Below are positions 1 to 64,000 of a stretch of 64,000 bases of DNA, piece after piece. Position numbers and translations under genes: made by a program. The stretch's first letter is position 1. The number at the start of each line of letters is the position of its first letter. The notes beneath the pieces are model-generated. The model saw only the letters and a program-made list of their open reading frames with translations, was not told the origin of the DNA and ran no database searches. Where the stretch lies: positions 2,356,001 through 2,420,000 of the forward strand of contig CP102281.1 of NCBI GenBank assembly GCA_025150425.1, read 5' to 3'. Origin of the DNA: [Eubacterium] siraeum (lineage in GTDB: Bacteria; Bacillota; Clostridia; Oscillospirales; Ruminococcaceae).

Positions 1-863
1 AGACTGGAATTGGTAACGGCGAATGTATCGCTTTCGGCTCCGAACTTTATCTGTATGCCTGAGAACGTATCGTCAAGCCAGCTGCAAAGCTCGTTCTTGC
101 CGTCAAGTATCGTTGCTATCTGAGTGTTCGAGAAATCAGAACAGGTCAGCAGATTCTTTTCTCCGCTGAACTCTACCTGCTGCTGCATTTCAGCCGATAT
201 ATCGACTACCGCTTTGAGAAGCGGCGATAACGTCATCATATATCCGCCCATTGCCTGCGTCAGCTTATCTATATATTCATCGGACAGCTCATCAAGGTTT
301 ACGCCTTTGAGGTTCTCGTTTACAAACTGCGTGAAGAAATCCATCTGCTCGTTTGTAAGATCAAAGCTCAGCCTGCATACCCTGTTTCTGATATTGCCCT
401 CGGAGGTTATCAGAAGAAGAACATACATTCTTTTGCCTGTGGGGATAACGTCTACCTTTGTTATTACCGAAAACTTGTTTACGGTGTTGGTAGAAACTAT
501 CGCACATTTCGTAATATCCGCAAGAGCCCTTGACGCATTGTCGATTATCTCGTCATCGGTCGCTCCGCCGATATTATCAAATATACGGTCTATCTCCTCT
601 TTTTCTTCATCGGGCAACTGTGCGGGTGACATTACCTTTTCTATATAAAGCCTCAGTCCCTGATATGTCGGAAGTCGTCCCGAGCTTGTGTGCGTATGTT
701 CAAGATAGCCCTGCTGTTCAAGAGCCGCCATCTCATTTCTTATAGTTGCACTTGAAACTGCATTATCCAGCTTTTCGGCTATCAGCTTTGAGCCGACCGC
801 CTCGCCGGTGCGTATATATTCGTCAACTATCGCTTCAAGGATTCTGAGTGTACGGTTTTCCAT
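1..863 (-). CDS. hrcA: Heat-inducible transcription repressor HrcA (3' end cut by window edge)
   Basis: HrcA represses class I heat-shock operons (dnaK, groE) by binding CIRCE and is kept active by GroEL. About 287 codons are visible; the C-terminus lies beyond the left edge. The protein opens MENRTLRILEAIVDEYI and shows the usual winged-helix segment (residues 1-75, with GSKLIAEKL and SATIRNEMAALEQQGYL) followed by the HTSSGRLPTYQGLRLYI stretch typical of the family, then the GAF-like regulatory domain. The ATG at 863 follows a purine-rich ribosome site. A CIRCE element and a strong promoter sit directly upstream, so autoregulation is expected. In Firmicutes grpE-dnaK-dnaJ usually follow; they would lie outside the window. 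Confidence 0.95.
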   Translation of the reverse strand, partial: MENRTLRILEAIVDEYIRTGEAVGSKLIAEKLDNAVSSATIRNEMAALEQQGYLEHTHTSSGRLPTYQGLRLYIEKVMSPAQLPDEEKEEIDRIFDNIGGATDDEIIDNASRALADITKCAIVSTNTVNKFSVITKVDVIPTGKRMYVLLLITSEGNIRNRVCRLSFDLTNEQMDFFTQFVNENLKGVNLDELSDEYIDKLTQAMGGYMMTLSPLLKAVVDISAEMQQQVEFSGEKNLLTCSDFSNTQIATILDGKNELCSWLDDTFSGIQIKFGAESDTFAVTNSS

Positions 864-931
864 ATTCCTTTTCCCTTCTTTCAGCGGTACTCCGCTGTTT
901 CCGGCTGGTTAGCACTCATAATTTTTATCTG

Positions 932-958
932 CTAGCACTCTACCTCTCTGAGTGCTAA
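932..958 (-). promoter_or_regulatory. CIRCE operator (HrcA binding site)
   Basis: The sequence reads CTAGCACTC, nine bases, GAGTGCTAA: one mismatch from the CIRCE consensus TTAGCACTC-N9-GAGTGCTAA. It lies between the hrcA promoter and the hrcA start, where bound HrcA would block transcription. An extra half-site TTAGCACTC lies at 909-917. Confidence 0.95.
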
Positions 959-962
959 ACAC

Positions 963-991
963 AATATAACACACTTTCAGCACTTTGTCAA
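963..991 (-). promoter_or_regulatory. Sigma-A promoter of hrcA
   Basis: On the minus strand TTGACA (986-991) and TATATT (963-968) are separated by 17 bp. The transcript would start at or just before the CIRCE element, which is the normal architecture of an HrcA-controlled operon. Confidence 0.85.
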
Positions 992-1210
992 GAGATTTTT
1001 TAATAAAATTTGCACAAATTATTATTAATTTCTGTGTACGAATTTGTGCATTTGCATTTTTTAGAATTCGATACAACTTCTGTCATAATAATGATGCGGA
1101 TTTTCACGCATACTATTCACGAATCACGAAACTCACACAACTCACGCAACTCACGCAACGCTGTGCCGTTTTAAAACGGCAACCGATTTTACATTATGAA
1201 AGGAACAACA
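992..1210. other. Intergenic region with a 9-bp tandem repeat and an 18-bp palindrome
   Basis: Between the divergent hrcA promoter and the gene at 1211 there are three tandem copies of a 9-mer (AACTCACRC, 1130-1156) followed by a perfect palindrome TGCCGTTTTAAAACGGCA (1164-1181). No RNA gene is recognisable. The palindrome lies just before the ribosome site (AAAGGA, 1199-1204) of the next gene and could be an operator or a hairpin in its leader. Confidence 0.5.
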
Positions 1211-1495
1211 ATGGATAATAACGATTTAAAAAAGCAAAACAGGCTTATGAAAAAGCCCGTCCCCGAAACGCCTGAGGAACGCAGTGAAACGGAAGAAATA
1301 ATTCTTGATAATTTCTGCGGATGCTGTTCCTCATCGGACTGCACGGGGCTTATTCCTTCCGATCCGACAAGCAAAACGGCGGCCGATGAATACCGTAATG
1401 TTTATCCCTATGCCGTACCGGACAGTGACGGGGTACCGTATACCAAGAACAAGAAAAAGACTTACGGGAAAGAGGGTACACACGGCGGTGTGTAA
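1211..1495 (+). CDS. Small hypothetical protein (94 aa)
   Basis: I do not recognise a family. The product is hydrophilic and contains a Cys/Ser cluster (FCGCCSSSDCTG, residues about 40-51), which could bind metal or form disulfides, and a basic C-terminal tail. There is no signal peptide or membrane segment. The start at 1211 was preferred to the upstream ATG at 1196 because AAAGGA ends seven bases before 1211, while 1196 has no ribosome site. A hairpin at 1503-1532 follows the stop, so it looks monocistronic. The coding call rests on the ribosome site, the length and the fit of the frame between promoter-side sequence and terminator. Confidence 0.6.
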   Translation: MDNNDLKKQNRLMKKPVPETPEERSETEEIILDNFCGCCSSSDCTGLIPSDPTSKTAADEYRNVYPYAVPDSDGVPYTKNKKKTYGKEGTHGGV

Positions 1496-1502
1496 ATATA
1501 AA

Positions 1503-1532
1503 AGGCTGTCGGCTTATGCGTGCCGACAGCCT
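1503..1532 (+). terminator. Hairpin terminator after the 94-aa gene
   Basis: AGGCTGTCGGC and GCCGACAGCCT form an 11-bp perfect stem with an 8-base loop eight bases after the stop. The T-tract is weak (CGATTTAT), so termination may be partial. Part of the same stem sequence (CCGACAGCC) occurs again at 2033-2041, downstream of the HAD gene. Confidence 0.6.
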
Positions 1533-2046
1533 CGATTTATAAAAAAGTCTTGTATTTGATATACTTCTATTATATCGTTCAGTTCTGACAATGATAGCAA
1601 GCTACCGATAGTTCTTTTTGTCGGGCAGCACTTCTCGGGTTCGCTATTCAAATCAATACAGTTGTCAATATTAACGAGGGAAAGAACCAAAGAGACTAGG
1701 GCAAGGGACTTGACAGCCCCTCTCCCTATCTCTTAGGTTCTCTCCCTCGTGGCTCCTTCTTTCCTTACTCACACCCCCACCCCGTCGGGGTGTTGGATAA
1801 ACTCGAATAACCACCCAAACATTGTATATCCTGTCAATACAGGGACGCTTAACGCTACACGTCCGCATATTAGTACATATATCTCAGGTTAGTGGCGTTT
1901 TTTTGAAGATTAATGTCAGTGCAGTTGCACTGATATACTCACGAAAATATTAATGCCTTGTCGGTACGGAAAATGTTTCCGGCGGTGTTGGCGATATATT
2001 TCACTGTGTGGCTTTAATAATAAATCAATTTTCCGACAGCCTTTAT
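1533..2046. other. Gene-free region with a large imperfect inverted repeat
   Basis: No coding region is supported here. ACGAGGGAAAGAACC (1676-1690) pairs with GGTTCTCTCCCTCGT (1737-1751), and the interior pairs further as purine-rich against pyrimidine-rich sequence, giving a long imperfect stem. A short hairpin CACCCC-GTC-GGGGTG follows at about 1783-1797. The rest (1800-2046) is AT-rich with no feature I can name. Confidence 0.4.
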
Positions 2047-2703
2047 TTACTTCATATTTTCAAGTACGTCTATCACCTTATCGAGTGACGGTGCGACCGC
2101 ATACACAGCTTTAAGCTGTTCCTCCTCAGGCTGAGTAAGGTCGGGTACCATTACAGTGACACAGCCTGCACTGCTTGCGGATTTTACGCCGTTCGGGCTG
2201 TCCTCAAGCGCCATGCACTGCGACGGCTCAAGTCCCAGCTTTTCGCAGGCATAAAGATAGATGTCGGGACATGGCTTACCGTTTTCAAGCATATTACCGC
2301 AGATTATCGTTTCGAACTTGTCATAAACGCCTATCTTTTTAAGGTACTCCTCCGCACGCTCGATATTTGTAGCGGTAGCGACCGCCGTTCTGTAGCCGTG
2401 TGACGTAAGATAGTCAAGCAGTGTATCAAGCCCCTGCTTTTTCTCTATGCCGTGTACATCGGTATATTCCTTCATCAGCTTTACACGCAGATCGTGTATA
2501 GCCATATAGTCGCAATCTTCTCCGAACCACTCCTTGAGCTGCGGTATGGCAAACTTTCTTGAAAACGATCTCAGCGCAAGTGCGTGTCTGCGTTCCATAG
2601 GGAAGCCGAGCTTGTTTGCCGCCTCGCACCAGTATTTAACGAGCAGTTTTTCGGTATCGAGCATAAGCCCGTCCATATCAAATATTACAGCCTTTATCTC
2701 CAT
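2047..2703 (-). CDS. HAD-superfamily hydrolase, beta-phosphoglucomutase-like
   Basis: A 218-residue haloacid-dehalogenase phosphatase of the PgmB/Gph group. Motif I is FDMDGLMLDTE (residues 8-18), where the first Asp is the nucleophile and the second the acid/base; motif II is the T of VATATN; motif III/IV is the K of NGKPCPD and LEDSPNGV. A helical cap lies between motifs I and II. The substrate is probably a phosphosugar or nucleotide but cannot be assigned. The start at 2703 follows AAAGGAG; the reading frame stays open for another 50 codons, but that part runs through a hairpin repeat and has no ribosome site, so it was rejected. Confidence 0.9.
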   Translation of the reverse strand: MEIKAVIFDMDGLMLDTEKLLVKYWCEAANKLGFPMERRHALALRSFSRKFAIPQLKEWFGEDCDYMAIHDLRVKLMKEYTDVHGIEKKQGLDTLLDYLTSHGYRTAVATATNIERAEEYLKKIGVYDKFETIICGNMLENGKPCPDIYLYACEKLGLEPSQCMALEDSPNGVKSASSAGCVTVMVPDLTQPEEEQLKAVYAVAPSLDKVIDVLENMK

Positions 2704-2760
2704 AGTTACTCCTTTATTCAGGTATAGAAAAAGTCGTTTTTGGTGTAGAAACTTCTCTAA

Positions 2761-2920
2761 CCCTAACCCCAAACCCCTTCCCCACGGTGAAGGGCTGTGT
2801 ATGCTTGGTTGGCTCTGCATCGTGCAGAGCCTTTGGGCATACACGCCCGGCATCCGTGCCGGGGCTGTATTATTGGGGCTACCGCCCCTAATCCCTGTCG
2901 GGGGCTTTGCCCCTGCGACC
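2761..2920. repeat. Cluster of GC-rich hairpins
   Basis: At least four consecutive palindromes lie between the HAD gene and pcrA. GTGTATGC (2797-2804) pairs with GCATACAC (2837-2844) around an inner stem GGCTCTGCA/TGCAGAGCC (2811-2831), leaving an internal loop of TTGGTT and TTTGG. Then follow CCCGGCA/TGCCGGG (2846-2863), ATTGGGGC/GCCCCTAAT (2872-2892) and GGGGC/GCCCC (2900-2913). Similar hairpin packing occurs at 49.5-50.1 kb. Confidence 0.7.
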
Positions 2921-2944
2921 CCTTTTATAACAAAATACTACTCC

Positions 2945-5323
2945 TTATATCTTAGTCATCTTGGCAAACTTTGCGGCAACCTTCTTGGTGCCTTTATCGT
3001 CAAACGCTATTTCAAGCAGCCAATCTCCGCCCATTGCCTTTGCCGAAAGCACAGTTCCGTCACCGAATACCCCGTGATGCACACGCTCGCCCGGCGCATA
3101 GCTAACATTCTCGACACGTTTTTCCATTTCACGCTGTTCTGCGTGGTACGATCTCTGCTGTTGCTGTAAATAGCTTGTACGGGGTTTCATCTGCTCTGCG
3201 CTTCTTGCCGCCGCCGACGCTGTTACAGCCGTATGATCGTCATAAGCCATATACTGTGACGGTATCTCCACCACAAAGCGTGAAACCTTGTTCCTCATAG
3301 TCTGACCGTACAGCATACGCTGTTTTGCACAGGTAAAATAAAGATGTCGCTTTGCTCTTGTTATTGCAACGTAGGCAAGTCTTCTTTCTTCCTCTATCTC
3401 CATCGGGTCAAACTGTGAACGGTAGCCGGGGAAAATGTTTTCCTCTGCGCCTACTACAAACACGGTATCAAATTCAAGTCCCTTTGCAGAGTGCATTGTC
3501 ATAAGCACCGCCTTGTCATCATCGGCTTCAAAGCTGTCCATATCGGAAACAAGCGCTACCTGCTCTAAAAATTCCGATAATCCCGCACCCTCGTTTTCCT
3601 TTGCAAAGGTTATCATATTGGACTTTAATTCGTTTATATTTTCAAGGCGGACCTCGCCCTCAAGTCCCTGTCTTTGCATTGCCTCTCTGTAGCCGAAGCG
3701 GTCAAGAATATCGTCAATAAGGCTTCCGTCCGAAATATCATCGGTATGCTGTGAAAGCTCACTGAACGTTTCACCGAGCGGAACAAGCACCTTTGCCTTT
3801 CTTGACAGCGACGGCAGGCTGTCGCTCTCGCACATTGCCTGTACATAAGATATTCCCATGCCCGATACGACACGGTTCAGTTCGTCAAGCGTTGCAGCAC
3901 CTATTCCTCTTACAGGCTCGTTTACGATTCTTCCGAAGCGCACTTCATCATAATTATTGTTAAGCACACAAAGATAAGCGATAATATCCTTTATTTCCTT
4001 ACGCTCATAGAAACGCACACCGCCGATTATCTTATAAGGTATACCACTCTTTGCAAGCGTGGTTTCGACCGTTCTTGACTGGGCGTTGTTACGGTAGAGT
4101 ATAACGTGATCGGCATACTTCTTTCCCTGCTTCACTCCGTCAAGGATACGCTCTGTTATAAACATTGCCTCTTCCTGCTCGGTAGAAAAGCGATCCATTC
4201 TTATCTTATCACCGTCACCGAGGTCTGACCACAGATTCTTGTCCTTATGCTGAGTGTTGTTTGCTATGACCGCATTCGCCGCTTTAAGTATAGTAGCGGT
4301 TGAACGGTAGTTCTGCTCCAGCTTTATGACCTCTGCGCCGAACTGTTCCTCAAACGAGAGGATATTCTCAATGGTAGCGCCCCTGAAACGATAGATACTC
4401 TGATCCTCATCACCTACAACACACAGGTTTCCGCTGCCCTCGGCAAGCAGTGACACCAGCTTATACTGTGCCGCATTGGTATCCTGATACTCATCGACCA
4501 TTATGTATCTGAATCGGTTCTGCCAGTGCGAAAGAACATCGGGACAATGTGCAAACAGCTTTACAGTCAGCATTATTATATCGTCAAAGTCGAGCGCATT
4601 CGCCGCCTCAAGCCTTGCCTGATAGTCGGTATAGATAGTCTTTGCGGTAGAAAGCTGATAATCGTCACTGCCGTTCTTTCCCTTTGTTGAAAACTTATCG
4701 GGAGTTATCAGCTTATCCTTTGAGCGTGATATTAAATTCTGCACTGCCTTAGGCGTTACCGCCTTGTCGGAAATATTATGCTCTTTCATTACCGTCTTGA
4801 TAACCTTAAGCTGATCGTCGGTATCGTATATCGTAAAGTTGGACTTATAGCCCATACCCAGTTCTTCTATATCCTGTCGCAGTATTCTGACGCAGGCACT
4901 GTGGAACGTTGCCGCCCATATACCGTCAACATCTGCGCCCATATTTTCAAGACGTTCTTTAAGCTCTGCCGCCGCCTTATTCGTAAAGGTCACCGCAAGT
5001 ATGTTCCACGGCTTTACTCTGTCCTCGCCGAAAATCTCCGAAAGACGCTCAGCCGCATCAAAGTTGTCGATTTCACCCGCAAGAAAGCTCTGCGCAAAAG
5101 CAACATCATCATCGGACAGTTCTCTTACGGTATTGCTGTTATACGCATTACCGAAAAGGAGCATATTTGCGATACGGTTACAAAGCACGGTAGTTTTACC
5201 GCTTCCTGCACCTGCCACTATAAGCACTGCTCCGTTTATACGGAACACCGCCTTTTTCTGCATATCGTTTGTACGGCTGAAATACTTGTTCAGCACCTGT
5301 TTTTTCAGTGTTAAATAGTCCAT
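2945..5323 (-). CDS. pcrA: ATP-dependent DNA helicase PcrA/UvrD
   Basis: A 792-residue superfamily 1A 3'-5' helicase used in nucleotide excision repair, removal of RecA filaments and rolling-circle replication. Visible motifs: the Q-motif region NDMQKKAV, Walker A VAGAGSGKTT (residues 36-45), AVTFTNKAA (motif Ia), VDEYQDTN (motif II), VGDEDQSIYRFRGA (motif III), EQNYRST (motif IV), TMHSAKGLEFD (motif V) and VAITRAKRHLY (motif VI). The C-terminal tail (GERVHHGVFGDGTVLS) is the PcrA Tudor-like RNA-polymerase-interacting domain. Start MDYLTLKKQ at 5323 follows GGGG. The gene is somewhat longer than B. subtilis PcrA (about 739 aa). Confidence 0.96.
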   Translation of the reverse strand: MDYLTLKKQVLNKYFSRTNDMQKKAVFRINGAVLIVAGAGSGKTTVLCNRIANMLLFGNAYNSNTVRELSDDDVAFAQSFLAGEIDNFDAAERLSEIFGEDRVKPWNILAVTFTNKAAAELKERLENMGADVDGIWAATFHSACVRILRQDIEELGMGYKSNFTIYDTDDQLKVIKTVMKEHNISDKAVTPKAVQNLISRSKDKLITPDKFSTKGKNGSDDYQLSTAKTIYTDYQARLEAANALDFDDIIMLTVKLFAHCPDVLSHWQNRFRYIMVDEYQDTNAAQYKLVSLLAEGSGNLCVVGDEDQSIYRFRGATIENILSFEEQFGAEVIKLEQNYRSTATILKAANAVIANNTQHKDKNLWSDLGDGDKIRMDRFSTEQEEAMFITERILDGVKQGKKYADHVILYRNNAQSRTVETTLAKSGIPYKIIGGVRFYERKEIKDIIAYLCVLNNNYDEVRFGRIVNEPVRGIGAATLDELNRVVSGMGISYVQAMCESDSLPSLSRKAKVLVPLGETFSELSQHTDDISDGSLIDDILDRFGYREAMQRQGLEGEVRLENINELKSNMITFAKENEGAGLSEFLEQVALVSDMDSFEADDDKAVLMTMHSAKGLEFDTVFVVGAEENIFPGYRSQFDPMEIEEERRLAYVAITRAKRHLYFTCAKQRMLYGQTMRNKVSRFVVEIPSQYMAYDDHTAVTASAAARSAEQMKPRTSYLQQQQRSYHAEQREMEKRVENVSYAPGERVHHGVFGDGTVLSAKAMGGDWLLEIAFDDKGTKKVAAKFAKMTKI

Positions 5324-5341
5324 AATTACCCCTTGATATTA

Positions 5342-5382
5342 TGCCGTTTAAACGGCAAGAACGGGGAGGGTATTCCCCTCCC
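5342..5382. terminator. Palindrome plus GC-rich hairpin between SPFH gene and pcrA
   Basis: A perfect 16-bp palindrome TGCCGTTTAAACGGCA (5342-5357) is followed by GGGGAGGG/CCCTCCCC (about 5361-5382). On the minus strand these come after the SPFH gene and before pcrA. They could terminate the upstream transcript, or the palindrome could be an operator; a near-identical palindrome is at 1164-1181. Confidence 0.5.
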
Positions 5383-5435
5383 CTGATATTTAAAAATGAA
5401 GAATTCAAAATTCCTTATTCCGCCGTTCAAGACCG

Positions 5436-6365
5436 TCAGTTGCTCTTAGATGTACTGTCGCTCTTGTCACTCTTGCTTTCTGTGCTATTTGCACTGCTGT
5501 CAAGATTTACGAAAGGATTTACACCGTCACCGATTATCTGAGGTAACTGGCCGTTCCAGTTGTTTATCTTCATATAATCAATGTAGTTGGGACTTGTTTC
5601 AAGCTGTTTTTGTACAGCCTGGATAGCGTAAGCCTGTGCGTCCGCTTCGAGCTTTGTGCTGTCAGCCTTTGCCTGTGCGGCGATAACTACCTGCTTTGCC
5701 TCTTCCTCTTTTTCCTTTGTCTTGTTCTCCATCTTGAGAGCGTCCTGTGCGGCTATAACCTTAGCCTGTATGGATGTTTCAAACGCTTCGTCAAACGCAA
5801 GGTTCTCTATTGCGAATGAAACAACGATTATTCCGCTGGGAGCAAGCGTATTTGTAAGCTCCTGCTGTATAGTCTGCTGAACGTCGGCTCTTGACTGTAC
5901 AAGCTCCTCCGCCTTTACTTTACCTATTTCGTTCTTTGATATTTTCGCTACGTTCTGAACAAGCAGTTTTGACTCTACGTTGTCAATTCCGACATTTCTT
6001 ATTATATCGGAAAGCTTTGCGCTGTCATATCTGTAGTTCAGCTTAAGCTGTAACGACTGTACCGTCTGCGTGTCGCTTGTATAAGCGTCATCCGTTACCG
6101 AATAGATCTGCTCTCTTGTATCGACCTGTCTTATCTCCTCTATAAAGGGTATGCAGAAGTTAAGACCGGGCGCAAGATTGTCCTGCGTTATCTTTCCGAA
6201 TGTGTACTTTACGCCGATAAAGCCTTCATTTACTATCGAGAAGCAGTTGAACAAAACGATAATCAGTGCTACCGCAATAACAGCGATAACAGCTATCTTT
6301 CCTGCTTTCTTCCCGTTGAATTCCTTAGTGTCCGATGAGCTTGTACTGAATTTCATTTCTGCCAT
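5436..6365 (-). CDS. SPFH/prohibitin-family membrane protein
   Basis: A 309-residue band-7 protein. One transmembrane segment (residues about 24-45, IAVIAVIAVALIIVLFNCFS) is followed by the SPFH core starting IVNEGFIGVKYTFGKI, and then a long charged coiled coil rich in E, K, A and Q (about 185-270). Such proteins form large ring or cage oligomers that organise membrane microdomains and often hold proteases (HflK/C) or scaffold proteins. The acidic Ser/Asp-rich tail (SESKSDKSDSTSKSN) is unusual. The start has no obvious rival. Neighbours (helicase, activase) give no functional hint. Confidence 0.88.
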   Translation of the reverse strand: MAEMKFSTSSSDTKEFNGKKAGKIAVIAVIAVALIIVLFNCFSIVNEGFIGVKYTFGKITQDNLAPGLNFCIPFIEEIRQVDTREQIYSVTDDAYTSDTQTVQSLQLKLNYRYDSAKLSDIIRNVGIDNVESKLLVQNVAKISKNEIGKVKAEELVQSRADVQQTIQQELTNTLAPSGIIVVSFAIENLAFDEAFETSIQAKVIAAQDALKMENKTKEKEEEAKQVVIAAQAKADSTKLEADAQAYAIQAVQKQLETSPNYIDYMKINNWNGQLPQIIGDGVNPFVNLDSSANSTESKSDKSDSTSKSN

Positions 6366-6432
6366 AATATTTGCCTTTCTTCTGTCGGGTTTATGTTACA
6401 TTCACAGAATAACACAAGGTTATTAACTGCAC

Positions 6433-9400
6433 TTAAACATCGAGTGCTGAATATTTATCGTTGATTTTCACCTTTGCTTCCGGTGCGACAATATTTTCTT
6501 CTGTCGGGAGCTTCTTCTCACGCATCTGTCTGAATGCCTGCGTCAGCATCAGCTTGATACGGTTGACCTGATTTACCTCCGATGCGCCGGGGTCATAGTC
6601 AACGGCTATGATGTTGGATTCGGGATTCTGTCTGCGCAGTTCTCCGATTATGCCCTTGCCTGTAACGTGGTTGGGCAGGCAGGCAAACGGCTGCATACAG
6701 ATTATATTGTTTACTCCGCTGTGGATAAGTTCTATCATCTCGGCTGACAGGAACCAGCCCTCGCCTGCTATGTTACCTGTCGATACAACGCCCTTGACAA
6801 GCTTTCTCATATCGCTTATCTTCATAAACGAGCCGAACTTAGTGCCTTCTATCGCTCCCTTATATGACTTCTGCATAAATTCAATCAGCTTTATCGCCAT
6901 ATTGCTCAGCTTATATCTTGCACCGGAAACGGTAAGCAGCTCGTGGCGTGAATTTGCATGGTCGCAGATAAAGTAGATGAATCCCATAAGGTCGGGTACT
7001 ACAGCCTCTGCGCCCTCAGCCTCGACAAGCTCTACAACGTTGTTGTTTGCGGCAGGATGGTATTTTACAAGTATCTCACCGACAATGCCGACACGGGGCT
7101 TTTCAATATCAAGCGTAGGAATAGAATCAAAGTCGGCAACGATAGCCTTTACATTCTTGTTGAAACGTGCGAGCGACAGGCTCTTTATCTCGCCCTTCAG
7201 CTTTTCGTTCCACTTCTCGTACATCTTGTTCGTTGCGCCCTTTTCAGCCTCATAAGGACGTACACGGTATACGCAACGGCTGAGCAGATCTCCGTAAATT
7301 ACCGATATGAAAGCACGGTATATCAGCGGAAGCGTCAGCGTGAAGCCGGGATTCTTCTCCATTCCGACAACGTTCAGCGAAATCAGTGGAACATTGTCAA
7401 GTCCTGCGTCCTTCAGTGCCTTTTTGAGCATACCGACATAGTTTGTGGCACGGCAGGCACCGCCCGTCTGGGTGATAAGCACCGCTACCTTGTCCTTGTC
7501 ATACTTGCCGTGATTGAGCGCATAGAGAAGCTGACCTATAGTGATAATGGCAGGGTAGCAGGCATCGTTGTTGACGTACTTTAATCCCTCGTCCACTACT
7601 TCCTTTGAATAGTTCTTCTGTATCTCGACATTATATCCTGAGTAGCGGAATGCCTGTTCAAGCAGTTCAAAATGATACGGCGACATCTGAGGAGCTATAA
7701 TCGTATAGTCCTTCTTCATTTCCTTTGTGAACAGAGGCTGACGGATATAACCCTTGTACTTCGGTACAGGCTTTATGCCGTTTCTTTCACGCTCCTCCAT
7801 TACCGAGATAAGTGAGCGCAGTCTTATTCTTGCCGCACCGAGATTATTTACCTCGTCTATCTTCAGTACGGTATACATTCTGCCGTAGCCCTGGAGAATT
7901 TCCTGTACCTCATCTGTTGTGATAGCGTCAAGTCCGCAGCCGAATGAGTTAAGCTGTACAAGCTCAAGCTCCGGTGTCTGACCTACAAGCGTAGCCGCCG
8001 CATAAAGTCTTGTGTGGTACATCCACTGGTCTACTACACGGATAGGACGTACTACCGTACCTAAATGTGCAACGCTGTCTTCTGTAAGCACAGCAAAGCC
8101 GTAGCCGTTTATCATTTCGGGGATACCGTGATTTATTTCGGGGTCAACGTGATAAGGTCTGCCTGCAAGAACGATGCCCTTCTTGCCCTTTTCCTTGAGC
8201 ATCTTAAGCACTTCTTCGCCCTTTGAGCGTATATCGTCCTTGAAACGTCTGTCCTCCTCATAGGCGGCTTTGAGCGCAACGCCTATTTCCGCACCGCCTA
8301 TACCGAGCGGCATAAACTCCTCGATAAGACGTTCAATCATTCTGTCCTCGTCATATATAGGCAAAAACGGGTTCATAAACGTTATATCATCTGCACGAAG
8401 CTCGGGTACGGAGTTCTTTATGACCTCGCTGTATGTTGCGACAACGGGGCAGTTATAATGGTTATCTCCTCCTCCGCCGTTATCCATTTCATAGGGAAGC
8501 GCAGGGTAGAATATAAACTTCACGCCCTCGTCAAGAAGCGACATTATATGTCCGTGTGACAGCTTTGCAGGATAACATACCGACTCCGAGGGCATCGTTT
8601 CGATACCTCTGTCATATATCTCACGGCTCGATTTAGGCGACAGCTTTACGCTGTAGCCGAGCTTTGTAAACAGCGTGAACCAGAACGGATAGTTCTCGTA
8701 AAGTCCGAGTACACGGGGAATTCCGACCACACCTCTCGGTGCTGTTTCGGGGTCGAGCGGCTCATAGTCGAACAATCTCTTGTATTTATAATCGAACAGG
8801 TTGGGCAAAAGCTCCTTGCTCTTGCTTCCGAGACCTGCGCCACGCTCACAGCGGTTGTTCGTTATGTATCTTGTTCCGTCGGCAAACTTACTGATAGTAA
8901 GCAGGCAGTTATTTGAACATCTGCCACACCGTGCGGTTGTTTTCTGAATAGTGAAGTTTTCAAGCTTTTCAAGCGGAGCTAACGTACTGCCCTTGCCGTC
9001 GTCACGGGACAGAGCGACAAGCGCACTTCCGTATGCGCCCATAAGACCTGCCTTATCCGGACGTACTACCTCACGGCCGCAGGTAAGCTCAAAGGCACGA
9101 AGTACCGAGTTATTAAGGAACGTACCGCCCTGTACTATTATCTTTTCACCCATCTGCTTCGGGTCACGGATCTTGATAACCTTGAACAGAGCGTTCTTTA
9201 CTACAGAATAGGAAAGTCCTGCGGATATATCCGCAACGCTTGCGCCCTCCTTCTGAGCCTGCTTTACACGGCTGTTCATAAATACTGTACAGCGTGAACC
9301 GAGGTCAACGGGGCTTTTTGCTGAAAGGCCTATCTGAGCAAATTCTTCGGGCTGCATACCGAGCGCATTTGCAAAGTTCTGGATAAACGAACCGCAACCG

Positions 9401-10728
9401 GACGAGCAGGCTTCATTAAGAAGTATGCTCTCTATTTCTCCGTCCTTTACACGCATACACTTCATATCCTGACCGCCTATATCGAGGATAAACTCAACGC
9501 CGGGCAGAATCTTCTCTGCGGCCTTGTAATGCGCCATTGTTTCAATCTCACCGAAATCAACACCAAGTGCCGCCTTTATGAGATGCTCGCCGTAGCCTGT
9601 AGCGGTCGATTTTGCTATATATGCCTTTTCGGGCATTTTCGAATATACGTCTTTTACTATCTCAATCACGGATTTGAGCGGATCGCCCATATTGTTTCCG
9701 TAGTGGGAATAGAGAATATCGCCGTCTTTATTTATAAGAGTAGCTTTTGTTGTGGTAGAGCCTGCATCTATACCAAGATAGCATGGACCTTCGGCTTCAG
9801 AAAGTTCTTTTACAGGGATAACCGCCTTTGCGTGTCTGTCGCAGAATTCTTTAAGCTCCTGCTCGTCTTTGAACAGGGGCGCAAGCCTTTCTACCTCGTG
9901 TACCTCGACAGTAGCAAGCGCCTTAAGATCGTCCCTCAGCTTGTCCACAGAAAGCTCCTCACGGTTTTCCGCAAGAGATGCGCCCATAGCGACAAACAGA
10001 TTTGCATCGGGCGGAAAAACTATATGTTCATCGTCAAGCTGTAACGTTTCGATGAAACGCTTTCTGAGTTCCGAAAGATAGTGAAGCGGTCCGCCGAGGA
10101 ACGCAACGTGTCCTCTTATCGGCTTGCCGCAGGCAAGTCCGCTTATCGTCTGGTTTACGACCGACTGGAATATTGATGCGGCAACATCACTCTTTTTAGC
10201 ACCGTCATTAAGCAGCGGCTGTATATCCGACTTTGCAAAAACACCGCATCGTGACGCAATGGGGTATATAGTCGTGTAGTCCTTTGCAAGCTCGTTTATG
10301 CCTGTTATATCGGTATTCAGAAGCGAAGCCATCTGGTCGATGAACGCACCTGTACCGCCTGCGCACGAGCCGTTCATACGCTGTTCGATACCGCCTGTGA
10401 GATATGTAATCTTTGCGTCCTCGCCGCCAAGCTCTATAGCTACGTCTGTCTGAGGAATGAATGTCTGTATCGCCGTTGTTCCTGCGGAAACCTCCTGTAC
10501 AAATGGTATTCCGAGCCAGTGCGATACCGAGATACCGCCCGAGCCTGTTACCGCAACAGTCACATTCTTCTCGTCTATGGTTTCAAGGCATCCGCCGAGA
10601 ACCTCTGCAATTGTCTTTTTTATATCCGAATAATGCCTCTGATAATTCTTGTATACGGCATTATTTTCATCGTCCAGCACCGCAATTTTAACGGTAGTTG
10701 AACCTACGTCAAGTCCTATATGCAACAT
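6433..10728 (-). CDS. Giant 2-hydroxyacyl-CoA dehydratase activase-like protein (BadF/BcrA-type ATPase)
   Basis: The 1431-residue protein carries two ASKHA ATPase domains: the first opens [18 protein letters not shown] (residues 3-20, with [11 protein letters not shown] later), the second [16 protein letters not shown] (about 317-332, with [12 protein letters not shown], the Cys pattern that holds the activase [4Fe-4S] cluster). A Cys-rich segment [10 protein letters not shown], a DUF2229-like region ([13 protein letters not shown] onwards) and an HgdB-like C-terminal region follow. Family members hydrolyse ATP to inject an electron into a dehydratase or similar double-cubane enzyme; the fused version's substrate is unknown. 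No dehydratase alpha/beta subunits lie nearby. Start MLHIGLDVG at 10728 is standard for the family. Confidence 0.88.
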
Positions 10729-10838
10729 CTGTTCTTTTCCTTCCGGGAATTTATACGGCTATATGCCGATTCTGACTGTAATTGTGCCACGTTCCGATTA
10801 ACGTAATATTAACTTTTCGGGAACGTCACACATTCAAA

Positions 10839-10867
10839 ATTATACACTATTTACGCAGGAATTTCAA
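10839..10867 (-). promoter_or_regulatory. Sigma-A promoter of the activase gene
   Basis: On the minus strand TTGAAA (10862-10867) and TATAAT (10839-10844) are spaced by 17 bp, about 110 bp before the activase start. This promoter lies inside the left copy of a 58-bp direct repeat. A related promoter sequence precedes the WYL regulator gene at 27.6 kb. Confidence 0.8.
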
Positions 10868-10897
10868 GACGTATCGCAGAAATTATATTAAATAAGT
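10840..10897. repeat. 58-bp direct repeat, left copy
   Basis: Identical to 11710-11767 except for one base (C at 10870, T at 11740). The two copies bracket the toxin-antitoxin cassette exactly: the left copy ends 22 bp before the cassette promoter and the right copy begins 15 bp after its terminator. Confidence 0.95.
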
Positions 10898-10919
10898 ATC
10901 GAAAGAGCCGATTTCGGTA

Positions 10920-10970
10920 TTGACATTCCGGCGAATAAGACGTATAATAAATATAGAAAATATCCTATAT
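10920..10970 (+). promoter_or_regulatory. Promoter and probable operator of the toxin-antitoxin operon
   Basis: TTGACA (10920-10925), 17 bp, TATAAT (10943-10948): a consensus sigma-A promoter. ATATAG-N8-CTATAT (10951-10970) is an inverted repeat over the expected transcription start, well placed for repression by the antitoxin or the toxin-antitoxin complex. Confidence 0.75.
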
Positions 10971-10984
10971 AAATGTAAAAAGCG

Positions 10985-11356
10985 GTGATAGATATAGAAG
11001 AAAAAGAAGAATTTGTAATCATCTTTTACAAGAAAGACGACGGTACAGAGCCGGCTAAAGAATTTCTTGACGGACTTGACAATAAAATGAGGGCAAAAAT
11101 GATACGAACCGTTGAGCTTCTGCGTGATTACGGATACGAGTTGCGTGAGCCGTATTCAAAGCATCTGAATAACGGGATATTTGAGCTCAGAGCAAAAGTC
11201 AGCACCGATATAACAAGAGTTCTGTATTTTTTTGTTTCGGGTCGGAAAGCTATACTTACACACGGCTTTGTCAAGAAAACGCAGAAAACACCGCAGTCGG
11301 AAATAGAAAAAGCCGAGAATTACAGAAGAGATTATCTGAGCAAAAACAAATCATAG
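10985..11356 (+). CDS. RelE/HigB-family toxin (phage-derived Gp49-like)
   Basis: A 123-residue protein of the Gp49-like branch (PF05973) of the RelE superfamily: IIFYKKDDGTEPAKEFLDGLD near the N-terminus (split here: FYKKDDG, AKEFLDGL), LRDYGYELREPYSKHL, GIFELRAK, RVLYFF and LTHGFVKKTQKTP, the usual order of conserved segments including the basic residues of the ribosome-dependent mRNA interferase site. Translation starts at GTG 10985, with only a poor ribosome site and a leader of about 30 nt. The gene order toxin then antitoxin is that of higBA. The XRE-type partner follows after 17 bp. Confidence 0.88.
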   Translation: MIDIEEKEEFVIIFYKKDDGTEPAKEFLDGLDNKMRAKMIRTVELLRDYGYELREPYSKHLNNGIFELRAKVSTDITRVLYFFVSGRKAILTHGFVKKTQKTPQSEIEKAENYRRDYLSKNKS

Positions 11357-11373
11357 CGTGAGGAGGAACAGAT

Positions 11374-11655
11374 ATGGCTACCAATTTCAACGATTATCTT
11401 AACGAACAGCTCAAAGACGAATGCTTCAGAACGGAATATGACGCTCTTGAGCCTGAATATGCGCTCATAAGGGCGATTATAGACGCAAGAAAATCAAAAG
11501 GTATAACACAAAAGACCTTATCGGAAAAGACGGGAATAGCTCAGGGCGACATAAGCAAGCTGGAAAACGGAAATTCCAACCCTTCGCTCAGAACGCTGTG
11601 CAGGCTTGCCGCAGGAATGGACATGAAGTTAAAAATAGAATTTGTTCCGAAATAA
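11374..11655 (+). CDS. XRE-family antitoxin (HigA-like)
   Basis: A 93-residue protein with a C-terminal Cro/C1-type helix-turn-helix (about residues 32-90: KGITQKTLSEKTGIAQGDIS, then NPSLRTLCRLAAGMDMKL). The N-terminal 30 residues (FNDYLNEQLKDECFRTEYD) are the usual toxin-contact segment of this antitoxin group. It has a strong ribosome site (GAGGAGG). It would neutralise the upstream RelE/HigB-like toxin and repress the operon through the inverted repeat at the promoter. Confidence 0.9.
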   Translation: MATNFNDYLNEQLKDECFRTEYDALEPEYALIRAIIDARKSKGITQKTLSEKTGIAQGDISKLENGNSNPSLRTLCRLAAGMDMKLKIEFVPK

Positions 11656-11657
11656 AA

Positions 11658-11694
11658 GATACGGCCTCCGCAAAGGAAAAGCGGAGGCTGTATC
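11658..11694 (+). terminator. Terminator of the toxin-antitoxin operon
   Basis: GATACGGCCTCCGC and GCGGAGGCTGTATC form a 14-bp stem with one G-U pair. On the minus strand it is followed by TCTTTTATTT, so it would also stop transcription from the duplicated minus-strand promoter at 11709-11737. Confidence 0.8.
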
Positions 11695-11709
11695 TGTATT
11701 ATTAGACTA

Positions 11710-11767
11710 TTATACACTATTTACGCAGGAATTTCAAGATGTATCGCAGAAATTATATTAAATAAGT
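11710..11767. repeat. 58-bp direct repeat, right copy, with stranded promoter copy
   Basis: 57 of 58 bases match 10840-10897. It includes a second copy of the minus-strand promoter (TATAAT complement at 11709-11714, TTGAAA complement at 11732-11737) that now points into the 3' end of the toxin-antitoxin cassette rather than at the activase gene. Confidence 0.95.
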
Positions 11768-11853
11768 GTAGTTCTGCCCGCATTTTCTGAATTTTGAGTA
11801 AAATTACCGTAAAACGCTCTTATTATTTGGATAGTTTTAAGTGCCGTTATTTC

Positions 11854-11882
11854 TTGACTTTTGAGGTTACAGCGGATATAAT
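11854..11882 (+). promoter_or_regulatory. Sigma-A promoter of dapL
   Basis: TTGACT (11854-11859), 17 bp, TATAAT (11877-11882), about 67 bp before the dapL start. The leader holds a ribosome site GAAAGGAAA. Confidence 0.8.
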
Positions 11883-11949
11883 GATATTGTGTATATCTGT
11901 GTCGATATAAAGACACGCCGATTACAGAAAGAAAGGAAACTTAACGCAA

Positions 11950-13155
11950 ATGGCAAAGATGAATCCGGGCTTTTTAAATCTCAAGAAAAGCTATCTTTTT
12001 ATCGAAATAGGCAAGAGAGTAAGAGAGTACATTGCCGCTCACCCCGATAATAAAATTATAAAGATGGGTATAGGCGACGTTACACAGCCTTTGGCTCCCG
12101 TTGTAGTTGCGGCTATGAAGAAGGCCGCTGACGAAATGGGCGTAAAGGAAACATTCAGAGGTTACGAGGACAGCGGTAAGGGCTACGACTTCCTTCGTGA
12201 AGCGGTTGCAGGCTACTACAAGAGCTTCGGCGTAACCGTTTCTCCCGAAGAGGTGCTGATAAGCGACGGTGCAAAGAGCGACTGCGGCAACATCGGCGAC
12301 ATCTTCAGCGAAAACGAGGACGTTGTCGTAACAGACCCCGCATATCCTGTATATGTTGACTCAAACGTAATGGGCGGAAGAACAGTTCACTATGTAAACT
12401 CTACGGAAGACAACGGATTTGCCGCTATGCCCGATGAATCCATGAAACCCGGTCTTATCTATCTTTGCTCACCCAACAACCCCACAGGCTCTGTTTATAC
12501 AAAAGAACAGCTCAAGGTATGGGTAGACTATGCTATAAAGAATAAATCCGTAATTATCTTTGATGCGGCTTATGAAGCGTTTATCTCAGACGAAACACTT
12601 CCCCGCTCGATCTTCCAGATAGAAGGAGCAAGAAAGTGCGCTATAGAGATATGCTCGCTTTCCAAGACAGCAGGCTTTACCGGTACAAGATGCGGTTATA
12701 CCGTTATCCCCGAAGAACTTATGCTTGAAACTCCCACCGGTGAAGAAATCAGCTTTATGCAGTTATGGTGCAGAAGACAGGGAAGCAAGTTCAACGGTGT
12801 TTCCTATCCCGTTCAGCGTGCCGCAGAGGCTGTATTCACAGAGGAAGGCTACAAGCAGACGAGAGCTACAATAGCTTACTATATGCAGAACGCAAAGGTT
12901 ATGAGCGAAACGTTTGACGAGCTTGGAATCAAGTATACAGGCGGCAAGAACAGCCCGTACATCTGGTTCAAATGCCCCGACGGAATGGACAGCTGGACAT
13001 TCTTCGACAAGCTCCTGAACGAAGCCGAGGTTGTCGGCACTCCCGGTGCAGGCTTCGGCAAGAACGGCGACGGCTGGTTCAGACTTACTGCATTCGGCAC
13101 TCACGAAAACACGGTTGAAGCTATGCAGAGAGTAAAGAAGCTCCTGTCAAAGTAA
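11950..13155 (+). CDS. dapL: LL-diaminopimelate aminotransferase
   Basis: A 401-residue PLP-dependent fold type I aminotransferase that makes LL-diaminopimelate directly from tetrahydrodipicolinate, the short route to lysine and peptidoglycan. Diagnostic segments: MNPGFLNLKKSYLF at the N-terminus, KMGIGDVTQPL, FRGYEDSGKGYDFLREAV, LCSPNNPTGSVY, IFDAAYEAFI, the PLP-lysine motif SLSKTAGFTGTRCGY and SRGDGWFRLTAFG-like WFRLTAFGTHEN. Length matches the family (about 400 aa). The next gene starts 8 bp after the stop, so the two are probably cotranscribed. Confidence 0.96.
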   Translation: MAKMNPGFLNLKKSYLFIEIGKRVREYIAAHPDNKIIKMGIGDVTQPLAPVVVAAMKKAADEMGVKETFRGYEDSGKGYDFLREAVAGYYKSFGVTVSPEEVLISDGAKSDCGNIGDIFSENEDVVVTDPAYPVYVDSNVMGGRTVHYVNSTEDNGFAAMPDESMKPGLIYLCSPNNPTGSVYTKEQLKVWVDYAIKNKSVIIFDAAYEAFISDETLPRSIFQIEGARKCAIEICSLSKTAGFTGTRCGYTVIPEELMLETPTGEEISFMQLWCRRQGSKFNGVSYPVQRAAEAVFTEEGYKQTRATIAYYMQNAKVMSETFDELGIKYTGGKNSPYIWFKCPDGMDSWTFFDKLLNEAEVVGTPGAGFGKNGDGWFRLTAFGTHENTVEAMQRVKKLLSK

Positions 13156-13163
13156 GAAGCGAT

Positions 13164-13952
13164 ATGGTCAGAATATCGGACTGCTCATCAAAACCGGTAA
13201 GGATACTGTCATATACGCTCATTGTCACAGGTGCGATAGTGCTGACAATGTTCATAATACCGCTTTTCAGCGGAACGCTTAACACAGGCTCTTATTTCGG
13301 GTTTGTAATAGGCGGTGTAACGGTGCTTCTCGGCATATTCACCCCGAAGCTGTTCAGCAACGCAAAAAAAGCGGTGAGATATATCTTCCGTGCCGTGCTT
13401 ATCATATACGGCGTACTTGCGGTATATGCGATAACGCTCTCGGCTTTTATGATTGCAAATATGAACGACGCACCCGAAAAGGACGGCTCACGCACGGTAA
13501 TAGTGCTTGGCTGTCAGGTAAGACGTGACGGTCCGAGTCTTATGCTCAGACGCCGCCTTGACGCAGCCTGCAGCTATCTGTCGACGGATACGAAAGCCGA
13601 CTGCATCGTTTCGGGCGGTAAGGGCGATAACGAGCATATCAGCGAGGCTGAGGCAATGTATGAGGCACTCGTGAATGACGGCATATCGGAAAGCCGTATC
13701 TCAAAAGAGGACAAGTCTTCAAGCACCTACGAAAACCTGCTGTTTTCAAAACAGATACTTGAAGACAGTGGGAAGCCGCTCAGAATAGCTATCGTGACCG
13801 ACGGCTTTCATCAGTGGCGGGCGAGGCTGCAAGCCGAAAGTCTGGGCTATGACGTTAAATGCGTCAGCGCCGCTACACCGTGGTATCTCGTTCCTGTTTA
13901 CTGGGTACGGGAATGGTTTGCACTGAGCTATCTGTTCGTGTTCGGCGTTTAA
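13164..13952 (+). CDS. YdcF/SanA-like DUF218 membrane protein
   Basis: A 262-residue protein with about three hydrophobic segments (residues 14-33, 41-60 and 71-97), then a DUF218 domain with VIVLGCQVRRDGPS (111-124), SGGKGDNEHISEAEAM and TDGFHQWRA. In other bacteria DUF218 proteins (SanA, ElyC, YdcF) affect envelope synthesis or vancomycin sensitivity; the biochemical activity is not settled. It follows dapL by 8 bp, a plausible link through cell-wall precursor metabolism, although that is inference. Confidence 0.85.
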   Translation: MVRISDCSSKPVRILSYTLIVTGAIVLTMFIIPLFSGTLNTGSYFGFVIGGVTVLLGIFTPKLFSNAKKAVRYIFRAVLIIYGVLAVYAITLSAFMIANMNDAPEKDGSRTVIVLGCQVRRDGPSLMLRRRLDAACSYLSTDTKADCIVSGGKGDNEHISEAEAMYEALVNDGISESRISKEDKSSSTYENLLFSKQILEDSGKPLRIAIVTDGFHQWRARLQAESLGYDVKCVSAATPWYLVPVYWVREWFALSYLFVFGV

Positions 13953-14005
13953 AACGGGTAAATATTATTATGATATAAATTCAGAGGTCAGGAAGGAAAA
14001 GAAAT

Positions 14006-14392
14006 ATGGAAAAAAATATTTCAAAAGCAAAGGTTCTTGTATGCGATGACTCAATGATGGTCAGAAACAAGATGAAAAAACTTCTTACCGCATACGGCTT
14101 CACTCAGATTTTCGAGGCAAGCGACGGTGCGCAGGCGGTTGAAAAGTTTGCAGACATCGTACCCGATGTTACTTTTATGGACATCGTAATGCCTGAGCTT
14201 TCGGGAGTTGAGGCACTCAAGCTGATCAAGACAAATTCGCCCGACGCCGTTGTTATTATGGCTACATCGGTCGGCACCGTAGGCAATCTCTCCGAGGCTA
14301 TCAAGCTCGGCGCTAACGACTTTTTACAGAAACCCGTTGACGAAGAACAGCTTTACAAGCTCCTCGACAACTATTTCAAGAAGGAGGCTTAA
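14006..14392 (+). CDS. CheY-like single-domain response regulator
   Basis: A 128-residue receiver domain alone, with no output domain. The acidic pair is VCDDSMMVR (DD at about 13-14), the phospho-acceptor Asp lies in VTFMDIVMPELSG (about residue 57), the conserved Thr/Ser is in IMATSVGT and the Lys is in DFLQKPVDE. It has a good ribosome site. It is followed after 3 bp by a CheX-like protein whose probable job is to dephosphorylate it. No histidine kinase or chemoreceptor lies in the window. Confidence 0.92.
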   Translation: MEKNISKAKVLVCDDSMMVRNKMKKLLTAYGFTQIFEASDGAQAVEKFADIVPDVTFMDIVMPELSGVEALKLIKTNSPDAVVIMATSVGTVGNLSEAIKLGANDFLQKPVDEEQLYKLLDNYFKKEA

Positions 14393-14395
14393 GCG

Positions 14396-15274
14396 ATGTT
14401 CACACAGTTTTTCGGCAGCTATCTGTTAAACAGGAAAATCGTTTCACCCGCAAATCTCCGTGTTGCTCTTGAAAAGAAGGACACAACAAGAGTAAAGCTG
14501 GGCGTACTTGCCATCAACGCAGGCTATATGACGGCAAAGCAGGTTGACGCCGTACATAGAAAGCAGGCAACGGTAGACAAGAGAATTGGCGATATTGCCG
14601 TTGATATGGGCTATCTTACCGAAGCGCAGGTCGAAGAACTTCTTTCAAGCCAGAAGACCGGATGCCTTTTACTCGGACAGGCGCTCGTTGATATGGGCTG
14701 TCTTACAAACGAGGAATTCGAAATCGTTCTCAACGACTACAAAAAAGAAAACGGACTTACCGACAAGGACTTCAGCAATGAAGATAACGAAAAGACGGAA
14801 AACGTTATTTCTTCTTTCTTTGCTATCGAGGGCGAATACAAGGATTATTGCTCTGAATATGTAAATGTTCTGTTCAAGAATCTTATCCGTTTTGTTGGCG
14901 ATGATTTCACTCCCTTACAGTCAGCCGTTACAGACAGCAACGATACGGCGGTGATACAGGAGCTTTGCGGCGATTTCAACGCAGTTTCGGCTATAACAGC
15001 CGACAACAAGGCGGCCGCAGTATTTGCAAGCCGTTTTGCAGAGGAAGAAATAACCGATATGGACTATGCAAATGACGCTATCAGCGAATTCTTAAACCTC
15101 AGCAACGGTCTTTATAACGTCAATATTTCCGAAACTACAGGCAAGGAAATAGGACTTAATCCGCCGGAAACGACCACATCATCGGCTGTAAGCGGTATAA
15201 AATCGAAGTTCACGCTTACAATACCCGTAGAATATACGTTCGGCACAGTTGTATTCACGCTTGCCGTAATATAA
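14396..15274 (+). CDS. MshEN/GspE-N-like repeats fused to a CheX-like phosphatase domain
   Basis: A 292-residue cytosolic protein. The N-terminal 125 residues hold four tandem copies of the GspE-N/MshEN half motif (for example LGVLAINAGYMTAKQVDAV, IGDIAVDMGYLTEAQVEEL, LGQALVDMGCLTNEEFE); in type II/IV filament ATPases this motif pair binds c-di-GMP. The C-terminal half (about 140-290) resembles CheX/CheC, including EEEITDMDYANDAISEFLNL with the E-x2-N type active-site helix (DAISEFLN) and a terminal strand pair. It would dephosphorylate the CheY-like protein encoded just upstream, perhaps under c-di-GMP control (inference). Confidence 0.75.
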   Translation: MFTQFFGSYLLNRKIVSPANLRVALEKKDTTRVKLGVLAINAGYMTAKQVDAVHRKQATVDKRIGDIAVDMGYLTEAQVEELLSSQKTGCLLLGQALVDMGCLTNEEFEIVLNDYKKENGLTDKDFSNEDNEKTENVISSFFAIEGEYKDYCSEYVNVLFKNLIRFVGDDFTPLQSAVTDSNDTAVIQELCGDFNAVSAITADNKAAAVFASRFAEEEITDMDYANDAISEFLNLSNGLYNVNISETTGKEIGLNPPETTTSSAVSGIKSKFTLTIPVEYTFGTVVFTLAVI

Positions 15275-15497
15275 AATCTGATATAAAGCGGACCCCCGTA
15301 TAAGACGAAAACCTTATTCACGGGGATAAGTCTGTGTGTTTTAAGTAAAGAAGCTGTAATCCGGCTATAATATCGCTGTTACAAAGATGTAACGGCAAAG
15401 TAAGACGGATTCGCTATAAGAACAAAAGAAAACGCTTGCCGCATATCCGACGGCAAAGCAAAAAAATCAAAAGAAGACAAGTCTGGAAAGGAAAACT

Positions 15498-17276
15498 ATG
15501 GATATTTTCGGCATTCTGACTATGGTCGGAGGACTTGCGCTGTTCCTGTTCGGTATGAACGCAATGGGACAGGGCCTTGAAAAGCTGTCGGGAAGCCGCC
15601 TTGAGCGAATTCTCGAAAAAATGACCTCCAACCCTTTCAAAGCCATCATGCTCGGAGCTTTAGTCACAGCGGTAATCCAGTCATCATCGGCAACCACAGT
15701 AATGGTAGTCGGTTTTGTAAACTCGGGTATTATGAGGCTGTCGCAGGCTATCGGTGTTATTATGGGTGCCAATATAGGTACTACTATGACATCGTGGCTG
15801 TTGTCACTGACAGGAATACAGGGTGAAAGCATTTTCATGCAGCTGCTCAAGCCCACATCTTTCACGCCTATACTGGCGATAATCGGCATTTTCTTTATAA
15901 TGATGTCAAAATCCAGCAAGAAAAAGGATATAGGTACTATCCTTATGGGTTTTGCGATACTTATGTTCGGTATGGAAACGATGAGTTCCGCCGTTGCGCC
16001 GCTGGCTGACAACGAACAGTTCAAGAGCATTCTCACTATGTTCTCAAATCCCGTGCTTGGCGTTATCGCAGGTGCTGTGCTTACAGCCGTTATTCAGAGT
16101 TCATCTGCGTCTGTCGGCATTTTGCAGGCTATGTGCGCTACGGGAGCGGTTACTTACAGCACTGCCCTGCCGATAATCATGGGACAGAATATAGGTACCT
16201 GCGTTACCGCACTGCTTTCTGCAATCGGTGCAAACAAAAACGCAAAGCGTGCCGCACTTGTTCACCTTTACTTCAACCTCATCGGCACTATAGTATTTAT
16301 GGTACTGTTCTATATCATAAACGCTATATTCCCCTTCGAGTTCTTTGAACAATCTGCAAACCAGGCAGGCATAGCGATAATGCACAGCGTATTCAATATC
16401 TTTGCAACGATAGTCTGGTTACCGTTCATGAAGCTGCTCGAAAAGCTCGCATATATCTCAGTGCGTGACAAGAAGGACGATAGTGCTCCGACAAACGAGT
16501 TCCAGATACTTGATCCCCGTTTCCTTGCAACTCCCTCAGTTGCTCTGGAGCAGTGCAAGTCAATAGCTGTCAGAATGGCAGACTGTGCAAGAGATACATT
16601 GAAGCTCTCAATGGGGCTTATGTCCAAATATAACGATCGCGATGTCGAAATAGTAAACGAGAACGAGGAAAAAGTCGATGTCTATGAGGACAAGCTCGGC
16701 AGTTACCTGTTACAGCTGGGTTCCAAGAACCTTACCCCCGGCGACAGCCAGACGGTAAATATGCTGCTGCACTGCATCAGCGACTTTGAGCGTATATCGG
16801 ACCACGCTGTCAATATTAGTGAATGTGCAAAGGAAATGCATACGAAGGGCCTTTCGTTCTCGAAGAAGGCTATTGAGGAAATACACATTTTCAACGGTGC
16901 TTTAAACGAAATACTCGATACCGCCATTACGGCGTTCGAGCATGGAGATATTGAGCAGGCAAAATCGGTCGAACCTCTTGAAGAAGTAATCGACAATCTG
17001 CGTACCGAGATTAGAAACAGACACGTCAAGCGTCTGCGTAAAGGCAAATGCACCATTGAAATGGGCTTTGTGCTGACCGACCTTATCACGAATTACGAAA
17101 GAGTGGCAGACCACTGCTCAAATATTGCAGTCTGTATGATACAGATACATGACAACAGCTTTGACACACATAGCTATATAAGCGACCTCAAAGCTACAAA
17201 CAACGAGGAGTTCCGCAGAAAGTTCACTGTTTTCAGTGAGAAGTATATGCTCCCCGACGCAAAGAAAACAGATTAA
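15498..17276 (+). CDS. Na+/phosphate cotransporter family protein with C-terminal PhoU domain
   Basis: A 592-residue protein of the NptA/YjbB type (PF02690). Two inverted repeats carry the signature QSSSATTVMVVGFVNSG (about 58-74) and QSSSASVGILQAM (about 202), each followed by GANIGTT or GQNIGTC, embedded in about nine membrane segments. Residues 350-560 form a PhoU-like helical bundle on the cytosolic side. It imports or exports phosphate with sodium; direction cannot be told. A rho-independent terminator follows. Upstream 223 bp contain a TATAAT near 15370 but no clear -35. Confidence 0.92.
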   Translation: MDIFGILTMVGGLALFLFGMNAMGQGLEKLSGSRLERILEKMTSNPFKAIMLGALVTAVIQSSSATTVMVVGFVNSGIMRLSQAIGVIMGANIGTTMTSWLLSLTGIQGESIFMQLLKPTSFTPILAIIGIFFIMMSKSSKKKDIGTILMGFAILMFGMETMSSAVAPLADNEQFKSILTMFSNPVLGVIAGAVLTAVIQSSSASVGILQAMCATGAVTYSTALPIIMGQNIGTCVTALLSAIGANKNAKRAALVHLYFNLIGTIVFMVLFYIINAIFPFEFFEQSANQAGIAIMHSVFNIFATIVWLPFMKLLEKLAYISVRDKKDDSAPTNEFQILDPRFLATPSVALEQCKSIAVRMADCARDTLKLSMGLMSKYNDRDVEIVNENEEKVDVYEDKLGSYLLQLGSKNLTPGDSQTVNMLLHCISDFERISDHAVNISECAKEMHTKGLSFSKKAIEEIHIFNGALNEILDTAITAFEHGDIEQAKSVEPLEEVIDNLRTEIRNRHVKRLRKGKCTIEMGFVLTDLITNYERVADHCSNIAVCMIQIHDNSFDTHSYISDLKATNNEEFRRKFTVFSEKYMLPDAKKTD

Positions 17277-17281
17277 TGCTT

Positions 17282-17310
17282 ACCGCCGTGATTTTTTCAC
17301 GGCGGTTTTT
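17282..17310 (+). terminator. Terminator of the Na/phosphate cotransporter gene
   Basis: ACCGCCGTGA and TCACGGCGGT form a perfect 10-bp stem with a T-only loop, followed by a run of five Ts. Confidence 0.92.
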
Positions 17311-17334
17311 CATATTTATACCTGCTGTTTTCGA

Positions 17335-17364
17335 TTGACAAAAGGGCAGTATTTGTGTTATATT
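17335..17364 (+). promoter_or_regulatory. Sigma-A promoter of the dCMP deaminase gene
   Basis: TTGACA (17335-17340), 18 bp, TATATT (17359-17364), about 35 bp before the ribosome site AGAAAGG. Confidence 0.8.
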
Positions 17365-17405
17365 AAACTCAGTATAAGAAAAACTGTTTTCAGAAAGGTT
17401 AAACT

Positions 17406-17897
17406 ATGGAAAGACGAGATAAGATAAATTACTACCTTGACATAGCCGAAACGGTATGTGAGCGGGGAACCTGCCTGCGCAGGAATTTCGGTGCAATAAT
17501 AGTACACAACGATGAGATAATCGCCACAGGATACAACGGAGCGCCGAGAGGCCTTAAAAACTGTTCCGACCTCGGAATATGCACCCGTGAAAAGCTGAAC
17601 GTTCCGAAAGGTCAGCGTTACGAGCTTTGCCGCTCGGTTCACGCAGAGGCAAACTGTATAATCAGTGCGTCAAGGACGGATATGATAGGTTCTTCGCTTT
17701 TCCTTGCCTGTCACGATATGACCTCAGGCGGCACGCTCTGCGGAGAGGTTGAGCCTTGCTCAATGTGTAAGCGTCTTATAATAAACGCAGGTATCAAGGA
17801 TGTATTTATCCGCACCTCAGCAAACGAATACAAGGTCATCAATGTTGAAAGCTGGATAGAAAATGACCCCAGCCTTGACGGCTCGGGCGGATATTAA
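17406..17897 (+). CDS. Deoxycytidylate (dCMP) deaminase family protein, ComEB-like
   Basis: A 163-residue zinc-dependent cytidine/deoxycytidylate deaminase. Zinc and catalytic residues are in VHAEANCI (His and Glu) and EPCSMCKR (two Cys). RNFGAIIVHNDEIIATGYNG and APRGLKNCSDLG are the family's substrate-loop segments. It converts dCMP to dUMP for thymidylate synthesis; the same family includes the competence gene comEB. The metallophosphoesterase gene begins within about 11 bp of its stop, suggesting cotranscription. Confidence 0.9.
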   Translation: MERRDKINYYLDIAETVCERGTCLRRNFGAIIVHNDEIIATGYNGAPRGLKNCSDLGICTREKLNVPKGQRYELCRSVHAEANCIISASRTDMIGSSLFLACHDMTSGGTLCGEVEPCSMCKRLIINAGIKDVFIRTSANEYKVINVESWIENDPSLDGSGGY

Positions 17898-18004
17898 GAG
17901 GTGATTTTACGCTCACAAAAAAGACAAAGAAAAGAATAGCTGTAGGCTGTGCCGCAGGCGTTGCGGGAGCGGCTCTTGCCGCTTTAGGACTTGTCGCCTG
18001 TGAT

Positions 18005-18769
18005 ATGCGGCTGCAGACAACGACCTACGAGATAAAAAGCGGGAAGGTATCATCGCCTGTACGCATTGCATTTGTTTCGGACCTGCACAACAGCCTTTTC
18101 GGGAAAAGTCAGTCGGAGCTTAAAAATGCGATAGACGGTGCAAAACCCGATATAGTCGTATTCGGCGGAGATCTTGCGGATAAAACGCAGGACGACCTGC
18201 CCGAAAACTCATACATTCTTGTGAAATATCTCGTAAAGCGTTATCCGTGCTTCTACACTATCGGAAACCACGAAAATGCAAGGGGCGACAGCGCAAGAAT
18301 AAAACAGCAGATGTCGGACTTCGGAGTTACCGTGCTTGAAGGAAACGGTACGGTCATTAATATCAACGGAAACGAAACCGAAATCTGCGGAATATACGAT
18401 GCTCACACCTATGACGAGGTAAACGGCGAGCTTGTAAACCAGCTTGATGCCGTGACTTCGGAAAAAGACAGCAAGCGTACAAGAATACTTATCGCTCACT
18501 TTCCCGAACAGATAGACGAATATTTAAAGGGCAACTTTGATATAGTTCTGTCGGGTCACGCTCACGGAGGTCAGTGGAGAATACCCGGACTTATTGACGG
18601 CGTTTTTGCTCCCGGTCAGGGAGTATTCCCAAAATACACGGCAGGCGTTTATATGCACGGCGACACCGCCCATATTGTCAGCAGAGGGCTTTGGAAGCCG
18701 TCGACATTGATAGCGGTACCGAGGATATTCAACCGACCGGAGCTTGTGTTTGTTGATATTAAAAAATAG
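18005..18769 (+). CDS. Calcineurin-like metallophosphoesterase (YkuE-type), true start probably upstream
   Basis: Five metallophosphoesterase motifs are visible: SDLHNS, GGDLAD, GNHE, a His in LIAHFPEQ, and GHAHGGQ. The first ATG (18005) gives 254 residues but has no ribosome site. The frame is open upstream to 17879, and codons 17909-18004 encode a basic stretch and a hydrophobic segment (KKTKKRIAV, GVAGAALAALGLVAC) typical of the membrane anchor of YkuE-like enzymes. No in-frame ATG, GTG or TTG exists there; a good ribosome site (AAGAGGTG, 17896-17903) sits 5 bp before an ACG at 17909. The real product is probably 286 residues from ACG, or the ATG has been lost by mutation. Confidence 0.85.
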   Translation: MRLQTTTYEIKSGKVSSPVRIAFVSDLHNSLFGKSQSELKNAIDGAKPDIVVFGGDLADKTQDDLPENSYILVKYLVKRYPCFYTIGNHENARGDSARIKQQMSDFGVTVLEGNGTVININGNETEICGIYDAHTYDEVNGELVNQLDAVTSEKDSKRTRILIAHFPEQIDEYLKGNFDIVLSGHAHGGQWRIPGLIDGVFAPGQGVFPKYTAGVYMHGDTAHIVSRGLWKPSTLIAVPRIFNRPELVFVDIKK

Positions 18770-18777
18770 CATAAAAA

Positions 18778-18808
18778 AACGGATACTCTTTTGGGAGTGT
18801 CCGTTTTT
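18778..18808 (+). terminator. Terminator of the metallophosphoesterase gene
   Basis: AACGGATACTC pairs with GAGTGTCCGTT, flanked by A-run and T-run (TTTTTT), so it can act in both directions for the convergent glycosyltransferase gene. Confidence 0.9.
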
Positions 18809-18836
18809 TGTATCAATAGAGTTCTTGGCGCTTTTA

Positions 18837-19841
18837 TCAATCTCCGCCCTCGGCGGTGCCGTTATAAATCTTCACCAGCTTTTCGCCGATCTTCTTTATA
18901 TCCATATTTTCAACAGCCTTGCGTCCGTTCTCACGCAGTGACGGGAGCTTGCCCTCATAAATCTCCTTTATCATACGCTCGAATTCGTCCTTATCCTTTG
19001 CCTTATAGCAATCTGTACCGCCGTTTAACCAGTCGAATACCGGTATGTCACGGACGATAACGTTTGCCTTCGCCGCAAGCGCCTCAAGAAGCACTATGCC
19101 CTCTGTTTCCTCTAAGGTAGGGAATATATACACGTCACAGCCGACATAAGCCTGTTTCAGCTCATCGGGCTGTACATAGCCTGCAAATGTGAGGTTAGGC
19201 AGCTTTGTCTTTACCGCCTTTCTTATCTTATGCGGCACGCTGTAAAGCGGAGTTTTACCGAACCAGATAAACTTATAGTCTGGCATATCCTTTGCCATCT
19301 GAACAAAATCGAGAAGGCCCTTACGTTCAAAGTAAAGTCCTACGGAGATTACGACCTTGTCATCGTCTTTTAAACCGAACTTTTTGCGGAATGCTTCCCT
19401 GTCGTTTTCCTTAGGCTCATATCTTGCAAGGTCAATACCGTTGGATACGGCATAAATCGGTGCGGTCAGCCCATAGCCTCTTATCAGCGACTTTGAATAC
19501 TCGGTCGGGGTCACTATAACATCGCCTCTGCGGTAGCAGCTGCATATCCACTTCTTGAAAAGCCCCGAAATAAGATTCGAGCCGATGAACGAATTACGGA
19601 AGTCCTCCTGCGTTGAGTGAGCGTGGTACACCACTCTCTTGCCTGCCTTTTTTGCTTTTTTCGCAAGATGCTTAGATTTCAGTCCGAGCGTGTTTATGTG
19701 AACAACATCATAGCTGTCCTTAGGGTCGAGCGTATATTCTATGCCGTTAAGCTCCATTGCTCTCTGCTGGTGCATGATTGCTCTGCCAAGACCGGATATT
19801 TTGATAAGGTTCATACCTTCTGAAAACAGGAGTACCTTCAT
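18837..19841 (-). CDS. GT4-family glycosyltransferase
   Basis: A 334-residue GT-B retaining glycosyltransferase (family GT4). The N-terminal Rossmann domain includes YDVVHINTLG and VVYHAHST; the C-terminal donor-binding domain has VSNGIDLARYEP, VISVGLYFERKGLLDFV and the E-x7-E type motif in FPTLEETEGIVLLEALA. It resembles enzymes that add glucose to diacylglycerol for membrane glycolipids, but the acceptor cannot be settled from sequence. No signal peptide; peripheral membrane location is likely. It has a ribosome site GGAAGGAAA and stands alone. Confidence 0.85.
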   Translation of the reverse strand: MKVLLFSEGMNLIKISGLGRAIMHQQRAMELNGIEYTLDPKDSYDVVHINTLGLKSKHLAKKAKKAGKRVVYHAHSTQEDFRNSFIGSNLISGLFKKWICSCYRRGDVIVTPTEYSKSLIRGYGLTAPIYAVSNGIDLARYEPKENDREAFRKKFGLKDDDKVVISVGLYFERKGLLDFVQMAKDMPDYKFIWFGKTPLYSVPHKIRKAVKTKLPNLTFAGYVQPDELKQAYVGCDVYIFPTLEETEGIVLLEALAAKANVIVRDIPVFDWLNGGTDCYKAKDKDEFERMIKEIYEGKLPSLRENGRKAVENMDIKKIGEKLVKIYNGTAEGGD

Positions 19842-19924
19842 ATTAGTTTCCTTCCATATAATTACTGTGTGCGTAAACGTATAACAGATATTTTATCATA
19901 ATTGCCGGGTATCGTCAAGTAATA

Positions 19925-20686
19925 TCAGGAATGATACCTTTCAAGGAACTGACGTGTACGCTCGTTTTGGCTGTTGTTGAATACCTCGTCGGGAGTGCCG
20001 TTCTCAATAACATATCCGCCGTCCATAAATATTACACGGTCGGAAATCTCGCTTGCAAACTGCATTTCGTGAGTTACGATAACCATAGTCATCTTTTCTT
20101 CCGCAAGGCTCTTTATTACCTTGAGTATCTCGCCGGTCAGCTCAGGGTCGAGCGCAGATGTCGGCTCATCAAAGAAAAGAAGTTCGGGGCTGAGTGCAAG
20201 CGCTCTTGCGATAGACACACGCTGCTGCTGACCGCCCGACAGATTGCACGGATATTCGTTTGCCTTATCCGCAAGTCCCATTTTGCCGAGCAACTCCATA
20301 GCCGTCTGTTCTGCCTGCATCTTGTCCTGCTTTAACACATGGACAGGTGCCTCTGTGATATTCTTCAGCACCGACATATGCGGAAACAAGTTGAAGTTCT
20401 GGAACACAAGACCGATTTTAAGCCTTATATCGTGGAGCGTTTTGTTGTCGGCATATACCGCCTTGCCGTTTTCATCGTTTCTTGTCATAGTGATGCCGCA
20501 TATCTCGCACTCGCCGCTGTCTATCTTCTCAAACTGATTTATACAGCGCAGGAGCGTTGATTTTCCGCTTCCCGACGGGCCTATTATAGATATTACCTCG
20601 CCCTTCTCCACATTGAATGAAATATCGTTTAAAACTTCGAGCTTTCCGAAGCTCTTTGATAGATTCTTTACACTGAGTATTGACAT
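19925..20686 (-). CDS. Polar amino-acid ABC transporter ATP-binding protein (GlnQ-like)
   Basis: A 253-residue ATPase with Walker A GPSGSGKST, Q-loop VFQNFNLFPHMSVL, signature LSGGQQQR, Walker B LLFFDEPTSALDPEL and the switch His in IVTHEM. NLFPHM and the overall length mark the polar amino-acid (HisP/GlnQ) family. It follows the permease gene by 12 bp on the same strand. No substrate-binding protein lies near, so the pair must use one encoded elsewhere. Confidence 0.92.
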   Translation of the reverse strand: MSILSVKNLSKSFGKLEVLNDISFNVEKGEVISIIGPSGSGKSTLLRCINQFEKIDSGECEICGITMTRNDENGKAVYADNKTLHDIRLKIGLVFQNFNLFPHMSVLKNITEAPVHVLKQDKMQAEQTAMELLGKMGLADKANEYPCNLSGGQQQRVSIARALALSPELLFFDEPTSALDPELTGEILKVIKSLAEEKMTMVIVTHEMQFASEISDRVIFMDGGYVIENGTPDEVFNNSQNERTRQFLERYHS

Positions 20687-20698
20687 TCCGCCTGCTCC

Positions 20699-21406
20699 TT
20701 ATCTGTAGTAGTTCAGTTTCTTTTCGATAAAGCCGAACAGCGCTGTCAGCACAGTAGCCATTACGAAATAGAAAACACCTGCAATAAACAGCGGAACGAG
20801 CGAGCTGTAGTTCATCATCTGCTGTTTTGCCGCAAGCATTATTTCCGAGTAAGCAACGACATTTGCAAGCGATGTATCCTTTACAAGCGTAATTACTTCG
20901 TTTGATGAAGCAGGAACGATACGCTTTATTACCTGCGGGAGAATTATCCTGAAGAACGTCTGTGCCTTTGTCATTCCCAGAGCCGCCGCCGCTTCATACT
21001 GACCTCTCGGTATAGACTCTATGCCGCCCCTGAATATCTCGGCAAAATATGCCGCATAGTTCAGCACGAATGCGATAATTACCATAGTGAACATAAAGCT
21101 CTCTGCGGCAGGATCTACGCCGCTCAGCAGGCTTTCCACGAATCCGCCCGAGCCTTTGGTAGCCGTCTTTAAAAACGGCAGTGCATAGTAGACAACTATG
21201 ATCTGGAGCATAAGCGGTGTTCCGCGCATTATGAGTATGTATAGATTTGTAAGCCACGATATTGGCTTGAACCTGCACATCTTCAGCGCCGCAACGATAA
21301 GTCCGAGCGGTATTGAAAAAAGCAACGTAAAGCCGAAAATCTTAAGTGTGGGGATAAGGTTTTCCAGGAGTATCCCCGTAACCTTCATTATCTGTTCGCC
21401 GGTCAT
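20699..21406 (-). CDS. Amino-acid ABC transporter permease (HisM/GlnP-like)
   Basis: About 235 residues with five membrane segments and the EAA loop EAAAALGMTKAQTFFRIILPQ that docks with the ATPase. MRGTPLMLQIIVVYYALPF is the family signature near the N-terminal half. The start MTGEQIMKV at 21406 was chosen because AAGGAAG precedes it by about 8 bases; a longer frame from 21442 has no ribosome site. Confidence 0.9.
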   Translation of the reverse strand: MTGEQIMKVTGILLENLIPTLKIFGFTLLFSIPLGLIVAALKMCRFKPISWLTNLYILIMRGTPLMLQIIVVYYALPFLKTATKGSGGFVESLLSGVDPAAESFMFTMVIIAFVLNYAAYFAEIFRGGIESIPRGQYEAAAALGMTKAQTFFRIILPQVIKRIVPASSNEVITLVKDTSLANVVAYSEIMLAAKQQMMNYSSLVPLFIAGVFYFVMATVLTALFGFIEKKLNYYR

Positions 21407-21480
21407 ATTTAATTCTTCCTTAATCTTCCGATAATTTATCATAGTAAAGCGATAATTCGCTATTACGGCAGTATATTGTT

Positions 21481-21510
21481 ATTGTACCATAAGTAAAGGG
21501 GTATTTGCAA
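21481..21510 (-). promoter_or_regulatory. Promoter of the amino-acid ABC operon
   Basis: Minus strand TTGCAA (21505-21510), 18 bp, TACAAT (21481-21486), about 75 bp before the permease start. Confidence 0.65.
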
Positions 21511-21653
21511 GTAAAAGATGAAAAAACCCGTAATTCACAGCGTTTTATCGTTGACGTAAAATACAGCAGGTATATCCCGCCTAAAGCAATATTACAGCCT
21601 GTACAAACACGGCGGCTGAATTTACAAAAATTTGTGCAAGTTCCACTATAATC

Positions 21654-21682
21654 TTGACTTTAATACTATTTTATGGTACAAT
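21654..21682 (+). promoter_or_regulatory. Promoter of the PBP1-GGDEF-EAL gene
   Basis: TTGACT (21654-21659), 17 bp, TACAAT (21677-21682). Confidence 0.7.
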
Positions 21683-21728
21683 TATCTATGTGTAATCAGA
21701 AAAGAAATACAGACAGGAGGTGGATTGC

Positions 21729-24700
21729 TTGTACATCGGCAAATTTCATAAATACGCAGTAGCAGGGATATGTCTTGTGGGAATGCAGAATGACCACGCT
21801 GCACATATTGTAAAAGTAGCCTCGGACGCTTTGATAAAGAAAGGCTTCAAGGTTATGATATTCAACGCATTTACAGATATGTTTTATGATACACCGTATT
21901 CAAAGGGAGAGGCAAGCGTCTATCATCTTATTAACCTCGATATTGTAGATGTTCTTGTCATTATGCCCGAAACTATAAAGAGCGAATGGGTAACCGACAC
22001 TATCATAAGATATGCAAACGCCGCAAAAATACCCGTAATAATGCTTGACGGCAGTCACAACGGCTGTACAAATATAACATACGACTACGGCAGGTCGCTT
22101 GAGTCGGTAGTGGAACACGTCATAACAGAGCATAAATGCACCGACCTGTTTTTTATGGCAGGCACAAAAGGCAACTCCTTCTCCGAAGAAAGAATTGAGG
22201 CTTTCAAGCATGTTCTTGCACGTCACAATATTGAATTTAACGAAAAAACAATGCTCGGCTACGGAAATTTCTGGGATGCGCCGACAAAAAAGACCATCTC
22301 GGACCTTATTGTCTGCGGAAGAAAAATGCCTCAGGCTATAATATGTGCAAACGACACTATGGCTATCACCGCAATGAAAGCTCTTGAAGAACACGGTATG
22401 AAAATTCCCGAGGATATAATAGTCACGGGATTTGACGCTATATATCAGGAGCGCATTTATTCCACCACCAGACTGACCACTGCACAGATGGACGCAGATG
22501 AGCTTGCGACAACCATTGCCGATACCGCATACGGATATATCAAGGGCAGTGAAAAACCGTCCGATAAGCATATCCATTTCTCTATGATACTCGGTCAGAG
22601 CTGTGGCTGCTGCGGTTTTGACGTAGCTTATACCAATGAAAAGCTGGAGCATATGAATAAATATAATCTTGCCCTCTCTGACGCAGAGAGCAAGATGGCG
22701 TCGCTTTGTACCCATACAGTAAACTGCGACAGGCTCGATGAGCTTACAAAAACTATGGGCAGATATTTCAACTACCGTGCGGCACTATGCCTGAACGATG
22801 ATTTTCTCACCAAGGAATCAGTCGTCATACCTAAAGCGTATCACAGCGTTTTCACCGAAAATATGACCGCACACGTTATAAGAATGTGGGACGATTACAG
22901 CTACAAGATAAATTATCCGGCAAAGAAGGTTCTTCCCGACCTCAACGATCTTATCAAAAGATATAATACCATTATGTTCTGCCCTCTGCATTTTCAGGAG
23001 CAGGTCATAGGATATTATGCCACCATTGCGGACGATCTTCTTGTAAATCCCGGCAGCTTCTACTATGTTCAGCGACTGGTGGAATCTATAAACCAGGCGC
23101 TTGAAAACTTCCGCATAGAATATCTTCTGAGAAACGCAAACAACGAGCTTTCGCTCACGCACTTGATAGATCCGCTTACAAACATCTATAACCGAAGGGG
23201 ATATTTTGAGCGTATAAGCGAGCTTATGCTCGGAAACGAAAAGTGTAATGTTATCCTTGTATCCTGCGATATGGACAGGCTCAAAGAGATAAACGATACA
23301 TACGGTCACTCTGAGGGCGACATAGCTATAAAGGCAGTGGCTGACGCTATAAAGACAGGCTGCGGAAAAGACGGTATATGCGCCAGATTCGGCGGAGATG
23401 AATTTATACTGACAGTGCCGTATAACACCGATAAACAGCGTGAGCTGTCAAGGCTTGTCGGCGAGATACAGACGGAGATTGACAAGTTCAACCGCAGTGC
23501 AGGAAAGCCTTATGAGGTGTCTATAAGCGTAGGCGGATCATACGGCACGGTGAGCAGTGTTGAAGAAGTAAACGAGCTTATGCGAAGCACCGACCGGCTT
23601 ATGTACGAGCAGAAAAGAATGAAGAAGGGCGAGCGTGGTCCCGTCTTTCAGCCTGTACCCGAAGCTCAGGAAAAGCCTGCTGCGATGCTCGAAGATTATC
23701 GCAGCAGAATACACGAAATATTCTCGCAGTTTGACAGATGCACCTATTTCTATATGGACTATCTCAACTTCAAATGGTACATCATAGAGAACGATCATAT
23801 GCCAAAGTGCATTAAATCCTCATCTGTGGGACCTCTGCGTGCGATATGGCTGAGCGGAGCGATACACCCCGACGACAAGCTCATCTATGACAGCTTCTGC
23901 CGTAAAATAAAGAATTCCTTTGACTATAAGATCACCGATGCCTCCTTGACCGTAAATATACGTCTGTGCGAAGACGGAAAACCTGTATGGTACGGTATTT
24001 ATGTACAGCTTTCGGGCAGGGACGGTAAAATGGAGGAAATTGCCGGTTCTATCAAGGCACTTGAAATCAACGAAATAATGAGCATAGAAATTCTGGATTA
24101 TTACACCACTACCGATAATCCGATAATGTTCCACGATATGATTTTGCAAAGGCTCACGGCATACCCCGACACAAAATTTGCTCTTGTGCAGTTTGATATA
24201 AAGCGTTTCAAACTGATAAACGAAAACTACGGCGAAGACGCAGGAACGGAAATGCTCCAGTTCATATCCCGCCAGCTCAGCAACTTCTGCGGAAAACAGC
24301 AGATTGGAGCAAGAATGAGCGGTGATGTCTTTGTGCTTCTGACACCATACGAAGATAAGGACGGGTTGCTCTCCGTTATATCCGAGCTTCAGCGTTGCCT
24401 GAAGAATTTCCGTCAATACAGCTATGAATTCGTGTTCGGCATTTATCTTATAGAGGACAGGAGCGTATCTGTCAGAACGATGTGCGACTGTGCCGCCATG
24501 GCAAGACAATCTATCAAGAAAAACGCTCTTGAAAGCATTGCGTTCTATAACAAGAATATGCAGAAGGCGATAAAGGAACGCAAGTTTGTCGAATCGCATA
24601 TGAAAAAGGCTTTAGACAACAACGAATTTATCATCTATCTGCAACCGAAGTTCAGCATATCAAGCGGCGAAGCTATCGGCTATGAAGCGCTTGTAAGGTG

Positions 24701-25370
24701 GCAAAGTCCCGAAAAGGGGATGATATACCCGGACGGATTTATACCGCTGTTTGAAGAAAACGGATTTATCACAAAGCTGGACGCTTATGTATGGGAATGT
24801 GCCTGCATGGTACTGCGTGACTGGATAGACAGGCATTTCACGCCGCTTCCGATCTCGGTCAATGTTTCCCGTGCAAACCTTGACGATGAATCATTCCTTG
24901 ATGTCCTTGACGGACTTATTGATAAATATCGTCTGCCGAAGCATCTGCTTGAGCTTGAAATAACCGAAAGCATAGAAAATGACGCAACACTGCGTATGAC
25001 TGAAAAGATAAAGGAGCATGGCTTTGTTCTGCTGATGGACGACTTCGGCTCGGGCTACTCCTCGCTGAACACGCTTCAGGATACAAGGTTTGATGTACTG
25101 AAGCTCGACCGTGAATTCTTCTCGACGCATATGTCAAACGATCGCGGGAAAAAGATAATAATGCACACTATCTCAATGTCCAAGGACGTAGGTCTGGGGC
25201 TTATTGCGGAGGGCGTTGAAACCGCAGATCAGGCGCAGTTCCTCGAAAACTGCGGATGTGACACGGCACAGGGTTATCTTTATGCAAAGCCTATGCCTGT
25301 GCAGGAGGCAGAGAAATATCTGAAAAATACTTTGCAGAGTAAAACTGACGAGGTAAAAGAACCGATTTAA
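21729..25370 (+). CDS. c-di-GMP turnover protein: LacI/PBP1-like sensor, GGDEF, degenerate GGDEF, EAL
   Basis: About 1213 residues, no signal peptide or membrane segment. Residues 1-290 are a periplasmic-binding-protein type 1 fold as in LacI ligand domains (VIMLDGSHNGCTNITYDYG; ICANDTMAITAMKALEEHG; VTGFD). A GGDEF cyclase domain follows (DPLTNIYNRRGYF; FGGDEF at about 554-559), then a PAS-like linker, a second GGDEF-like domain whose motif is degraded to MSGDVF (about 863-867), and an EAL phosphodiesterase domain with YEALVRW (about 985-991), EITES, DDFGSGYSSL (about 1103) and AEGVET, so its catalytic residues look complete. The start is TTG at 21729, seven bases after AGGAGGT; the GTG at 21720 overlaps that site. 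Confidence 0.92.
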   Translation: MYIGKFHKYAVAGICLVGMQNDHAAHIVKVASDALIKKGFKVMIFNAFTDMFYDTPYSKGEASVYHLINLDIVDVLVIMPETIKSEWVTDTIIRYANAAKIPVIMLDGSHNGCTNITYDYGRSLESVVEHVITEHKCTDLFFMAGTKGNSFSEERIEAFKHVLARHNIEFNEKTMLGYGNFWDAPTKKTISDLIVCGRKMPQAIICANDTMAITAMKALEEHGMKIPEDIIVTGFDAIYQERIYSTTRLTTAQMDADELATTIADTAYGYIKGSEKPSDKHIHFSMILGQSCGCCGFDVAYTNEKLEHMNKYNLALSDAESKMASLCTHTVNCDRLDELTKTMGRYFNYRAALCLNDDFLTKESVVIPKAYHSVFTENMTAHVIRMWDDYSYKINYPAKKVLPDLNDLIKRYNTIMFCPLHFQEQVIGYYATIADDLLVNPGSFYYVQRLVESINQALENFRIEYLLRNANNELSLTHLIDPLTNIYNRRGYFERISELMLGNEKCNVILVSCDMDRLKEINDTYGHSEGDIAIKAVADAIKTGCGKDGICARFGGDEFILTVPYNTDKQRELSRLVGEIQTEIDKFNRSAGKPYEVSISVGGSYGTVSSVEEVNELMRSTDRLMYEQKRMKKGERGPVFQPVPEAQEKPAAMLEDYRSRIHEIFSQFDRCTYFYMDYLNFKWYIIENDHMPKCIKSSSVGPLRAIWLSGAIHPDDKLIYDSFCRKIKNSFDYKITDASLTVNIRLCEDGKPVWYGIYVQLSGRDGKMEEIAGSIKALEINEIMSIEILDYYTTTDNPIMFHDMILQRLTAYPDTKFALVQFDIKRFKLINENYGEDAGTEMLQFISRQLSNFCGKQQIGARMSGDVFVLLTPYEDKDGLLSVISELQRCLKNFRQYSYEFVFGIYLIEDRSVSVRTMCDCAAMARQSIKKNALESIAFYNKNMQKAIKERKFVESHMKKALDNNEFIIYLQPKFSISSGEAIGYEALVRWQSPEKGMIYPDGFIPLFEENGFITKLDAYVWECACMVLRDWIDRHFTPLPISVNVSRANLDDESFLDVLDGLIDKYRLPKHLLELEITESIENDATLRMTEKIKEHGFVLLMDDFGSGYSSLNTLQDTRFDVLKLDREFFSTHMSNDRGKKIIMHTISMSKDVGLGLIAEGVETADQAQFLENCGCDTAQGYLYAKPMPVQEAEKYLKNTLQSKTDEVKEPI

Positions 25371-25458
25371 AAAAACAGCCCTGCCGATAATTGCAATAAA
25401 TGTCGGGTAATATCAGGAATACCGTGATATAATTCAATCATGGAAAGGGGCGATAAGC

Positions 25459-26304
25459 ATGAACGACTGGACCGCAGGAATAGGCGAGGCAGTAAGCTAC
25501 ATTGAAAATAATCTGGACGGCGAAATTAACATTGAAAAGGCGGCTGAAAAAGCGTTTGTTTCAACGTTTTACTTTCAGAAGATATTCTGTGTGCTGTGCG
25601 GCTTCACAATAGGCGAATATATCCGATACAGGCGGCTTTCTCTTGCCGGCGAGGAACTGTCGCAAGGAAACGCAAAGGTTATTGACGTTGCGTTAAAATA
25701 CGGATACGACTCGCCCGACAGCTTTGCCCGTGCGTTCACTAAGTTTCACGGAATTACCCCTTCCGCCGCAAAGGAACACGGCACTGTACTGCGCTCCTTT
25801 GCGCCTATAAAGCTTAAACTTACACTGGAGGGCGGAACTATGATTGATTACAGAATTACCGAAAAGCCTGCATTTACCGTTGTAGGCGTGACAACACCTA
25901 TTGAAAACGACACTTCAATATCCTATAATGTTATCCCAACGCTCTGGGACGAGCATTATAAAAACGGCGGCGGTGAAAAAATCCGAGGAGATTTCGGAGC
26001 GTGTATATATTGCGACGAGAAAACATTCACTTATATGATAGCGGACGCTTATCTTCCGTGGAAGGACATTCCCGACGGTTGCGAAACGTATACCTTTCCT
26101 GCCGGAACGTGGGCTGTATTTCCCTGCAAAGGCGCATTACCAAACGCTTTGCAAAGCCTTAACACAAAGATATGGAGCGAATGGCTTCCTAATCTTAAGG
26201 GCTATAAGCTGAGCGGATATTACAACCTTGAAATGTATACTCCGCCCGCAGACAAGCCTGAGGATACCTACTCGGAGATATGGATACCGATCGAAAAAGC
26301 ATAA
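25459..26304 (+). CDS. AraC-family regulator with GyrI-like effector-binding domain
   Basis: 281 residues. The N-terminal 110 residues hold two helix-turn-helix motifs (EKAAEKAFVSTFYFQKIF; VIDVALKYGYDSPDSFARAF ending GITPSAAK), an AraC DNA-binding domain. Residues 125-280 form a GyrI-like/SOUL-type ligand domain (YRITEKPAFTVVGV, TFPAGTWAVF, YTPPADKPEDTYSEIWIPI). Such fusions (Rob/BmrR-like logic) sense small amphipathic drugs or metabolites. Ribosome site AAAGGGG. It stands alone with no linked target gene. Confidence 0.9.
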   Translation: MNDWTAGIGEAVSYIENNLDGEINIEKAAEKAFVSTFYFQKIFCVLCGFTIGEYIRYRRLSLAGEELSQGNAKVIDVALKYGYDSPDSFARAFTKFHGITPSAAKEHGTVLRSFAPIKLKLTLEGGTMIDYRITEKPAFTVVGVTTPIENDTSISYNVIPTLWDEHYKNGGGEKIRGDFGACIYCDEKTFTYMIADAYLPWKDIPDGCETYTFPAGTWAVFPCKGALPNALQSLNTKIWSEWLPNLKGYKLSGYYNLEMYTPPADKPEDTYSEIWIPIEKA

Positions 26305-26629
26305 CAAATAAAGCGACAGCACCTTTTGTTTTCAAAGGGTGCTCATCGTGTCGAAAAAGTATTTTTCGGCACGATGCAGACGTCGAGAAACACACGCAGA
26401 CAAGGAAATCGCCCCGATAAGCGTAAAAAGGTACGTTGAGGGGCGATTGACACTATAAGCAAAAATGTTTTCGCACAGCCGTTTTTTACGGCTGTGCGAA
26501 ATTCTATTGCTTATCCTATTTTAATTTTGCGTCAGATTATTTATCTGTATTTTTGGCGGTGCGTGGGTTTATCGACAGACTGAATCACCCGATGCATTTT
26601 AGTATCGGGTGATTTTTACATTATATGGA
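26305..26629. other. Gene-free interval with four hairpins
   Basis: In order: GCACCTTTTG/CAAAGGGTGC (about 26318-26341); a stem around AAAAAGTATTTTT with TCGTGTCG/CGGCACGA arms (about 26346-26375); AATCGCCCC/GGGGCGATT about 35 bp apart (26408-26448); TTCGCACAGCCGT/ACGGCTGTGCGAA (26470-26500). The last and a further one at 26584 look like terminators. No coding frame is supported. Confidence 0.5.
26584..26617 (-). terminator. Terminator of the WYL regulator gene
   Basis: ATCACCCGAT pairs with ATCGGGTGAT. It lies just after the minus-strand WYL gene; a T-run is present on the plus side (TTTTTAC), so polarity is uncertain. Confidence 0.65.
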
Positions 26630-27574
26630 TTACTGCGTATTTTGCTTTAATATATTCTCCGCCTCGTCTTTCACCCTGTCTTTCAACCAATGCGGTGAAA
26701 CGACCTCGCAGTGACTTCCGAACCCCATCACAAAGCACATAATATTCTCTTCATTCTGCATTGTGCAACGAAGCTCTGTTGTATCTTCGTCTATCGGCGT
26801 AACTGTCTGATCTCTGCCGTAGATACGTTCACGGGCGAGCATCGCATATCTGCCGTGCAGCAGCATAACTATCTCATACCATTCGCCGTTCTTTTTCATA
26901 CCGAAATCGTCAAGATAGTCGCTTTCCTTGTATGTCGCAAGAACTGTGAAGCGGTTTTCCGTGACAACCATCGACTGAATACGGCTCAGCTTGAAATAGC
27001 GGATCTCGTACGACTTTTTATCATACCCCAGCACAAACCACGCATTGTTATACATAAACAGCTTATACGGATCAAAGCGGCGGTGCGACACCTTGTTTGA
27101 CAGCGACAGATAATCCATCTCAAGCTCTTTTCTGTGAGCGATGCACTGTGCCACCGTATCATACCGTCTGCTAAGCTCCTGCTCATCAACGGCAAGCGGA
27201 AAACGGTTGGCAACGGATATTTCCTGCGGCTGTTCGTGCTTTACCGCCGCAAAGACCTTTCCCATAGCTTTTTCATAATCGCTTGAGTAAGGAAAATCGT
27301 TGCGGCTCTTAAGATATTCCGCTCCGGAGGATAACGCACGCTGTTCAGCTTCATTGAGCCTTACCGTAGGAATCACGCTCTGCATTATCAGACGGTATCC
27401 GCCGTATTTGCCGGGGATGCCCTCTATATAATATCCTGCCATTTCAAGCTCTGTACGGTACTCGGCTATATTGCGGACGTTTGTTTCAAGAATATCAGCC
27501 AGTTCCTGCCCCTTATACACTCTGCCCGAGCTTAAAATCTGCAGCATTTTAAGGCAGTTTGACGTTTTTCCCAT
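26630..27574 (-). CDS. WYL-domain transcriptional regulator
   Basis: About 314 residues. The N-terminal 60 residues are a winged HTH of the HTH_11/DeoR-like type (RVYKGQELADILETNVRNIAEY). A WYL domain follows (about 135-215: KELEMDYLSLSN, FDPYKLFMYNNAWFVLGYD, IRYFKLSRI) with a WCX-like C-terminal extension. WYL domains bind ligands, in several cases nucleic acids or nucleotides, and control stress or defence genes. The start at 27574 follows GGAGG; nine upstream codons lack one. Its promoter (TTGAAT-17-TATAAT) resembles that of the activase gene. Confidence 0.88.
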   Translation of the reverse strand: MGKTSNCLKMLQILSSGRVYKGQELADILETNVRNIAEYRTELEMAGYYIEGIPGKYGGYRLIMQSVIPTVRLNEAEQRALSSGAEYLKSRNDFPYSSDYEKAMGKVFAAVKHEQPQEISVANRFPLAVDEQELSRRYDTVAQCIAHRKELEMDYLSLSNKVSHRRFDPYKLFMYNNAWFVLGYDKKSYEIRYFKLSRIQSMVVTENRFTVLATYKESDYLDDFGMKKNGEWYEIVMLLHGRYAMLARERIYGRDQTVTPIDEDTTELRCTMQNEENIMCFVMGFGSHCEVVSPHWLKDRVKDEAENILKQNTQ

Positions 27575-27610
27575 TGCCGTTCCTCCGTTTGTGTATATCA
27601 TAGTATATAT

Positions 27611-27639
27611 AATTATACACTATTTATGGCAGAAATTCA
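27611..27639 (-). promoter_or_regulatory. Promoter of the WYL regulator gene
   Basis: Minus strand TTGAAT, 17 bp, TATAAT. The spacer shares AAATAGTG just before the -10 box with the promoter at 10839-10867 and its duplicate at 11709-11737. Confidence 0.75.
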
Positions 27640-27644
27640 ATCGC

Positions 27645-28481
27645 TTACAGCCGTTCGAGGAACTCCTTCTTCTTTTCTGCAAACTCTTCTTCCGTCAGTA
27701 TACCGTTTTCTTTCATTTCGTGAAGCTGTTTTATCTGCTCCATGATCGCTTTCGGATCTTCCTTCTTTGCAGACGCTGTGATTGAATGATTCTGCATATT
27801 TGCCGCCGCCTGTGACGCTTTATCCTTGAGATTTTCTGCCGCACCTGCGATGCTTCCTGCGGCATTCTGTGCCATATTCTTTATGCTGTCGGCATTCACT
27901 GAACCTATCGCCGATTTTATTCCGTCAGCGTTTATTGACGGCAGAGATACGCCCGCAGTGCCGTTTTCATCTTCGGCTGAGTTTACTGCATCAAATACCT
28001 TGTTACCCTTAAGCCCTAAGAACTGTATTACCGACATTGCTATAAGGGCGAGCATAAGAATAAGTATTATCCAGAAGCCTATCAGATAGTTAAGTTCTAC
28101 CTTTGCGGATACCCCCGTGCCTGCGGTCGCTCCGCCTGCCGCCGCATTTACTGCTGATGCCGCCGAACCGGGCGCTATGAACAGGCAGACGATACCTGCC
28201 ACCGAGCCTATAGCGGATATAATCTTTCTGAAAGGCTTCAGCTGAGGGATATAACAGCTTGCCGCTACAGCCGCAAGGCAAAGTATAAACGCAAAGCCGA
28301 AAATTCCGCCGTCCGTCACAATCGAAAAGCCGTTCATCGACTGATCGGCGCTTCCGCCGCCGAATCCTCCGACAGAAACCTCCGCCTTTACCGACATAAA
28401 GGGAAGAAACAGTGCAAGAATTATCACAGCACATATAATTCCCATAAGATTTTTAAGTATAAATTCCTTGTTCATTTTCAT
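27645..28481 (-). CDS. Membrane protein with C-terminal SHOCT domain
   Basis: 278 residues with about four membrane segments (residues 11-28, 57-72, 84-108, 131-155), an alanine-rich, probably helical region (about 190-235, NMAQNAAGSIAGAAENLKDK) and a C-terminal SHOCT motif (IMEQIKQLHEMKENGILTEE). SHOCT modules commonly sit at the end of membrane or phage-related proteins and are thought to mediate oligomerisation. It is the last gene of a three-gene operon with the two upstream minus-strand genes (16 bp gap). Confidence 0.75.
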   Translation of the reverse strand: MKMNKEFILKNLMGIICAVIILALFLPFMSVKAEVSVGGFGGGSADQSMNGFSIVTDGGIFGFAFILCLAAVAASCYIPQLKPFRKIISAIGSVAGIVCLFIAPGSAASAVNAAAGGATAGTGVSAKVELNYLIGFWIILILMLALIAMSVIQFLGLKGNKVFDAVNSAEDENGTAGVSLPSINADGIKSAIGSVNADSIKNMAQNAAGSIAGAAENLKDKASQAAANMQNHSITASAKKEDPKAIMEQIKQLHEMKENGILTEEEFAEKKKEFLERL

Positions 28482-28497
28482 AATTACACCTCGTTAT

Positions 28498-29553
28498 TTA
28501 TTGACGTTCCCTGTAATAATCGTTTATGTCGCATATCGTTACCAATATGTTACTTATCGGTGGATCAACCTCATCGGTTTCCACTACATACAGCAGAATG
28601 ACATAATTCAGATCCTGATAGAAATATACATTTCCCGTATCATTACTTGTTTTGCATTTGTCACCGAAATTGTTCATCATATAAGCGGTTAAATCGCTGT
28701 ATTTTGATTTGTCGGCATCAAACATCGTGAAAAGTTCTTTTGCTTCGCATACCACTTTCAACGCTTTGCCCTGACCATAACCGCTTTTATCGTATTTGCA
28801 CTGATACAGCACCTCTTTATTATCTGTATAGTAACCGGCATATCCTACATAACCTGCCTTTTCATCTTCCAAATACAGTCCGTTGAACTCCGAATCCTCA
28901 TAATCGGTATTGAAATATTTTGCTATACTTTCAGGCAATTCTATTTTACCGTTCTCCGCCGGCTTGCTCTCCGGAGCTTCGGTCACAGGAGCCGTTGTAG
29001 TTGTTGTTTCCGGTGCGGCTGTTGTAACCGCTGTTGTCTGAGGCGGTACCGTTGTGGTATCGGGAGCTTCGGACGGCTCGTTTTGGGAAACATCGGGTAC
29101 GGAATAATCCGCTCCGTCCTTGTCGTAGATACCGCCGAAAAGCCCACTGCCGTTTGCCTCAGTCACGAGCGACATCTGCTTTTCGTTTACGTTTGCTATG
29201 CAGGTGTCGCTGTAGGTCTGACCGCCTGCAACTATTGTAAGTATCAGCTTTCCGTCCGCAATATCGTATGTACCTTCGTCGGATTGTGCCGTGACCGTGC
29301 CGTCTGCCGCCGTCTGCTTATATGACAGCTCCTTGTTGTCTTTGAATCTCAGTTCGTATGTGCTGTCGCCTGCTTTCTTGTACCAGGCACCGTAAATGTT
29401 GACGGTGTTCAGTTCCATTGTTGCGCTGACCGCAGGCTGACCGTTATCCTTCTGACCGCTTATTACCAAATAGGCAACCAGTGCGACAGCTATTACTGCA
29501 ATAACAACACACAGTACGATTATGTTGTTCTTCTTTGAACTTCCCTGTTCCAT
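28498..29553 (-). CDS. Membrane-anchored extracytoplasmic protein with Thr/Pro-rich linker
   Basis: 351 residues. One signal-anchor segment (residues 10-32, IIVLCVVIAVIAVALVAYLV) precedes an outer domain (about 45-135) whose alternating strands (YGAWYKKAGDSTYELRF, GTYDIADGKLILTI) suggest a small lipocalin-like beta barrel. A linker of TTT/PP/TAAPETTT repeats (about 160-200) joins it to a C-terminal domain of unknown type (205-351). No lipobox. The function is not known. The ribosome site GAGGAGG overlaps the end of the upstream gene, so translation is coupled. Confidence 0.7.
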   Translation of the reverse strand: MEQGSSKKNNIIVLCVVIAVIAVALVAYLVISGQKDNGQPAVSATMELNTVNIYGAWYKKAGDSTYELRFKDNKELSYKQTAADGTVTAQSDEGTYDIADGKLILTIVAGGQTYSDTCIANVNEKQMSLVTEANGSGLFGGIYDKDGADYSVPDVSQNEPSEAPDTTTVPPQTTAVTTAAPETTTTTAPVTEAPESKPAENGKIELPESIAKYFNTDYEDSEFNGLYLEDEKAGYVGYAGYYTDNKEVLYQCKYDKSGYGQGKALKVVCEAKELFTMFDADKSKYSDLTAYMMNNFGDKCKTSNDTGNVYFYQDLNYVILLYVVETDEVDPPISNILVTICDINDYYRERQ

Positions 29554-29555
29554 AC

Positions 29556-29828
29556 TTATTCCTCCTCGTTTTTCTTTTTCAGAAGTTTTCTTATAGTCCT
29601 CTCCGAATAGTTATACTCGGCGGCTATCTTATTAAGCGAATCAGATGTGCCGTCATAGGTTTTTTCCGCCTCCAGTGCGACATATTCCTTAGAATAAAGC
29701 CGTGTGGGGAAATTTATCTGACTGCCTTTCATCTGATTGTACAGCTTAACGGTATTTTCGAAGCCGATAATTTCACATATCGTCCCATACACACCGTTAA
29801 GCGATTCCGATTTGTTATCCTTATCCAT
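29556..29828 (-). CDS. Mor-like small DNA-binding protein
   Basis: 90 residues. NGVYGTICEIIGFENTVKLY and INFPTRLYSKEYVALEAEK resemble the dimerisation half of phage Mor/C activators, and the C-terminus is a helix-turn-helix (SLNKIAAEYNYSERTIRKLL). The start at 29828 (MDKDNKSES) follows GGGAGA; 76 codons of open frame upstream have neither composition nor a ribosome site to support them. It heads the operon with the two envelope proteins and ends 2 bp before the next start. It may control that operon (inference). Confidence 0.75.
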   Translation of the reverse strand: MDKDNKSESLNGVYGTICEIIGFENTVKLYNQMKGSQINFPTRLYSKEYVALEAEKTYDGTSDSLNKIAAEYNYSERTIRKLLKKKNEEE

Positions 29829-30034
29829 GACATCTCCCGAAATCTGTAATTTAATAACTTTATTATATACTGTTGACTGCATTTTTTCTTCTGCCCTTTT
29901 CCACGCAAAAAGACTTGGAAAAGAGCTTTGAAAACCGCTTGAAAACACATTGCAATGTTCGTTTTTCAAGTATATTAAACCACAGTTTGCTACATTATTT
30001 ATGTATGGATTGAAAACTGTTTGGAAAAAGGGAT

Positions 30035-30071
30035 AAAAAAATTCCCGACCTGCCATAAAACAGATCGGGAT
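30035..30071 (-). terminator. Terminator of the TetR gene
   Basis: Minus strand ATCCCGATCTG pairs with CAGGTCGGGAAT across an 8-base loop and is followed by seven Ts. Confidence 0.9.
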
Positions 30072-30083
30072 GTATATCGGGTT

Positions 30084-30668
30084 TTACTTTGCCGCATGTG
30101 AGGACTTTATCATAATCAGCATACTTCTGAACTGAACGCTCAGCATATCCGAAATCTCGTTTTCGCTGAACAGACAGATGTTGGATGAAAGCAATACACC
30201 TATACCGTAGGTGAATATCCAGACGTGCCTGAATAAAGTCATAGCGTCCTCTTTTGAAAGCGAGTAATCGTTCATTATATACTCAATGCACTTGTCAGCC
30301 GTAACGCCGAGCATAGACGAGAACATTTCCTCAAAATTGAAAGTATGAGCCTGTTCCTTCATAAAAAGAAGCCTGAACAGCTTCGGCTTTTCCTTTGCAA
30401 AAGTAATCATCTGTATGCCCACCTGCTTGAATGCGGGCATATCAGGCGTTTCTTTTTCCGCATACTGTCCGAACACCTTCATAGCAGACTCACGGACGGT
30501 GCTTTCAAGCTCCTCCATATTTCTGAATGCCGTAAAGATAGGGCGTGTCGATGTTCCCATAGCCTCTGCAAGACTTCTTGCATTCAGCGATTCAGCACCG
30601 CTCTCGGCAACTATTCCGAGTGCTATTTCGGTTATCTCTTCTCTTGTATATTTTGCCCTGGGTGGCAT
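30084..30668 (-). CDS. TetR/AcrR-family transcriptional repressor
   Basis: 194 residues. The N-terminal HTH is YTREEITEIALGIVAESG then LNARSLAEAMGTSTRPIF; the rest is the helical TetR ligand domain with a TetR_C-like pattern (FRLLFMKEQAHTF; FRHVWIFTYGIGVLL). The ribosome site GAGGTG sits inside the inverted repeat ATATCA-N5-TGATAT (30670-30686), and a second palindrome overlaps the promoter, so autoregulation is likely. The divergent DUF4234 gene at 30894 is a candidate target. Confidence 0.9.
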   Translation of the reverse strand: MPPRAKYTREEITEIALGIVAESGAESLNARSLAEAMGTSTRPIFTAFRNMEELESTVRESAMKVFGQYAEKETPDMPAFKQVGIQMITFAKEKPKLFRLLFMKEQAHTFNFEEMFSSMLGVTADKCIEYIMNDYSLSKEDAMTLFRHVWIFTYGIGVLLSSNICLFSENEISDMLSVQFRSMLIMIKSSHAAK

Positions 30669-30711
30669 AATATCACCTCGTGATATGGATTTTTCTGTAA
30701 TGCTTGTTGCG

Positions 30712-30758
30712 TAATGCTCATATTATAGCATTATAGCACCGGTTTTTCACTCTGTCAA
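30712..30758 (-). promoter_or_regulatory. tetR promoter with overlapping palindromic operator
   Basis: Minus strand TTGACA (30753-30758), 17 bp, TATAAT (30730-30735). TAATGCT-N8-AGCATTA (30712-30733) covers the -10 box and start region, the usual arrangement for a TetR-type operator. Confidence 0.75.
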
Positions 30759-30838
30759 CTGTTTTGGATAAGAACGATATTTTTACCTGCGGCATTTTGA
30801 TAAGCTGTCTTAAAGATTAATTTTATTAAATCAAATTA

Positions 30839-30867
30839 TTGACATTCGTCTAATATTATGTTATTAT
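30839..30867 (+). promoter_or_regulatory. Promoter of the DUF4234 gene
   Basis: TTGACA (30839-30844), 17 bp, TATTAT (30862-30867), with ribosome site GGGAGG before 30894. Confidence 0.8.
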
Positions 30868-30893
30868 AAAAAAACTTTCAGGGAGGTATAAGC

Positions 30894-31433
30894 ATGAACG
30901 AACAGAACAATTATCAGCAGCCTGTTGAACAGAACTTTCAGCAGGACAATCAGGGCTATCAGCAGCCCGCACCGCAGTATCAGCAACCTGCACCGCAGTA
31001 TCAGCAGCCATACGGACAGCAGTTTTACGGACCGGTAAGACAGCTCAATACACGCAGAGGTCTTCTTAAGCTGATTCTGTTATCGATTATAACTTTCGGA
31101 ATTTATCCGTTTGTTTTCTTTTCCGGAATTTCAGAAGATATAAATCTTATCGCAAGCAGATTTGACGGAAAAAAGACAATGCACTACTGCCTTATGGCGT
31201 TTATCATCGGACCGCTTACATTCGGTATCGGCTTTATCGTATGGTTCCATAACCTTTCTTCAAGAATGGGCAACGAGCTTGCAAGACGTGGCATAGCATA
31301 TTCTTTCGGTGCTTCGGATTACTGGCTATGGAACGTTCTGGGAAGCCTTATCATTATCGGACCGTTTGTTTATCTGCACAAGCTCGCAAGAGCGTCTGTG
31401 CTTCTTGCACAGGATTATAATGTCAGAGGATAA
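30894..31433 (+). CDS. DUF4234 membrane protein with Q/P-rich N-terminus
   Basis: 179 residues. Residues 1-48 are low-complexity with tandem QYQQPAP-type repeats, as in cytosolic tails of many Firmicute membrane proteins. From about 50 comes a DUF4234 domain (RRGLLKLILLSIITFGIYPF, then SRMGNELARRG) with three membrane segments (about 58-76, 100-122, 145-162). Function unknown. The gene is monocistronic between a consensus promoter and a strong terminator and is divergent from tetR. Confidence 0.85.
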   Translation: MNEQNNYQQPVEQNFQQDNQGYQQPAPQYQQPAPQYQQPYGQQFYGPVRQLNTRRGLLKLILLSIITFGIYPFVFFSGISEDINLIASRFDGKKTMHYCLMAFIIGPLTFGIGFIVWFHNLSSRMGNELARRGIAYSFGASDYWLWNVLGSLIIIGPFVYLHKLARASVLLAQDYNVRG

Positions 31434-31437
31434 AAGT

Positions 31438-31464
31438 AAAACCGGAGTTTTTTGCTCCGGTTTT
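31438..31464 (+). terminator. Terminator of the DUF4234 gene
   Basis: AAAACCGGAG, T-rich loop, CTCCGGTTTT: a perfect 10-bp stem whose ends are A- and T-rich on both strands, serving both convergent genes. Confidence 0.92.
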
Positions 31465-31467
31465 ATG

Positions 31468-32412
31468 TTATCCGTTATTCAAATCGGCTATTTCGTCAAT
31501 ATGACTGTAAATATACTCTTGTGCCGCCGGCGGATAAAGCACAGCTGTATATTCATCTCCGCTCATTGATGTTCTCTGCTCGGTAAATATGCCAAGCTGT
31601 AAACCTTCGTCGGTTGGCAGTCGGCGTTTTCTGCCGCCAGGAAGTTCTGTATTTTCAAGTATTCCCTGTTTTTCGAGCCACTGTGCAATCATGCCCACCT
31701 TTAACATTCCTTCTCCTTCACAAACGCTTTTATTTACAGTTGCCGTCATTACAGAAACCGAAACAGCCTCAGACGTAGGAACTAAATTATTTCTTATTTC
31801 ATCAGTAACGACAAACGGTTTTCTTGGTTTTTTCTCAGATTTTGTGCTATTTTCAGATACAATTGCATCTATATTATCAATTACAAATTGTTGAGCTTTT
31901 TTACTTAGTAATATACAATTGTATGGAAATCCTTTAGCCGTGAATCTGCGTTCTTCAATAAGACCTTCCTCTTCTCCGACTGAAGTAACACGCCTTCTGC
32001 GTTTTCCGTCAATATCGTTGTATCTCTGAATCAAATCAAGTTCGGTAAGCCATTTCGATACGATGCCGCTTTTAATTTGTCTGCAATTATGCTTTATTAA
32101 AGCAACGTTTATCATATCATTGACAGCTTTCGTTGTAATATTATCATCAATCGCCACTAATTCTGAGCGTACCTCATCTGTTATAATGCAATTGCCATCA
32201 GCAATTGTTCCGGAATAAACAGGCGATACTTCTCCACCGTTTTCGATAATCTTTTCAAGTATCCCCGAAATGTAGAAAAAGCATCGTGACAGCTTGACGT
32301 TATTGATAATATCGCCGTCCGGCACAGGCTTATCGGTAAAAGGGTCTATTCCGTTTGCGAGCTTGTCTATGTATTCCTTGGCGTGCTTCATGGTTTCGAG
32401 TTCTGTAGGCAT
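31468..32412 (-). CDS. Unknown protein with two tandem winged-helix-like repeats
   Basis: 314 residues; I do not recognise a named family. The N-terminus (HAKEYIDKLANGIDPFTDKP, then NNVKLSRCFFYISGILEKI) is a helical module seen at the head of several Firmicute proteins of unknown role. Two repeats of about 105 residues follow: ITDEVRSELVAIDD to NIDAI, and VTDEIRNNLVPTSE to HIDEI. Each contains a basic RRRR or GGRKRRLPT hinge after a W-L-x2-x-I/L helix and resembles a winged helix, so DNA or RNA binding is possible (inference). It is cytosolic and the start MPTELETMKH has no rival. Confidence 0.7.
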   Translation of the reverse strand: MPTELETMKHAKEYIDKLANGIDPFTDKPVPDGDIINNVKLSRCFFYISGILEKIIENGGEVSPVYSGTIADGNCIITDEVRSELVAIDDNITTKAVNDMINVALIKHNCRQIKSGIVSKWLTELDLIQRYNDIDGKRRRRVTSVGEEEGLIEERRFTAKGFPYNCILLSKKAQQFVIDNIDAIVSENSTKSEKKPRKPFVVTDEIRNNLVPTSEAVSVSVMTATVNKSVCEGEGMLKVGMIAQWLEKQGILENTELPGGRKRRLPTDEGLQLGIFTEQRTSMSGDEYTAVLYPPAAQEYIYSHIDEIADLNNG

Positions 32413-32618
32413 AGCGATTCCTCCGTAAAAATATGTTAATTTATTTTAGCACAGATGAATTCTGATTGCAATATTATTTGCAAAATCAGAACGGTTTGCC
32501 GTATTTTCTGCGTTCTGATTTTTCACCAAAAATTTCATCTTATATTTAAAATTTCTCCGAACATAATAATGTTGCAAGGTCAAAAGGACCTGCATAACAA
32601 ATACGGAGGAAAACAACA

Positions 32619-32807
32619 ATGGCTAGTACCAATAAAAAGAACAAGGCAGCATTAAACAGCATCAAGATGCAGGCTGCAAGCGAAGTAGGCGTACCCCTTA
32701 AGGATAACGGCTACAACGGCGACCTTACTTCAAAGCAGGCTGGTTCAATCGGCGGTCAGATGGTCAAGAAGATGATCGAATCCTACGAAATGTCAAACAA
32801 GCAGTAA
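32619..32807 (+). CDS. Alpha/beta-type small acid-soluble spore protein (SASP)
   Basis: 62 residues. LKDNGYNGDLTSKQAGSIGG and MVKKMIESYE are the conserved C-terminal DNA-binding helices of alpha/beta SASPs; the GPR protease-site region is represented by MQAASEVGVPL. These proteins coat spore DNA in an A-like form and protect it from UV and heat, and supply amino acids on germination. Expression in the forespore by sigma-G is expected, but I could not identify a convincing sigma-G promoter in the AT-rich upstream sequence. Ribosome site GGAGG. Confidence 0.94.
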   Translation: MASTNKKNKAALNSIKMQAASEVGVPLKDNGYNGDLTSKQAGSIGGQMVKKMIESYEMSNKQ

Positions 32808-32821
32808 CCTGAAATATTGCG

Positions 32822-32857
32822 ATCGGTCCGGTGCCATTCAACAGGCATCGGACCGAT
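32822..32857 (+). terminator. Terminator of the SASP gene
   Basis: ATCGGTCCGGTGCC and GGCATCGGACCGAT form a 14-bp stem (one G-A mismatch area), followed by TTATTT. Confidence 0.9.
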
Positions 32858-32935
32858 TTATTTGCATAATAATATACGCACGGACTTTTGATGAAAGAAA
32901 TCCGCTCAAAAAATTCAAATAATGCGAAAAAGATA

Positions 32936-32964
32936 TTGAACTTTTGCAAGAATAGTGCTATAAT
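32936..32964 (+). promoter_or_regulatory. Promoter of ilvE, with 165-nt leader
   Basis: TTGAAC (32936-32941), 17 bp, TATAAT (32959-32964). The leader to 33129 has no T-box, riboswitch or leader peptide that I can recognise. Confidence 0.8.
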
Positions 32965-33129
32965 TTTCTTTGTACAATCAGTCGGTACTGCAAGCATACA
33001 TAATTTTCCTGTGCTTTCATCGGACAGATGCTGAAAGGAAACGGTATTTCGCTTGCATAAGGCAGACGAGCTGCCGCTATGGCGGAAATTACGGCGAGAA
33101 AATCGCTTTCAGGAAGGAATGTTTTTACA

Positions 33130-34194
33130 ATGGAAATCAAAATTGAGAAAACTAAAACACCTAAGGCAAAGCCCGTTGACGAAACAAAGCTCGGTTTCGG
33201 TCACATATTTACCGATCATATGTTCGTTATGGAATATGACACGGGCAAGGGCTGGCATGACGCAAGAATAGTTCCCTACGGGGATATTTCTATTTCACCT
33301 GCCGCTATGGTTCTTCACTACGGACAGGAAATCTTCGAGGGTATGAAAGCATACAGAACTCCCGACGGCAGCATTCAGTTCTTCCGTCCGGAAGAAAACT
33401 TCAAGAGAATGAACATCTCCGCTGAGCGTCTTGTTATCCCTCAGTTAAACGTTGACGATTGCTTACAGGCTCTCCACGAGCTTGTAAAGATAGATGCGGA
33501 CTGGGTACCTCATACAGACGGTGCTTCGCTTTACATACGTCCGTTCATATTTGCCGCAGATCCGTTCCTCGGCGTTCGTCCCGGCGACAAGTATTACTTT
33601 ATGATAATCATGTCACCCTCAGGCGCATATTACGCTTCGGGTCTTGATCCCGTTAATATCTATGTTGAAACAAACTATGTCCGTGCAGTAAGAGGCGGTA
33701 TGGGCTTTACAAAGACAGGCGGTAACTACGCCGCATCGCTCATCGGTCAGGACGAGGCTCACAAGCAGAACTACTCACAGGTACTGTGGCTTGACGGTGT
33801 TGAGCGTAAGTACATTGAAGAAGTAGGTGCTATGAACATCTTCTTTGTAATCGACGGCGAGGTTGTTACTCCCGCACTTCAGGGCTCTATCCTTTCGGGT
33901 ATCACAAGAAAGTCATCTATAGAGCTGTGCAAGAAGTGGGGTCTTAAAGTAAGCGAAAAGAGAATCACAATACAGGAAATCGCAGACGCTTACGATGCAG
34001 GCAAGCTGAATGAAGTATTCGGTACAGGTACAGCCGCTGTTATCTCACCTGTAGGTCACTTAAAGTGGGGCGATAAGGTTATGCTTATCAACAACAACAA
34101 GATAGGACCTATCTCTCAGCGTCTTTACGATACAATGACAGGTATGCAGTACGGCAAGCTCCCCGATGAAATGGGTTGGATCGAAAAGCTGTAA
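33130..34194 (+). CDS. ilvE: Branched-chain amino-acid aminotransferase
   Basis: 354 residues, class IV PLP aminotransferase of the longer BCAT-II type, which makes leucine, isoleucine and valine from 2-oxo acids. Segments: FGHIFTDHMFVMEYD, HYGQEIFEGMKAYR, RPEENFKRMN, SLYIRPFIFA, KTGGNYAAS, the PLP-lysine motif ERKYIEEVGAMN and ITRKSSIEL. The start at 33130 (MEIKIEKTK) is preceded by AGGAAGG about 12 bases away; 17 upstream in-frame codons from 33079 lack one and do not match the family. Confidence 0.95.
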   Translation: MEIKIEKTKTPKAKPVDETKLGFGHIFTDHMFVMEYDTGKGWHDARIVPYGDISISPAAMVLHYGQEIFEGMKAYRTPDGSIQFFRPEENFKRMNISAERLVIPQLNVDDCLQALHELVKIDADWVPHTDGASLYIRPFIFAADPFLGVRPGDKYYFMIIMSPSGAYYASGLDPVNIYVETNYVRAVRGGMGFTKTGGNYAASLIGQDEAHKQNYSQVLWLDGVERKYIEEVGAMNIFFVIDGEVVTPALQGSILSGITRKSSIELCKKWGLKVSEKRITIQEIADAYDAGKLNEVFGTGTAAVISPVGHLKWGDKVMLINNNKIGPISQRLYDTMTGMQYGKLPDEMGWIEKL

Positions 34195-34341
34195 GGTGCT
34201 GTAAGTTCCGACCTTTCTGTACAGCGAAACGGTCGGAGGCAAACACTATTTAAAACGAATTATACGGCAGACAAGCACGACAGCGCAGATACGTTGCCGT
34301 GCACTGCTTTTAAATGCAAAACATGAAAGGAAATTTCGCAC

Positions 34342-35718
34342 ATGAAAAACACAGAAAAAACCATGGATAAGCTGGTCGCTCTCTGCAAGGGCAGAGGCTT
34401 TATATATCCCGGCAGTGAGATATACGGAGGACTTGCAAACACATGGGATTTCGGACCTCTCGGCGTTGAGCTGAAGAACAACATCAAGTCCGCATGGCGT
34501 AAAAAATTCATACAGGAGTGCAAGTACAACGTAGGTCTTGACAGTGCTATCCTCATGAACCCTCAGACATGGGTAGCATCGGGTCATATCGGCGGATTTT
34601 CCGATCCCCTTATGGATTGCAAGGCTTGTAAGACACGTCACAGAGCGGACAATCTTATTGAGGACTTTGACGGCACAAACTGTGCAGGCTGGTCAAACGA
34701 GCAGATGATGGATTATATCCGTGAAAAAGGCATCACCTGCCCCAACTGCGGCAAGGCTGATTTCACAGACATAAGACAGTTCAACCTTATGTTCAAGACA
34801 TTCCAGGGTGTTACAGAGGACTCTAAGAGCGAGCTTTACCTCCGTCCCGAAACAGCGCAGGGTATCTTCGTAAACTTTATGAATATCCAGCGTACTACCC
34901 GTAAAAAAGTACCTTTCGGTGTTGCACAGGTTGGTAAGTCATTCAGAAACGAGATTACTCCCGGCAACTTCATCTTCCGTGTAAGAGAATTTGAGCAGAT
35001 GGAACTTGAATTCTTCTGCAAGCCCGGCACAGACCTTGACTGGTTCTATTTCTGGAAGGACTACTGCAAGAAGTGGCTCCTGTCCCTCGGCATAAACGAA
35101 GAAAACTTAAGACTGCGTGATCACGATCAGGAAGAGCTTTGCTTCTACTCAAAGGCTACAACCGACTTCGAATATCTGTTCCCGTTCGGCTGGGGCGAGC
35201 TTTGGGGCGTTGCGGACAGAACCGACTACGACCTTACACAGCACATCAAGACAAGCGGTCAGAAGATGGAATATTTCGATCCCGAAACAAACGAGAAGTA
35301 CGTTCCTTATGTTATCGAACCCTCGCTCGGTGTTGAGCGTCTGTTCCTTGCAGTTATAACTGAAGCTTATGACGAAGAACAGCTTGAGGACGGCACAACA
35401 AGAAACGTTATGCACTTCCACCCCTACTTAGCTCCTGTCAAGGCGGCAGTTCTGCCCCTGTCAAAGAAACTCGCAGACAAGGCAGGCGAGATTGCAGACG
35501 AGCTGTCAAAGTACTTCTGCGTTGACTATGACGATGCAGGCGCTATCGGCAAGAGATACAGAAGACAGGACGAGATCGGTACTCCCTTCTGCATCACATA
35601 CGACTTTGACAGCGTTGAGGACGGTTGCGTAACAGTCCGTGAACGTGACTCTATGAAGCAGGAAAGAATGCCTATCGCAGATGTGAAGAAGTACATCGAG
35701 GACAGAATTGCGTTCTGA
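34342..35718 (+). CDS. glyQS: Glycyl-tRNA synthetase, single-chain (eukaryotic/archaeal-type)
   Basis: 458 residues, class II synthetase of the alpha2 type. Motif 1 region [13 protein letters not shown], motif 2 [21 protein letters not shown]-type region ([23 protein letters not shown]), and motif 3 [22 protein letters not shown] and CPNCGK give an insertion with Cys residues. The C-terminal anticodon-binding domain is [20 protein letters not shown] onwards. No T-box leader is visible in the 147 bp upstream. A terminator follows. Confidence 0.96.
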
Positions 35719-35736
35719 TAAGATAGATGATATAGC

Positions 35737-35766
35737 AAAACGAGGTGCCAACGCACCTCGTTTTTT
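35737..35766 (+). terminator. Terminator of glyQS
   Basis: AAACGAGGTGC, CAAC loop, GCACCTCGTTT followed by TTTTT: a perfect 11-bp stem. Confidence 0.95.
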
Positions 35767-35790
35767 ATTTGCATAATACCCCTTTCCCTC

Positions 35791-35819
35791 TTGCATTTCT
35801 TCCCCCTTTATGCTATACT
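35791..35819 (+). promoter_or_regulatory. Promoter of the cobalamin-riboswitch operon
   Basis: TTGCAT (35791-35796), 17 bp, TATACT (35814-35819), ending about 17 bp before the riboswitch P1 stem. Confidence 0.8.
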
Positions 35820-35836
35820 TATCCTTAACCGAATAT

Positions 35837-35960
35837 CGAAAATACGGTACGAAAGGCTTTTTGCCCGGTAGGTAATAGGGAATCCGGTGAGAATCCGGAG
35901 CAACCGTCATTACTGTATCTGAGCCTATGCTCACAAGTCAGAATACCCCCGTATTTTTCG
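35837..35960 (+). promoter_or_regulatory. Cobalamin riboswitch
   Basis: The conserved core is clear: GGGAATCCGGTGAGAATCC, then GGAGC, ATTACTGTA, and a B12-box-like AAGTCAGAATACC at about 35935-35947. P1 closes CGAAAATACGG (35837-35847) with CCGTATTTTTCG (35949-35960). An intrinsic terminator follows at 35986, so adenosyl- or aquo-/methylcobalamin binding would be expected to lower transcription of the downstream genes. Confidence 0.93.
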
Positions 35961-35985
35961 GCATTGTCTCTTGGACGAGGAAGAA

Positions 35986-36030
35986 GTACAGCCGATCTTC
36001 AGCTAAGGCTGTACCTTTATGCTTTTTTTG
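35986..36030 (+). terminator. Riboswitch expression-platform terminator
   Basis: GTACAGCC (35986-35993) pairs with GGCTGTAC (36007-36014), followed by a T-rich tract ending in seven Ts. It sits between the cobalamin aptamer and the first gene, consistent with transcriptional attenuation. 36031-36142 is AT-rich leader with no further feature. Confidence 0.85.
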
Positions 36031-36142
36031 CATATCCGTATGGCTTATGTTTGCTGTGCTTAAAGATCAGTTGTGCTTTCACTTTTTTTGGTGAAGGCAT
36101 TTTTTATTGCCGTTTTTCGTATTTGTTTACGGAGGTGACGTT

Positions 36143-36400
36143 ATGGCGGACGAAAAAATGAGCAAGGCTGTCGCTATGCTTTGCGAAAAGTATGAACAGC
36201 TTGGCACTCTGCCCAAACGCTCCGATTTTACTCCAAGCGAAGTCTGCTTTATAAAGCAGAAGCTGGGTCCGTGGACAAGGGCTCTTGAAGCCGCAGGGCT
36301 GAAAGAGCCTCCTGCGGTTTCAGCAAAGGAGAAAAGCCGTGAAAAGCGTGAACGCTCCAGGCAAAGAAGAAAAGCGGCAAAACGCAGATTAGACGGTTAA
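36143..36400 (+). CDS. Small basic protein with homing-endonuclease-associated (HNH) repeat
   Basis: 85 residues. Residues 8-52 fit the homing endonuclease-associated repeat (PF18780-type) pattern: LCEKYEQLGTLPKRSDFTPS, then IKQKLGPWTRALEAAGL. That repeat binds DNA in intron-encoded nucleases and in some regulators. The remaining 33 residues are strongly basic (KSREKRERSRQRRKAAKRR). No nuclease domain. The start at 36143 follows GGAGGTGA; 12 upstream in-frame codons are unlikely. It is the first gene behind the cobalamin riboswitch and only 36 bp before the surface-protein gene. A regulator or nucleic-acid-binding role in the B12 operon is inference. Confidence 0.75.
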   Translation: MADEKMSKAVAMLCEKYEQLGTLPKRSDFTPSEVCFIKQKLGPWTRALEAAGLKEPPAVSAKEKSREKRERSRQRRKAAKRRLDG

Positions 36401-36436
36401 GCCTTACGGCAAAAAAGAATAAAGGAAGGTAAAACT

Positions 36437-39400
36437 ATGACAAATGTAAAGAAATTTACAGCAAAAGTGACAGCTTTACTGCTGGCGCTTTCACTGGCAC
36501 TGCTGTCAGTACCGCAGGTGAGCTTTACTGTATTTGCCGATGATGACCTCGGAAGCGTCCGTGTTATTGTAGAAAACACAACGTTTACCGAAGCGGTCAG
36601 CGGCGGTAACGCTCCTGCGTGGACAGGTACCAAGGTCGACAAGTGGGTATCGCTTGACAAGACCTCAAGTGCAATGACCTGCATAAAGGACGCTATCGAA
36701 AGCTCCGGCTTTACTCAGAAGGGCGCAGACGATGGCTACATAAGCGAGATCGCAGGCCTTGCGGCGTTTGACGGCGGCTCGATGAGCGGCTGGATGGGTA
36801 CGCTCAACGACTGGTTTACAAACGAAGGCTTCACAGCCTATACCGTTGCTAACGGCAAGCTTGCAAGCGGCGATGAGATCCGTATGCAGTACACTATGGA
36901 CTGGGGTGCTGACCTCGGCAGTGACTGGAGCGGTACAGATACATCGCTTAAAGCGATAAGCAGCGATTACGGCACACTTTCCCCCGAATTCAGTGCAAAG
37001 ACCTATAATTATACTCTTACAGTTCCTTTCGGCACAAAGAGCATCAATTTCCGTCCTACCGCACTGAACAAGAATTTCAAGACGGTAAGCAAAATCGGCG
37101 ACAAGACGCTGAGCCTTACAAAACCGACTGAAATAAAGGACGGCGATATTATCACCGTTACTGTAGGCGAGGGTGCAACAGCAAGCACTTATAAGGTAAC
37201 AATAAAGGAGGGTGCAAGACCCGCCGCACGTTTTGACAGCTTTGCACTTTCGGCTTTCTCGCTTGACGGCTGGGACAATGACGCTTTCGACCCTGAAAAG
37301 CTCGAATATGATGTAAAGATAAAGTCTTACAGCACATCATCTTTCTATATCAACAGCGGAACCAAGTTCAACAAGGACCTGCTGAAGTGCTATGCGGTAT
37401 ACACCGATATAAACGGAGTTGCACAGAGAAACGAGATAAAGTCCGGCAGCTTCAACAGCATTTCTAATATTCCTTTCGGCTTGACTAAGCTGATTTTAGA
37501 GCTTTGCTACATTGACGATGAAAGCATAAAGACGCAGTATGTGTTCAACATAACACGTCCCTATGACTACACTGCGGAAATCGCAAGCACAAGCGGCATC
37601 ACGCTTGTTCCTGCCGGCAGAGAGCTGTATGCGACAAAGTACAACGGCTTTGCAGAGGGAACGGTTTTCAGAAATGACGAAAATGACAATGTGACCGATA
37701 CGACAGGCACAAACGCAGAATGCCACAGCTACACAGCCTATGTTTTGGGAGGCACCGACAGCGTTGCACTTACTCTCAAGGGCAAAACCGCAAACGTTCA
37801 TTTCAGAGCGAAGGCTGACGGCGAATATACAGAGCTTAAAAGCGGCGAAACAACTCCCGCATATTCCTTCGGCAAGGACGGCACTGTTACAGTATCAATA
37901 GATGCTGTTTCGGACGGCGATTATCTTACAGACAAGTTTGATGATGCAGACAAGATAACAAGCTACAAAATAAAGCTTGTAAAGGCTGACGTTTCTATAA
38001 AGAACGTACACTTTACAGAGCTTAAAAGCGAACACGGCGATATGTATCCCGCATTCGACCCGTCACTTCTCAGCTATAATATAGTTATAGCAAATGACGC
38101 AGAATTCCCCACAGTATATTTCAAGGTTGCCAACGGTTGCACAGTTAAGATAGGCAACGATGCCGCAACAGCAGACGAAAACGGCGTTTACAGCCTTGTT
38201 ACCAAGAGCGCAAACACTACTGTAACGGTAACAGACGGCACTCTTTCAGAAAGCTATACTGTCAAGGCTACAAAGAGAAGCAAGTATGACGTACCCGACA
38301 AGGTCGTTGATTATCTTTGCATCAACAGCCAGTACACCAACGTTTCCTACGGTGTAGGCCCCGAGCAGACGCTCGCAGGCACTATAAAATCACTCGGTAA
38401 CTTCGGCGGTTATATCACATATTACTATGAAAACCCCGTAACAGACGACCCCTCAAACCCCTACGGCCTTGACTTCTACGCTTACGGCAACAGCTTTGTA
38501 AGCGGCGGAAGTGCGGCTGAAAGCGGACAGGTATATGTTTCTGAGGACGGCAAAACATGGTATGCGCTCGCAGGAAGTGAGCATTTTGAAGATACGACCA
38601 TCACCGATTACGAAGTGACATACAAAAAGACAGCCGACGGTAAAACAAGCTGGACAGACAATCAGGGCAACTCAAACGACGGCTCAAAGCAGACAGGCAG
38701 ATGGGTTTCACCCAGCGTTTATTATATGAACGATCTTGCAAAGGGCGATACTGTCACACTCAGAGGCGTTGTTATCCCCGGTGTTCAGGGCAGTATACAG
38801 GGCGACAGCTCTACAGCTTCCTTTGTAGGCACGACAAGGTTCGGCTATGTTGACTACTTCAAGAACGGCACGATAGGCACTAATGTAAACGCATACAGCG
38901 AAAATGCCGAATCAAACGGTTTCGACTTAAAGTGGGCGGTAGATGAAAACGGCAACCCCGTTACATTCAAAAACGGCGTTCACTATATAAAGATACAGAC
39001 GGCAAGCAACATCTGGGCAGGCATATTCAACGAGAAATCGACAGAGGTTTCTTATGTTGTAAGAACAGCTGCAAACGAGCAAGAGGTCGGCACGACAGCG
39101 CTTCCCGGAAAAATAGTCTTAACAGACGCAAACGGCAAGACAATAAAGGAAATCACTCCCGATGATAACGGTGTTTACGAGATAAGCACAGGCATCGAGG
39201 AAAGCGTGAACGTTTCCGTATCCGGCGCTGACGATGATAACATTTATATCAACAATCAGCGTGTAGCATCCGGCACAGAGGCTAAAATCGCACTTAATCA
39301 GTCTGAAATAAAGGTTGTCAGAATAATCGTTCAGAACGGTGAAAAACAGCCCGTATACGCTTACTTAAAGCTCGTTCCCGATGATGTAAAGGCGGCTGAG

Positions 39401-40795
39401 CAGGTCGAAGAACTTATTGACGCTATAGGCGATGTAACGCTCGACAGTTATGACAGCATCACAGCGGCAAGAGCGGCTTATGACAAGCTCAGCGACAACG
39501 CAAAGACGCTTGTAGGAAACTACGAAACCTTAACAGCCGCAGAAGAAGCTCTCGCTAAGGCTGAGGCTGACGTTATAAGCAATGCGATAAAGGCAATAGA
39601 CGCAATCGGCAAGGTGACCGCTGACAGCAAGGATAAGATTGAAAATGCAAAGGACGCTTACTCGGCAGTTCCCGAGCGTTTAAGAGATAAAGTCACAAAT
39701 TCGGATACTCTTGACAAGGCAACAGAAAGATTTGCCGTTATTAACACGATAAAGCAGGCAGGCACAAAGAGTAAGGAGCACTTCGACACTGTTCTCGGTA
39801 CTCTTGCGGATAACAATATCTACCCCGTTCAGTCTATCGGCGGTGAATGGTCGGTTATCGCACTCGCAAGAGCAGGAAAGCTCTCTGCCGACAAGGCGGC
39901 AAAATACTACAGCGAGCTTTGTGAAGCAGTAAAGGCTAACGGTTCAGACAGACTTTCGGACAGAAAGCCTACGGAGAACGCAAGAGTTATAATCGCTCTG
40001 TCCTCACTCGGAAAGAATTCCGCAGACATCGCAGGCCATAACCTGCTGAGCGGTCTTGACGATATGGACTATATCACATCGCAGGGTATCAATGCGGTTA
40101 TATTCTCACTCATAGCATTCGACACTACAGATTACAGCGCAAAGACGCACGATGAGCTTATCGCTTATATTGTTGACAATATGACGGGCAAGGGCTGGGC
40201 GCTCGCCGGCGATACCGCAGATGTTGACCTTACGGCTATGGCTATACAGGCTCTCGCTCCCTATGCGGCTGACGAGAAGGTAAATGCGGCTATAGACAGC
40301 GGTCTTGAGTTCCTTGCAGAATCTCTTGACGAGAACGCAAGATATGCAAACGGCAGTGAAAGCACCTCGCAGGTACTTATCGCACTTGCCGCTCTCGGCA
40401 TCGACCCGCTTACAGATTCAAGATTCATCGTTGACGGCATCACGCTTATCGACGCACTTGAAAGCTACGCTACAGAAAACGGCTACAGCCACACACTCGG
40501 CGGCGAAGAAAACTATATGGCTACCGAGCAGGCGGCACTCGCTCTTACAGCTTATGAGCTTTCAAAGGACGGCTCTTCACTTTACGAAATGTCTGCGAAG
40601 GCTGAGCCGACAGAACCCGAAAATCCCGATACGCCCGCACAGCCCGGCGATTCTGTAAAGCCCGGCGACTGCTCGGGCAAGCCCGAAGATAAAAACGATC
40701 CCATAAATCCCGGTACAGGCGTACTTGTAACAGGCGGTATGGCAGTTCTCATCTCAGGCGCAGTTATGCTTATTTCGAAGAAAAAGCGCAAATAA
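36437..40795 (+). CDS. Transcobalamin/intrinsic-factor-like surface protein: DUF4430, beta-sandwich repeats, alpha/alpha toroid, sortase signal
   Basis: 1452 residues. Signal peptide 1-34 (cleavage near VFA-DD). A DUF4430 domain follows (about 36-160: VRVIVENTTF, MSGWMGTLNDWF, SGDEIRMQYT). Cadherin-like beta-sandwich domains lie at about 172-255, 262-380 and 520-615, then a large beta domain (about 620-860) and FIVAR-like helices (about 990-1110). Residues 1115-1385 form an alpha/alpha toroid of the terpenoid-cyclase/cobalamin-binding fold (GGEWSVIALARAG, TENARVIIALSSLG, TSQVLIALAALGIDP, MATEQAALALTAYEL). A Pro-rich linker, sortase motif NPGTG (1424-1428), membrane segment and KKKRK tail end the protein. 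DUF4430 plus toroid are the two domains of animal intrinsic factor and transcobalamin, here in reverse order, behind a B12 riboswitch: a cell-wall-anchored corrinoid-capture protein is the best reading. Confidence 0.85.
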   Translation: MTNVKKFTAKVTALLLALSLALLSVPQVSFTVFADDDLGSVRVIVENTTFTEAVSGGNAPAWTGTKVDKWVSLDKTSSAMTCIKDAIESSGFTQKGADDGYISEIAGLAAFDGGSMSGWMGTLNDWFTNEGFTAYTVANGKLASGDEIRMQYTMDWGADLGSDWSGTDTSLKAISSDYGTLSPEFSAKTYNYTLTVPFGTKSINFRPTALNKNFKTVSKIGDKTLSLTKPTEIKDGDIITVTVGEGATASTYKVTIKEGARPAARFDSFALSAFSLDGWDNDAFDPEKLEYDVKIKSYSTSSFYINSGTKFNKDLLKCYAVYTDINGVAQRNEIKSGSFNSISNIPFGLTKLILELCYIDDESIKTQYVFNITRPYDYTAEIASTSGITLVPAGRELYATKYNGFAEGTVFRNDENDNVTDTTGTNAECHSYTAYVLGGTDSVALTLKGKTANVHFRAKADGEYTELKSGETTPAYSFGKDGTVTVSIDAVSDGDYLTDKFDDADKITSYKIKLVKADVSIKNVHFTELKSEHGDMYPAFDPSLLSYNIVIANDAEFPTVYFKVANGCTVKIGNDAATADENGVYSLVTKSANTTVTVTDGTLSESYTVKATKRSKYDVPDKVVDYLCINSQYTNVSYGVGPEQTLAGTIKSLGNFGGYITYYYENPVTDDPSNPYGLDFYAYGNSFVSGGSAAESGQVYVSEDGKTWYALAGSEHFEDTTITDYEVTYKKTADGKTSWTDNQGNSNDGSKQTGRWVSPSVYYMNDLAKGDTVTLRGVVIPGVQGSIQGDSSTASFVGTTRFGYVDYFKNGTIGTNVNAYSENAESNGFDLKWAVDENGNPVTFKNGVHYIKIQTASNIWAGIFNEKSTEVSYVVRTAANEQEVGTTALPGKIVLTDANGKTIKEITPDDNGVYEISTGIEESVNVSVSGADDDNIYINNQRVASGTEAKIALNQSEIKVVRIIVQNGEKQPVYAYLKLVPDDVKAAEQVEELIDAIGDVTLDSYDSITAARAAYDKLSDNAKTLVGNYETLTAAEEALAKAEADVISNAIKAIDAIGKVTADSKDKIENAKDAYSAVPERLRDKVTNSDTLDKATERFAVINTIKQAGTKSKEHFDTVLGTLADNNIYPVQSIGGEWSVIALARAGKLSADKAAKYYSELCEAVKANGSDRLSDRKPTENARVIIALSSLGKNSADIAGHNLLSGLDDMDYITSQGINAVIFSLIAFDTTDYSAKTHDELIAYIVDNMTGKGWALAGDTADVDLTAMAIQALAPYAADEKVNAAIDSGLEFLAESLDENARYANGSESTSQVLIALAALGIDPLTDSRFIVDGITLIDALESYATENGYSHTLGGEENYMATEQAALALTAYELSKDGSSLYEMSAKAEPTEPENPDTPAQPGDSVKPGDCSGKPEDKNDPINPGTGVLVTGGMAVLISGAVMLISKKKRK

Positions 40796-40816
40796 GTAAA
40801 ACTATTATGTAAATGC

Positions 40817-40863
40817 TTGTTCCGTACCTGTTTTTATGATAAAATAGGTGCGGAACAATTTTT
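40817..40863 (+). terminator. Terminator (and overlapping weak promoter) between the two DUF4430 genes
   Basis: TTGTTCCGTACCT (40817-40829) pairs with AGGTGCGGAACAA (40846-40858), followed by five Ts. TTGTTC-17-TAAAAT (40817-40845) within it could serve as a weak promoter for the next genes, so the downstream ECF genes may be only partly under the riboswitch. Confidence 0.7.
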
Positions 40864-40890
40864 ACATAACCGATATTTCACGGAGAAAAA

Positions 40891-41745
40891 ATGAAAGCTT
40901 TTTTTGATAAATACAAATATATACTCGGTCTTGGGCTGGCTCTTGTCGCTGTGGTGATAATTGCGGTAGTTTCCGCCGCTATGGGAAAAGATGCCGCCGA
41001 AAACAGCGGTATATCATACGTTACCCCCGAAACATCATCGTTTACAACCGTAGAAAACCTTGTCGCAACAACCGCTTTTCAAACAGACGGCAATTCTCAG
41101 ACAACGCCCGCAACAACCGTTACGGACACTTCTTCACAAACCTTACCTGAAAGCGAAAAGCCTAAAACAACGGCAATAACCTCTGTCGCATCAACATCAT
41201 CTACCGCCGCAGACATTTCAAAGCCAACCGAAAAGCACGTTTTCACATCCGCCCCGACATCTTCGGCAAGTCCGGCATCTTCAAAAGTCACAACAGTATC
41301 AACCGCTTCATCTGTAATATCAACGACCCCGAAGCCAGACAAGCCGATAAAGAAATATGACAACACCTGCACATTCGTTATAGAGTGCAAAACCATACTC
41401 AACAACAAGGATAAACTGAAAAAAGGACTTGAAAAGTACGTTCCCGATGATGCCGTAATATTCAGCGGAACGGTCGGATTCGACAGCGGTGAAAGCGTAT
41501 ACGATATACTCCGCCGTATCTGTGACGAGAACAGCATTCAGATGGAGGCAAGCTATACCCCTGCGTTCAGCTCATACTATGTCGAGGGTATCAACAACCT
41601 TTATGAATTCGACTGCGGACAAGGCTCAGGCTGGATGTACAGTGTAAACGGCGTTTTCCCGAACTACGGCTGTTCATCATACAAGCCAGTAAACAACGAC
41701 AAGATAGCGTTCCGCTATACCTGCGAGCTTGGCTATGACCTTTAA
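40891..41745 (+). CDS. Membrane-anchored DUF4430 (transcobalamin-C-like) protein
   Basis: 284 residues. A signal-anchor (residues 10-31, YILGLGLALVAVVIIAVVSA) is followed by a Thr/Ser-rich linker of about 110 residues, then a single DUF4430 domain (about 160-284) with TCTFVIECKTILNN, DSGESVYDILRRICDEN, GSGWMYSVNGVFPNYGCSSY and NDKIAFRYTCELGYDL. This is the fold of the C-terminal beta domain of intrinsic factor, which closes over cobalamin. It precedes the EcfT gene by 15 bp and is placed to hand ligand from the cell-wall protein to the ECF transporter (inference). Confidence 0.85.
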   Translation: MKAFFDKYKYILGLGLALVAVVIIAVVSAAMGKDAAENSGISYVTPETSSFTTVENLVATTAFQTDGNSQTTPATTVTDTSSQTLPESEKPKTTAITSVASTSSTAADISKPTEKHVFTSAPTSSASPASSKVTTVSTASSVISTTPKPDKPIKKYDNTCTFVIECKTILNNKDKLKKGLEKYVPDDAVIFSGTVGFDSGESVYDILRRICDENSIQMEASYTPAFSSYYVEGINNLYEFDCGQGSGWMYSVNGVFPNYGCSSYKPVNNDKIAFRYTCELGYDL

Positions 41746-41760
41746 AACTAAGGAGCAACA

Positions 41761-42633
41761 ATGGAAAGAACACACCCTGTAACAGCGGCAATGTATTTTC
41801 TGTCAGTGATACTGATAACCGCAATAGTGCAAAGCCCCGTCTTTATGGCGGAGGCTCTTGTCTGCTCTGCCGTTTTTGCTTTTTTACTGAACGGAAAAAC
41901 CGCCGCAAGAACGCTTTTTGTAATGCTGCCTATGGCACTGCTTGCGGCGGTTATAAATCTTCTGTTTTCAAACAGAGGCATAACCGTGCTTGCAAAGTTA
42001 CCGAGCGGCAACAGTATCACACTTGAAACGCTTATTTTTTCACTGTTTACAGGCGCTATGACAATATCGCTCGTTATGTGGTTTATCGGACTTAACAAGT
42101 GTATGACAAGCGACAAAACGGTATATCTTCTCGGAAAAGCACTGCCGTCACTCGCTTTGCTGTTGTCAATGACACTGCGTTCAGTGCCTATGTTTGCAAG
42201 ACGGGCAAAGCAAGCGGCGGCGGCTCAGCGTTTTGTTGGGAACGATATATACGAGGGCGGCTTGCGAAGCCGTATCAGAAGCGGTGTTCACGTTCTCTCC
42301 GTTGCGGTAACGGATACCCTTGAGCATAGCGCATATACCGCCCGCTCTATGAAATACAGAGGTTACGGTACAGCAAAACGTACAGCCTACAGCATATTCA
42401 GATTCGCACCGTCCGACTTTATTATAATGTCTGTTACCGTGATATGCACAACCGCAATTATTATTCTTTTTGCAAGCGGTAAAGCCTATTATCTCTATTA
42501 TCCAGAATTTATCCTGCCGCTGACTGCTTTCGATATTTCTGCGGATATTTTCTGGCTCATACTCTGTGTAACACCTGTTGCAGCCGAGCTTTATTCACGT
42601 TTTAAACGGAGGGAAAGAAATGGAACTTTATAA
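41761..42633 (+). CDS. Energy-coupling factor transporter transmembrane subunit EcfT
   Basis: 290 residues, CbiQ/EcfT family. About six hydrophobic segments; a long cytosolic coupling region carries the two Ala-Arg type motifs used to dock the ATPases (ARRAKQAAAAQRF and YTARSMKYRGYG). EcfT links ATP hydrolysis to toppling of the S component in the membrane. Ribosome site AAGGAGC follows the DUF4430 gene; the 3' end overlaps the next gene by 14 bp, so the products are made together. Confidence 0.9.
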   Translation: MERTHPVTAAMYFLSVILITAIVQSPVFMAEALVCSAVFAFLLNGKTAARTLFVMLPMALLAAVINLLFSNRGITVLAKLPSGNSITLETLIFSLFTGAMTISLVMWFIGLNKCMTSDKTVYLLGKALPSLALLLSMTLRSVPMFARRAKQAAAAQRFVGNDIYEGGLRSRIRSGVHVLSVAVTDTLEHSAYTARSMKYRGYGTAKRTAYSIFRFAPSDFIIMSVTVICTTAIIILFASGKAYYLYYPEFILPLTAFDISADIFWLILCVTPVAAELYSRFKRRERNGTL

Positions 42634-45148
42634 TATTTCAAATCTGTCATATTCCTATCCCGGCTCGGATATAAACGCACTCTCCGATATTTCGCTTAAA
42701 ATAAACAAAGGTGAATTCGTAATACTCTGCGGCAGCTCGGGAAGCGGAAAATCCACGCTTTTAAATCTTATGAAAGCGCCTGCCGACGCAGGAACGCAAA
42801 AAGGAAAAATTTCTTTCAGCGGTCATTTTGCCGGCTTTGTCACGCAGTTTACCGACGAGCAGATCGTCTGCGACAAGGTTTGGCACGAGCTTGCCTTCGG
42901 TGCGGAAAGCATAGGACTTTCACAAAACGAAATACGCTCGCAGGTTTCCCAGACTGCTTTGTTCTTCGGCATAGAGGACTTGCTGTACTGCGACTGCGAC
43001 AAGCTCTCGGGCGGTCAGAAGCAGATGATTAACTTAGCGTCTGTAATGGCTATGAATCCCGATGTACTGCTCCTTGACGAGCCGCTGTCACAGCTTGACC
43101 CTATCGCATCCACGCAGTTTATTTCACTGCTTGTAAGAATAAACAAGGAGCTTGGTACGACAGTGATTGTTGCGGAGCATCAGCTCGGCGGTCTTTTGTC
43201 CGTTGCAAAGCGTGTGGTTATGCTCGACAACGGCAAGGTGTGTCACGACGGCGACGCAAGCTCTCTTACAAAGCATCTGTCAGAAAACAATCACCCTATG
43301 CTTTTTGAAATGCCGGCAGGTGTAAGAGCAAGCGCATCTGTCAGCAATGTTCTTCCTCTGCTTGACGTTCCCTCCGCTAAGGACTGGTATACGTCCTACG
43401 GCGAAAATCACAGGCTCGTATCACCTGCCGCCGCAGACTATACGCTGTCGGAGGAAAGCTGTATATCCGTTAAAAATCTGTCTTTCGGCTATAAGAACAG
43501 CAAAAGAGATATTATAAGAAACCTTTCGCTTGACATAAAGCAAGGGAGCATAACCGCAATAGTGGGCGGCAACGGCGCAGGAAAATCGACCCTGCTAAGC
43601 CTTATCTGCGGTACGCTCAAGCAAAACAGCGGAAAAATAACGATAAACGGCGGAAAGATAGGTTTTCTTCCGCAAGACCCTACCCTGCTTTTCAATAAGG
43701 AAACGCTCAGAGAAGAATTTGCCGATAATGCCGACGAGATAGCCGCCGCATTTAATCTTACGCACCTGCTGTCACGTCACCCGTTTGACTTATCCGGCGG
43801 TGAAAGGCAGAAGGCGGCGCTCGCAAAGCTCGTTTCCTACGGTGCGGATATACTTCTTCTCGATGAGCCGACCAAGGCGGCGGACGCAGTATATAAGCAG
43901 ATGTTCTCGGCATTATTGAAACAGCTTAAAGCAGACGGGAAAACGATTGTGATTGTCAGTCACGATATGGATTTCTGCGCTGAAACGGCGGATATATGCG
44001 CCCTGCTTTTTGACGGCGAAATAAGCGTATCTCTGCCGCCGTCACAGTTCTTTTCCGATTCCTCGTTTTTCACTACAGACAGTGCGAAAATCGCCAAAAA
44101 CGTATGCGATAATGTTTACACTGTCGCAGGGCTTATAGCTTCTCTCAGAGGAGTGGCTGAAAACTACGGCGATCTCTCCGGACGTTTTCACGTCATAAAA
44201 GGCGATAAGCCCGACACAGCAGTACCGCAACGCAAAAAACGCAAAAGGCTCTCGGCTTTCCGAAAGGTAATGCTTTCGCTCGGCAGTGTCGGATTTGTTT
44301 TTATGCTTTTAGCCGGTACCGGCATATTCCCTTTTGAGATACCGTCAGAGCCGTTCTGGCTGCAATATGCGTTGCTGTGCGTTCCTATGATTATGCTTAT
44401 TATCGGCGTTGCCCCGAAAAACTCAATGGCAAAGCCGCCCGTAACCGCAAAAAAAGTAACTCCGTCCGATATTGTCGCAGGCGTTATAACCGCCGTTCTT
44501 ATTCCTTTCACAGTGATACTCGGCACACTTTTTGTCCCTAACGGCACAAGAAAGCATCTGCTGATAATTCTTGCTGTGCTTGTCGAGTGCCTTGCCGCTT
44601 TCTTTATCAGCTTTGAAAAAAAGAAGCCGTCCGCAAAGGATATAGCGGTGCTTGCCGTGCTTTCTGCGGCGGCTGTCGCAGGAAGGGAGCTTTTCTTTAT
44701 GTTTCCGCAGTTCAAGCCCGTTGCCGCAATCGTTATCATAAGCGGAACGGCGCTCGGTGCACAGGCAGGCTTTCTTGTCGGTGCGGTGTCTATGCTGATA
44801 TCGAATATGCTGTTCGGTCAGGGTATGTGGACGCCGTGGCAGATGTTTGCAATGGGGCTTCTTGGCTTTTTTGCAGGTATCATCTTCTCGAAAAAGCGCA
44901 ACACGCTCGCCCTTTGTATCTACTCCTTCCTGTCAGTCCTCGTTATTTACGGCGGAATAATGAATATATCAAGTGTGCTTACCTACACGACCGATATAAA
45001 CTTACAGACAATTACCGCATATATCGTTTCAGGCATACCCTTTGACCTTATCCACGCAGTATCCACAGTAATATTTGTGCTTATAACAGGCGATGCACTA
45101 TTGAAAAAATGTTGCCGTCTGAGAGTAAAATTCGGATTATTTCAGTGA
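42620..45148 (+). CDS. Fused ECF transporter: two ATPase domains plus membrane S-like component
   Basis: 842 residues. ATPase 1 (1-235): Walker A CGSSGSGKST, signature LSGGQKQM, Walker B VLLLDEPLSQLD. ATPase 2 (about 285-490): Walker A GGNGAGKST, signature LSGGERQK, Walker B ILLLDEPTKAAD. From about 550 come eight or so hydrophobic segments of which the last part (FFMFPQFKPVAAIVIISG, GAQAGFLVGAVSMLISNMLFG, WTPWQMFAMGLLGFFAG) is an ECF S component of the type found beside DUF4430 genes and related to the cobalamin S component CbrT. Start at 42620 follows GGAGGGA; 14 codons upstream overlap ecfT. EcfA1, EcfA2 and S are usually three proteins, so this fusion is unusual. Confidence 0.88.
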   Translation: MELYNISNLSYSYPGSDINALSDISLKINKGEFVILCGSSGSGKSTLLNLMKAPADAGTQKGKISFSGHFAGFVTQFTDEQIVCDKVWHELAFGAESIGLSQNEIRSQVSQTALFFGIEDLLYCDCDKLSGGQKQMINLASVMAMNPDVLLLDEPLSQLDPIASTQFISLLVRINKELGTTVIVAEHQLGGLLSVAKRVVMLDNGKVCHDGDASSLTKHLSENNHPMLFEMPAGVRASASVSNVLPLLDVPSAKDWYTSYGENHRLVSPAAADYTLSEESCISVKNLSFGYKNSKRDIIRNLSLDIKQGSITAIVGGNGAGKSTLLSLICGTLKQNSGKITINGGKIGFLPQDPTLLFNKETLREEFADNADEIAAAFNLTHLLSRHPFDLSGGERQKAALAKLVSYGADILLLDEPTKAADAVYKQMFSALLKQLKADGKTIVIVSHDMDFCAETADICALLFDGEISVSLPPSQFFSDSSFFTTDSAKIAKNVCDNVYTVAGLIASLRGVAENYGDLSGRFHVIKGDKPDTAVPQRKKRKRLSAFRKVMLSLGSVGFVFMLLAGTGIFPFEIPSEPFWLQYALLCVPMIMLIIGVAPKNSMAKPPVTAKKVTPSDIVAGVITAVLIPFTVILGTLFVPNGTRKHLLIILAVLVECLAAFFISFEKKKPSAKDIAVLAVLSAAAVAGRELFFMFPQFKPVAAIVIISGTALGAQAGFLVGAVSMLISNMLFGQGMWTPWQMFAMGLLGFFAGIIFSKKRNTLALCIYSFLSVLVIYGGIMNISSVLTYTTDINLQTITAYIVSGIPFDLIHAVSTVIFVLITGDALLKKCCRLRVKFGLFQ

Positions 45149-45214
45149 TTTCAATAAATTCGACAAAATTTCTGACATATTATCCCATTTTTCAACTTTA
45201 TTTTTAATTTGTTA

Positions 45215-45243
45215 TTGAAATGCGCCTTTCTTTAAATTATAAT
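45215..45243 (+). promoter_or_regulatory. Promoter of the 91-aa gene
   Basis: TTGAAA (45215-45220), 17 bp, TATAAT (45238-45243). Confidence 0.75.
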
Positions 45244-45278
45244 TTTATTATCGGATAATTGTAAAGTGAGGTGGGAGC

Positions 45279-45554
45279 ATGGCTTATGTACTCGAGGTTA
45301 TAAGCAAGGATGGGAAAATCAAATACATTAATTCCGCAAAAGCAACCGTATATTGTCCGGAATATGCTGCACGGTATGATGACAAGAAAACTGCTATGAC
45401 AGTAGCGGCGGCACTCCTGAGAAATGAATGCTACCGGTCTATAAGTGTTAAAAAGCTCTCGTTGGAGTTATGTGTTGCTTCGTATAAAAGAAACCGTTCA
45501 TTATCATTCAATTTAATTTATCCCAATATATATAAGGGTAGCAGCTACAAATAA
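45279..45554 (+). CDS. Small hypothetical protein (91 aa)
   Basis: I do not recognise a family. It opens MAYVLEVISKDGKIKYINSA and has a positively charged, mixed alpha/beta composition, no membrane segment, and two Cys. A consensus promoter and a ribosome site (GAGGTGGG) make it a believable gene. It lies just after the ECF transporter gene but has its own promoter. Confidence 0.6.
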   Translation: MAYVLEVISKDGKIKYINSAKATVYCPEYAARYDDKKTAMTVAAALLRNECYRSISVKKLSLELCVASYKRNRSLSFNLIYPNIYKGSSYK

Positions 45555-45645
45555 AACGGCTGTTTTATCTGCGTTTTCAGCAGGAAAAACTCACGCCGTT
45601 AAAAATTATGAACGTCTGCATTTATGTACAAACTTTCCCGTAACA

Positions 45646-45681
45646 AAAATGACGTCACGCCGAAAAGCGTGACGTCATTTT
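45646..45681. terminator. Bidirectional terminator
   Basis: AAAATGACGTCACGC, six-base loop, GCGTGACGTCATTTT: a perfect 15-bp stem with A/T ends on both sides, between the plus-strand small gene and the minus-strand sugar transporter operon. Confidence 0.92.
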
Positions 45682-45709
45682 CATATATAGCAAGGAGAAT
45701 CGGAAGCGT

Positions 45710-46618
45710 TTATTCCTTTACAGAGCCTGAAACAAGGTTGCTGTAAATAAACTTCTGCATCGAAAGGAAGATTATTAACGTAGGTATGATACAGATAATT
45801 ACACCGGCGAAGATAATTTCCCACTGTGAGCCGTAAGGACCGATGAACTTGTAAAGGGCTGTTGATACGACCTGAAGTCCGTCACTGGGCATATACAGGT
45901 TTGCTGTATAGAAGTCGTTGTATATGCTTACAAACTTGATTACAAGCACGGTCGCAATAGCAGGACGGAGCATAGGGAGAATAATGCTCAGGTATACTCT
46001 CGGATATGAACAGCCGTCAAGTATCGCACTTTCGTCAAGGGATACGGATATGTTATTGAGGAACTGTATGAAGATATAGATTGAAACTATATCCGTACCG
46101 ATATAAAGGATTATCGGTGCGGCGAGGGTGTCATAAAGACCGAGTGCGTGCACTACCTGGAATACCGTTACCTGCATAGAGATATTCGGCAAGAGTGCGG
46201 CAATAAGGAATACATTCTTTACAAGCTTTGTGAACACCATTGTAAAACGCTGTACAACAAAGGCGGTCATAGTACCTGTGATTATCGTTCCCGCACACGA
46301 GAACACAAGGATAATAGCGGTATTGATAAGGCCTTTCATTACGTTACCCTGCAGGAACGCCGTCTTGAAGTTTGCCAGCTCCACCACCTTAGGAAGCTCA
46401 AACGCTCCGCTTGTCAGAAAATCCTCGTGGCTTTTCAGCGAGCCGAGTAATACGACTACCAGAGGAACGATAACTATAAGGCAGGCTATGACAAGCACGG
46501 CGTATTTCAATACGTCTATCAGTATTCTTACACCCTTAGGCGTTTCCTTGAACCTGTATTTATCCATATTGAAAGAGGTCTGTCCGGAGTTTTCGGTTGT
46601 TGTGATATTGTCTGTCAT
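45710..46618 (-). CDS. Carbohydrate ABC transporter permease, MalG type
   Basis: 302 residues, six membrane segments. The EAA loop (DESAILDGCSYPRVYLSIILP) contacts the ATPase. The N-terminal 30 residues are cytosolic. It ends the operon binding protein, MalF-like, MalG-like; the gap to the previous gene is 8 bp. No ATPase gene is present, so a shared MsmK/UgpC-type ATPase elsewhere is expected. Confidence 0.93.
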   Translation of the reverse strand: MTDNITTTENSGQTSFNMDKYRFKETPKGVRILIDVLKYAVLVIACLIVIVPLVVVLLGSLKSHEDFLTSGAFELPKVVELANFKTAFLQGNVMKGLINTAIILVFSCAGTIITGTMTAFVVQRFTMVFTKLVKNVFLIAALLPNISMQVTVFQVVHALGLYDTLAAPIILYIGTDIVSIYIFIQFLNNISVSLDESAILDGCSYPRVYLSIILPMLRPAIATVLVIKFVSIYNDFYTANLYMPSDGLQVVSTALYKFIGPYGSQWEIIFAGVIICIIPTLIIFLSMQKFIYSNLVSGSVKE

Positions 46619-46626
46619 TGTTACAC

Positions 46627-47547
46627 CTACTTTTCTTCCTTAAAGAATATCTTCTGGATCATCGTAATCACTATTATTATAAACAGCAGGACGATAGCCA
46701 TTGCGGATGCAAGTCCGATCTTCTGGTACTGGAAGCCCGTTTCGATCGTCTTGATAACGAAGGTCGATGTTCCCATCTTACCGCCGGTTATAATATACGG
46801 TATCTCAAATACAGATGCGGCACCCTTTATGGCAAGGATAAGCTGTAATGCGATGATTGTTCTGATACCGGGGAAAATTATGTGCCAGAACTTCTGCCAT
46901 GCGTTTGCGCCGTCAAGATCTGCCGCTTCGTAAATGTCGGGCGAGATAGACTGGATAGCACCGATGAACATCAGAATATCAAAGCCGATATAACGCCATA
47001 CCGACGCAAAAACCAGACACCAGTTGTTGATAGCGCCGTTTGACAGCCACTTTACAGGATCTGCTCCGAAAAGTGCGATTATGGAGTTGAGCGTACCGCC
47101 GTCATCGCCTCTGAAGAATCTCTGGAAAATAAGCGCTACCGCAACGCCGTTCATAAGATAAGGGAAGAAGATAACTCCCTTGAACAGTCCTGCGAGCTTT
47201 ATTTTCGAGCATAACAGAGTTGCGATGAAAAGTGCAAGTCCGAGCTGTATAAACGAGCCGACAAAGTAGTACAAGCTGTTGATGAGCGTTGAAAGATATG
47301 CCATATCGGTAAACAGCGTCTTATAGTTGTCGAAACCGACCCATTGTACATTTACGCCAAGCTGGTCACGTTGCTGGAAGCTGAATATTATCATATTAAC
47401 AGCAGGGATAATAGTGAAAAGTATCAGCAGTGCGACAGGTATCGCCAGAAACAGCACTGTTGTCATGTATTTCTGACCTGTATAGCCTTTAAGCCACTGC
47501 CATAATGTGCGACGCTTATGAATTGCGGTAACGCCTTGAGTAGCCAT
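46627..47547 (-). CDS. Carbohydrate ABC transporter permease, MalF type
   Basis: 306 residues, six membrane segments, EAA loop EAADLDGANAWQKFWHIIFP. GYTGQKYMTTVLFLAIPVAL near the N-terminus is typical of the sugar-permease MalF/UgpA group. Ribosome site AAAGGAC. It pairs with the downstream MalG-like protein. Confidence 0.93.
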   Translation of the reverse strand: MATQGVTAIHKRRTLWQWLKGYTGQKYMTTVLFLAIPVALLILFTIIPAVNMIIFSFQQRDQLGVNVQWVGFDNYKTLFTDMAYLSTLINSLYYFVGSFIQLGLALFIATLLCSKIKLAGLFKGVIFFPYLMNGVAVALIFQRFFRGDDGGTLNSIIALFGADPVKWLSNGAINNWCLVFASVWRYIGFDILMFIGAIQSISPDIYEAADLDGANAWQKFWHIIFPGIRTIIALQLILAIKGAASVFEIPYIITGGKMGTSTFVIKTIETGFQYQKIGLASAMAIVLLFIIIVITMIQKIFFKEEK

Positions 47548-47613
47548 AAATCTGTCCTTTCAAGAAATAATTTCTATTTTTGGTAATTTGTTAATTTCCT
47601 CCATAAAAACCTA

Positions 47614-47639
47614 TACGGAAAGACTTATGCCTTTCCGTA
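47614..47639 (-). terminator. Intercistronic hairpin after the binding-protein gene
   Basis: TACGGAAAG and CTTTCCGTA form a 9-bp stem with an 8-base loop, followed on the minus strand by TAGGTTTTTATGG. It probably stops part of the transcripts so that the binding protein is made in excess of the permeases. Confidence 0.75.
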
Positions 47640-47687
47640 CGGGTTTGTGTGTTTGGAGTATCTATGAAGAAAATACGATAGCGTTAA

Positions 47688-49121
47688 TTAGCCGTTAGCC
47701 TTGATGTATGCTTCAAGTTCTGCGTTGGCATCTCTTGTAGCCGCCCATTTCTGATTAACGGAGTCTGCGATAGCCTTGAAGCCTGCGTCACCCTTGCCGG
47801 CAAATGCTGCTTCAGCAAGCTGGAGCTTGAAGTTTGCAGAGTCGCCTGTCCATATACCAACCTCAGAATCCTTGTCGATAGCGTTGAATACGCCTGTCAG
47901 ACCTTCGGGAGCTGTTGCTGCTGTGAAGAATTCACAACCGTCAAACGCTGAGAGGTAATCGGGGAGCTTGCTGCCTTCAAGTGTATTGATACCGCCTTCA
48001 GCCTCAGAGAAGCCGGATTCAGCGATGAACCATTCGATATACTTCTTGCCGAGATCCTTCTTGTCATCGGCAATGTTCTTGTTTACGCCCATGCAGTAGT
48101 CTGCTGCGTACTGTGCGTACTGCTTGCCGTCCTTAGAGAAGGGAGCAGGCATGTAACCGATATTTTCGGGATCAAGGTTATTATCCTTAGCGATCTGCTG
48201 GAACTGTGAAACTGCCCATGAACCCATTGTCATTGTAGCAACTTCGCCCTTTGCAATCATCAGCTTTGAGCCTTCCCAGTCGGAGCTCATCGGGTCGCCC
48301 TCGATAAGAGTAGAATCTGAATATATATCGTACATCAGCTTGAATACGTTGTAGTAGGGCTTGCCTTCTGTGAAGAAGTCTTCCTTGTTTACGATAAGGT
48401 CAGTTTCAAAGTTGGGGTTACCCGAAGAAGGAACAACAAGGCTTGACCACTGTGAAGCTGTCCAGCTTGCTTCCTTGAAGTTTGTGTAGTAAGGAATTAC
48501 ATCGGGGAACTTTTCCTTGATCTTCTTTAAGTCAGCGATGAATTCATCGGCTGTCTTGGGCATTGTTGTGATGCCTGCGTCTGTCCATACCTTCTTGTTG
48601 TAGCAGATACCGCCGCTTACCGAACCTAAGTGAGCAAGGCCGTATACTGTTCCGTCATACATCTTCTGATCTGCCCACTTGTACTTATCCTTAAGTTCAT
48701 CGTACTTGCCGAGAGGCTCGAAGAAGTTTGAAAGATCGGCGAGCTTAACTGTATCGGGTATCATGAGTACATCGCCATATTCCTTGGTGCTCATCATTGT
48801 CGAAACGTCATCTGCGTAGCTCTTGAATGACTGATATTCAACAGTGCAGTTGTACTTTTCTTCAAAAGCATCTGTCATCTTGTCGAGTGAGCCGTCATCC
48901 TTACGGTCTGTACGGTGAGTAAGAACCTTGAGTGTGATCTTTTCGCCCGAAGGTGTAGTCGAAGATGCTTCACCCGATGTCGCAGAACTGTTATCTTCTG
49001 TCTTTGATGAAGATGATGTACTGCCTGATGTTGATGATGTTGCATTGTTACTGTTGCAGGCTGCCAGCGAAACTGCTGTGCTTGCCGCAAGGATACCTGC
49101 GAGTATCTTCTTTGCTTTCAT
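47688..49121 (-). CDS. Sugar ABC transporter substrate-binding lipoprotein
   Basis: 477 residues. Lipoprotein signal MKAKKILAGILAASTAVSLA-AC with the lipidated Cys at residue 22, then a Ser/Thr-rich linker (23-60). The rest is a type 1 extracellular solute-binding domain (ITLKVLTHRTDRKDDGSLDK, DVLMIPDTVKLADLSNFF, AGITTMPKTADEFIADLKKI, GEVATMTMGSWAVSQFQQ, DYCMGVNKNIADDKK). The ligand is probably an oligosaccharide; it cannot be named from sequence. Ribosome site AAAGGAAA. The gene heads its operon behind a promoter with a palindromic operator. Confidence 0.93.
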   Translation of the reverse strand: MKAKKILAGILAASTAVSLAACNSNNATSSTSGSTSSSSKTEDNSSATSGEASSTTPSGEKITLKVLTHRTDRKDDGSLDKMTDAFEEKYNCTVEYQSFKSYADDVSTMMSTKEYGDVLMIPDTVKLADLSNFFEPLGKYDELKDKYKWADQKMYDGTVYGLAHLGSVSGGICYNKKVWTDAGITTMPKTADEFIADLKKIKEKFPDVIPYYTNFKEASWTASQWSSLVVPSSGNPNFETDLIVNKEDFFTEGKPYYNVFKLMYDIYSDSTLIEGDPMSSDWEGSKLMIAKGEVATMTMGSWAVSQFQQIAKDNNLDPENIGYMPAPFSKDGKQYAQYAADYCMGVNKNIADDKKDLGKKYIEWFIAESGFSEAEGGINTLEGSKLPDYLSAFDGCEFFTAATAPEGLTGVFNAIDKDSEVGIWTGDSANFKLQLAEAAFAGKGDAGFKAIADSVNQKWAATRDANAELEAYIKANG

Positions 49122-49232
49122 GTGATAATTTCCTTTCTGGTCGGACAGTGCTTAGCCACCGGTCCTTAGTTGATAGTTAATGAATTTAGCTTATGTTTAT
49201 TAAGCTGTTTCCGCTTGCTTAATTCACTTAAG

Positions 49233-49260
49233 ATTATACAACGTTTTAGCTAAAAGTCAA
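49233..49260 (-). promoter_or_regulatory. Sugar transporter promoter with palindromic operator in the spacer
   Basis: Minus strand TTGACT (49255-49260), 16 bp, TATAAT (49233-49238). The perfect palindrome TTTTAGCTAAAA (49244-49255) fills the spacer, and a further half-site CAGCTAAAA lies upstream at about 49279-49287. This suggests repression by a LacI- or similar regulator encoded elsewhere. Confidence 0.75.
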
Positions 49261-49544
49261 TACAGCTATAGGAAATTCAGCTAAAACACATAAATTATAT
49301 TTGTTTATTATGTGCATTAAAAACAAAATTCACACTAACTTAACTGTGTTACACAATTTTATTAGGTAAGTATCGGTGTAACCCGTTTTCACACTTACAA
49401 ATTCGTTTAACTAAAATAATTTTATGTTAGGTTACATATATTTCACACTGTTTTTAGTTGTTTTTAAACGCTGTTAAATTCGCCCGTAAATATGATAACT
49501 CAAAAATTCCCGGCTATTCATTAAAAATAAAGGAGATAAAGTTG

Positions 49545-50120
49545 CGGGTGCGGGGGAAGTGTGGTATAATAACCTCAGACTTAAAATCCGCCGGGAGCGG
49601 ATTTTGCCGTGCAAAAGCACGGCTTGCGGCGCACCGCACCTCTGAGAACATTTTACCATTAAATCTTTTGTCTGACGACAAAATACGGCGTACCGCCGTG
49701 TCGGTTTACACCGACTTGATTTATGGTATAATTAATTTATAATTTTCGTAAAAAGTCTGTTTTTTCAAAAAAGTGCTTGTTCTCAATCCCTATCCCCTTT
49801 AGGACACTCTGATAGCTTTGCTTCTGTGCAACCGTGGTCGTTTGTTGTCGGTGCGTCCTGCACCGACTTTGTTCGACCACTTGTAAGCATCCATGCCGGG
49901 GCTGAGTGTGGGGCTACGCCCAAAGCAAGGACGCTTTGGTTGCTTGCCAAAAGTTATAAGCAAGGACGCTTATGTCAGCTGAACCGAGCCGTTGCACGAT
50001 GCAACGGCACAAACAGCTGACTTTGCAGAGATGCAAAGTCAGCAGAGCAAGCAACGCCAAACACCCATTTTTAAAAGTTATGTAGGTTTTTCTACAAGCT
50101 GTGACAGGCATAGCCTGTCA
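49545..50120. repeat. Dense array of nested hairpins (at least eleven)
   Basis: No gene is supported here. Module A: CTCAGA (49574) closes with TCTGAG (49641) around three hairpins, AAAATCCGC/GCGGATTTT, GCCGTGC/GCACGGC, TGCGG/CCGCA. Module B: TACCATTAAATC (49654) closes with GATTTATGGTA (49718) around TTTTGTC/GACAAAA, ACGGCG/CGCCGT, GTCGGT/ACCGAC. Module C: GTGGTCG/CGACCAC (49834-49880) around GTCGGTGC/GCACCGAC with TTTGTT on both sides. Module D: TTGGTTGCTTGC (49936) with GCAAGCAACGCCAA (50047) around ATAAGC/GCTTAT, GTCAGCTG/CAGCTGAC enclosing GCCGTTGCA/TGCAACGGC, and GCTGACTTTGCA/TGCAAAGTCAGC. Finally TGACAGGC/GCCTGTCA (50102-50120). 49122-49544 is AT-rich promoter-side sequence. Confidence 0.85.
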
Positions 50121-50176
50121 TTATTTCACTGCTCGTTTCATATAATGTACAAAAATTTACCGAAAGGTCGGACAAT

Positions 50177-50995
50177 ATGAAACTGAACATGAAACGATTT
50201 GAATTTAAACGGCTAAGAACACGAATCCCTGCACTTATAGTCCTGCTCGGCTGTTTTACCGTCATTGCGGCAACTGCCGACTACTCGCAGATGAGCGTTA
50301 GAGCGTCAACGTCGCATGTTACAAATAAGAAAACCATCGTACTTGACGCAGGTCACGGCGGAACAGACAGCGGTGCGGTCGGCATAAACGGTGAGCTTGA
50401 AAAGAATATCAATCTTGCTATTGTGCGTGATCTCAGCGATATGCTGACTTTATCGGGCTTCAATGTAGTGCTGACCCGTGACAGCGATATTTCGATACAC
50501 GATGAAGGTGTAAAAGGCACACGGGAGCAGAAGGTTTCCGATATGAAAAACCGTCTTGATATCATAAACAAGTACGGGGACTGCCTGTTCCTGTCTATTC
50601 ATCAGAACAAGTTCACCGAGCCTGAATATTTCGGCGCACAGATATTCTACACGGCGAACAACCCCGACAACCGTATGATAGCGCAGATAATGCAGGATAA
50701 TTTCAAGACGATACAGCCGGGCAATGACAGGCAGATAAAGCAGGAGGGCGACGAGCTGTATCTTTTCAAGAACACAAAGATACCTGCCGTGCTGATAGAA
50801 TGCGGATTTCTCTCAAATCCCGATGATGCGGCAAATCTGTCGGATACCGACTATCAGCGTAAGGTAGCCTATACTATATACAACGGGATACTTACATATC
50901 TCACCTCAAAGCCTGCCGACAATGCAGGTCGGGCGGAAATTTCAACGACCGGTATTCCCGAAAACAGCGGTGATATTACAAGCTCCGGACAGTAA
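50177..50995 (+). CDS. N-acetylmuramoyl-L-alanine amidase (CwlD-like)
   Basis: 272 residues. A membrane anchor or signal (residues 16-36, RIPALIVLLGCFTVIAATA) precedes an Amidase_3 domain (about 53-250): VLDAGHGGTDSGA with the first zinc His, ELEKNINLAIV with the zinc Glu, LFLSIHQNKF with the second His, and VLIECGFLSN with the catalytic Glu. It cleaves the amide between MurNAc and the stem peptide; CwlD of spore formers acts on the cortex to start muramic-lactam formation. A TATAAT lies at 50141-50146. The C-terminal 25 residues are Ser/Thr-rich and disordered. Confidence 0.9.
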   Translation: MKLNMKRFEFKRLRTRIPALIVLLGCFTVIAATADYSQMSVRASTSHVTNKKTIVLDAGHGGTDSGAVGINGELEKNINLAIVRDLSDMLTLSGFNVVLTRDSDISIHDEGVKGTREQKVSDMKNRLDIINKYGDCLFLSIHQNKFTEPEYFGAQIFYTANNPDNRMIAQIMQDNFKTIQPGNDRQIKQEGDELYLFKNTKIPAVLIECGFLSNPDDAANLSDTDYQRKVAYTIYNGILTYLTSKPADNAGRAEISTTGIPENSGDITSSGQ

Positions 50996-51016
50996 TTCAT
51001 CGGAAAGGACGAAAAA

Positions 51017-52414
51017 ATGGCAAAATCAAAATCAGTATATATATGCAGTGAGTGCGGTCAGGAATATCCGAAATGGAGCGGACGCTGTAATGCCTGCGGC
51101 GCATGGAACACGCTTGAAGAAACGCTTATACAGCCAAAATCCCACGGTCTTGCAAAAAGCACGGGCGGCGGCAGGCTTCCGCTTTCAAGTATAAACAACC
51201 TTTCGTTCAGTGACGAAACAAGATATGAAACGGGAATGTCGGAGCTTGACAGGGTACTCGGCGGAGGTCTTGTCAAAGGCTCGCTTGTTCTGCTCGGCGG
51301 CGACCCGGGTATCGGCAAATCGACACTTCTTTTACAGATATGCGGCTGTCTTGCACAGGATAAGACTGTGCTGTACATATCCGGCGAGGAAAGCGAACGT
51401 CAGATAAAGCTTCGTGCAGACAGGCTGGGTGTCGCAAGCGACGGGCTTTATATCAGTGCCTGCACCGACTGCGATACTATAATAGAGGGCGTGCGTGAGA
51501 ATAAGCCCGATGTTGTGATAATCGACTCGATACAGACAATGCAGTTGACAGAGCTTCAGTCCGTACCCGGCAGTCTTGTGCAGGTAAGAGAATGTACCTC
51601 GGCATTTATGCAGATGGCAAAGAGCCTTGAGGTTGCAGTGTTTCTTGTAGGTCATGTAAACAAGGACGGCGGTATAGCAGGTCCTAAGGTGCTTGAGCAT
51701 ATAGTGGACACGGTACTGTACTTTGAGGGCGACAAACAGCTAAGTTACAGGATATTAAGAGCCGCAAAGAACCGTTTCGGCTCGACCAACGAAATAGGCG
51801 TATTCGAAATGCAGGACAAAGGGCTTGAGCAGGTCGAAAACCCGTCTGCAATGCTTCTTCTCGGCAGACCCGCAGGGGTAAGCGGTATAACCGTGCTTTG
51901 CACCGTCGAGGGTACACGGCCTATACTGGCAGAGGTGCAGGCGCTTGTCGGCAAGACCTCGTTCTCCGCTCCACGCAGAATGACAACAGGCTTCGACTAC
52001 AGCAGGCTGTGCGTTCTGCTCGCCGTGCTTGAAAAGCGGACAGGCTACAACTTCGGCGGATATGATGTATATATAAATGTTATAGGCGGACTTAAAATAG
52101 ATGAGCCTGCAAGCGACCTTGCGATTGCTCTTGCTCTTTATTCGGGACTTCGTGATATTCCGATAGGCGATGATGTTGCGATGTTCGGCGAGGTCGGTCT
52201 TGGAGGAGAAATAAGAGCGGTATCACATATAAGAGAGCGTGTGCGTGAGGCGGCACGAATGGGATTTTCAAAGTGCATTGTGCCGAAATCCTCGCTTAAA
52301 AATCTTGACAAGAGCGAAAACTACGGAATAAGCATATACGGCGTGGCAAATCTTCAGCAGTCATTCAAGGTGCTTGAGATGTTCACAAAAGAAAGCGAAG
52401 GAAACAAAGAATGA
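51017..52414 (+). CDS. radA: DNA repair protein RadA
   Basis: 465 residues. N-terminal zinc ribbon (CSECGQEYPKWSGRCNACG), RecA-like ATPase with Walker A GGDPGIGKST (about 96-105), the RadA-specific KNRFGSTNEIG motif, and a C-terminal Lon-protease-like domain without catalytic Ser (GYDVYINVIGGLKIDEPASD, GEVGLGGEIRAV). RadA is a branch-migration helicase in recombinational repair and transformation. It follows the amidase by 21 bp and overlaps rsmA by 4 bp, so all three may be one transcript. Confidence 0.96.
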   Translation: MAKSKSVYICSECGQEYPKWSGRCNACGAWNTLEETLIQPKSHGLAKSTGGGRLPLSSINNLSFSDETRYETGMSELDRVLGGGLVKGSLVLLGGDPGIGKSTLLLQICGCLAQDKTVLYISGEESERQIKLRADRLGVASDGLYISACTDCDTIIEGVRENKPDVVIIDSIQTMQLTELQSVPGSLVQVRECTSAFMQMAKSLEVAVFLVGHVNKDGGIAGPKVLEHIVDTVLYFEGDKQLSYRILRAAKNRFGSTNEIGVFEMQDKGLEQVENPSAMLLLGRPAGVSGITVLCTVEGTRPILAEVQALVGKTSFSAPRRMTTGFDYSRLCVLLAVLEKRTGYNFGGYDVYINVIGGLKIDEPASDLAIALALYSGLRDIPIGDDVAMFGEVGLGGEIRAVSHIRERVREAARMGFSKCIVPKSSLKNLDKSENYGISIYGVANLQQSFKVLEMFTKESEGNKE

Positions 52415-53274
52415 AACTTACCGACATTTCAACAATAAGACAGCTTTTTGAAAAGCACGGCTTTTCTTTTACAAAGTCGCTCGGACAGAACTTTCTGATA
52501 AATCCGACCGTCTGCCCTAAAATTGCCGAAATGGGCGGTGCAGGGAAAAATGTCGGGGCGATAGAAATAGGCACGGGTATCGGCGTTCTGACAAGGGAGC
52601 TTGCCAAGCGTTGTGAAAAGGTCGCAGCTATTGAAATAGACACAGGGTTGAAGCCCATTCTTGACGAAACGCTCGAAGAATACGACAACGTTGAGGTTAT
52701 TTTTGCGGACGTTATGGAAACCGATCTTAATAAGCTGATAGCCGAGAAGTTTCCCGATATGGACGTGATAGTTTGTGCGAATCTGCCCTACTATATAACC
52801 TCGCCCGTAATAATGAAGTTGCTTGAGGAAAAGCTGCCCATAAAAGCGATAACCGTAATGGTACAGCTTGAGGCGGCAGACAGAATATGCGCCGCAGTAG
52901 GAAGCCGTGAGTGCGGCGCTATCACCGCATCTATAAACTATTACGCAAAGCCGAAGAAGCTGTTTCGGGTAAACAGGGGTTCGTTCATGCCTGCCCCCAA
53001 TGTTGACAGTGCGGTCATAAGTCTTGAGCGGTATGAACAACCACCGTACAAGGTCGATAACGAGCCGCTTTTCTTCGAGGTAATAAAGCAGGCTTTCGCT
53101 CAGCGCAGAAAACAGCTCGCAAATCCCGTTTCGGCATATTTTAAGATACCGAAAGCGGTGCTTGCGGAAAAGATGACCGAAGGCGGTATACCGGCTACCG
53201 CAAGAGCAGAACAGCTTACAATGGCTGAGCTTGTGAAGCTGTATGAGATTATAGACGAGTTGAAAAAGGAATAA
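52411..53274 (+). CDS. rsmA: 16S rRNA dimethyladenosine transferase (KsgA)
   Basis: 287 residues. It dimethylates two adjacent adenosines in helix 45 of 16S rRNA. Motifs: SLGQNFLINP, the SAM-binding AIEIGTGIGVLTREL, VAAIEIDTGL, and the catalytic NLPYYITSP. The C-terminal helical domain includes RRKQLANPVSAYF. The ATG overlaps the radA stop (ATGA). A terminator follows nine bases after the stop. Confidence 0.96.
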   Translation: MKLTDISTIRQLFEKHGFSFTKSLGQNFLINPTVCPKIAEMGGAGKNVGAIEIGTGIGVLTRELAKRCEKVAAIEIDTGLKPILDETLEEYDNVEVIFADVMETDLNKLIAEKFPDMDVIVCANLPYYITSPVIMKLLEEKLPIKAITVMVQLEAADRICAAVGSRECGAITASINYYAKPKKLFRVNRGSFMPAPNVDSAVISLERYEQPPYKVDNEPLFFEVIKQAFAQRRKQLANPVSAYFKIPKAVLAEKMTEGGIPATARAEQLTMAELVKLYEIIDELKKE

Positions 53275-53282
53275 AATTGATT

Positions 53283-53310
53283 GCCACGGTGTGATGCCGT
53301 GGCGGTTTTT
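53283..53310 (+). terminator. Terminator of the amidase-radA-rsmA operon
   Basis: GCCACGG, seven-base loop, CCGTGGC, then GG and five Ts. Downstream to 53574 is gene-free; it contains a hairpin ACCGCC-TAC-GGCGGT near 53332-53346 and AT-rich sequence. Confidence 0.9.
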
Positions 53311-53574
53311 GTTTTAATGAATAATTGTGGTGACCGCCTACGGCGGTGATTTTAAATCAGGATAGTGAGAGGCTAAGGATAGTGCAGAATTGGTAATAAT
53401 TGACTGGATTGTAGGTTTGTTGCAACTGTTCTTGCTGAAAACGACGATATCTATAAGAGAGTTTTACAGCTTTGCTTCACAGGTATTGAGGCGTATTAGG
53501 GACATCTGGGAAAAACGTCCTTGTTTTGTAACTTCAACTTTATAATAACATTTTAGATAAAATATAAAATAGGG

Positions 53575-53603
53575 TTGACATTTTAATATATGTGTGATAT
53601 ACT
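53575..53603 (+). promoter_or_regulatory. Promoter of the amidase-6 gene
   Basis: TTGACA (53575-53580), 17 bp, TATACT (53598-53603), with ribosome site AGGAGA before 53630. Confidence 0.85.
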
Positions 53604-53629
53604 TACAAAAAACGATTAGGAGATATTTT

Positions 53630-54688
53630 ATGAGAAAAGTTTTATCGATAATAACATTAATATCGTTATTCATGATTATGGGAGCAACAACTATTAAAAA
53701 TGAAGAAAGTATTTCAGAATTTTTTACACCTGAAGCATATGGAATTTATTCAATAAAAGATAAAGTAACGATCAACAATACTTCATATGATTTGCTTGCA
53801 ACCTATAATGAACCACAAAAAGCAATGGAAAATTTTAAAAGAACTAATTATGCATATTTAAGGAAAATACAGAAAAAGTATGATTTAGATGAACTAAATA
53901 GCGAAAATTATTATGATTACTATTATTGTTCATTGGAATATTACTCTGGAAACTGTGATGAGATGCCTGTGTCTGATAAAAAATCATATCATTCTTTGTG
54001 TGAATTTATTGATATATATGAAAATAACGACAACAATAAAGATATTATAGAATTGTGTAAAAACGATTCTCAATTAGCAGTTTCAATCTTAAGCAATGAT
54101 AATAACAAAGAGTTAGATGTGTTTGCATCTTATGCAACTACAACGCGATCCGAAAGTTTCAATGCTTACAAAGGCAGTCAATATGCTCAAGACTGGGCTA
54201 CAAGCCGGAACACAAATTATTATTATTCATTTTCAAGAGGAGATTGTGCTAATTTTATGTCACAGATACTGGAAGCAGGCGGCGTAAAACAGATCGTTTA
54301 TAACGATGCCTCTAAAGGTTGGTGGCATAAAAGAACTGAAACACATTTAGGTCCTATAGATTCACATTCACAATCATGGGCAACAGCGTGGGTTTTTGCA
54401 AATTATCAGGGCAAGTATATGAAAACAAACAATTTAAGAACATTTTCTGGAAAGTTGTTACCAGGCGATTTCATAGGTCTTGATGAAACTGGCGATGGTG
54501 ATGTAAATCATGTTGGTTTTGTAACTCATACCGGTACATATAAAACATATAACGGCAAATATTATAAAGATTTTAAGGTTGCACAGCATACAACCGATTA
54601 CTGCGAATGGGTTAGTGCAGAAAAAAATCATTGGGAAGATTATGACGGCGGTAAATCAGCATATTATGTATTAAGGAGGAGTAAATGA
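53630..54688 (+). CDS. Secreted amidase-domain protein (Amidase_6), AT-rich
   Basis: 352 residues. Signal peptide 1-22 (KVLSIITLISLFMIMGATT). The N-terminal half (about 25-170) is an acidic, Asn/Tyr-rich domain with no recognised family. The C-terminal 180 residues are an Amidase_6 domain, an NlpC/P60-like Cys hydrolase, with catalytic Cys in SRGDCANFMSQIL and His in VNHVGFVTH. It probably cuts peptidoglycan peptides or another cell-surface amide. Codon use is strikingly AT-rich (TTA, AAA, AAT, TAT) unlike all neighbours, suggesting recent transfer. Start at 53630 rather than 53594 on ribosome-site evidence. Confidence 0.85.
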   Translation: MRKVLSIITLISLFMIMGATTIKNEESISEFFTPEAYGIYSIKDKVTINNTSYDLLATYNEPQKAMENFKRTNYAYLRKIQKKYDLDELNSENYYDYYYCSLEYYSGNCDEMPVSDKKSYHSLCEFIDIYENNDNNKDIIELCKNDSQLAVSILSNDNNKELDVFASYATTTRSESFNAYKGSQYAQDWATSRNTNYYYSFSRGDCANFMSQILEAGGVKQIVYNDASKGWWHKRTETHLGPIDSHSQSWATAWVFANYQGKYMKTNNLRTFSGKLLPGDFIGLDETGDGDVNHVGFVTHTGTYKTYNGKYYKDFKVAQHTTDYCEWVSAEKNHWEDYDGGKSAYYVLRRSK

Positions 54689-55104
54689 ATAACACACGCA
54701 AAACCAACATCTTTATAACAATCGGAGCAGTTGCATTACTTCTCCATGCGGTCGGATTTTTACTTCCGTGGTGCAATATGAACGGAGTTAAAGTTCAGGA
54801 AGGGCTGGCTTTTATCGCAGGCGGCAGTTGGGTTGCCATTGCACTTTGTCTAGGCTTTGAGCTGTATTTTGCGTTTGTCAGATGGCAGAGCAGAAAATTC
54901 ATGACAGTATGCAGGATCCTGTCAATAGCGGCATCGGTAACGGCGCTTATAACCGAGCTTATTATAATATCGGGTATAAAGATCAGTATGGCAAATTTCG
55001 GAGTCGGGATTTACATTTGTATTCTTACACTTGCAGTAAATATAATATGTTGCACGGCTGTATGCGTGCTGTCAATAAAAGACGGTATGATGAGTAAAGC
55101 ATGA
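54685..55104 (+). CDS. Small four-helix membrane protein
   Basis: 139 residues with four predicted membrane segments (about 9-27, 44-64, 73-96, 104-130). No family recognised. Its ATG overlaps the stop of the amidase gene (ATGA) and its ribosome site AAGGAGGAG lies inside that gene, so translation is coupled. Base composition returns to that of the host region, unlike the amidase. An immunity or export partner is possible but unsupported. Confidence 0.7.
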   Translation: MNNTRKTNIFITIGAVALLLHAVGFLLPWCNMNGVKVQEGLAFIAGGSWVAIALCLGFELYFAFVRWQSRKFMTVCRILSIAASVTALITELIIISGIKISMANFGVGIYICILTLAVNIICCTAVCVLSIKDGMMSKA

Positions 55105-55114
55105 CAGATCGGAA

Positions 55115-55136
55115 AGGACACCGCAAGGTGTTCTTT
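55115..55136 (+). terminator. Terminator of the amidase-6 operon
   Basis: AAGGACACC, GCAA loop, GGTGTTCTT followed by a T-run. Confidence 0.9.
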
Positions 55137-55192
55137 TTTGTTTTGCCGCTATAATTTTGCTTTGGAATTTACGCTTTTCTTTTTATATTTAA

Positions 55193-55221
55193 TAGACATT
55201 TTCTCTCATTTGTGCTATACT
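55193..55221 (+). promoter_or_regulatory. Promoter of the transglutaminase / type IV filament operon
   Basis: TAGACA (55193-55198), 17 bp, TATACT (55216-55221), about 43 bp before the start at 55264. No other promoter or terminator is evident until 60.3 kb. Confidence 0.7.
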
Positions 55222-55263
55222 TTAAATAAATGTAATCTACAGCATTTGCAAAGGGGGCGGCGC

Positions 55264-56439
55264 ATGAAAAAGCATATACCGGCGGCAACGCTTGCAGTGG
55301 GTATAATCGCACTGTGTGCCGTTCTCGGCGGCTGTAACGGAGAAGGGCAGACATCTTCTGTTCAGACGACCACAACCTCCGTCACAACATCGGCAACGGT
55401 AAAAAGCACCACAGCATCACAGACTTCACCGCAGACCACATCTTCGGCATCGTCAATAACTACTGTAACAACAAAAGAAACAACCACGACCACGGCTGTC
55501 ACCACAACAAAACAAACCGAGCCGCCTGCGACGGTCGCTCCTGTAACAGATCCGCCTAAGACCGACCCACCACAGACCAATCCGCCTCAGACCGACCCGC
55601 CGCAGACAGAGCCGTCGCCGTCGTATATAATCACTCCGACAGCAGACGGGGTCAAGGTTTACAGCAACGGCGATGCACTTATTGACGCATCAAATTCATC
55701 GCAGGGCTATCTGATGATAAAGCTGAAAAAGGCGATGAGCGGCAGTTACAGGATACTGGTAAACGCCGATGATATAAACGTCCGCTACACGTTCCAGCTT
55801 AACAATTCGGGAAACTACGAGGTCATACCGATAACAGAGGGAAGCGGAAGCTATACCGTGAGCGTTCTTAAAGTAACAAGTGCAGGAAAAGGAACGGTAA
55901 TGTTCAAGCAGGCACTGAATGTTTCGGTTTCCGACAGCTTCCTGCCGTTCCTCACTCCGAACCAGTTCTGTATGTATAACTCCGGTTCATCGTGCGTTGC
56001 GCTTTCATCAACGCTGTGCGGAGGAAATAAGGATACTATAGCAAAAACAGCGGCGATTTACGATTATGTAATAAGCAACATCAGCTATGTTTCCACTGCC
56101 GAAAACGGCGCAAACGGCTATATTCCCGTACCCGACACGGTGCTTGCAAACAAGAGCGGAATCTGCTTTGACTATGCCTCTCTTATGGCGGCAATGCTCC
56201 GCTCGCAAAAAATTCCGACAAAGGTTGTTGTCGGCTACGCAGGCGACATATATCACGCATGGATAAGCGTGTATGTAGACGGAAGCGGTTGGATTGACGG
56301 CTATATCTATTTTGACGGCAACAAATGGAACAGAATGGACCCCACCTTTGCGGCAAGCGCAAAGGACGAAAATGATTATAAAAGCATAGTTGATTTCATA
56401 TCGGACGGAAGCAACTATTCTGTGATATATTATTATTGA
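55264..56439 (+). CDS. Lipoprotein with transglutaminase-like domain
   Basis: 391 residues. Lipobox LGG-C with Cys at about residue 22; then a long Thr-rich stretch (25-85) and a PPKTDPPQTNPPQT repeat (about 95-115). A beta-rich middle domain (120-215) precedes a transglutaminase-like Cys protease fold with the triad Cys in SGICFDYASLM, His in YHAWISVYV and Asp in RMDPTFAA. Such domains act as proteases, amidases or crosslinkers at the cell surface. Start at 55264 follows GGGGGCGG; 42 upstream codons include no plausible signal. The next gene starts 28 bp later, so it seems cotranscribed with the filament genes. Confidence 0.87.
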   Translation: MKKHIPAATLAVGIIALCAVLGGCNGEGQTSSVQTTTTSVTTSATVKSTTASQTSPQTTSSASSITTVTTKETTTTTAVTTTKQTEPPATVAPVTDPPKTDPPQTNPPQTDPPQTEPSPSYIITPTADGVKVYSNGDALIDASNSSQGYLMIKLKKAMSGSYRILVNADDINVRYTFQLNNSGNYEVIPITEGSGSYTVSVLKVTSAGKGTVMFKQALNVSVSDSFLPFLTPNQFCMYNSGSSCVALSSTLCGGNKDTIAKTAAIYDYVISNISYVSTAENGANGYIPVPDTVLANKSGICFDYASLMAAMLRSQKIPTKVVVGYAGDIYHAWISVYVDGSGWIDGYIYFDGNKWNRMDPTFAASAKDENDYKSIVDFISDGSNYSVIYYY

Positions 56440-56467
56440 TAAGCGAAAAATGATACGGAGGGATAAA

Positions 56468-57505
56468 ATGAGCAAAAAGCACTACCTTTCAAACGAAGAT
56501 ATTTCGATACTCTGCTCCGAGCTTGCATCGGTCGTAAGCTCAGGTCTTACAATAACAGACGGGATACTCGTCATATTGCAGGACGGAGAGGATAAGAACA
56601 AGGCTGCACTTCTTGAAAAGATACTCCGCTCTATAGAAAACGGCAGCAGTATAACAAGAGCATTTGACAAAACCGAAGTGTTCCCTAACTATTTCATAAA
56701 GATGCTTGAGGTCGGAGAAAGCACCGGCAGGCTTGATACCGTGCTGGCTTCTCTTGCCGACTATTACGCAGGCATAGACGAAATAAGCACCTCGGTCAAA
56801 AGTGCGATTGCATACCCTTCGGTACTGCTTATAATTGTTTTTGCTGTGATTATTCTGCTGTCGGTGTATGTGCTTCCGATATTCTCGGACGTATTCGCAC
56901 AGCTCGGACTTACCCTGCCCGACAGCGCACAGTGGATAATGAGCGTCGGAGGTGTCATAAGCGATGTCGCTATATTGATAATCGGAATACTCGCCTTTGT
57001 GATAATACTCGGCGTTGTGCTTTACAACTTTGTAAGGCCTTTCAGAAAAGCGGTTCTTCGTGCGGTTTCTCATACGAAAACGGCAAAAACTCTGTATGCC
57101 GCAAGATTTTCAGCCGCTCTTTCAATGACGCTTTCCAGCGGAATGGATATAGACGAATCGCTCGATATGTGCGAAAATCTGCTCGAAAACGAATATATGC
57201 GTGAAAAACTGAGCCTCTGCCGTAAGGAAATGGCGGACGGAAAGCCTTTCGTTGACGCACTCGACAACACGGGTATGTTCTCTGCAGTCAATATGAGAAT
57301 GATAAACATCGCATTCAGCACAGGTACGCTCGACAGGACTATGGCAACGATAGCGGAAAATGCGGAAAAGAAGGTTTCAGCTGTTATACAGACCTCGGTT
57401 GCCCGCTTTGAGCCTACTATGGTAATAATCATGGCTGTAGCCGTAGGCTTCATACTTCTGTCTGTAATGATACCGCTGATGAGCGTAATGACGGTCATAG
57501 GATAA
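56468..57505 (+). CDS. Type IV filament inner-membrane platform protein (GspF/PilC family)
   Basis: 345 residues, two T2SSF domains: one about 12-135 (LASVVSSGLTITDGILVIL; FPNYFIKMLEVGESTGRLD) and one about 215-340 (FSAALSMTLSSGMDIDESLD; VNMRMINIAFSTGTLDRTM). Three membrane segments (about 118-140, 170-195, 315-340). It is the platform on which assembly ATPases act. Start at 56468 follows GGAGGG; six upstream codons rejected. Confidence 0.92.
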   Translation: MSKKHYLSNEDISILCSELASVVSSGLTITDGILVILQDGEDKNKAALLEKILRSIENGSSITRAFDKTEVFPNYFIKMLEVGESTGRLDTVLASLADYYAGIDEISTSVKSAIAYPSVLLIIVFAVIILLSVYVLPIFSDVFAQLGLTLPDSAQWIMSVGGVISDVAILIIGILAFVIILGVVLYNFVRPFRKAVLRAVSHTKTAKTLYAARFSAALSMTLSSGMDIDESLDMCENLLENEYMREKLSLCRKEMADGKPFVDALDNTGMFSAVNMRMINIAFSTGTLDRTMATIAENAEKKVSAVIQTSVARFEPTMVIIMAVAVGFILLSVMIPLMSVMTVIG

Positions 57506-57518
57506 CATCGGTGATAAT

Positions 57519-57842
57519 ATGAAAACAAGAAATCATTCAAGTGCATTTTACATAATAAGAGATGCGGTCATTGCGGTCGCTCTTTCTGCGGCGGCTGTTG
57601 CGATTGTCACGCTGTCGATAGCCGGCAGCGAGGAAAACCGCAGAAGCGAAAATCTCAGAATAATCGAAAACGGTGTACGCAAGGCGGCGGCGGAGTGCTA
57701 TGCCGTTGAAGGATTCTACCCCGATAACATCGGATACCTTATTGAAAATTACGACCTGCATATAGATAAAAACAGCTGTATAGTGCATTACAGCCCGGTT
57801 TCATCAAATATAATGCCGGATATAAAAGTAATTGCTAAATGA
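57519..57842 (+). CDS. Small pilin-like membrane protein (107 aa)
   Basis: One N-terminal membrane helix (residues 14-32, IRDAVIAVALSAAAVAIVTL) followed by a short pilin-like head (AAAECYAVEGFYPDNIGYL). That head pattern is common in Firmicute pilin-like proteins, but the prepilin peptidase site (G before F/M/A and Glu at +5) is missing, so it may stay in the membrane as an assembly partner. 13 bp after the GspF-like gene. Confidence 0.75.
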   Translation: MKTRNHSSAFYIIRDAVIAVALSAAAVAIVTLSIAGSEENRRSENLRIIENGVRKAAAECYAVEGFYPDNIGYLIENYDLHIDKNSCIVHYSPVSSNIMPDIKVIAK

Positions 57843-57870
57843 AACACAACATTCAAGTCAGGAGGAAAAG

Positions 57871-58374
57871 ATGCTCCGAAGTCGTTCAAATACGTTAAAA
57901 ACGAATAAAAGCGGCATAGATATGATTTTTGTGCTGACGGTATTTGTGCTGTTCGTGTGCTGTCTGCTGGCGGCGGTGCTTGCTTTTGCCAAAGCATATA
58001 AGCATTTCGGAAGCGAGATTGAAAAGCGCTTTGATACCGCTACCGCACAGACTCTTGTGCTTCAGAAGCTCCGCAGCTATGACAGCGGTGCAGTATCCGT
58101 CGGAAAGCAGGGAGATACGGATTATCTCGGCTTTTCGGATACGATAGACGGCGAAAGCTACATAACGTATATTTACTGCTATGACGGAGAACTGAGGGAG
58201 CTGTTTGTCGAAAGCTCCGCTCCTTTTGTTGCCGAAAACGGAAACACATTGTTCCCGGCGGATAATTTCACAGCGACCGCCGACAAAAATACGATAGACT
58301 TCACGATAACCTGTAACGGTGTGCAGACCTCGTCGCACTACTGTCTGAGAAGCGGAAAGGAAGGTGCCGGATGA
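57871..58374 (+). CDS. DUF4860-like membrane protein of the filament operon
   Basis: 167 residues: a basic N-terminus, one membrane helix (about 19-42, IFVLTVFVLFVCCLLAAVLAF), and a beta-rich outer domain (TAQTLVLQKLRSYDSGAVSV onwards). The pattern resembles DUF4860 proteins found beside pilin genes. Start at 57871 follows AGGAGG; 13 upstream codons were rejected. The stop overlaps the next ATG by 4 bp. Confidence 0.75.
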   Translation: MLRSRSNTLKTNKSGIDMIFVLTVFVLFVCCLLAAVLAFAKAYKHFGSEIEKRFDTATAQTLVLQKLRSYDSGAVSVGKQGDTDYLGFSDTIDGESYITYIYCYDGELRELFVESSAPFVAENGNTLFPADNFTATADKNTIDFTITCNGVQTSSHYCLRSGKEGAG

Positions 58375-58721
58375 GCATAAAAAGACGTTCAAGAAACGGA
58401 GCATTCCTTATCGAACTGCTGACAGTGATTGCAATATTCGCCGTATGTGCGGCGGCTTGCGTGAGAGTTATCGGAATTGCGGCAAGCGAAATGAAATATG
58501 CCGAGCGTCTGTCGGACGCACAGATAAAAACAGCCGATATTGCCGAGTGCTATAAAAGCGGTGAAAGCATATCCGAGCTGTCACAGCGATATGCCGACGG
58601 CGACATCAGGATACAGCTTTCCGAAAGGACGACAGGAAACATACAGTACCTTGACATTACCGCCTCGGACGATGAAAACACATATATCACCATAACAAGT
58701 GCAAGGAGGGTTGCCTCTTGA
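58371..58721 (+). CDS. Type IV pilin-like protein (prepilin N-terminal signal)
   Basis: 116 residues. The N-terminus RRSRNGAFLIELLTVIAIFA has a class III prepilin signal: cleavage after Gly-9, Ala at +1 and Glu at +5, followed by the hydrophobic assembly helix. The small head (about 45-116) is not a recognised major pilin. A prepilin peptidase must be encoded elsewhere. Overlaps both neighbours by 4 bp (ATGA and TTGA), so translation is coupled. Confidence 0.82.
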   Translation: MSIKRRSRNGAFLIELLTVIAIFAVCAAACVRVIGIAASEMKYAERLSDAQIKTADIAECYKSGESISELSQRYADGDIRIQLSERTTGNIQYLDITASDDENTYITITSARRVAS

Positions 58722-59200
58722 AAAACAGCACACGCAGTGAAAACTGCAGAAAAAGCCTGAACAGCGTCGGGCTGTCCTCGCTTCTTGTCATATTCGTGGT
58801 GCTGGCGTCGGTCACTCTGTCGGTCATGTGTCTTATTACGGTAAGGCAGGACCTTGACAGAGCAAAAAAACTCGCCGTAACGCACGAGGAATATTACTCT
58901 GCCGACACTAAGGCGACCGAAAAGCTCGACGGCCTTTATCTCCTTCTTTCAGACGACAGTGTAACGGATATTTCTGCGGCGGCAAGGGAGCTTGGCATTG
59001 AAGTGACAGGCGGGACCCGTGAAAACCGTATTCTGACATTCTCGTGGAGCGAAACCGTAAACAGCGGGAGCAGGCTTGTCTGCAAGGCGGAATACGAAAA
59101 CGAAAATCTCGTCATAACAAGCTGGAAAATTATAAGCAATAACTATTACGAAGAAGAAAACTCGCTTCCTGTGTGGAACGGCGAGAGTTTACCGGTATAA
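58718..59200 (+). CDS. Minor-pilin-like membrane protein
   Basis: 160 residues from a TTG start that overlaps the previous stop (TTGA); AAGGAGGG ends seven bases before it, which decides the start. One membrane helix (about 17-42, VGLSSLLVIFVVLASVTLSV) followed by a head of about 110 residues (LDRAKKLAVTHEEYYSAD onwards). The arrangement recalls PilX-like minor pilins, although the canonical cleavage site is not evident. Confidence 0.7.
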   Translation: MKNSTRSENCRKSLNSVGLSSLLVIFVVLASVTLSVMCLITVRQDLDRAKKLAVTHEEYYSADTKATEKLDGLYLLLSDDSVTDISAAARELGIEVTGGTRENRILTFSWSETVNSGSRLVCKAEYENENLVITSWKIISNNYYEEENSLPVWNGESLPV

Positions 59201-59228
59201 ATACAGCCGACAGTGAAAGGATAACATT

Positions 59229-60296
59229 ATGGAACTGATGGAAATACTTAAGGGTGCAGTTGAAAAGAAAGCCTCGGATATTTTTATTATATCGGGTCTT
59301 GCCGTGACATATAAGGAAAACGGCATTATCACCAAGCAAAACGACAATATGATACTGCCTGCCGAGGCGGAAAGGCTGATAAAAGAAATATACCGTCTTG
59401 CAGGAAGGGATATATCAAGATACGAGGAAACGGGCGACGATGACTTCTCGGTATCCGTAAAGGGACTCAGCCGTTTTCGTATAAGTGCGTACAAGCAAAG
59501 AGGAAGTATGGCGGCGGTCATCCGTGTAGTTGAATTTGATATACCCGATTACAAGGAGCTTAACATTCCGCAGGAGGTCATAACCGATACAGTAGCAAGA
59601 ACAAAAGGTCTTGTGCTTGTCACAGGCCCCGCAGGCGGCGGTAAATCTACCACGCTTGCCTGCATTATTGACGAAATCAACAAGCAGAGAAACAGCCATA
59701 TAATCACACTGGAAGACCCTATAGAGTATCTTCACAAGAACAAAAAGAGCATAATAAGCCAGCGTGAAATAAACAGCGACAGCAAGAGCTATATTGTAGC
59801 GTTAAGAGCCTGCCTGCGTCAATCCCCCGATGTTATACTGCTCGGTGAAATGCGTGACTATGAAACGATAAGCACAGCGCTTACAGCCGCTGAAACAGGT
59901 CACCTTGTTATCTCCACTCTGCACTCGGTCGGAGCGCAGAATACGATAGACAGAATTATTGATATTTTCCCGCCGAGCCAGCAGCAGCAGGTTCGTATCC
60001 AGCTCTCTCAGCTTTTATGCTCGGTAATATCTCAACAGCTTATCCCCTGCGAAGACGGAATACTGCGTCCTGCGTTTGAAATTATGAAGTGCAACAACGC
60101 TATAAGAAATATGATAAGAGAGTCAAAGACCCACCAGATAGACACCGTTATCACAGCATCGGGTGAATCGGGTATGTTTACTATGGACTCCTACCTTATG
60201 CATATGTACAGAAACGGTCAGATTAGCAAGAGCGAGCTTATCAAGCACGCATCTCACCCCGATATAATGCTCAGAAAAATCGGAGAAGATAAGTAA
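59229..60296 (+). CDS. pilT: Type IV pilus twitching ATPase PilT
   Basis: 355 residues. PAS-like N-terminal domain (about 1-105) with KKASDIFIISG, RecA-like ATPase with Walker A GPAGGGKSTT (about 136-145), ASP box LEDPIEYLH, Walker B VILLGEMRD and His box HLVISTLHS. The C-terminal NAIRNMIRESKTHQI is the AIRNLIRE retraction motif that marks PilT rather than PilB. It depolymerises filaments. It is the only ATPase of this operon; no PilB extension ATPase is in the window. Confidence 0.93.
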   Translation: MELMEILKGAVEKKASDIFIISGLAVTYKENGIITKQNDNMILPAEAERLIKEIYRLAGRDISRYEETGDDDFSVSVKGLSRFRISAYKQRGSMAAVIRVVEFDIPDYKELNIPQEVITDTVARTKGLVLVTGPAGGGKSTTLACIIDEINKQRNSHIITLEDPIEYLHKNKKSIISQREINSDSKSYIVALRACLRQSPDVILLGEMRDYETISTALTAAETGHLVISTLHSVGAQNTIDRIIDIFPPSQQQQVRIQLSQLLCSVISQQLIPCEDGILRPAFEIMKCNNAIRNMIRESKTHQIDTVITASGESGMFTMDSYLMHMYRNGQISKSELIKHASHPDIMLRKIGEDK

Positions 60297-60343
60297 AATT
60301 TACGAAAATATAAAGTTCAGTTCAGAATTTCATAAAAATAAAA

Positions 60344-60367
60344 AGGCAGGCTCAAAAGTGCCTGCCT
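60344..60367 (+). terminator. Hairpin after pilT
   Basis: AGGCAGGC, eight-base loop, GCCTGCCT: a perfect 8-bp stem 47 bp after the stop. There is no T-run, so it may be a 3' stabilising hairpin rather than a full terminator. Confidence 0.6.
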
Positions 60368-60818
60368 GTAAACCGCATTTCACGCAAAAAAGAAAAACAG
60401 CATCACTACAACCTCTGCTGCGGTATGCTGTTTCTCATGACGGAAAGAAAAGTAAAAACGTGAGGTAGACATCATCTCAAATCTACATCTCAACCTTACG
60501 AGCATATTATGCCACAGCGTGGTTACATTTCGGTTACATTACAAACAGTGACCTGAATCACCGTCGCATTTCTACTCATACGATAATTGATTCAACATTT
60601 TGTTAAGCAAATTGTGCATTTTTACACGATATTAGTTATTTCTGTAAGGCTGATTTACAGAATATAGCATCATATTTACACAAATCGCCAACGGTGCAAC
60701 GCTTGTTGCATAACATCAATCAGAAAATTTGAATTTTGCTTAAATTATTTTAACGCTTTAGCGTAAAATTTCATTAAAGCACACGTTAAGACGAAAGAAA
60801 AAACAGGGAGGTGAAAAA
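60368..60818. other. 451-bp gene-free leader with possible structured RNA
   Basis: AACAGCAT (about 60398-60405) pairs with ATGCTGTT (about 60425-60432), and ACGTGAGGTAGA near 60460 can partly pair with TCTAC/TCTCAACCT at 60480-60500. It does not match any riboswitch consensus I know (c-di-GMP I/II, c-di-AMP, THF, preQ1, fluoride checked by eye). 60500-60800 is AT-rich and probably holds the promoter of the SARP gene. Confidence 0.3.
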
Positions 60819-62003
60819 ATGCCGAATAAGATACATATTACTATGTTCGGTCAGTTTTCAATATCATACCGTGACAAGCGCCTGTGCGAAAACGAGTACA
60901 GAGGCTCAAAGATGATCTCGCTTCTTGAATATCTGATCTCACAGCGTGGCAGAGAAATAACCCAGAATGAGCTTATCGACCTTTTATGGTCGGACAGCAA
61001 AAATCCTGCCAATGCACTTAAAACGCTGGTACACAGGACAAGAGCGATTCTTGACGAGATGATACCCTGCGGCGGCAGGCTAATAGCCGGAAGCCACAGC
61101 TCATACGCATTTACCGAAACCGACGACTGTGTTATAGATTCCTCTCTTTTCAAAGAGTACATAAGCAAAGCGGAGGACGAGTCGCTTTCCAGAACAAGAC
61201 GCATAAGTATGTATAAAAAGGCTATCGCCCTTTACAACAGCGGCTATCTTGCAGGAGCTGTCGGAGAAACGTGGGTACAGCCTATAAACGTATATTTCCA
61301 TGCACTTTATAATTCCGCTGTGGACAAATGCGCTCAGCTACTCTACCCTATGGGCAAATTTTCCGAAATAATAACGCTTTGTGAGCGTGCCACAATGCTT
61401 GACCAGTCCGATGAAAAAATGCACGCAAACCTTATCCGTGCCTTTGTCGCAATGGGAGATTACGAACGTGCCGCAAAGCAGTATGATTATATCCGTGCAT
61501 ATCTTATGGAGCAGTACGGTGCCGCACCGGGCGCTCACCTCACCGAGCTTTACGAGCTTACGGTAAAGCCAAGAAATGATGTACAGAATAATCTCGATGC
61601 GGTAATAGGCGATCTCACGGGCGATGACAGCAAGGAGCAAAAAGGCGTTTTTTACTGCCAGTACGAAATATTCAAATACATATTCCGCCTGTACAAGCGT
61701 GAAAGTCAAAGAATCGAGAGCAAGCTGTCTATCTGCCTTGTTTCTGCGGTTGACAGCAGTAAAAATGAACTTAAGGATATAAAACTGCTTGAAAAGGCAA
61801 TGGATAAAATTTCGTTCAGCATAAGCAATTCGCTGAGAATGAGAGATGTATATACACGCTACAGCAGAAGCCAGTATCTGCTTTTGTTGCTTGATGCGGA
61901 CAAAAGCTCGTTTGACGGCATAGAGGAACGTATTATGACGAGGTTCAGACGAAGTAAGACGATGGACAGCGTAAATGTAAAATTTGATTTCAAGAAAATA
62001 TGA
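60819..62003 (+). CDS. SARP/BTAD-type transcriptional regulator with degenerate GGDEF-like C-terminus
   Basis: 394 residues. Residues 1-95 form an OmpR-like winged helix (ITMFGQFSISYRDKRL; GREITQNELIDLLWSD; ALKTLVHRTRAIL). 100-250 is a bacterial transcriptional activator (BTAD) TPR domain (YNSGYLAGAVGETWVQP; ERATMLDQSDEKMHANLIRA; AAKQYDYIRAYLMEQYG). Residues 265-394 resemble a GGDEF fold without the active motif (RDVYTRYSRSQYLLLLLDAD in place of the cyclase loop). Such proteins activate or sense metabolic signals; a degenerate GGDEF may bind c-di-GMP or only dimerise. Ribosome site GGGAGGTG. Confidence 0.85.
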   Translation: MPNKIHITMFGQFSISYRDKRLCENEYRGSKMISLLEYLISQRGREITQNELIDLLWSDSKNPANALKTLVHRTRAILDEMIPCGGRLIAGSHSSYAFTETDDCVIDSSLFKEYISKAEDESLSRTRRISMYKKAIALYNSGYLAGAVGETWVQPINVYFHALYNSAVDKCAQLLYPMGKFSEIITLCERATMLDQSDEKMHANLIRAFVAMGDYERAAKQYDYIRAYLMEQYGAAPGAHLTELYELTVKPRNDVQNNLDAVIGDLTGDDSKEQKGVFYCQYEIFKYIFRLYKRESQRIESKLSICLVSAVDSSKNELKDIKLLEKAMDKISFSISNSLRMRDVYTRYSRSQYLLLLLDADKSSFDGIEERIMTRFRRSKTMDSVNVKFDFKKI

Positions 62004-62005
62004 TT

Positions 62006-62031
62006 TTCGCCCCTGCGTTTGCAGGGGCGAA
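62006..62031. terminator. Hairpin terminator between convergent genes
   Basis: TTCGCCCCTGC, four-base loop, GCAGGGGCGAA: an 11-bp stem between the SARP gene and the ABC-F gene. Confidence 0.8.
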
Positions 62032-62050
62032 TTCCTATTATCAGATTTTA

Positions 62051-63664
62051 TCAGAGCGTGAAACTTCCGCCGTGGTTTGCCTTTCTCCAGTCAACATACT
62101 CTTCGTATGTTCCCTGCCTGTCGTAGCAGCCCTTGTCAGCAATTTCTATTATACGGTTTGCGACCGTCTGTACTATCTCATAGTCGTGAGAAGCGAACAG
62201 CACGTTGCCCTTGAAGTCCGAAAGACCGTTGTTTACGGCGGTGATGCTTTCAAGGTCGAGGTGGTTTGTAGGTCTGTCGAGGATAAGAACGTTTGACTGG
62301 AACAGCATCATGCGTGAGAACATACAGCGTACCTTCTCTCCGCCCGATAAAACGTCGACATTCTTGAATATATCATCGCCGGAGAACAGCATACGTCCTA
62401 AGAAGCCACGCAGATATGTTTCGGTTTCGTCCTTTGAATACTGTCTTATCCAGTCAAGGATGGACAGCTTGCAACCGTTGAAGAATGCGCTGTTATCCTG
62501 AGGGAAGTAGCTTACGCTTGCGGTGCTTCCCCACTTGATGAAACCCTCGTCCGGTTCTTCTTCGCCCATCAGTATCTTGAACAGTGTGGTAACGGCAATC
62601 TCGTTATCGCCAACAAAAGCAATCTTGTCGTTTCTGCCGACAGTAAAGCTGACGTGGTCAAGCACCTTAACGCCGTCAACCGTCTTTGTAAGCCCTTCGA
62701 CCTGTAAAATATCCTTGCCTATCTCACGTTCCATATCAAAGCTGATGAACGGATAACGTCTGCTTGACGCAGGCAGTTCCTCTACAGTCAGCTTGTCAAT
62801 GAGCTTCTTTCTCGATGTAGCCTGCTTTGACTTGGACTTATTCGCCGAGAAGCGCTGGATAAAGCTCTGTAATTCCTTTATCTTTTCTTCGTTCTTCTTG
62901 TTCTGCTGCTTTAACATCTTCTGTATAAGCTGTGAAGATTCATACCAGAACTCGTAGTTTCCGACATACATCTTGATCTTTGTATAGTCTATATCTACCG
63001 TGTGGGTACAAACGTTGTTTAAGAAGTGACGGTCGTGCGATACAACGATAACCGTACCGAAATACTCAGCAAGAAAGTCCTCAAGCCAAGCCACAGCGTC
63101 AATATCAAGGTGGTTCGTAGGCTCGTCCATAAGGATTATATCAGGATTTCCGAAAAGTGCCTGTGCGAGCAGTACCTTGACCTTTTCGTTACCTGCAAGA
63201 CTGCTCATCTGAGCGTACATAATACTCTCGTCAAGACCAAGACCCTGTACGAGCTTTGATGCGTCACTTTCAGCCTCCCAGCCGCCAAGCTCGGCAAATT
63301 CGCCCTCAAGCTCGCTTGCGAGGTTTCCGTCCTCCTCGGTGAAGTCCTCCTTTGCATAAAGAGCATCCTTCTGCTTCATCACCTCATAAAGACGGGGATT
63401 TCCCATTATAACGGTATCCTGAACCGTATATTCGTCATATGCGTAGTGGTCCTGCTTAAGCACCGACATACGCAGACCCTCCTGAACCGTGACCGTACCC
63501 GTTGTAGGCTCGAGCGCACCGCAGAGTATCTTTAAGAATGTGGACTTTCCTGCGCCGTTTGCGCCGATAACACCATAGCAGTTGCCGGCTGTGAACAGCA
63601 GGTTTACGTCCTTGAACAACATCTGTCCGCCGAATGAAAGACTAACGTCCGATACTGTAATCAT
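62051..63664 (-). CDS. ABC-F family ATPase (YbiT/YkpA type) with degenerate second site
   Basis: 537 residues, two soluble ATPase domains joined by a basic linker (KNEEKIKELQSFIQRFSANK). These proteins act at the ribosomal E site in translation rescue or antibiotic protection. Domain 1: Walker A GANGAGKST, Walker B IILMDEPTNHLD, but the signature reads SSLAGNEKVK instead of LSGGE. Domain 2: Walker A is GDNEIAVTTL without the Lys, signature LSGGEKVR, and Walker B is LILDRPTNHLD with Arg in place of the catalytic Glu. So site architecture is asymmetric. Start MITVSDVSLSFGGQ at 63664 has ribosome site GAAAGGAAA. Confidence 0.9.
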   Translation of the reverse strand: MITVSDVSLSFGGQMLFKDVNLLFTAGNCYGVIGANGAGKSTFLKILCGALEPTTGTVTVQEGLRMSVLKQDHYAYDEYTVQDTVIMGNPRLYEVMKQKDALYAKEDFTEEDGNLASELEGEFAELGGWEAESDASKLVQGLGLDESIMYAQMSSLAGNEKVKVLLAQALFGNPDIILMDEPTNHLDIDAVAWLEDFLAEYFGTVIVVSHDRHFLNNVCTHTVDIDYTKIKMYVGNYEFWYESSQLIQKMLKQQNKKNEEKIKELQSFIQRFSANKSKSKQATSRKKLIDKLTVEELPASSRRYPFISFDMEREIGKDILQVEGLTKTVDGVKVLDHVSFTVGRNDKIAFVGDNEIAVTTLFKILMGEEEPDEGFIKWGSTASVSYFPQDNSAFFNGCKLSILDWIRQYSKDETETYLRGFLGRMLFSGDDIFKNVDVLSGGEKVRCMFSRMMLFQSNVLILDRPTNHLDLESITAVNNGLSDFKGNVLFASHDYEIVQTVANRIIEIADKGCYDRQGTYEEYVDWRKANHGGSFTL

Positions 63665-63752
63665 TTTTGTTTCCTTTCTCTTTTACACTTTAAATCTTAT
63701 GATTTCCGTACTTTTTCTGTTTCTCGCTTCGTGTTTTAACCATATAGATTTA

Positions 63753-63781
63753 AGTATATCATATTGCAAGGAATAATGCAA
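63753..63781 (-). promoter_or_regulatory. Promoter of the ABC-F gene
   Basis: Minus strand TTGCAT (63776-63781), 17 bp, TATACT (63753-63758), about 90 bp before the start. Confidence 0.75.
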
Positions 63782-63823
63782 GCAAAACCGCAGAAATAAA
63801 GGAAATTATAGCTTACAGCAGTA

Positions 63824-64000
63824 TTATTGCACGGACAGCTCCATAGTTTCTGCGTCAAGCTCATACGTTGTCACAGAGCCATCGTCATTCTCCGTGCCGA
63901 TGATAAAGCAGGGCTTGTCTGGGTACTTGTTCTGATTTACGCTGATTACACCGTCTACCGTTATCTGCTTGTCGAGCATTACATTGATAAAAGTCCACGC
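63824..64000 (-). CDS. C-terminal fragment of an unknown protein (cut by window edge)
   Basis: 58 codons and a TAA stop are visible; the 5' end lies beyond the right edge. The visible part begins AWTFINVMLDKQITVDGVIS and ends TYELDAETMELSVQ. Alternating strands (DGVISVNQNKYPDKPCFIIG) suggest a beta-rich domain. No family can be assigned. Codon use and an uninterrupted frame ending near the ABC-F promoter support it as coding. Confidence 0.6.
   Translation of the reverse strand, partial: AWTFINVMLDKQITVDGVISVNQNKYPDKPCFIIGTENDDGSVTTYELDAETMELSVQ

What the first reader, a model, noticed from the sequence alone, without database searches (positions are those of the whole stretch)
35791..45148. 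Transcobalamin/intrinsic-factor-like vitamin B12 capture system in a Gram-positive, behind a cobalamin riboswitch
Seen: a cobalamin riboswitch core with an intrinsic terminator, then a 1452-aa surface protein with an N-terminal DUF4430 domain, a C-terminal alpha/alpha toroid and an NPGTG sortase signal, a second membrane-anchored DUF4430 protein, EcfT, and a fused EcfA-EcfA-S protein. Known: animal intrinsic factor and transcobalamin consist of an alpha/alpha toroid plus a small beta domain related to DUF4430, and ECF S components of the CbrT group carry cobalamin. Inference: the wall-anchored protein captures B12 or another corrinoid and passes it through the membrane-anchored DUF4430 protein to the ECF transporter, a Gram-positive counterpart of both the host carriers and BtuG/BtuB.
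Basis: partly seen in the sequence, partly recalled or inferred. Interest (0 to 1): 0.9.

Follow-up and report, generated by a model that had tools for sequence, protein, structure and literature searches.

The report
Transcobalamin-like vitamin B12 uptake operon
A Gram-positive bacterium that seems to need outside vitamin B12 carries, under a B12-sensing RNA switch, an operon for surface proteins built from the same two folds as our own B12 carriers plus a B12-type membrane pump; such systems were predicted in 2007, and the RNA switch, the pump type and an extra small gene now firm up that prediction.

Summary
A cobalamin riboswitch (35828-35967, the only RF00174 match in this genome) precedes a 1452-aa wall protein (DUF4430, Cadherin-like, alpha/alpha toroid, NPGTG tail), a membrane-anchored DUF4430 protein, EcfT and a fused EcfA-EcfA-S protein. 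The modelled DUF4430 domain matches haptocorrin, intrinsic factor and transcobalamin far above other folds. The toroid shares their fold, but also that of terpene cyclases. The S domain's only PDB sequence match is the proven B12 component CbrT. DUF4430 genes recur behind cobalamin riboswitches (36 of 90 matches, 0.15 expected; 37 of 49 named loci with enough upstream DNA). The genome has a MetH-like gene and no match to the MetE, CobS, BtuR or BtuC families. So this is very probably a corrinoid uptake system. It is not a new kind: Burroughs et al. 2007 (PMC1796856) predicted B12-scavenging toroid/transcobalamin-like proteins with CbiO/CbiQ operons in low-GC Gram-positives. I add the riboswitch link, CbrT, a 'split transcobalamin' model (nine fused proteins put toroid and DUF4430 either side of a membrane hairpin) and a small HNH_repeat gene that, in a minority of loci including this one, directly follows the riboswitch. 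Binding and relay are untested.

The parts
35828..35967 (+). Cobalamin riboswitch aptamer (short form without the peripheral arm)
   Evidence: RF00174 40.4 bits, E=9e-7; only one in the genome; arm missing in alignment A2
36073..36100 (+). Terminator-like hairpin with T tail, candidate expression platform
   Evidence: consensus scan (3 such sites found in the region on both strands, 1.1 expected); leader fold z=-4.1. Not evidence of function by itself
36143..36400 (+). Small HNH_repeat protein (85 aa, basic tail), first gene behind the riboswitch
   Evidence: PF18780 30.0 bits, cut-off 26; homologues behind riboswitches
36437..40795 (+). P0001: 1452-aa secreted wall protein: DUF4430, Cadherin-like domains, alpha/alpha toroid, sortase-type tail
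   Evidence: translation, Pfam, jackhmmer domain limits
36569..36916 (+). N-terminal DUF4430 (transcobalamin beta-domain-like), P0001 residues 45-160
   Evidence: PF14478 E=2e-7; jackhmmer 64.5 bits
39722..40651 (+). Alpha/alpha toroid, P0001 residues 1096-1405
   Evidence: AF2 pLDDT 92, pTM 0.87; fold searches
40706..40792 (+). NPGTG sorting signal, hydrophobic stretch, basic tail
   Evidence: sequence; hydrophobic stretch from residue 1427; 4 sortase-family matches in the genome
40891..41745 (+). P0002: membrane-anchored DUF4430 protein (DUF4430 domain 41341-41742)
   Evidence: PF14478 73.4 bits; AF2 pLDDT 96; matches transcobalamin/IF/haptocorrin
41761..42633 (+). P0003: EcfT (CbiQ family)
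   Evidence: PF02361 32 bits, cut-off 25
42620..45148 (+). P0004: fused EcfA-EcfA-S; S domain at about 44453-45145 is CbrT-like
   Evidence: ABC_tran x2, PF07155/PF12822; only PDB match 6fnp_A, E=3e-8; family profile E=5e-16

Best explanation
This is a riboswitch-controlled importer for cobalamin or related corrinoids. When intracellular cobalamin is low the leader allows transcription (inferred from the riboswitch class). The wall protein P0001 captures the corrinoid with its toroid; the DUF4430 domain of the membrane-anchored P0002, or P0001's own N-terminal DUF4430, closes over it as the beta domain does in transcobalamin. P0002 hands the corrinoid to the CbrT-like S domain of P0004, and EcfT with the two EcfA domains drives import for MetH. 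Shown by computation: riboswitch, domain folds, CbrT relationship, conserved operon, no match to the MetE, CobS, BtuR and BtuC (FecCD) families. Inferred: corrinoid binding, toroid and DUF4430 working as a 'split transcobalamin', hand-over, direction and effect of regulation.
For: Riboswitch. DUF4430 model: the 19 Foldseek matches with E<=0.001 are transcobalamin, intrinsic factor, haptocorrin (17) and one R. gnavus protein (2 chains of 3u7z, titled putative metal binding); VIA Z 14.3 (haptocorrin, 102 aa, 2.1 A) and 13.7 (intrinsic factor) against 7.7 for the best other fold. Toroid fold includes haptocorrin Z 19.2, intrinsic factor 19.0. S domain: sole PDB match is CbrT, phmmer E=3e-8; family profile 4.6e-16, next 0.0025; 6FNP is the ECF-CbrT B12 transporter. 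Context: 36 of 90 DUF4430 matches, in 33 of 73 genomes, have a listed same-strand riboswitch within 8 kb upstream; where a riboswitch lies within 15 kb the nearest one is upstream on the same strand in 37 of 37; 0.15 expected by random placement. In 80 named loci EcfT in 74, EcfA in 71, S in 64, toroid in 64, riboswitch upstream in 49 of 80, or 37 of 49 with at least 9 kb upstream held. Fusion: eight proteins and L121 join toroid, two hydrophobic helices and a P0002-type DUF4430. Need: one B12-binding match, in a MetH-like protein; no CobS, BtuR, FecCD, MetE.
Against: No binding or transport data. The toroid is closer by Z to terpene cyclases (23.1) than to B12 carriers (19.2), and no Foldseek match for it reaches E 0.001; by sequence its profile matches cyclases, not carriers. 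The Pfam name of the S-domain match is riboflavin S component and NCBIfam's best sub-threshold match is folate type. 53 of 90 DUF4430 matches have no listed riboswitch within 15 kb (the list was cut at its weak end); of 49 named loci with long upstream DNA 9 have none, 2 only downstream and 1 only on the other strand. Both other genomes of the genus in the survey lack a riboswitch match; one lacks DUF4430 and the other has only a sub-threshold hit. The MetH assignment rests on 617 of 802 residues and is below that family's cut-off.
Confidence: 0.87

Rival explanations
1. Same machinery, but the physiological ligand is another corrinoid or precursor (cobinamide, pseudocobalamin) rather than cobalamin.
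For: CbrT also transports cobinamide (passages of PMC5997447). Gut habitats hold many corrinoids (recalled). Some sister operons sit beside corrin synthesis genes: L012 carries CbiD, cobaltochelatase-like genes (below the family cut-off) and CobN.
Against: This genome has no CobS match, so completing unfinished corrinoids looks unlikely; only CobS and BtuR of that pathway were tested.
Confidence: 0.25
2. The toroid and P0001 are not part of the corrinoid site: P0001 is an adhesin, enzyme or scaffold, and only P0002 plus the ECF transporter handle B12.
For: Loci exist without a toroid: small riboswitch-DUF4430-S-component loci; surface proteins with PQQ_2 matches instead of toroids in L012, L013, L018. 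The toroid resembles terpene cyclases.
Against: Toroids occur in 64 of 80 named loci; nine proteins fuse toroid and P0002-type DUF4430; the toroid carries D-x-D-x-T with no D at the fourth position in any of 54 rows, unlike the DxDD motif of class II cyclases (recalled).
Confidence: 0.15
3. The system carries a different vitamin (folate or riboflavin type) and the riboswitch association is incidental.
For: Pfam PF07155 label riboflavin; NCBIfam FolT below its cut-off.
Against: The association recurs in 33 of 73 DUF4430 genomes and 49 of 80 named loci; the S profile matches CbrT and only one other solved chain, weakly; a profile of seven S components of the minimal loci also matches CbrT alone, E=5e-20.
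Confidence: 0.03

Closest known systems
Predicted B12-scavenging SLBB (transcobalamin-like clade) / toroid operons of low-GC Gram-positives (Burroughs et al. 2007, PMC1796856)
   Same: Surface SLBB + alpha/alpha toroid in either order, Gram-positive anchor, second paralogous SLBB protein, CbiO-like ATPase and CbiQ-like membrane protein, hosts usually lacking key B12 synthesis enzymes (section 7 part 1 of 2)
   Different: In what I read (section 7 part 1 of 2, section 8, passages) I saw no CbrT-type S component and no small HNH_repeat gene; the word riboswitch has 0 occurrences in the main text. That work is prediction too
ECF-CbrT of Lactobacillus delbrueckii (PMC5997447; PDB 6FNP)
   Same: CbrT-like S domain, EcfT, two EcfA
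   Different: The passages describe a shared (group II) ECF module and the S component as the binding subunit; here the module sits in one operon, fused A-A-S, with extracellular DUF4430/toroid proteins
Animal transcobalamin, intrinsic factor, haptocorrin
   Different: In P0001 the order is reversed and far apart, and a second beta domain sits on another protein; anchored, not secreted; toroid sequence is outside PF01122
BtuG/BtuB of Bacteroides (PMC6143338, search listing only)
   Same: Cell-surface capture of B12 before import (analogy)
   Different: Gram-negative TonB system and an unrelated capture protein (BtuG is a beta-propeller: recalled). PQQ_2-matching surface proteins occur in L012, L013, L018, not found in P0001 by Pfam

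Membership tests
SLBB transcobalamin-like clade (DUF4430) | Beta-grasp fold with an inserted beta-hairpin after the helix | tested here: met
   P0002 model: helix 53-63 followed by strands 68-73 and 78-84; matches to transcobalamin/IF/haptocorrin
Transcobalamin / intrinsic factor family | Alpha/alpha toroid fold | tested here: met
   AF2 model and fold searches; fold shared with cyclases and epimerases
Transcobalamin / intrinsic factor family | Sequence membership in PF01122 (Cobalamin_bind) | tested here: not met
   No window match; 1 of 54 toroids at E=0.013
Transcobalamin / intrinsic factor family | Toroid followed by beta domain in one protein | tested here: not met
   P0001 is reversed; met in L016, L029, L044, L045, L046, L048, L049, L050, L121 with a TM hairpin between
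Transcobalamin / intrinsic factor family | Binds cobalamin | not testable with these tools
   needs binding assays or a ligand-bound structure
ECF transporter with CbrT-type S component | EcfT, two EcfA, S component related to CbrT | tested here: met
ECF transporter with CbrT-type S component | ATP-driven cobalamin uptake | not testable with these tools
   needs transport assay
Cobalamin riboswitch RF00174 | Score above gathering threshold | tested here: met
   40.4 vs 31.5 bits
Cobalamin riboswitch RF00174 | Peripheral arm (GCCACTG...GGGAAGG stretch in the relatives) | tested here: not met
   absent in window and L029; present in the other 22 of 24 rows of A2
Class II terpene cyclase (squalene-hopene type) | DxDD acid motif (recalled) | tested here: not met
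   fourth position never D in 54 rows
BtuG | Beta-propeller (recalled) | tested here: inconclusive
   no propeller family in P0001 by Pfam; the middle of P0001 was not folded

The most novel reading that the evidence does not exclude
Clostridia run a 'split transcobalamin': a wall-, S-layer- or dockerin-attached toroid and a membrane-tethered DUF4430 jointly clamp the corrinoid outside and pass it to a CbrT-type ECF pump, giving an ECF transporter dedicated extracellular capture proteins. In a subset of these operons, this one included, the first gene is a single-copy, about 85-aa HNH_repeat nucleic-acid-binding protein that tracks cobalamin riboswitches and is an unrecognised part of B12 control.
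Probability: 0.32. Interest if true: 0.78.

Novelty: new member of a known kind. Interest (0 to 1): 0.63.

Why it matters
Many gut bacteria that need B12 must scavenge it, yet a 2019 survey calls the transporters for B12 and its precursors in numerous gut genomes an open problem (PMC6593275, passages). This locus gives Gram-positive bacteria, many of the named relatives being from gut and rumen samples, a concrete, testable capture-and-import route. It fits the published proposal that our own B12 carriers came from such bacteria, and it adds extracellular capture proteins to a transporter class whose membrane S component is described as the binding subunit.

Tried and rejected
Mapping riboswitches onto the 80 named loci by coordinates within each genome mixed different contigs and was dropped; a covariance model (R1) searched directly on the loci replaced it. 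R1 holds only 13 base pairs and is mostly a sequence model; its E-values are rough. Aligning single domains to the fused L121 protein failed for the toroid rows (59 misplaced), so the two domains were folded separately and their mutual placement is untested. P0002 alone against PDB sequences gave only chance-level matches, as did the DUF4430 profile; the link to transcobalamin rests on structure. My first wording that in most loci P0002 is the toroid's only possible partner was wrong and was recounted. No riboswitch was found near the HNH_repeat gene of G030. Nine paper searches bearing on bacterial DUF4430, transcobalamin-like or CbrT-linked carriers turned up the 2007 prediction and, among the rows listed (at most 20 per search; held more papers than were listed), no experimental test. 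on HNH_repeat found one paper, on modelling repeat proteins (listing only). Only open-licence PMC papers were searched, so this shows absence in that library and those listings only. BtuM, PduO and NrdJ were not looked for in the genome.
Full report
WHAT IS THERE. The window is 2356001-2420000 of a single-contig 2,694,742-base genome. Between glycyl-tRNA synthetase (34342-35718) and carbohydrate-type ABC permease genes on the other strand lie: a cobalamin riboswitch at 35828-35967 (RF00174, 40.4 bits, E=9e-7), a terminator-like hairpin at 36073-36100 in a leader that folds more stably than shuffles (z=-4.1), a small gene at 36143-36400, the 1452-aa P0001, the 284-aa P0002, EcfT, and a fused EcfA-EcfA-S protein. 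No other RF00174 match was found in the genome. The riboswitch lacks the peripheral arm seen in 22 of 24 aligned riboswitches; L029 lacks it too.

STRUCTURE. The DUF4430 domain of P0002 was folded with 57 relatives: pLDDT 96.1, pTM 0.89, with strand pair 68-73/78-84 after helix 53-63. Foldseek puts transcobalamin, intrinsic factor and haptocorrin in 17 of the 19 matches with E <= 0.001, the other two being chains of one Ruminococcus gnavus protein, 3u7z. VIA-align gives Z 14.3 (haptocorrin, 102 residues, 2.1 A), 13.7 (intrinsic factor, 109 residues, 2.5 A), 11.9 (3u7z), then 7.7 for the next fold. The P0001 toroid (residues 1092-1410, 53 relatives) folds at pLDDT 92.0, pTM 0.87. Its Foldseek matches are headed by transcobalamin (E=2.8e-3), mixed with squalene-hopene and drimenyl cyclases, farnesyltransferase and complement domains; none reaches E 0.001. 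VIA ranks drimenyl diphosphate synthase highest (Z 23.1), with haptocorrin at 19.2 and intrinsic factor at 19.0. A profile of the toroids matches cyclases, not carriers, by sequence at E <= 1, and 1 of 54 toroids touches PF01122 at E=0.013. So the toroid has the carriers' fold but is no closer to carriers than to cyclases. All 54 rows keep D173, yet none has D at position 174, so a DxDD motif (recalled as the cyclase motif) is absent.

TRANSPORTER. The S domain (44453-45145) has one PDB match at E <= 10: 6fnp_A, E=3.3e-8. 6FNP is the ECF-CbrT B12 transporter (PMC5997447, passages). A profile of 37 S domains gives 6fnp at 4.6e-16 and one other chain, 4hzu_S, at 0.0025. Against: Pfam's name for the match is riboflavin type, above cut-off, and NCBIfam's best is folate type, below cut-off.

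SURVEY IN RELATED GENOMES. In 148 genomes of the family, DUF4430 occurs in 73 (90 matches) and RF00174 in 100; 150 riboswitches were listed and the weakest were cut from the list. Of the 90 DUF4430 matches, 36 (33 genomes) have a listed riboswitch upstream on the same strand within 8 kb, one more at 8.7 kb, and 53 none within 15 kb; in all 37 with one near, the nearest is upstream on the same strand. Random placement in 2.3 Mb genomes predicts 0.15. The genomes are related, so the counts are not independent.

NAMED LOCI. On the strand of the match, EcfT is found in 74 of 80, EcfA in 71, S in 64 and a toroid in 64; many contigs are short. S is fused to EcfA-EcfA in 35 and separate in 29. A model of 24 riboswitches, searched on these loci, gives an upstream same-strand riboswitch (E <= 0.01) in 49 of 80, and in 37 of the 49 loci with at least 9 kb upstream; of those 49, 2 have one only downstream, 1 only on the other strand, 9 none. 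Whole-genome RF00174 searches of the same 80 loci (40 and 40 handles) found a match in 36 of 40 and 37 of 40. L105 and L025 appear to be the same contig (both 97,040 bases), and L082 and L097 share a genome, so the surveys overlap slightly.

HOW IT LIKELY WORKS. Of 59 named loci with a full-length toroid ORF, 23 carry a DUF4430-like hit in the toroid ORF itself, 13 have a further DUF4430 ORF, and in 23 the P0002-type protein is the only DUF4430 in the locus. So in those 23 a transcobalamin-like sandwich would have to form between two proteins; in the others it need not, and P0001 of the window has its own DUF4430. Of 79 P0002-type ORFs without a toroid, 75 have a hydrophobic stretch within the first 60 residues. 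In eight loci of the first survey (L016, L029, L044, L045, L046, L048, L049, L050) and in L121, toroid and P0002-type DUF4430 are one protein in transcobalamin order, separated by two hydrophobic helices. Such a hairpin would put both domains outside the cell side by side. I therefore infer that toroid and DUF4430 clamp the corrinoid together and that the DUF4430 side delivers it to the S domain. Minimal loci were seen as well: in L030-L043, a riboswitch is followed by a small DUF4430 protein (129-197 aa as called), an S component related to the window's is found in 13 of 14, and EcfT or EcfA in none of the stretches held. Seven of these S components, aligned, match CbrT alone, E=4.9e-20. This makes DUF4430-CbrT the core pair and the toroid an addition.

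NEED FOR B12. The genome has one PF02310 match. The 617 of its 802 residues that I held match MetH best (415 bits, below the full-length cut-off). There is no match to MetE, CobS, BtuR/CobA or FecCD/BtuC, while each of these searches rang in 7 to 13 of 14 control genomes. It looks like a B12 auxotroph whose methionine synthase depends on this importer; PduO, NrdJ and BtuM were not tested.

A CONSERVED SMALL GENE. The 85-aa gene at 36143-36400 (PF18780 HNH_repeat, 30 bits) was not in the finding. Among 120 loci searched (L012-L131), 23 have clear homologues (E <= 1.5e-22) and one a weak one: 17 of the 80 named loci and 6 of the 40 of the first set, so a minority. With the window and L137, the conserved core starts 73-368 bases behind a same-strand riboswitch in 22 of 25; the exceptions L110, L121 and L065 lie before the toroid gene instead. 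For L051 and L094 the riboswitch match is weak (E=0.005; 0.004). In the 148 genomes the gene is found in 10, one copy each: seven of the nine strong ones sit behind a riboswitch (own genome, G059, G066, G094, G106, G108 by model R1, G120), G071 behind a weak one, and G030 before a Peripla_BP_2/FecCD/ABC operon without a riboswitch match. The tenth (G006, E=5e-4) is weak. In G066 (L137) it follows a riboswitch with no transporter recognised next to it, so it seems to track the riboswitch rather than the transporter. I read it as a nucleic-acid-binding regulator; that is a guess.

ANCHORING. Of 64 full-length sister toroid ORFs 7 show an xPxTG motif in the last 60 residues, and many others end in a hydrophobic stretch with a basic tail. 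Of ten scanned, four carry type I dockerins (L079, L059, L060, L106) and two S-layer homology domains (L114, L125). Surface proteins of L012, L013 and L018 match PQQ_2 propeller families instead (L012 below the cut-off).

PRIOR ART. Burroughs et al. 2007 (PMC1796856; passages including the abstract, section 7 part 1 of 2, and section 8 seen) predicted that SLBB proteins of low-GC Gram-positives, fused to toroids in either order, with wall anchors, a second SLBB protein and CbiO/CbiQ genes, scavenge B12, and that animals acquired transcobalamin from them. What I did not see there: riboswitches, the CbrT identity, the membrane-hairpin fusions and the small gene.

VERDICT. Observation confirmed; interpretation supported by computation; a new member of a predicted kind for which I found no experimental test in the papers listed. 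Interest 0.63.

Noticed in passing
window 36143-36400: Single-copy 85-aa HNH_repeat (PF18780) gene right behind the riboswitch; clear homologues in 23 of 120 sister loci and 10 of 148 genomes, mostly directly behind cobalamin riboswitches.
   Followed up: partly
L137 11468-12046 (-): In genome G066 the riboswitch plus HNH_repeat gene stand without a recognised transporter next to them; the next gene is a TIM-barrel protein.
   Followed up: partly
L138 6676-10308: In genome G030 the HNH_repeat gene precedes a Peripla_BP_2/FecCD/ABC transporter operon (siderophore or B12 class) with no riboswitch match.
   Followed up: partly
L030-L043: Minimal loci: riboswitch, small DUF4430 protein and, in 13 of 14, a CbrT-like S component without EcfT or EcfA in the stretch held.
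   Followed up: partly
L012 670-3309, L013 644-3175, L018 10855-13494: Surface protein behind the riboswitch matches PQQ_2 beta-propeller families (L012 below cut-off) in place of a toroid; L012 continues with CbiD, cobaltochelatase-like genes and CobN.
   Followed up: partly
L079, L059, L060, L106 (dockerin); L114, L125 (SLH): Toroid proteins carrying dockerin or S-layer homology domains, suggesting B12 capture tied to cellulosome-like or S-layer surfaces.
   Followed up: no
window 35828-35967; L029 11334-11467: Cobalamin riboswitches lacking the peripheral arm; ligand preference may differ from the full form.
   Followed up: no
genome 2441782-2445747 (outside the window): Four sortase-family matches within about 4 kb.
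   Followed up: no
PDB 3u7z: A solved Ruminococcus gnavus protein titled 'putative metal binding' has the DUF4430/transcobalamin beta-domain fold and may be a corrinoid binder.
   Followed up: no
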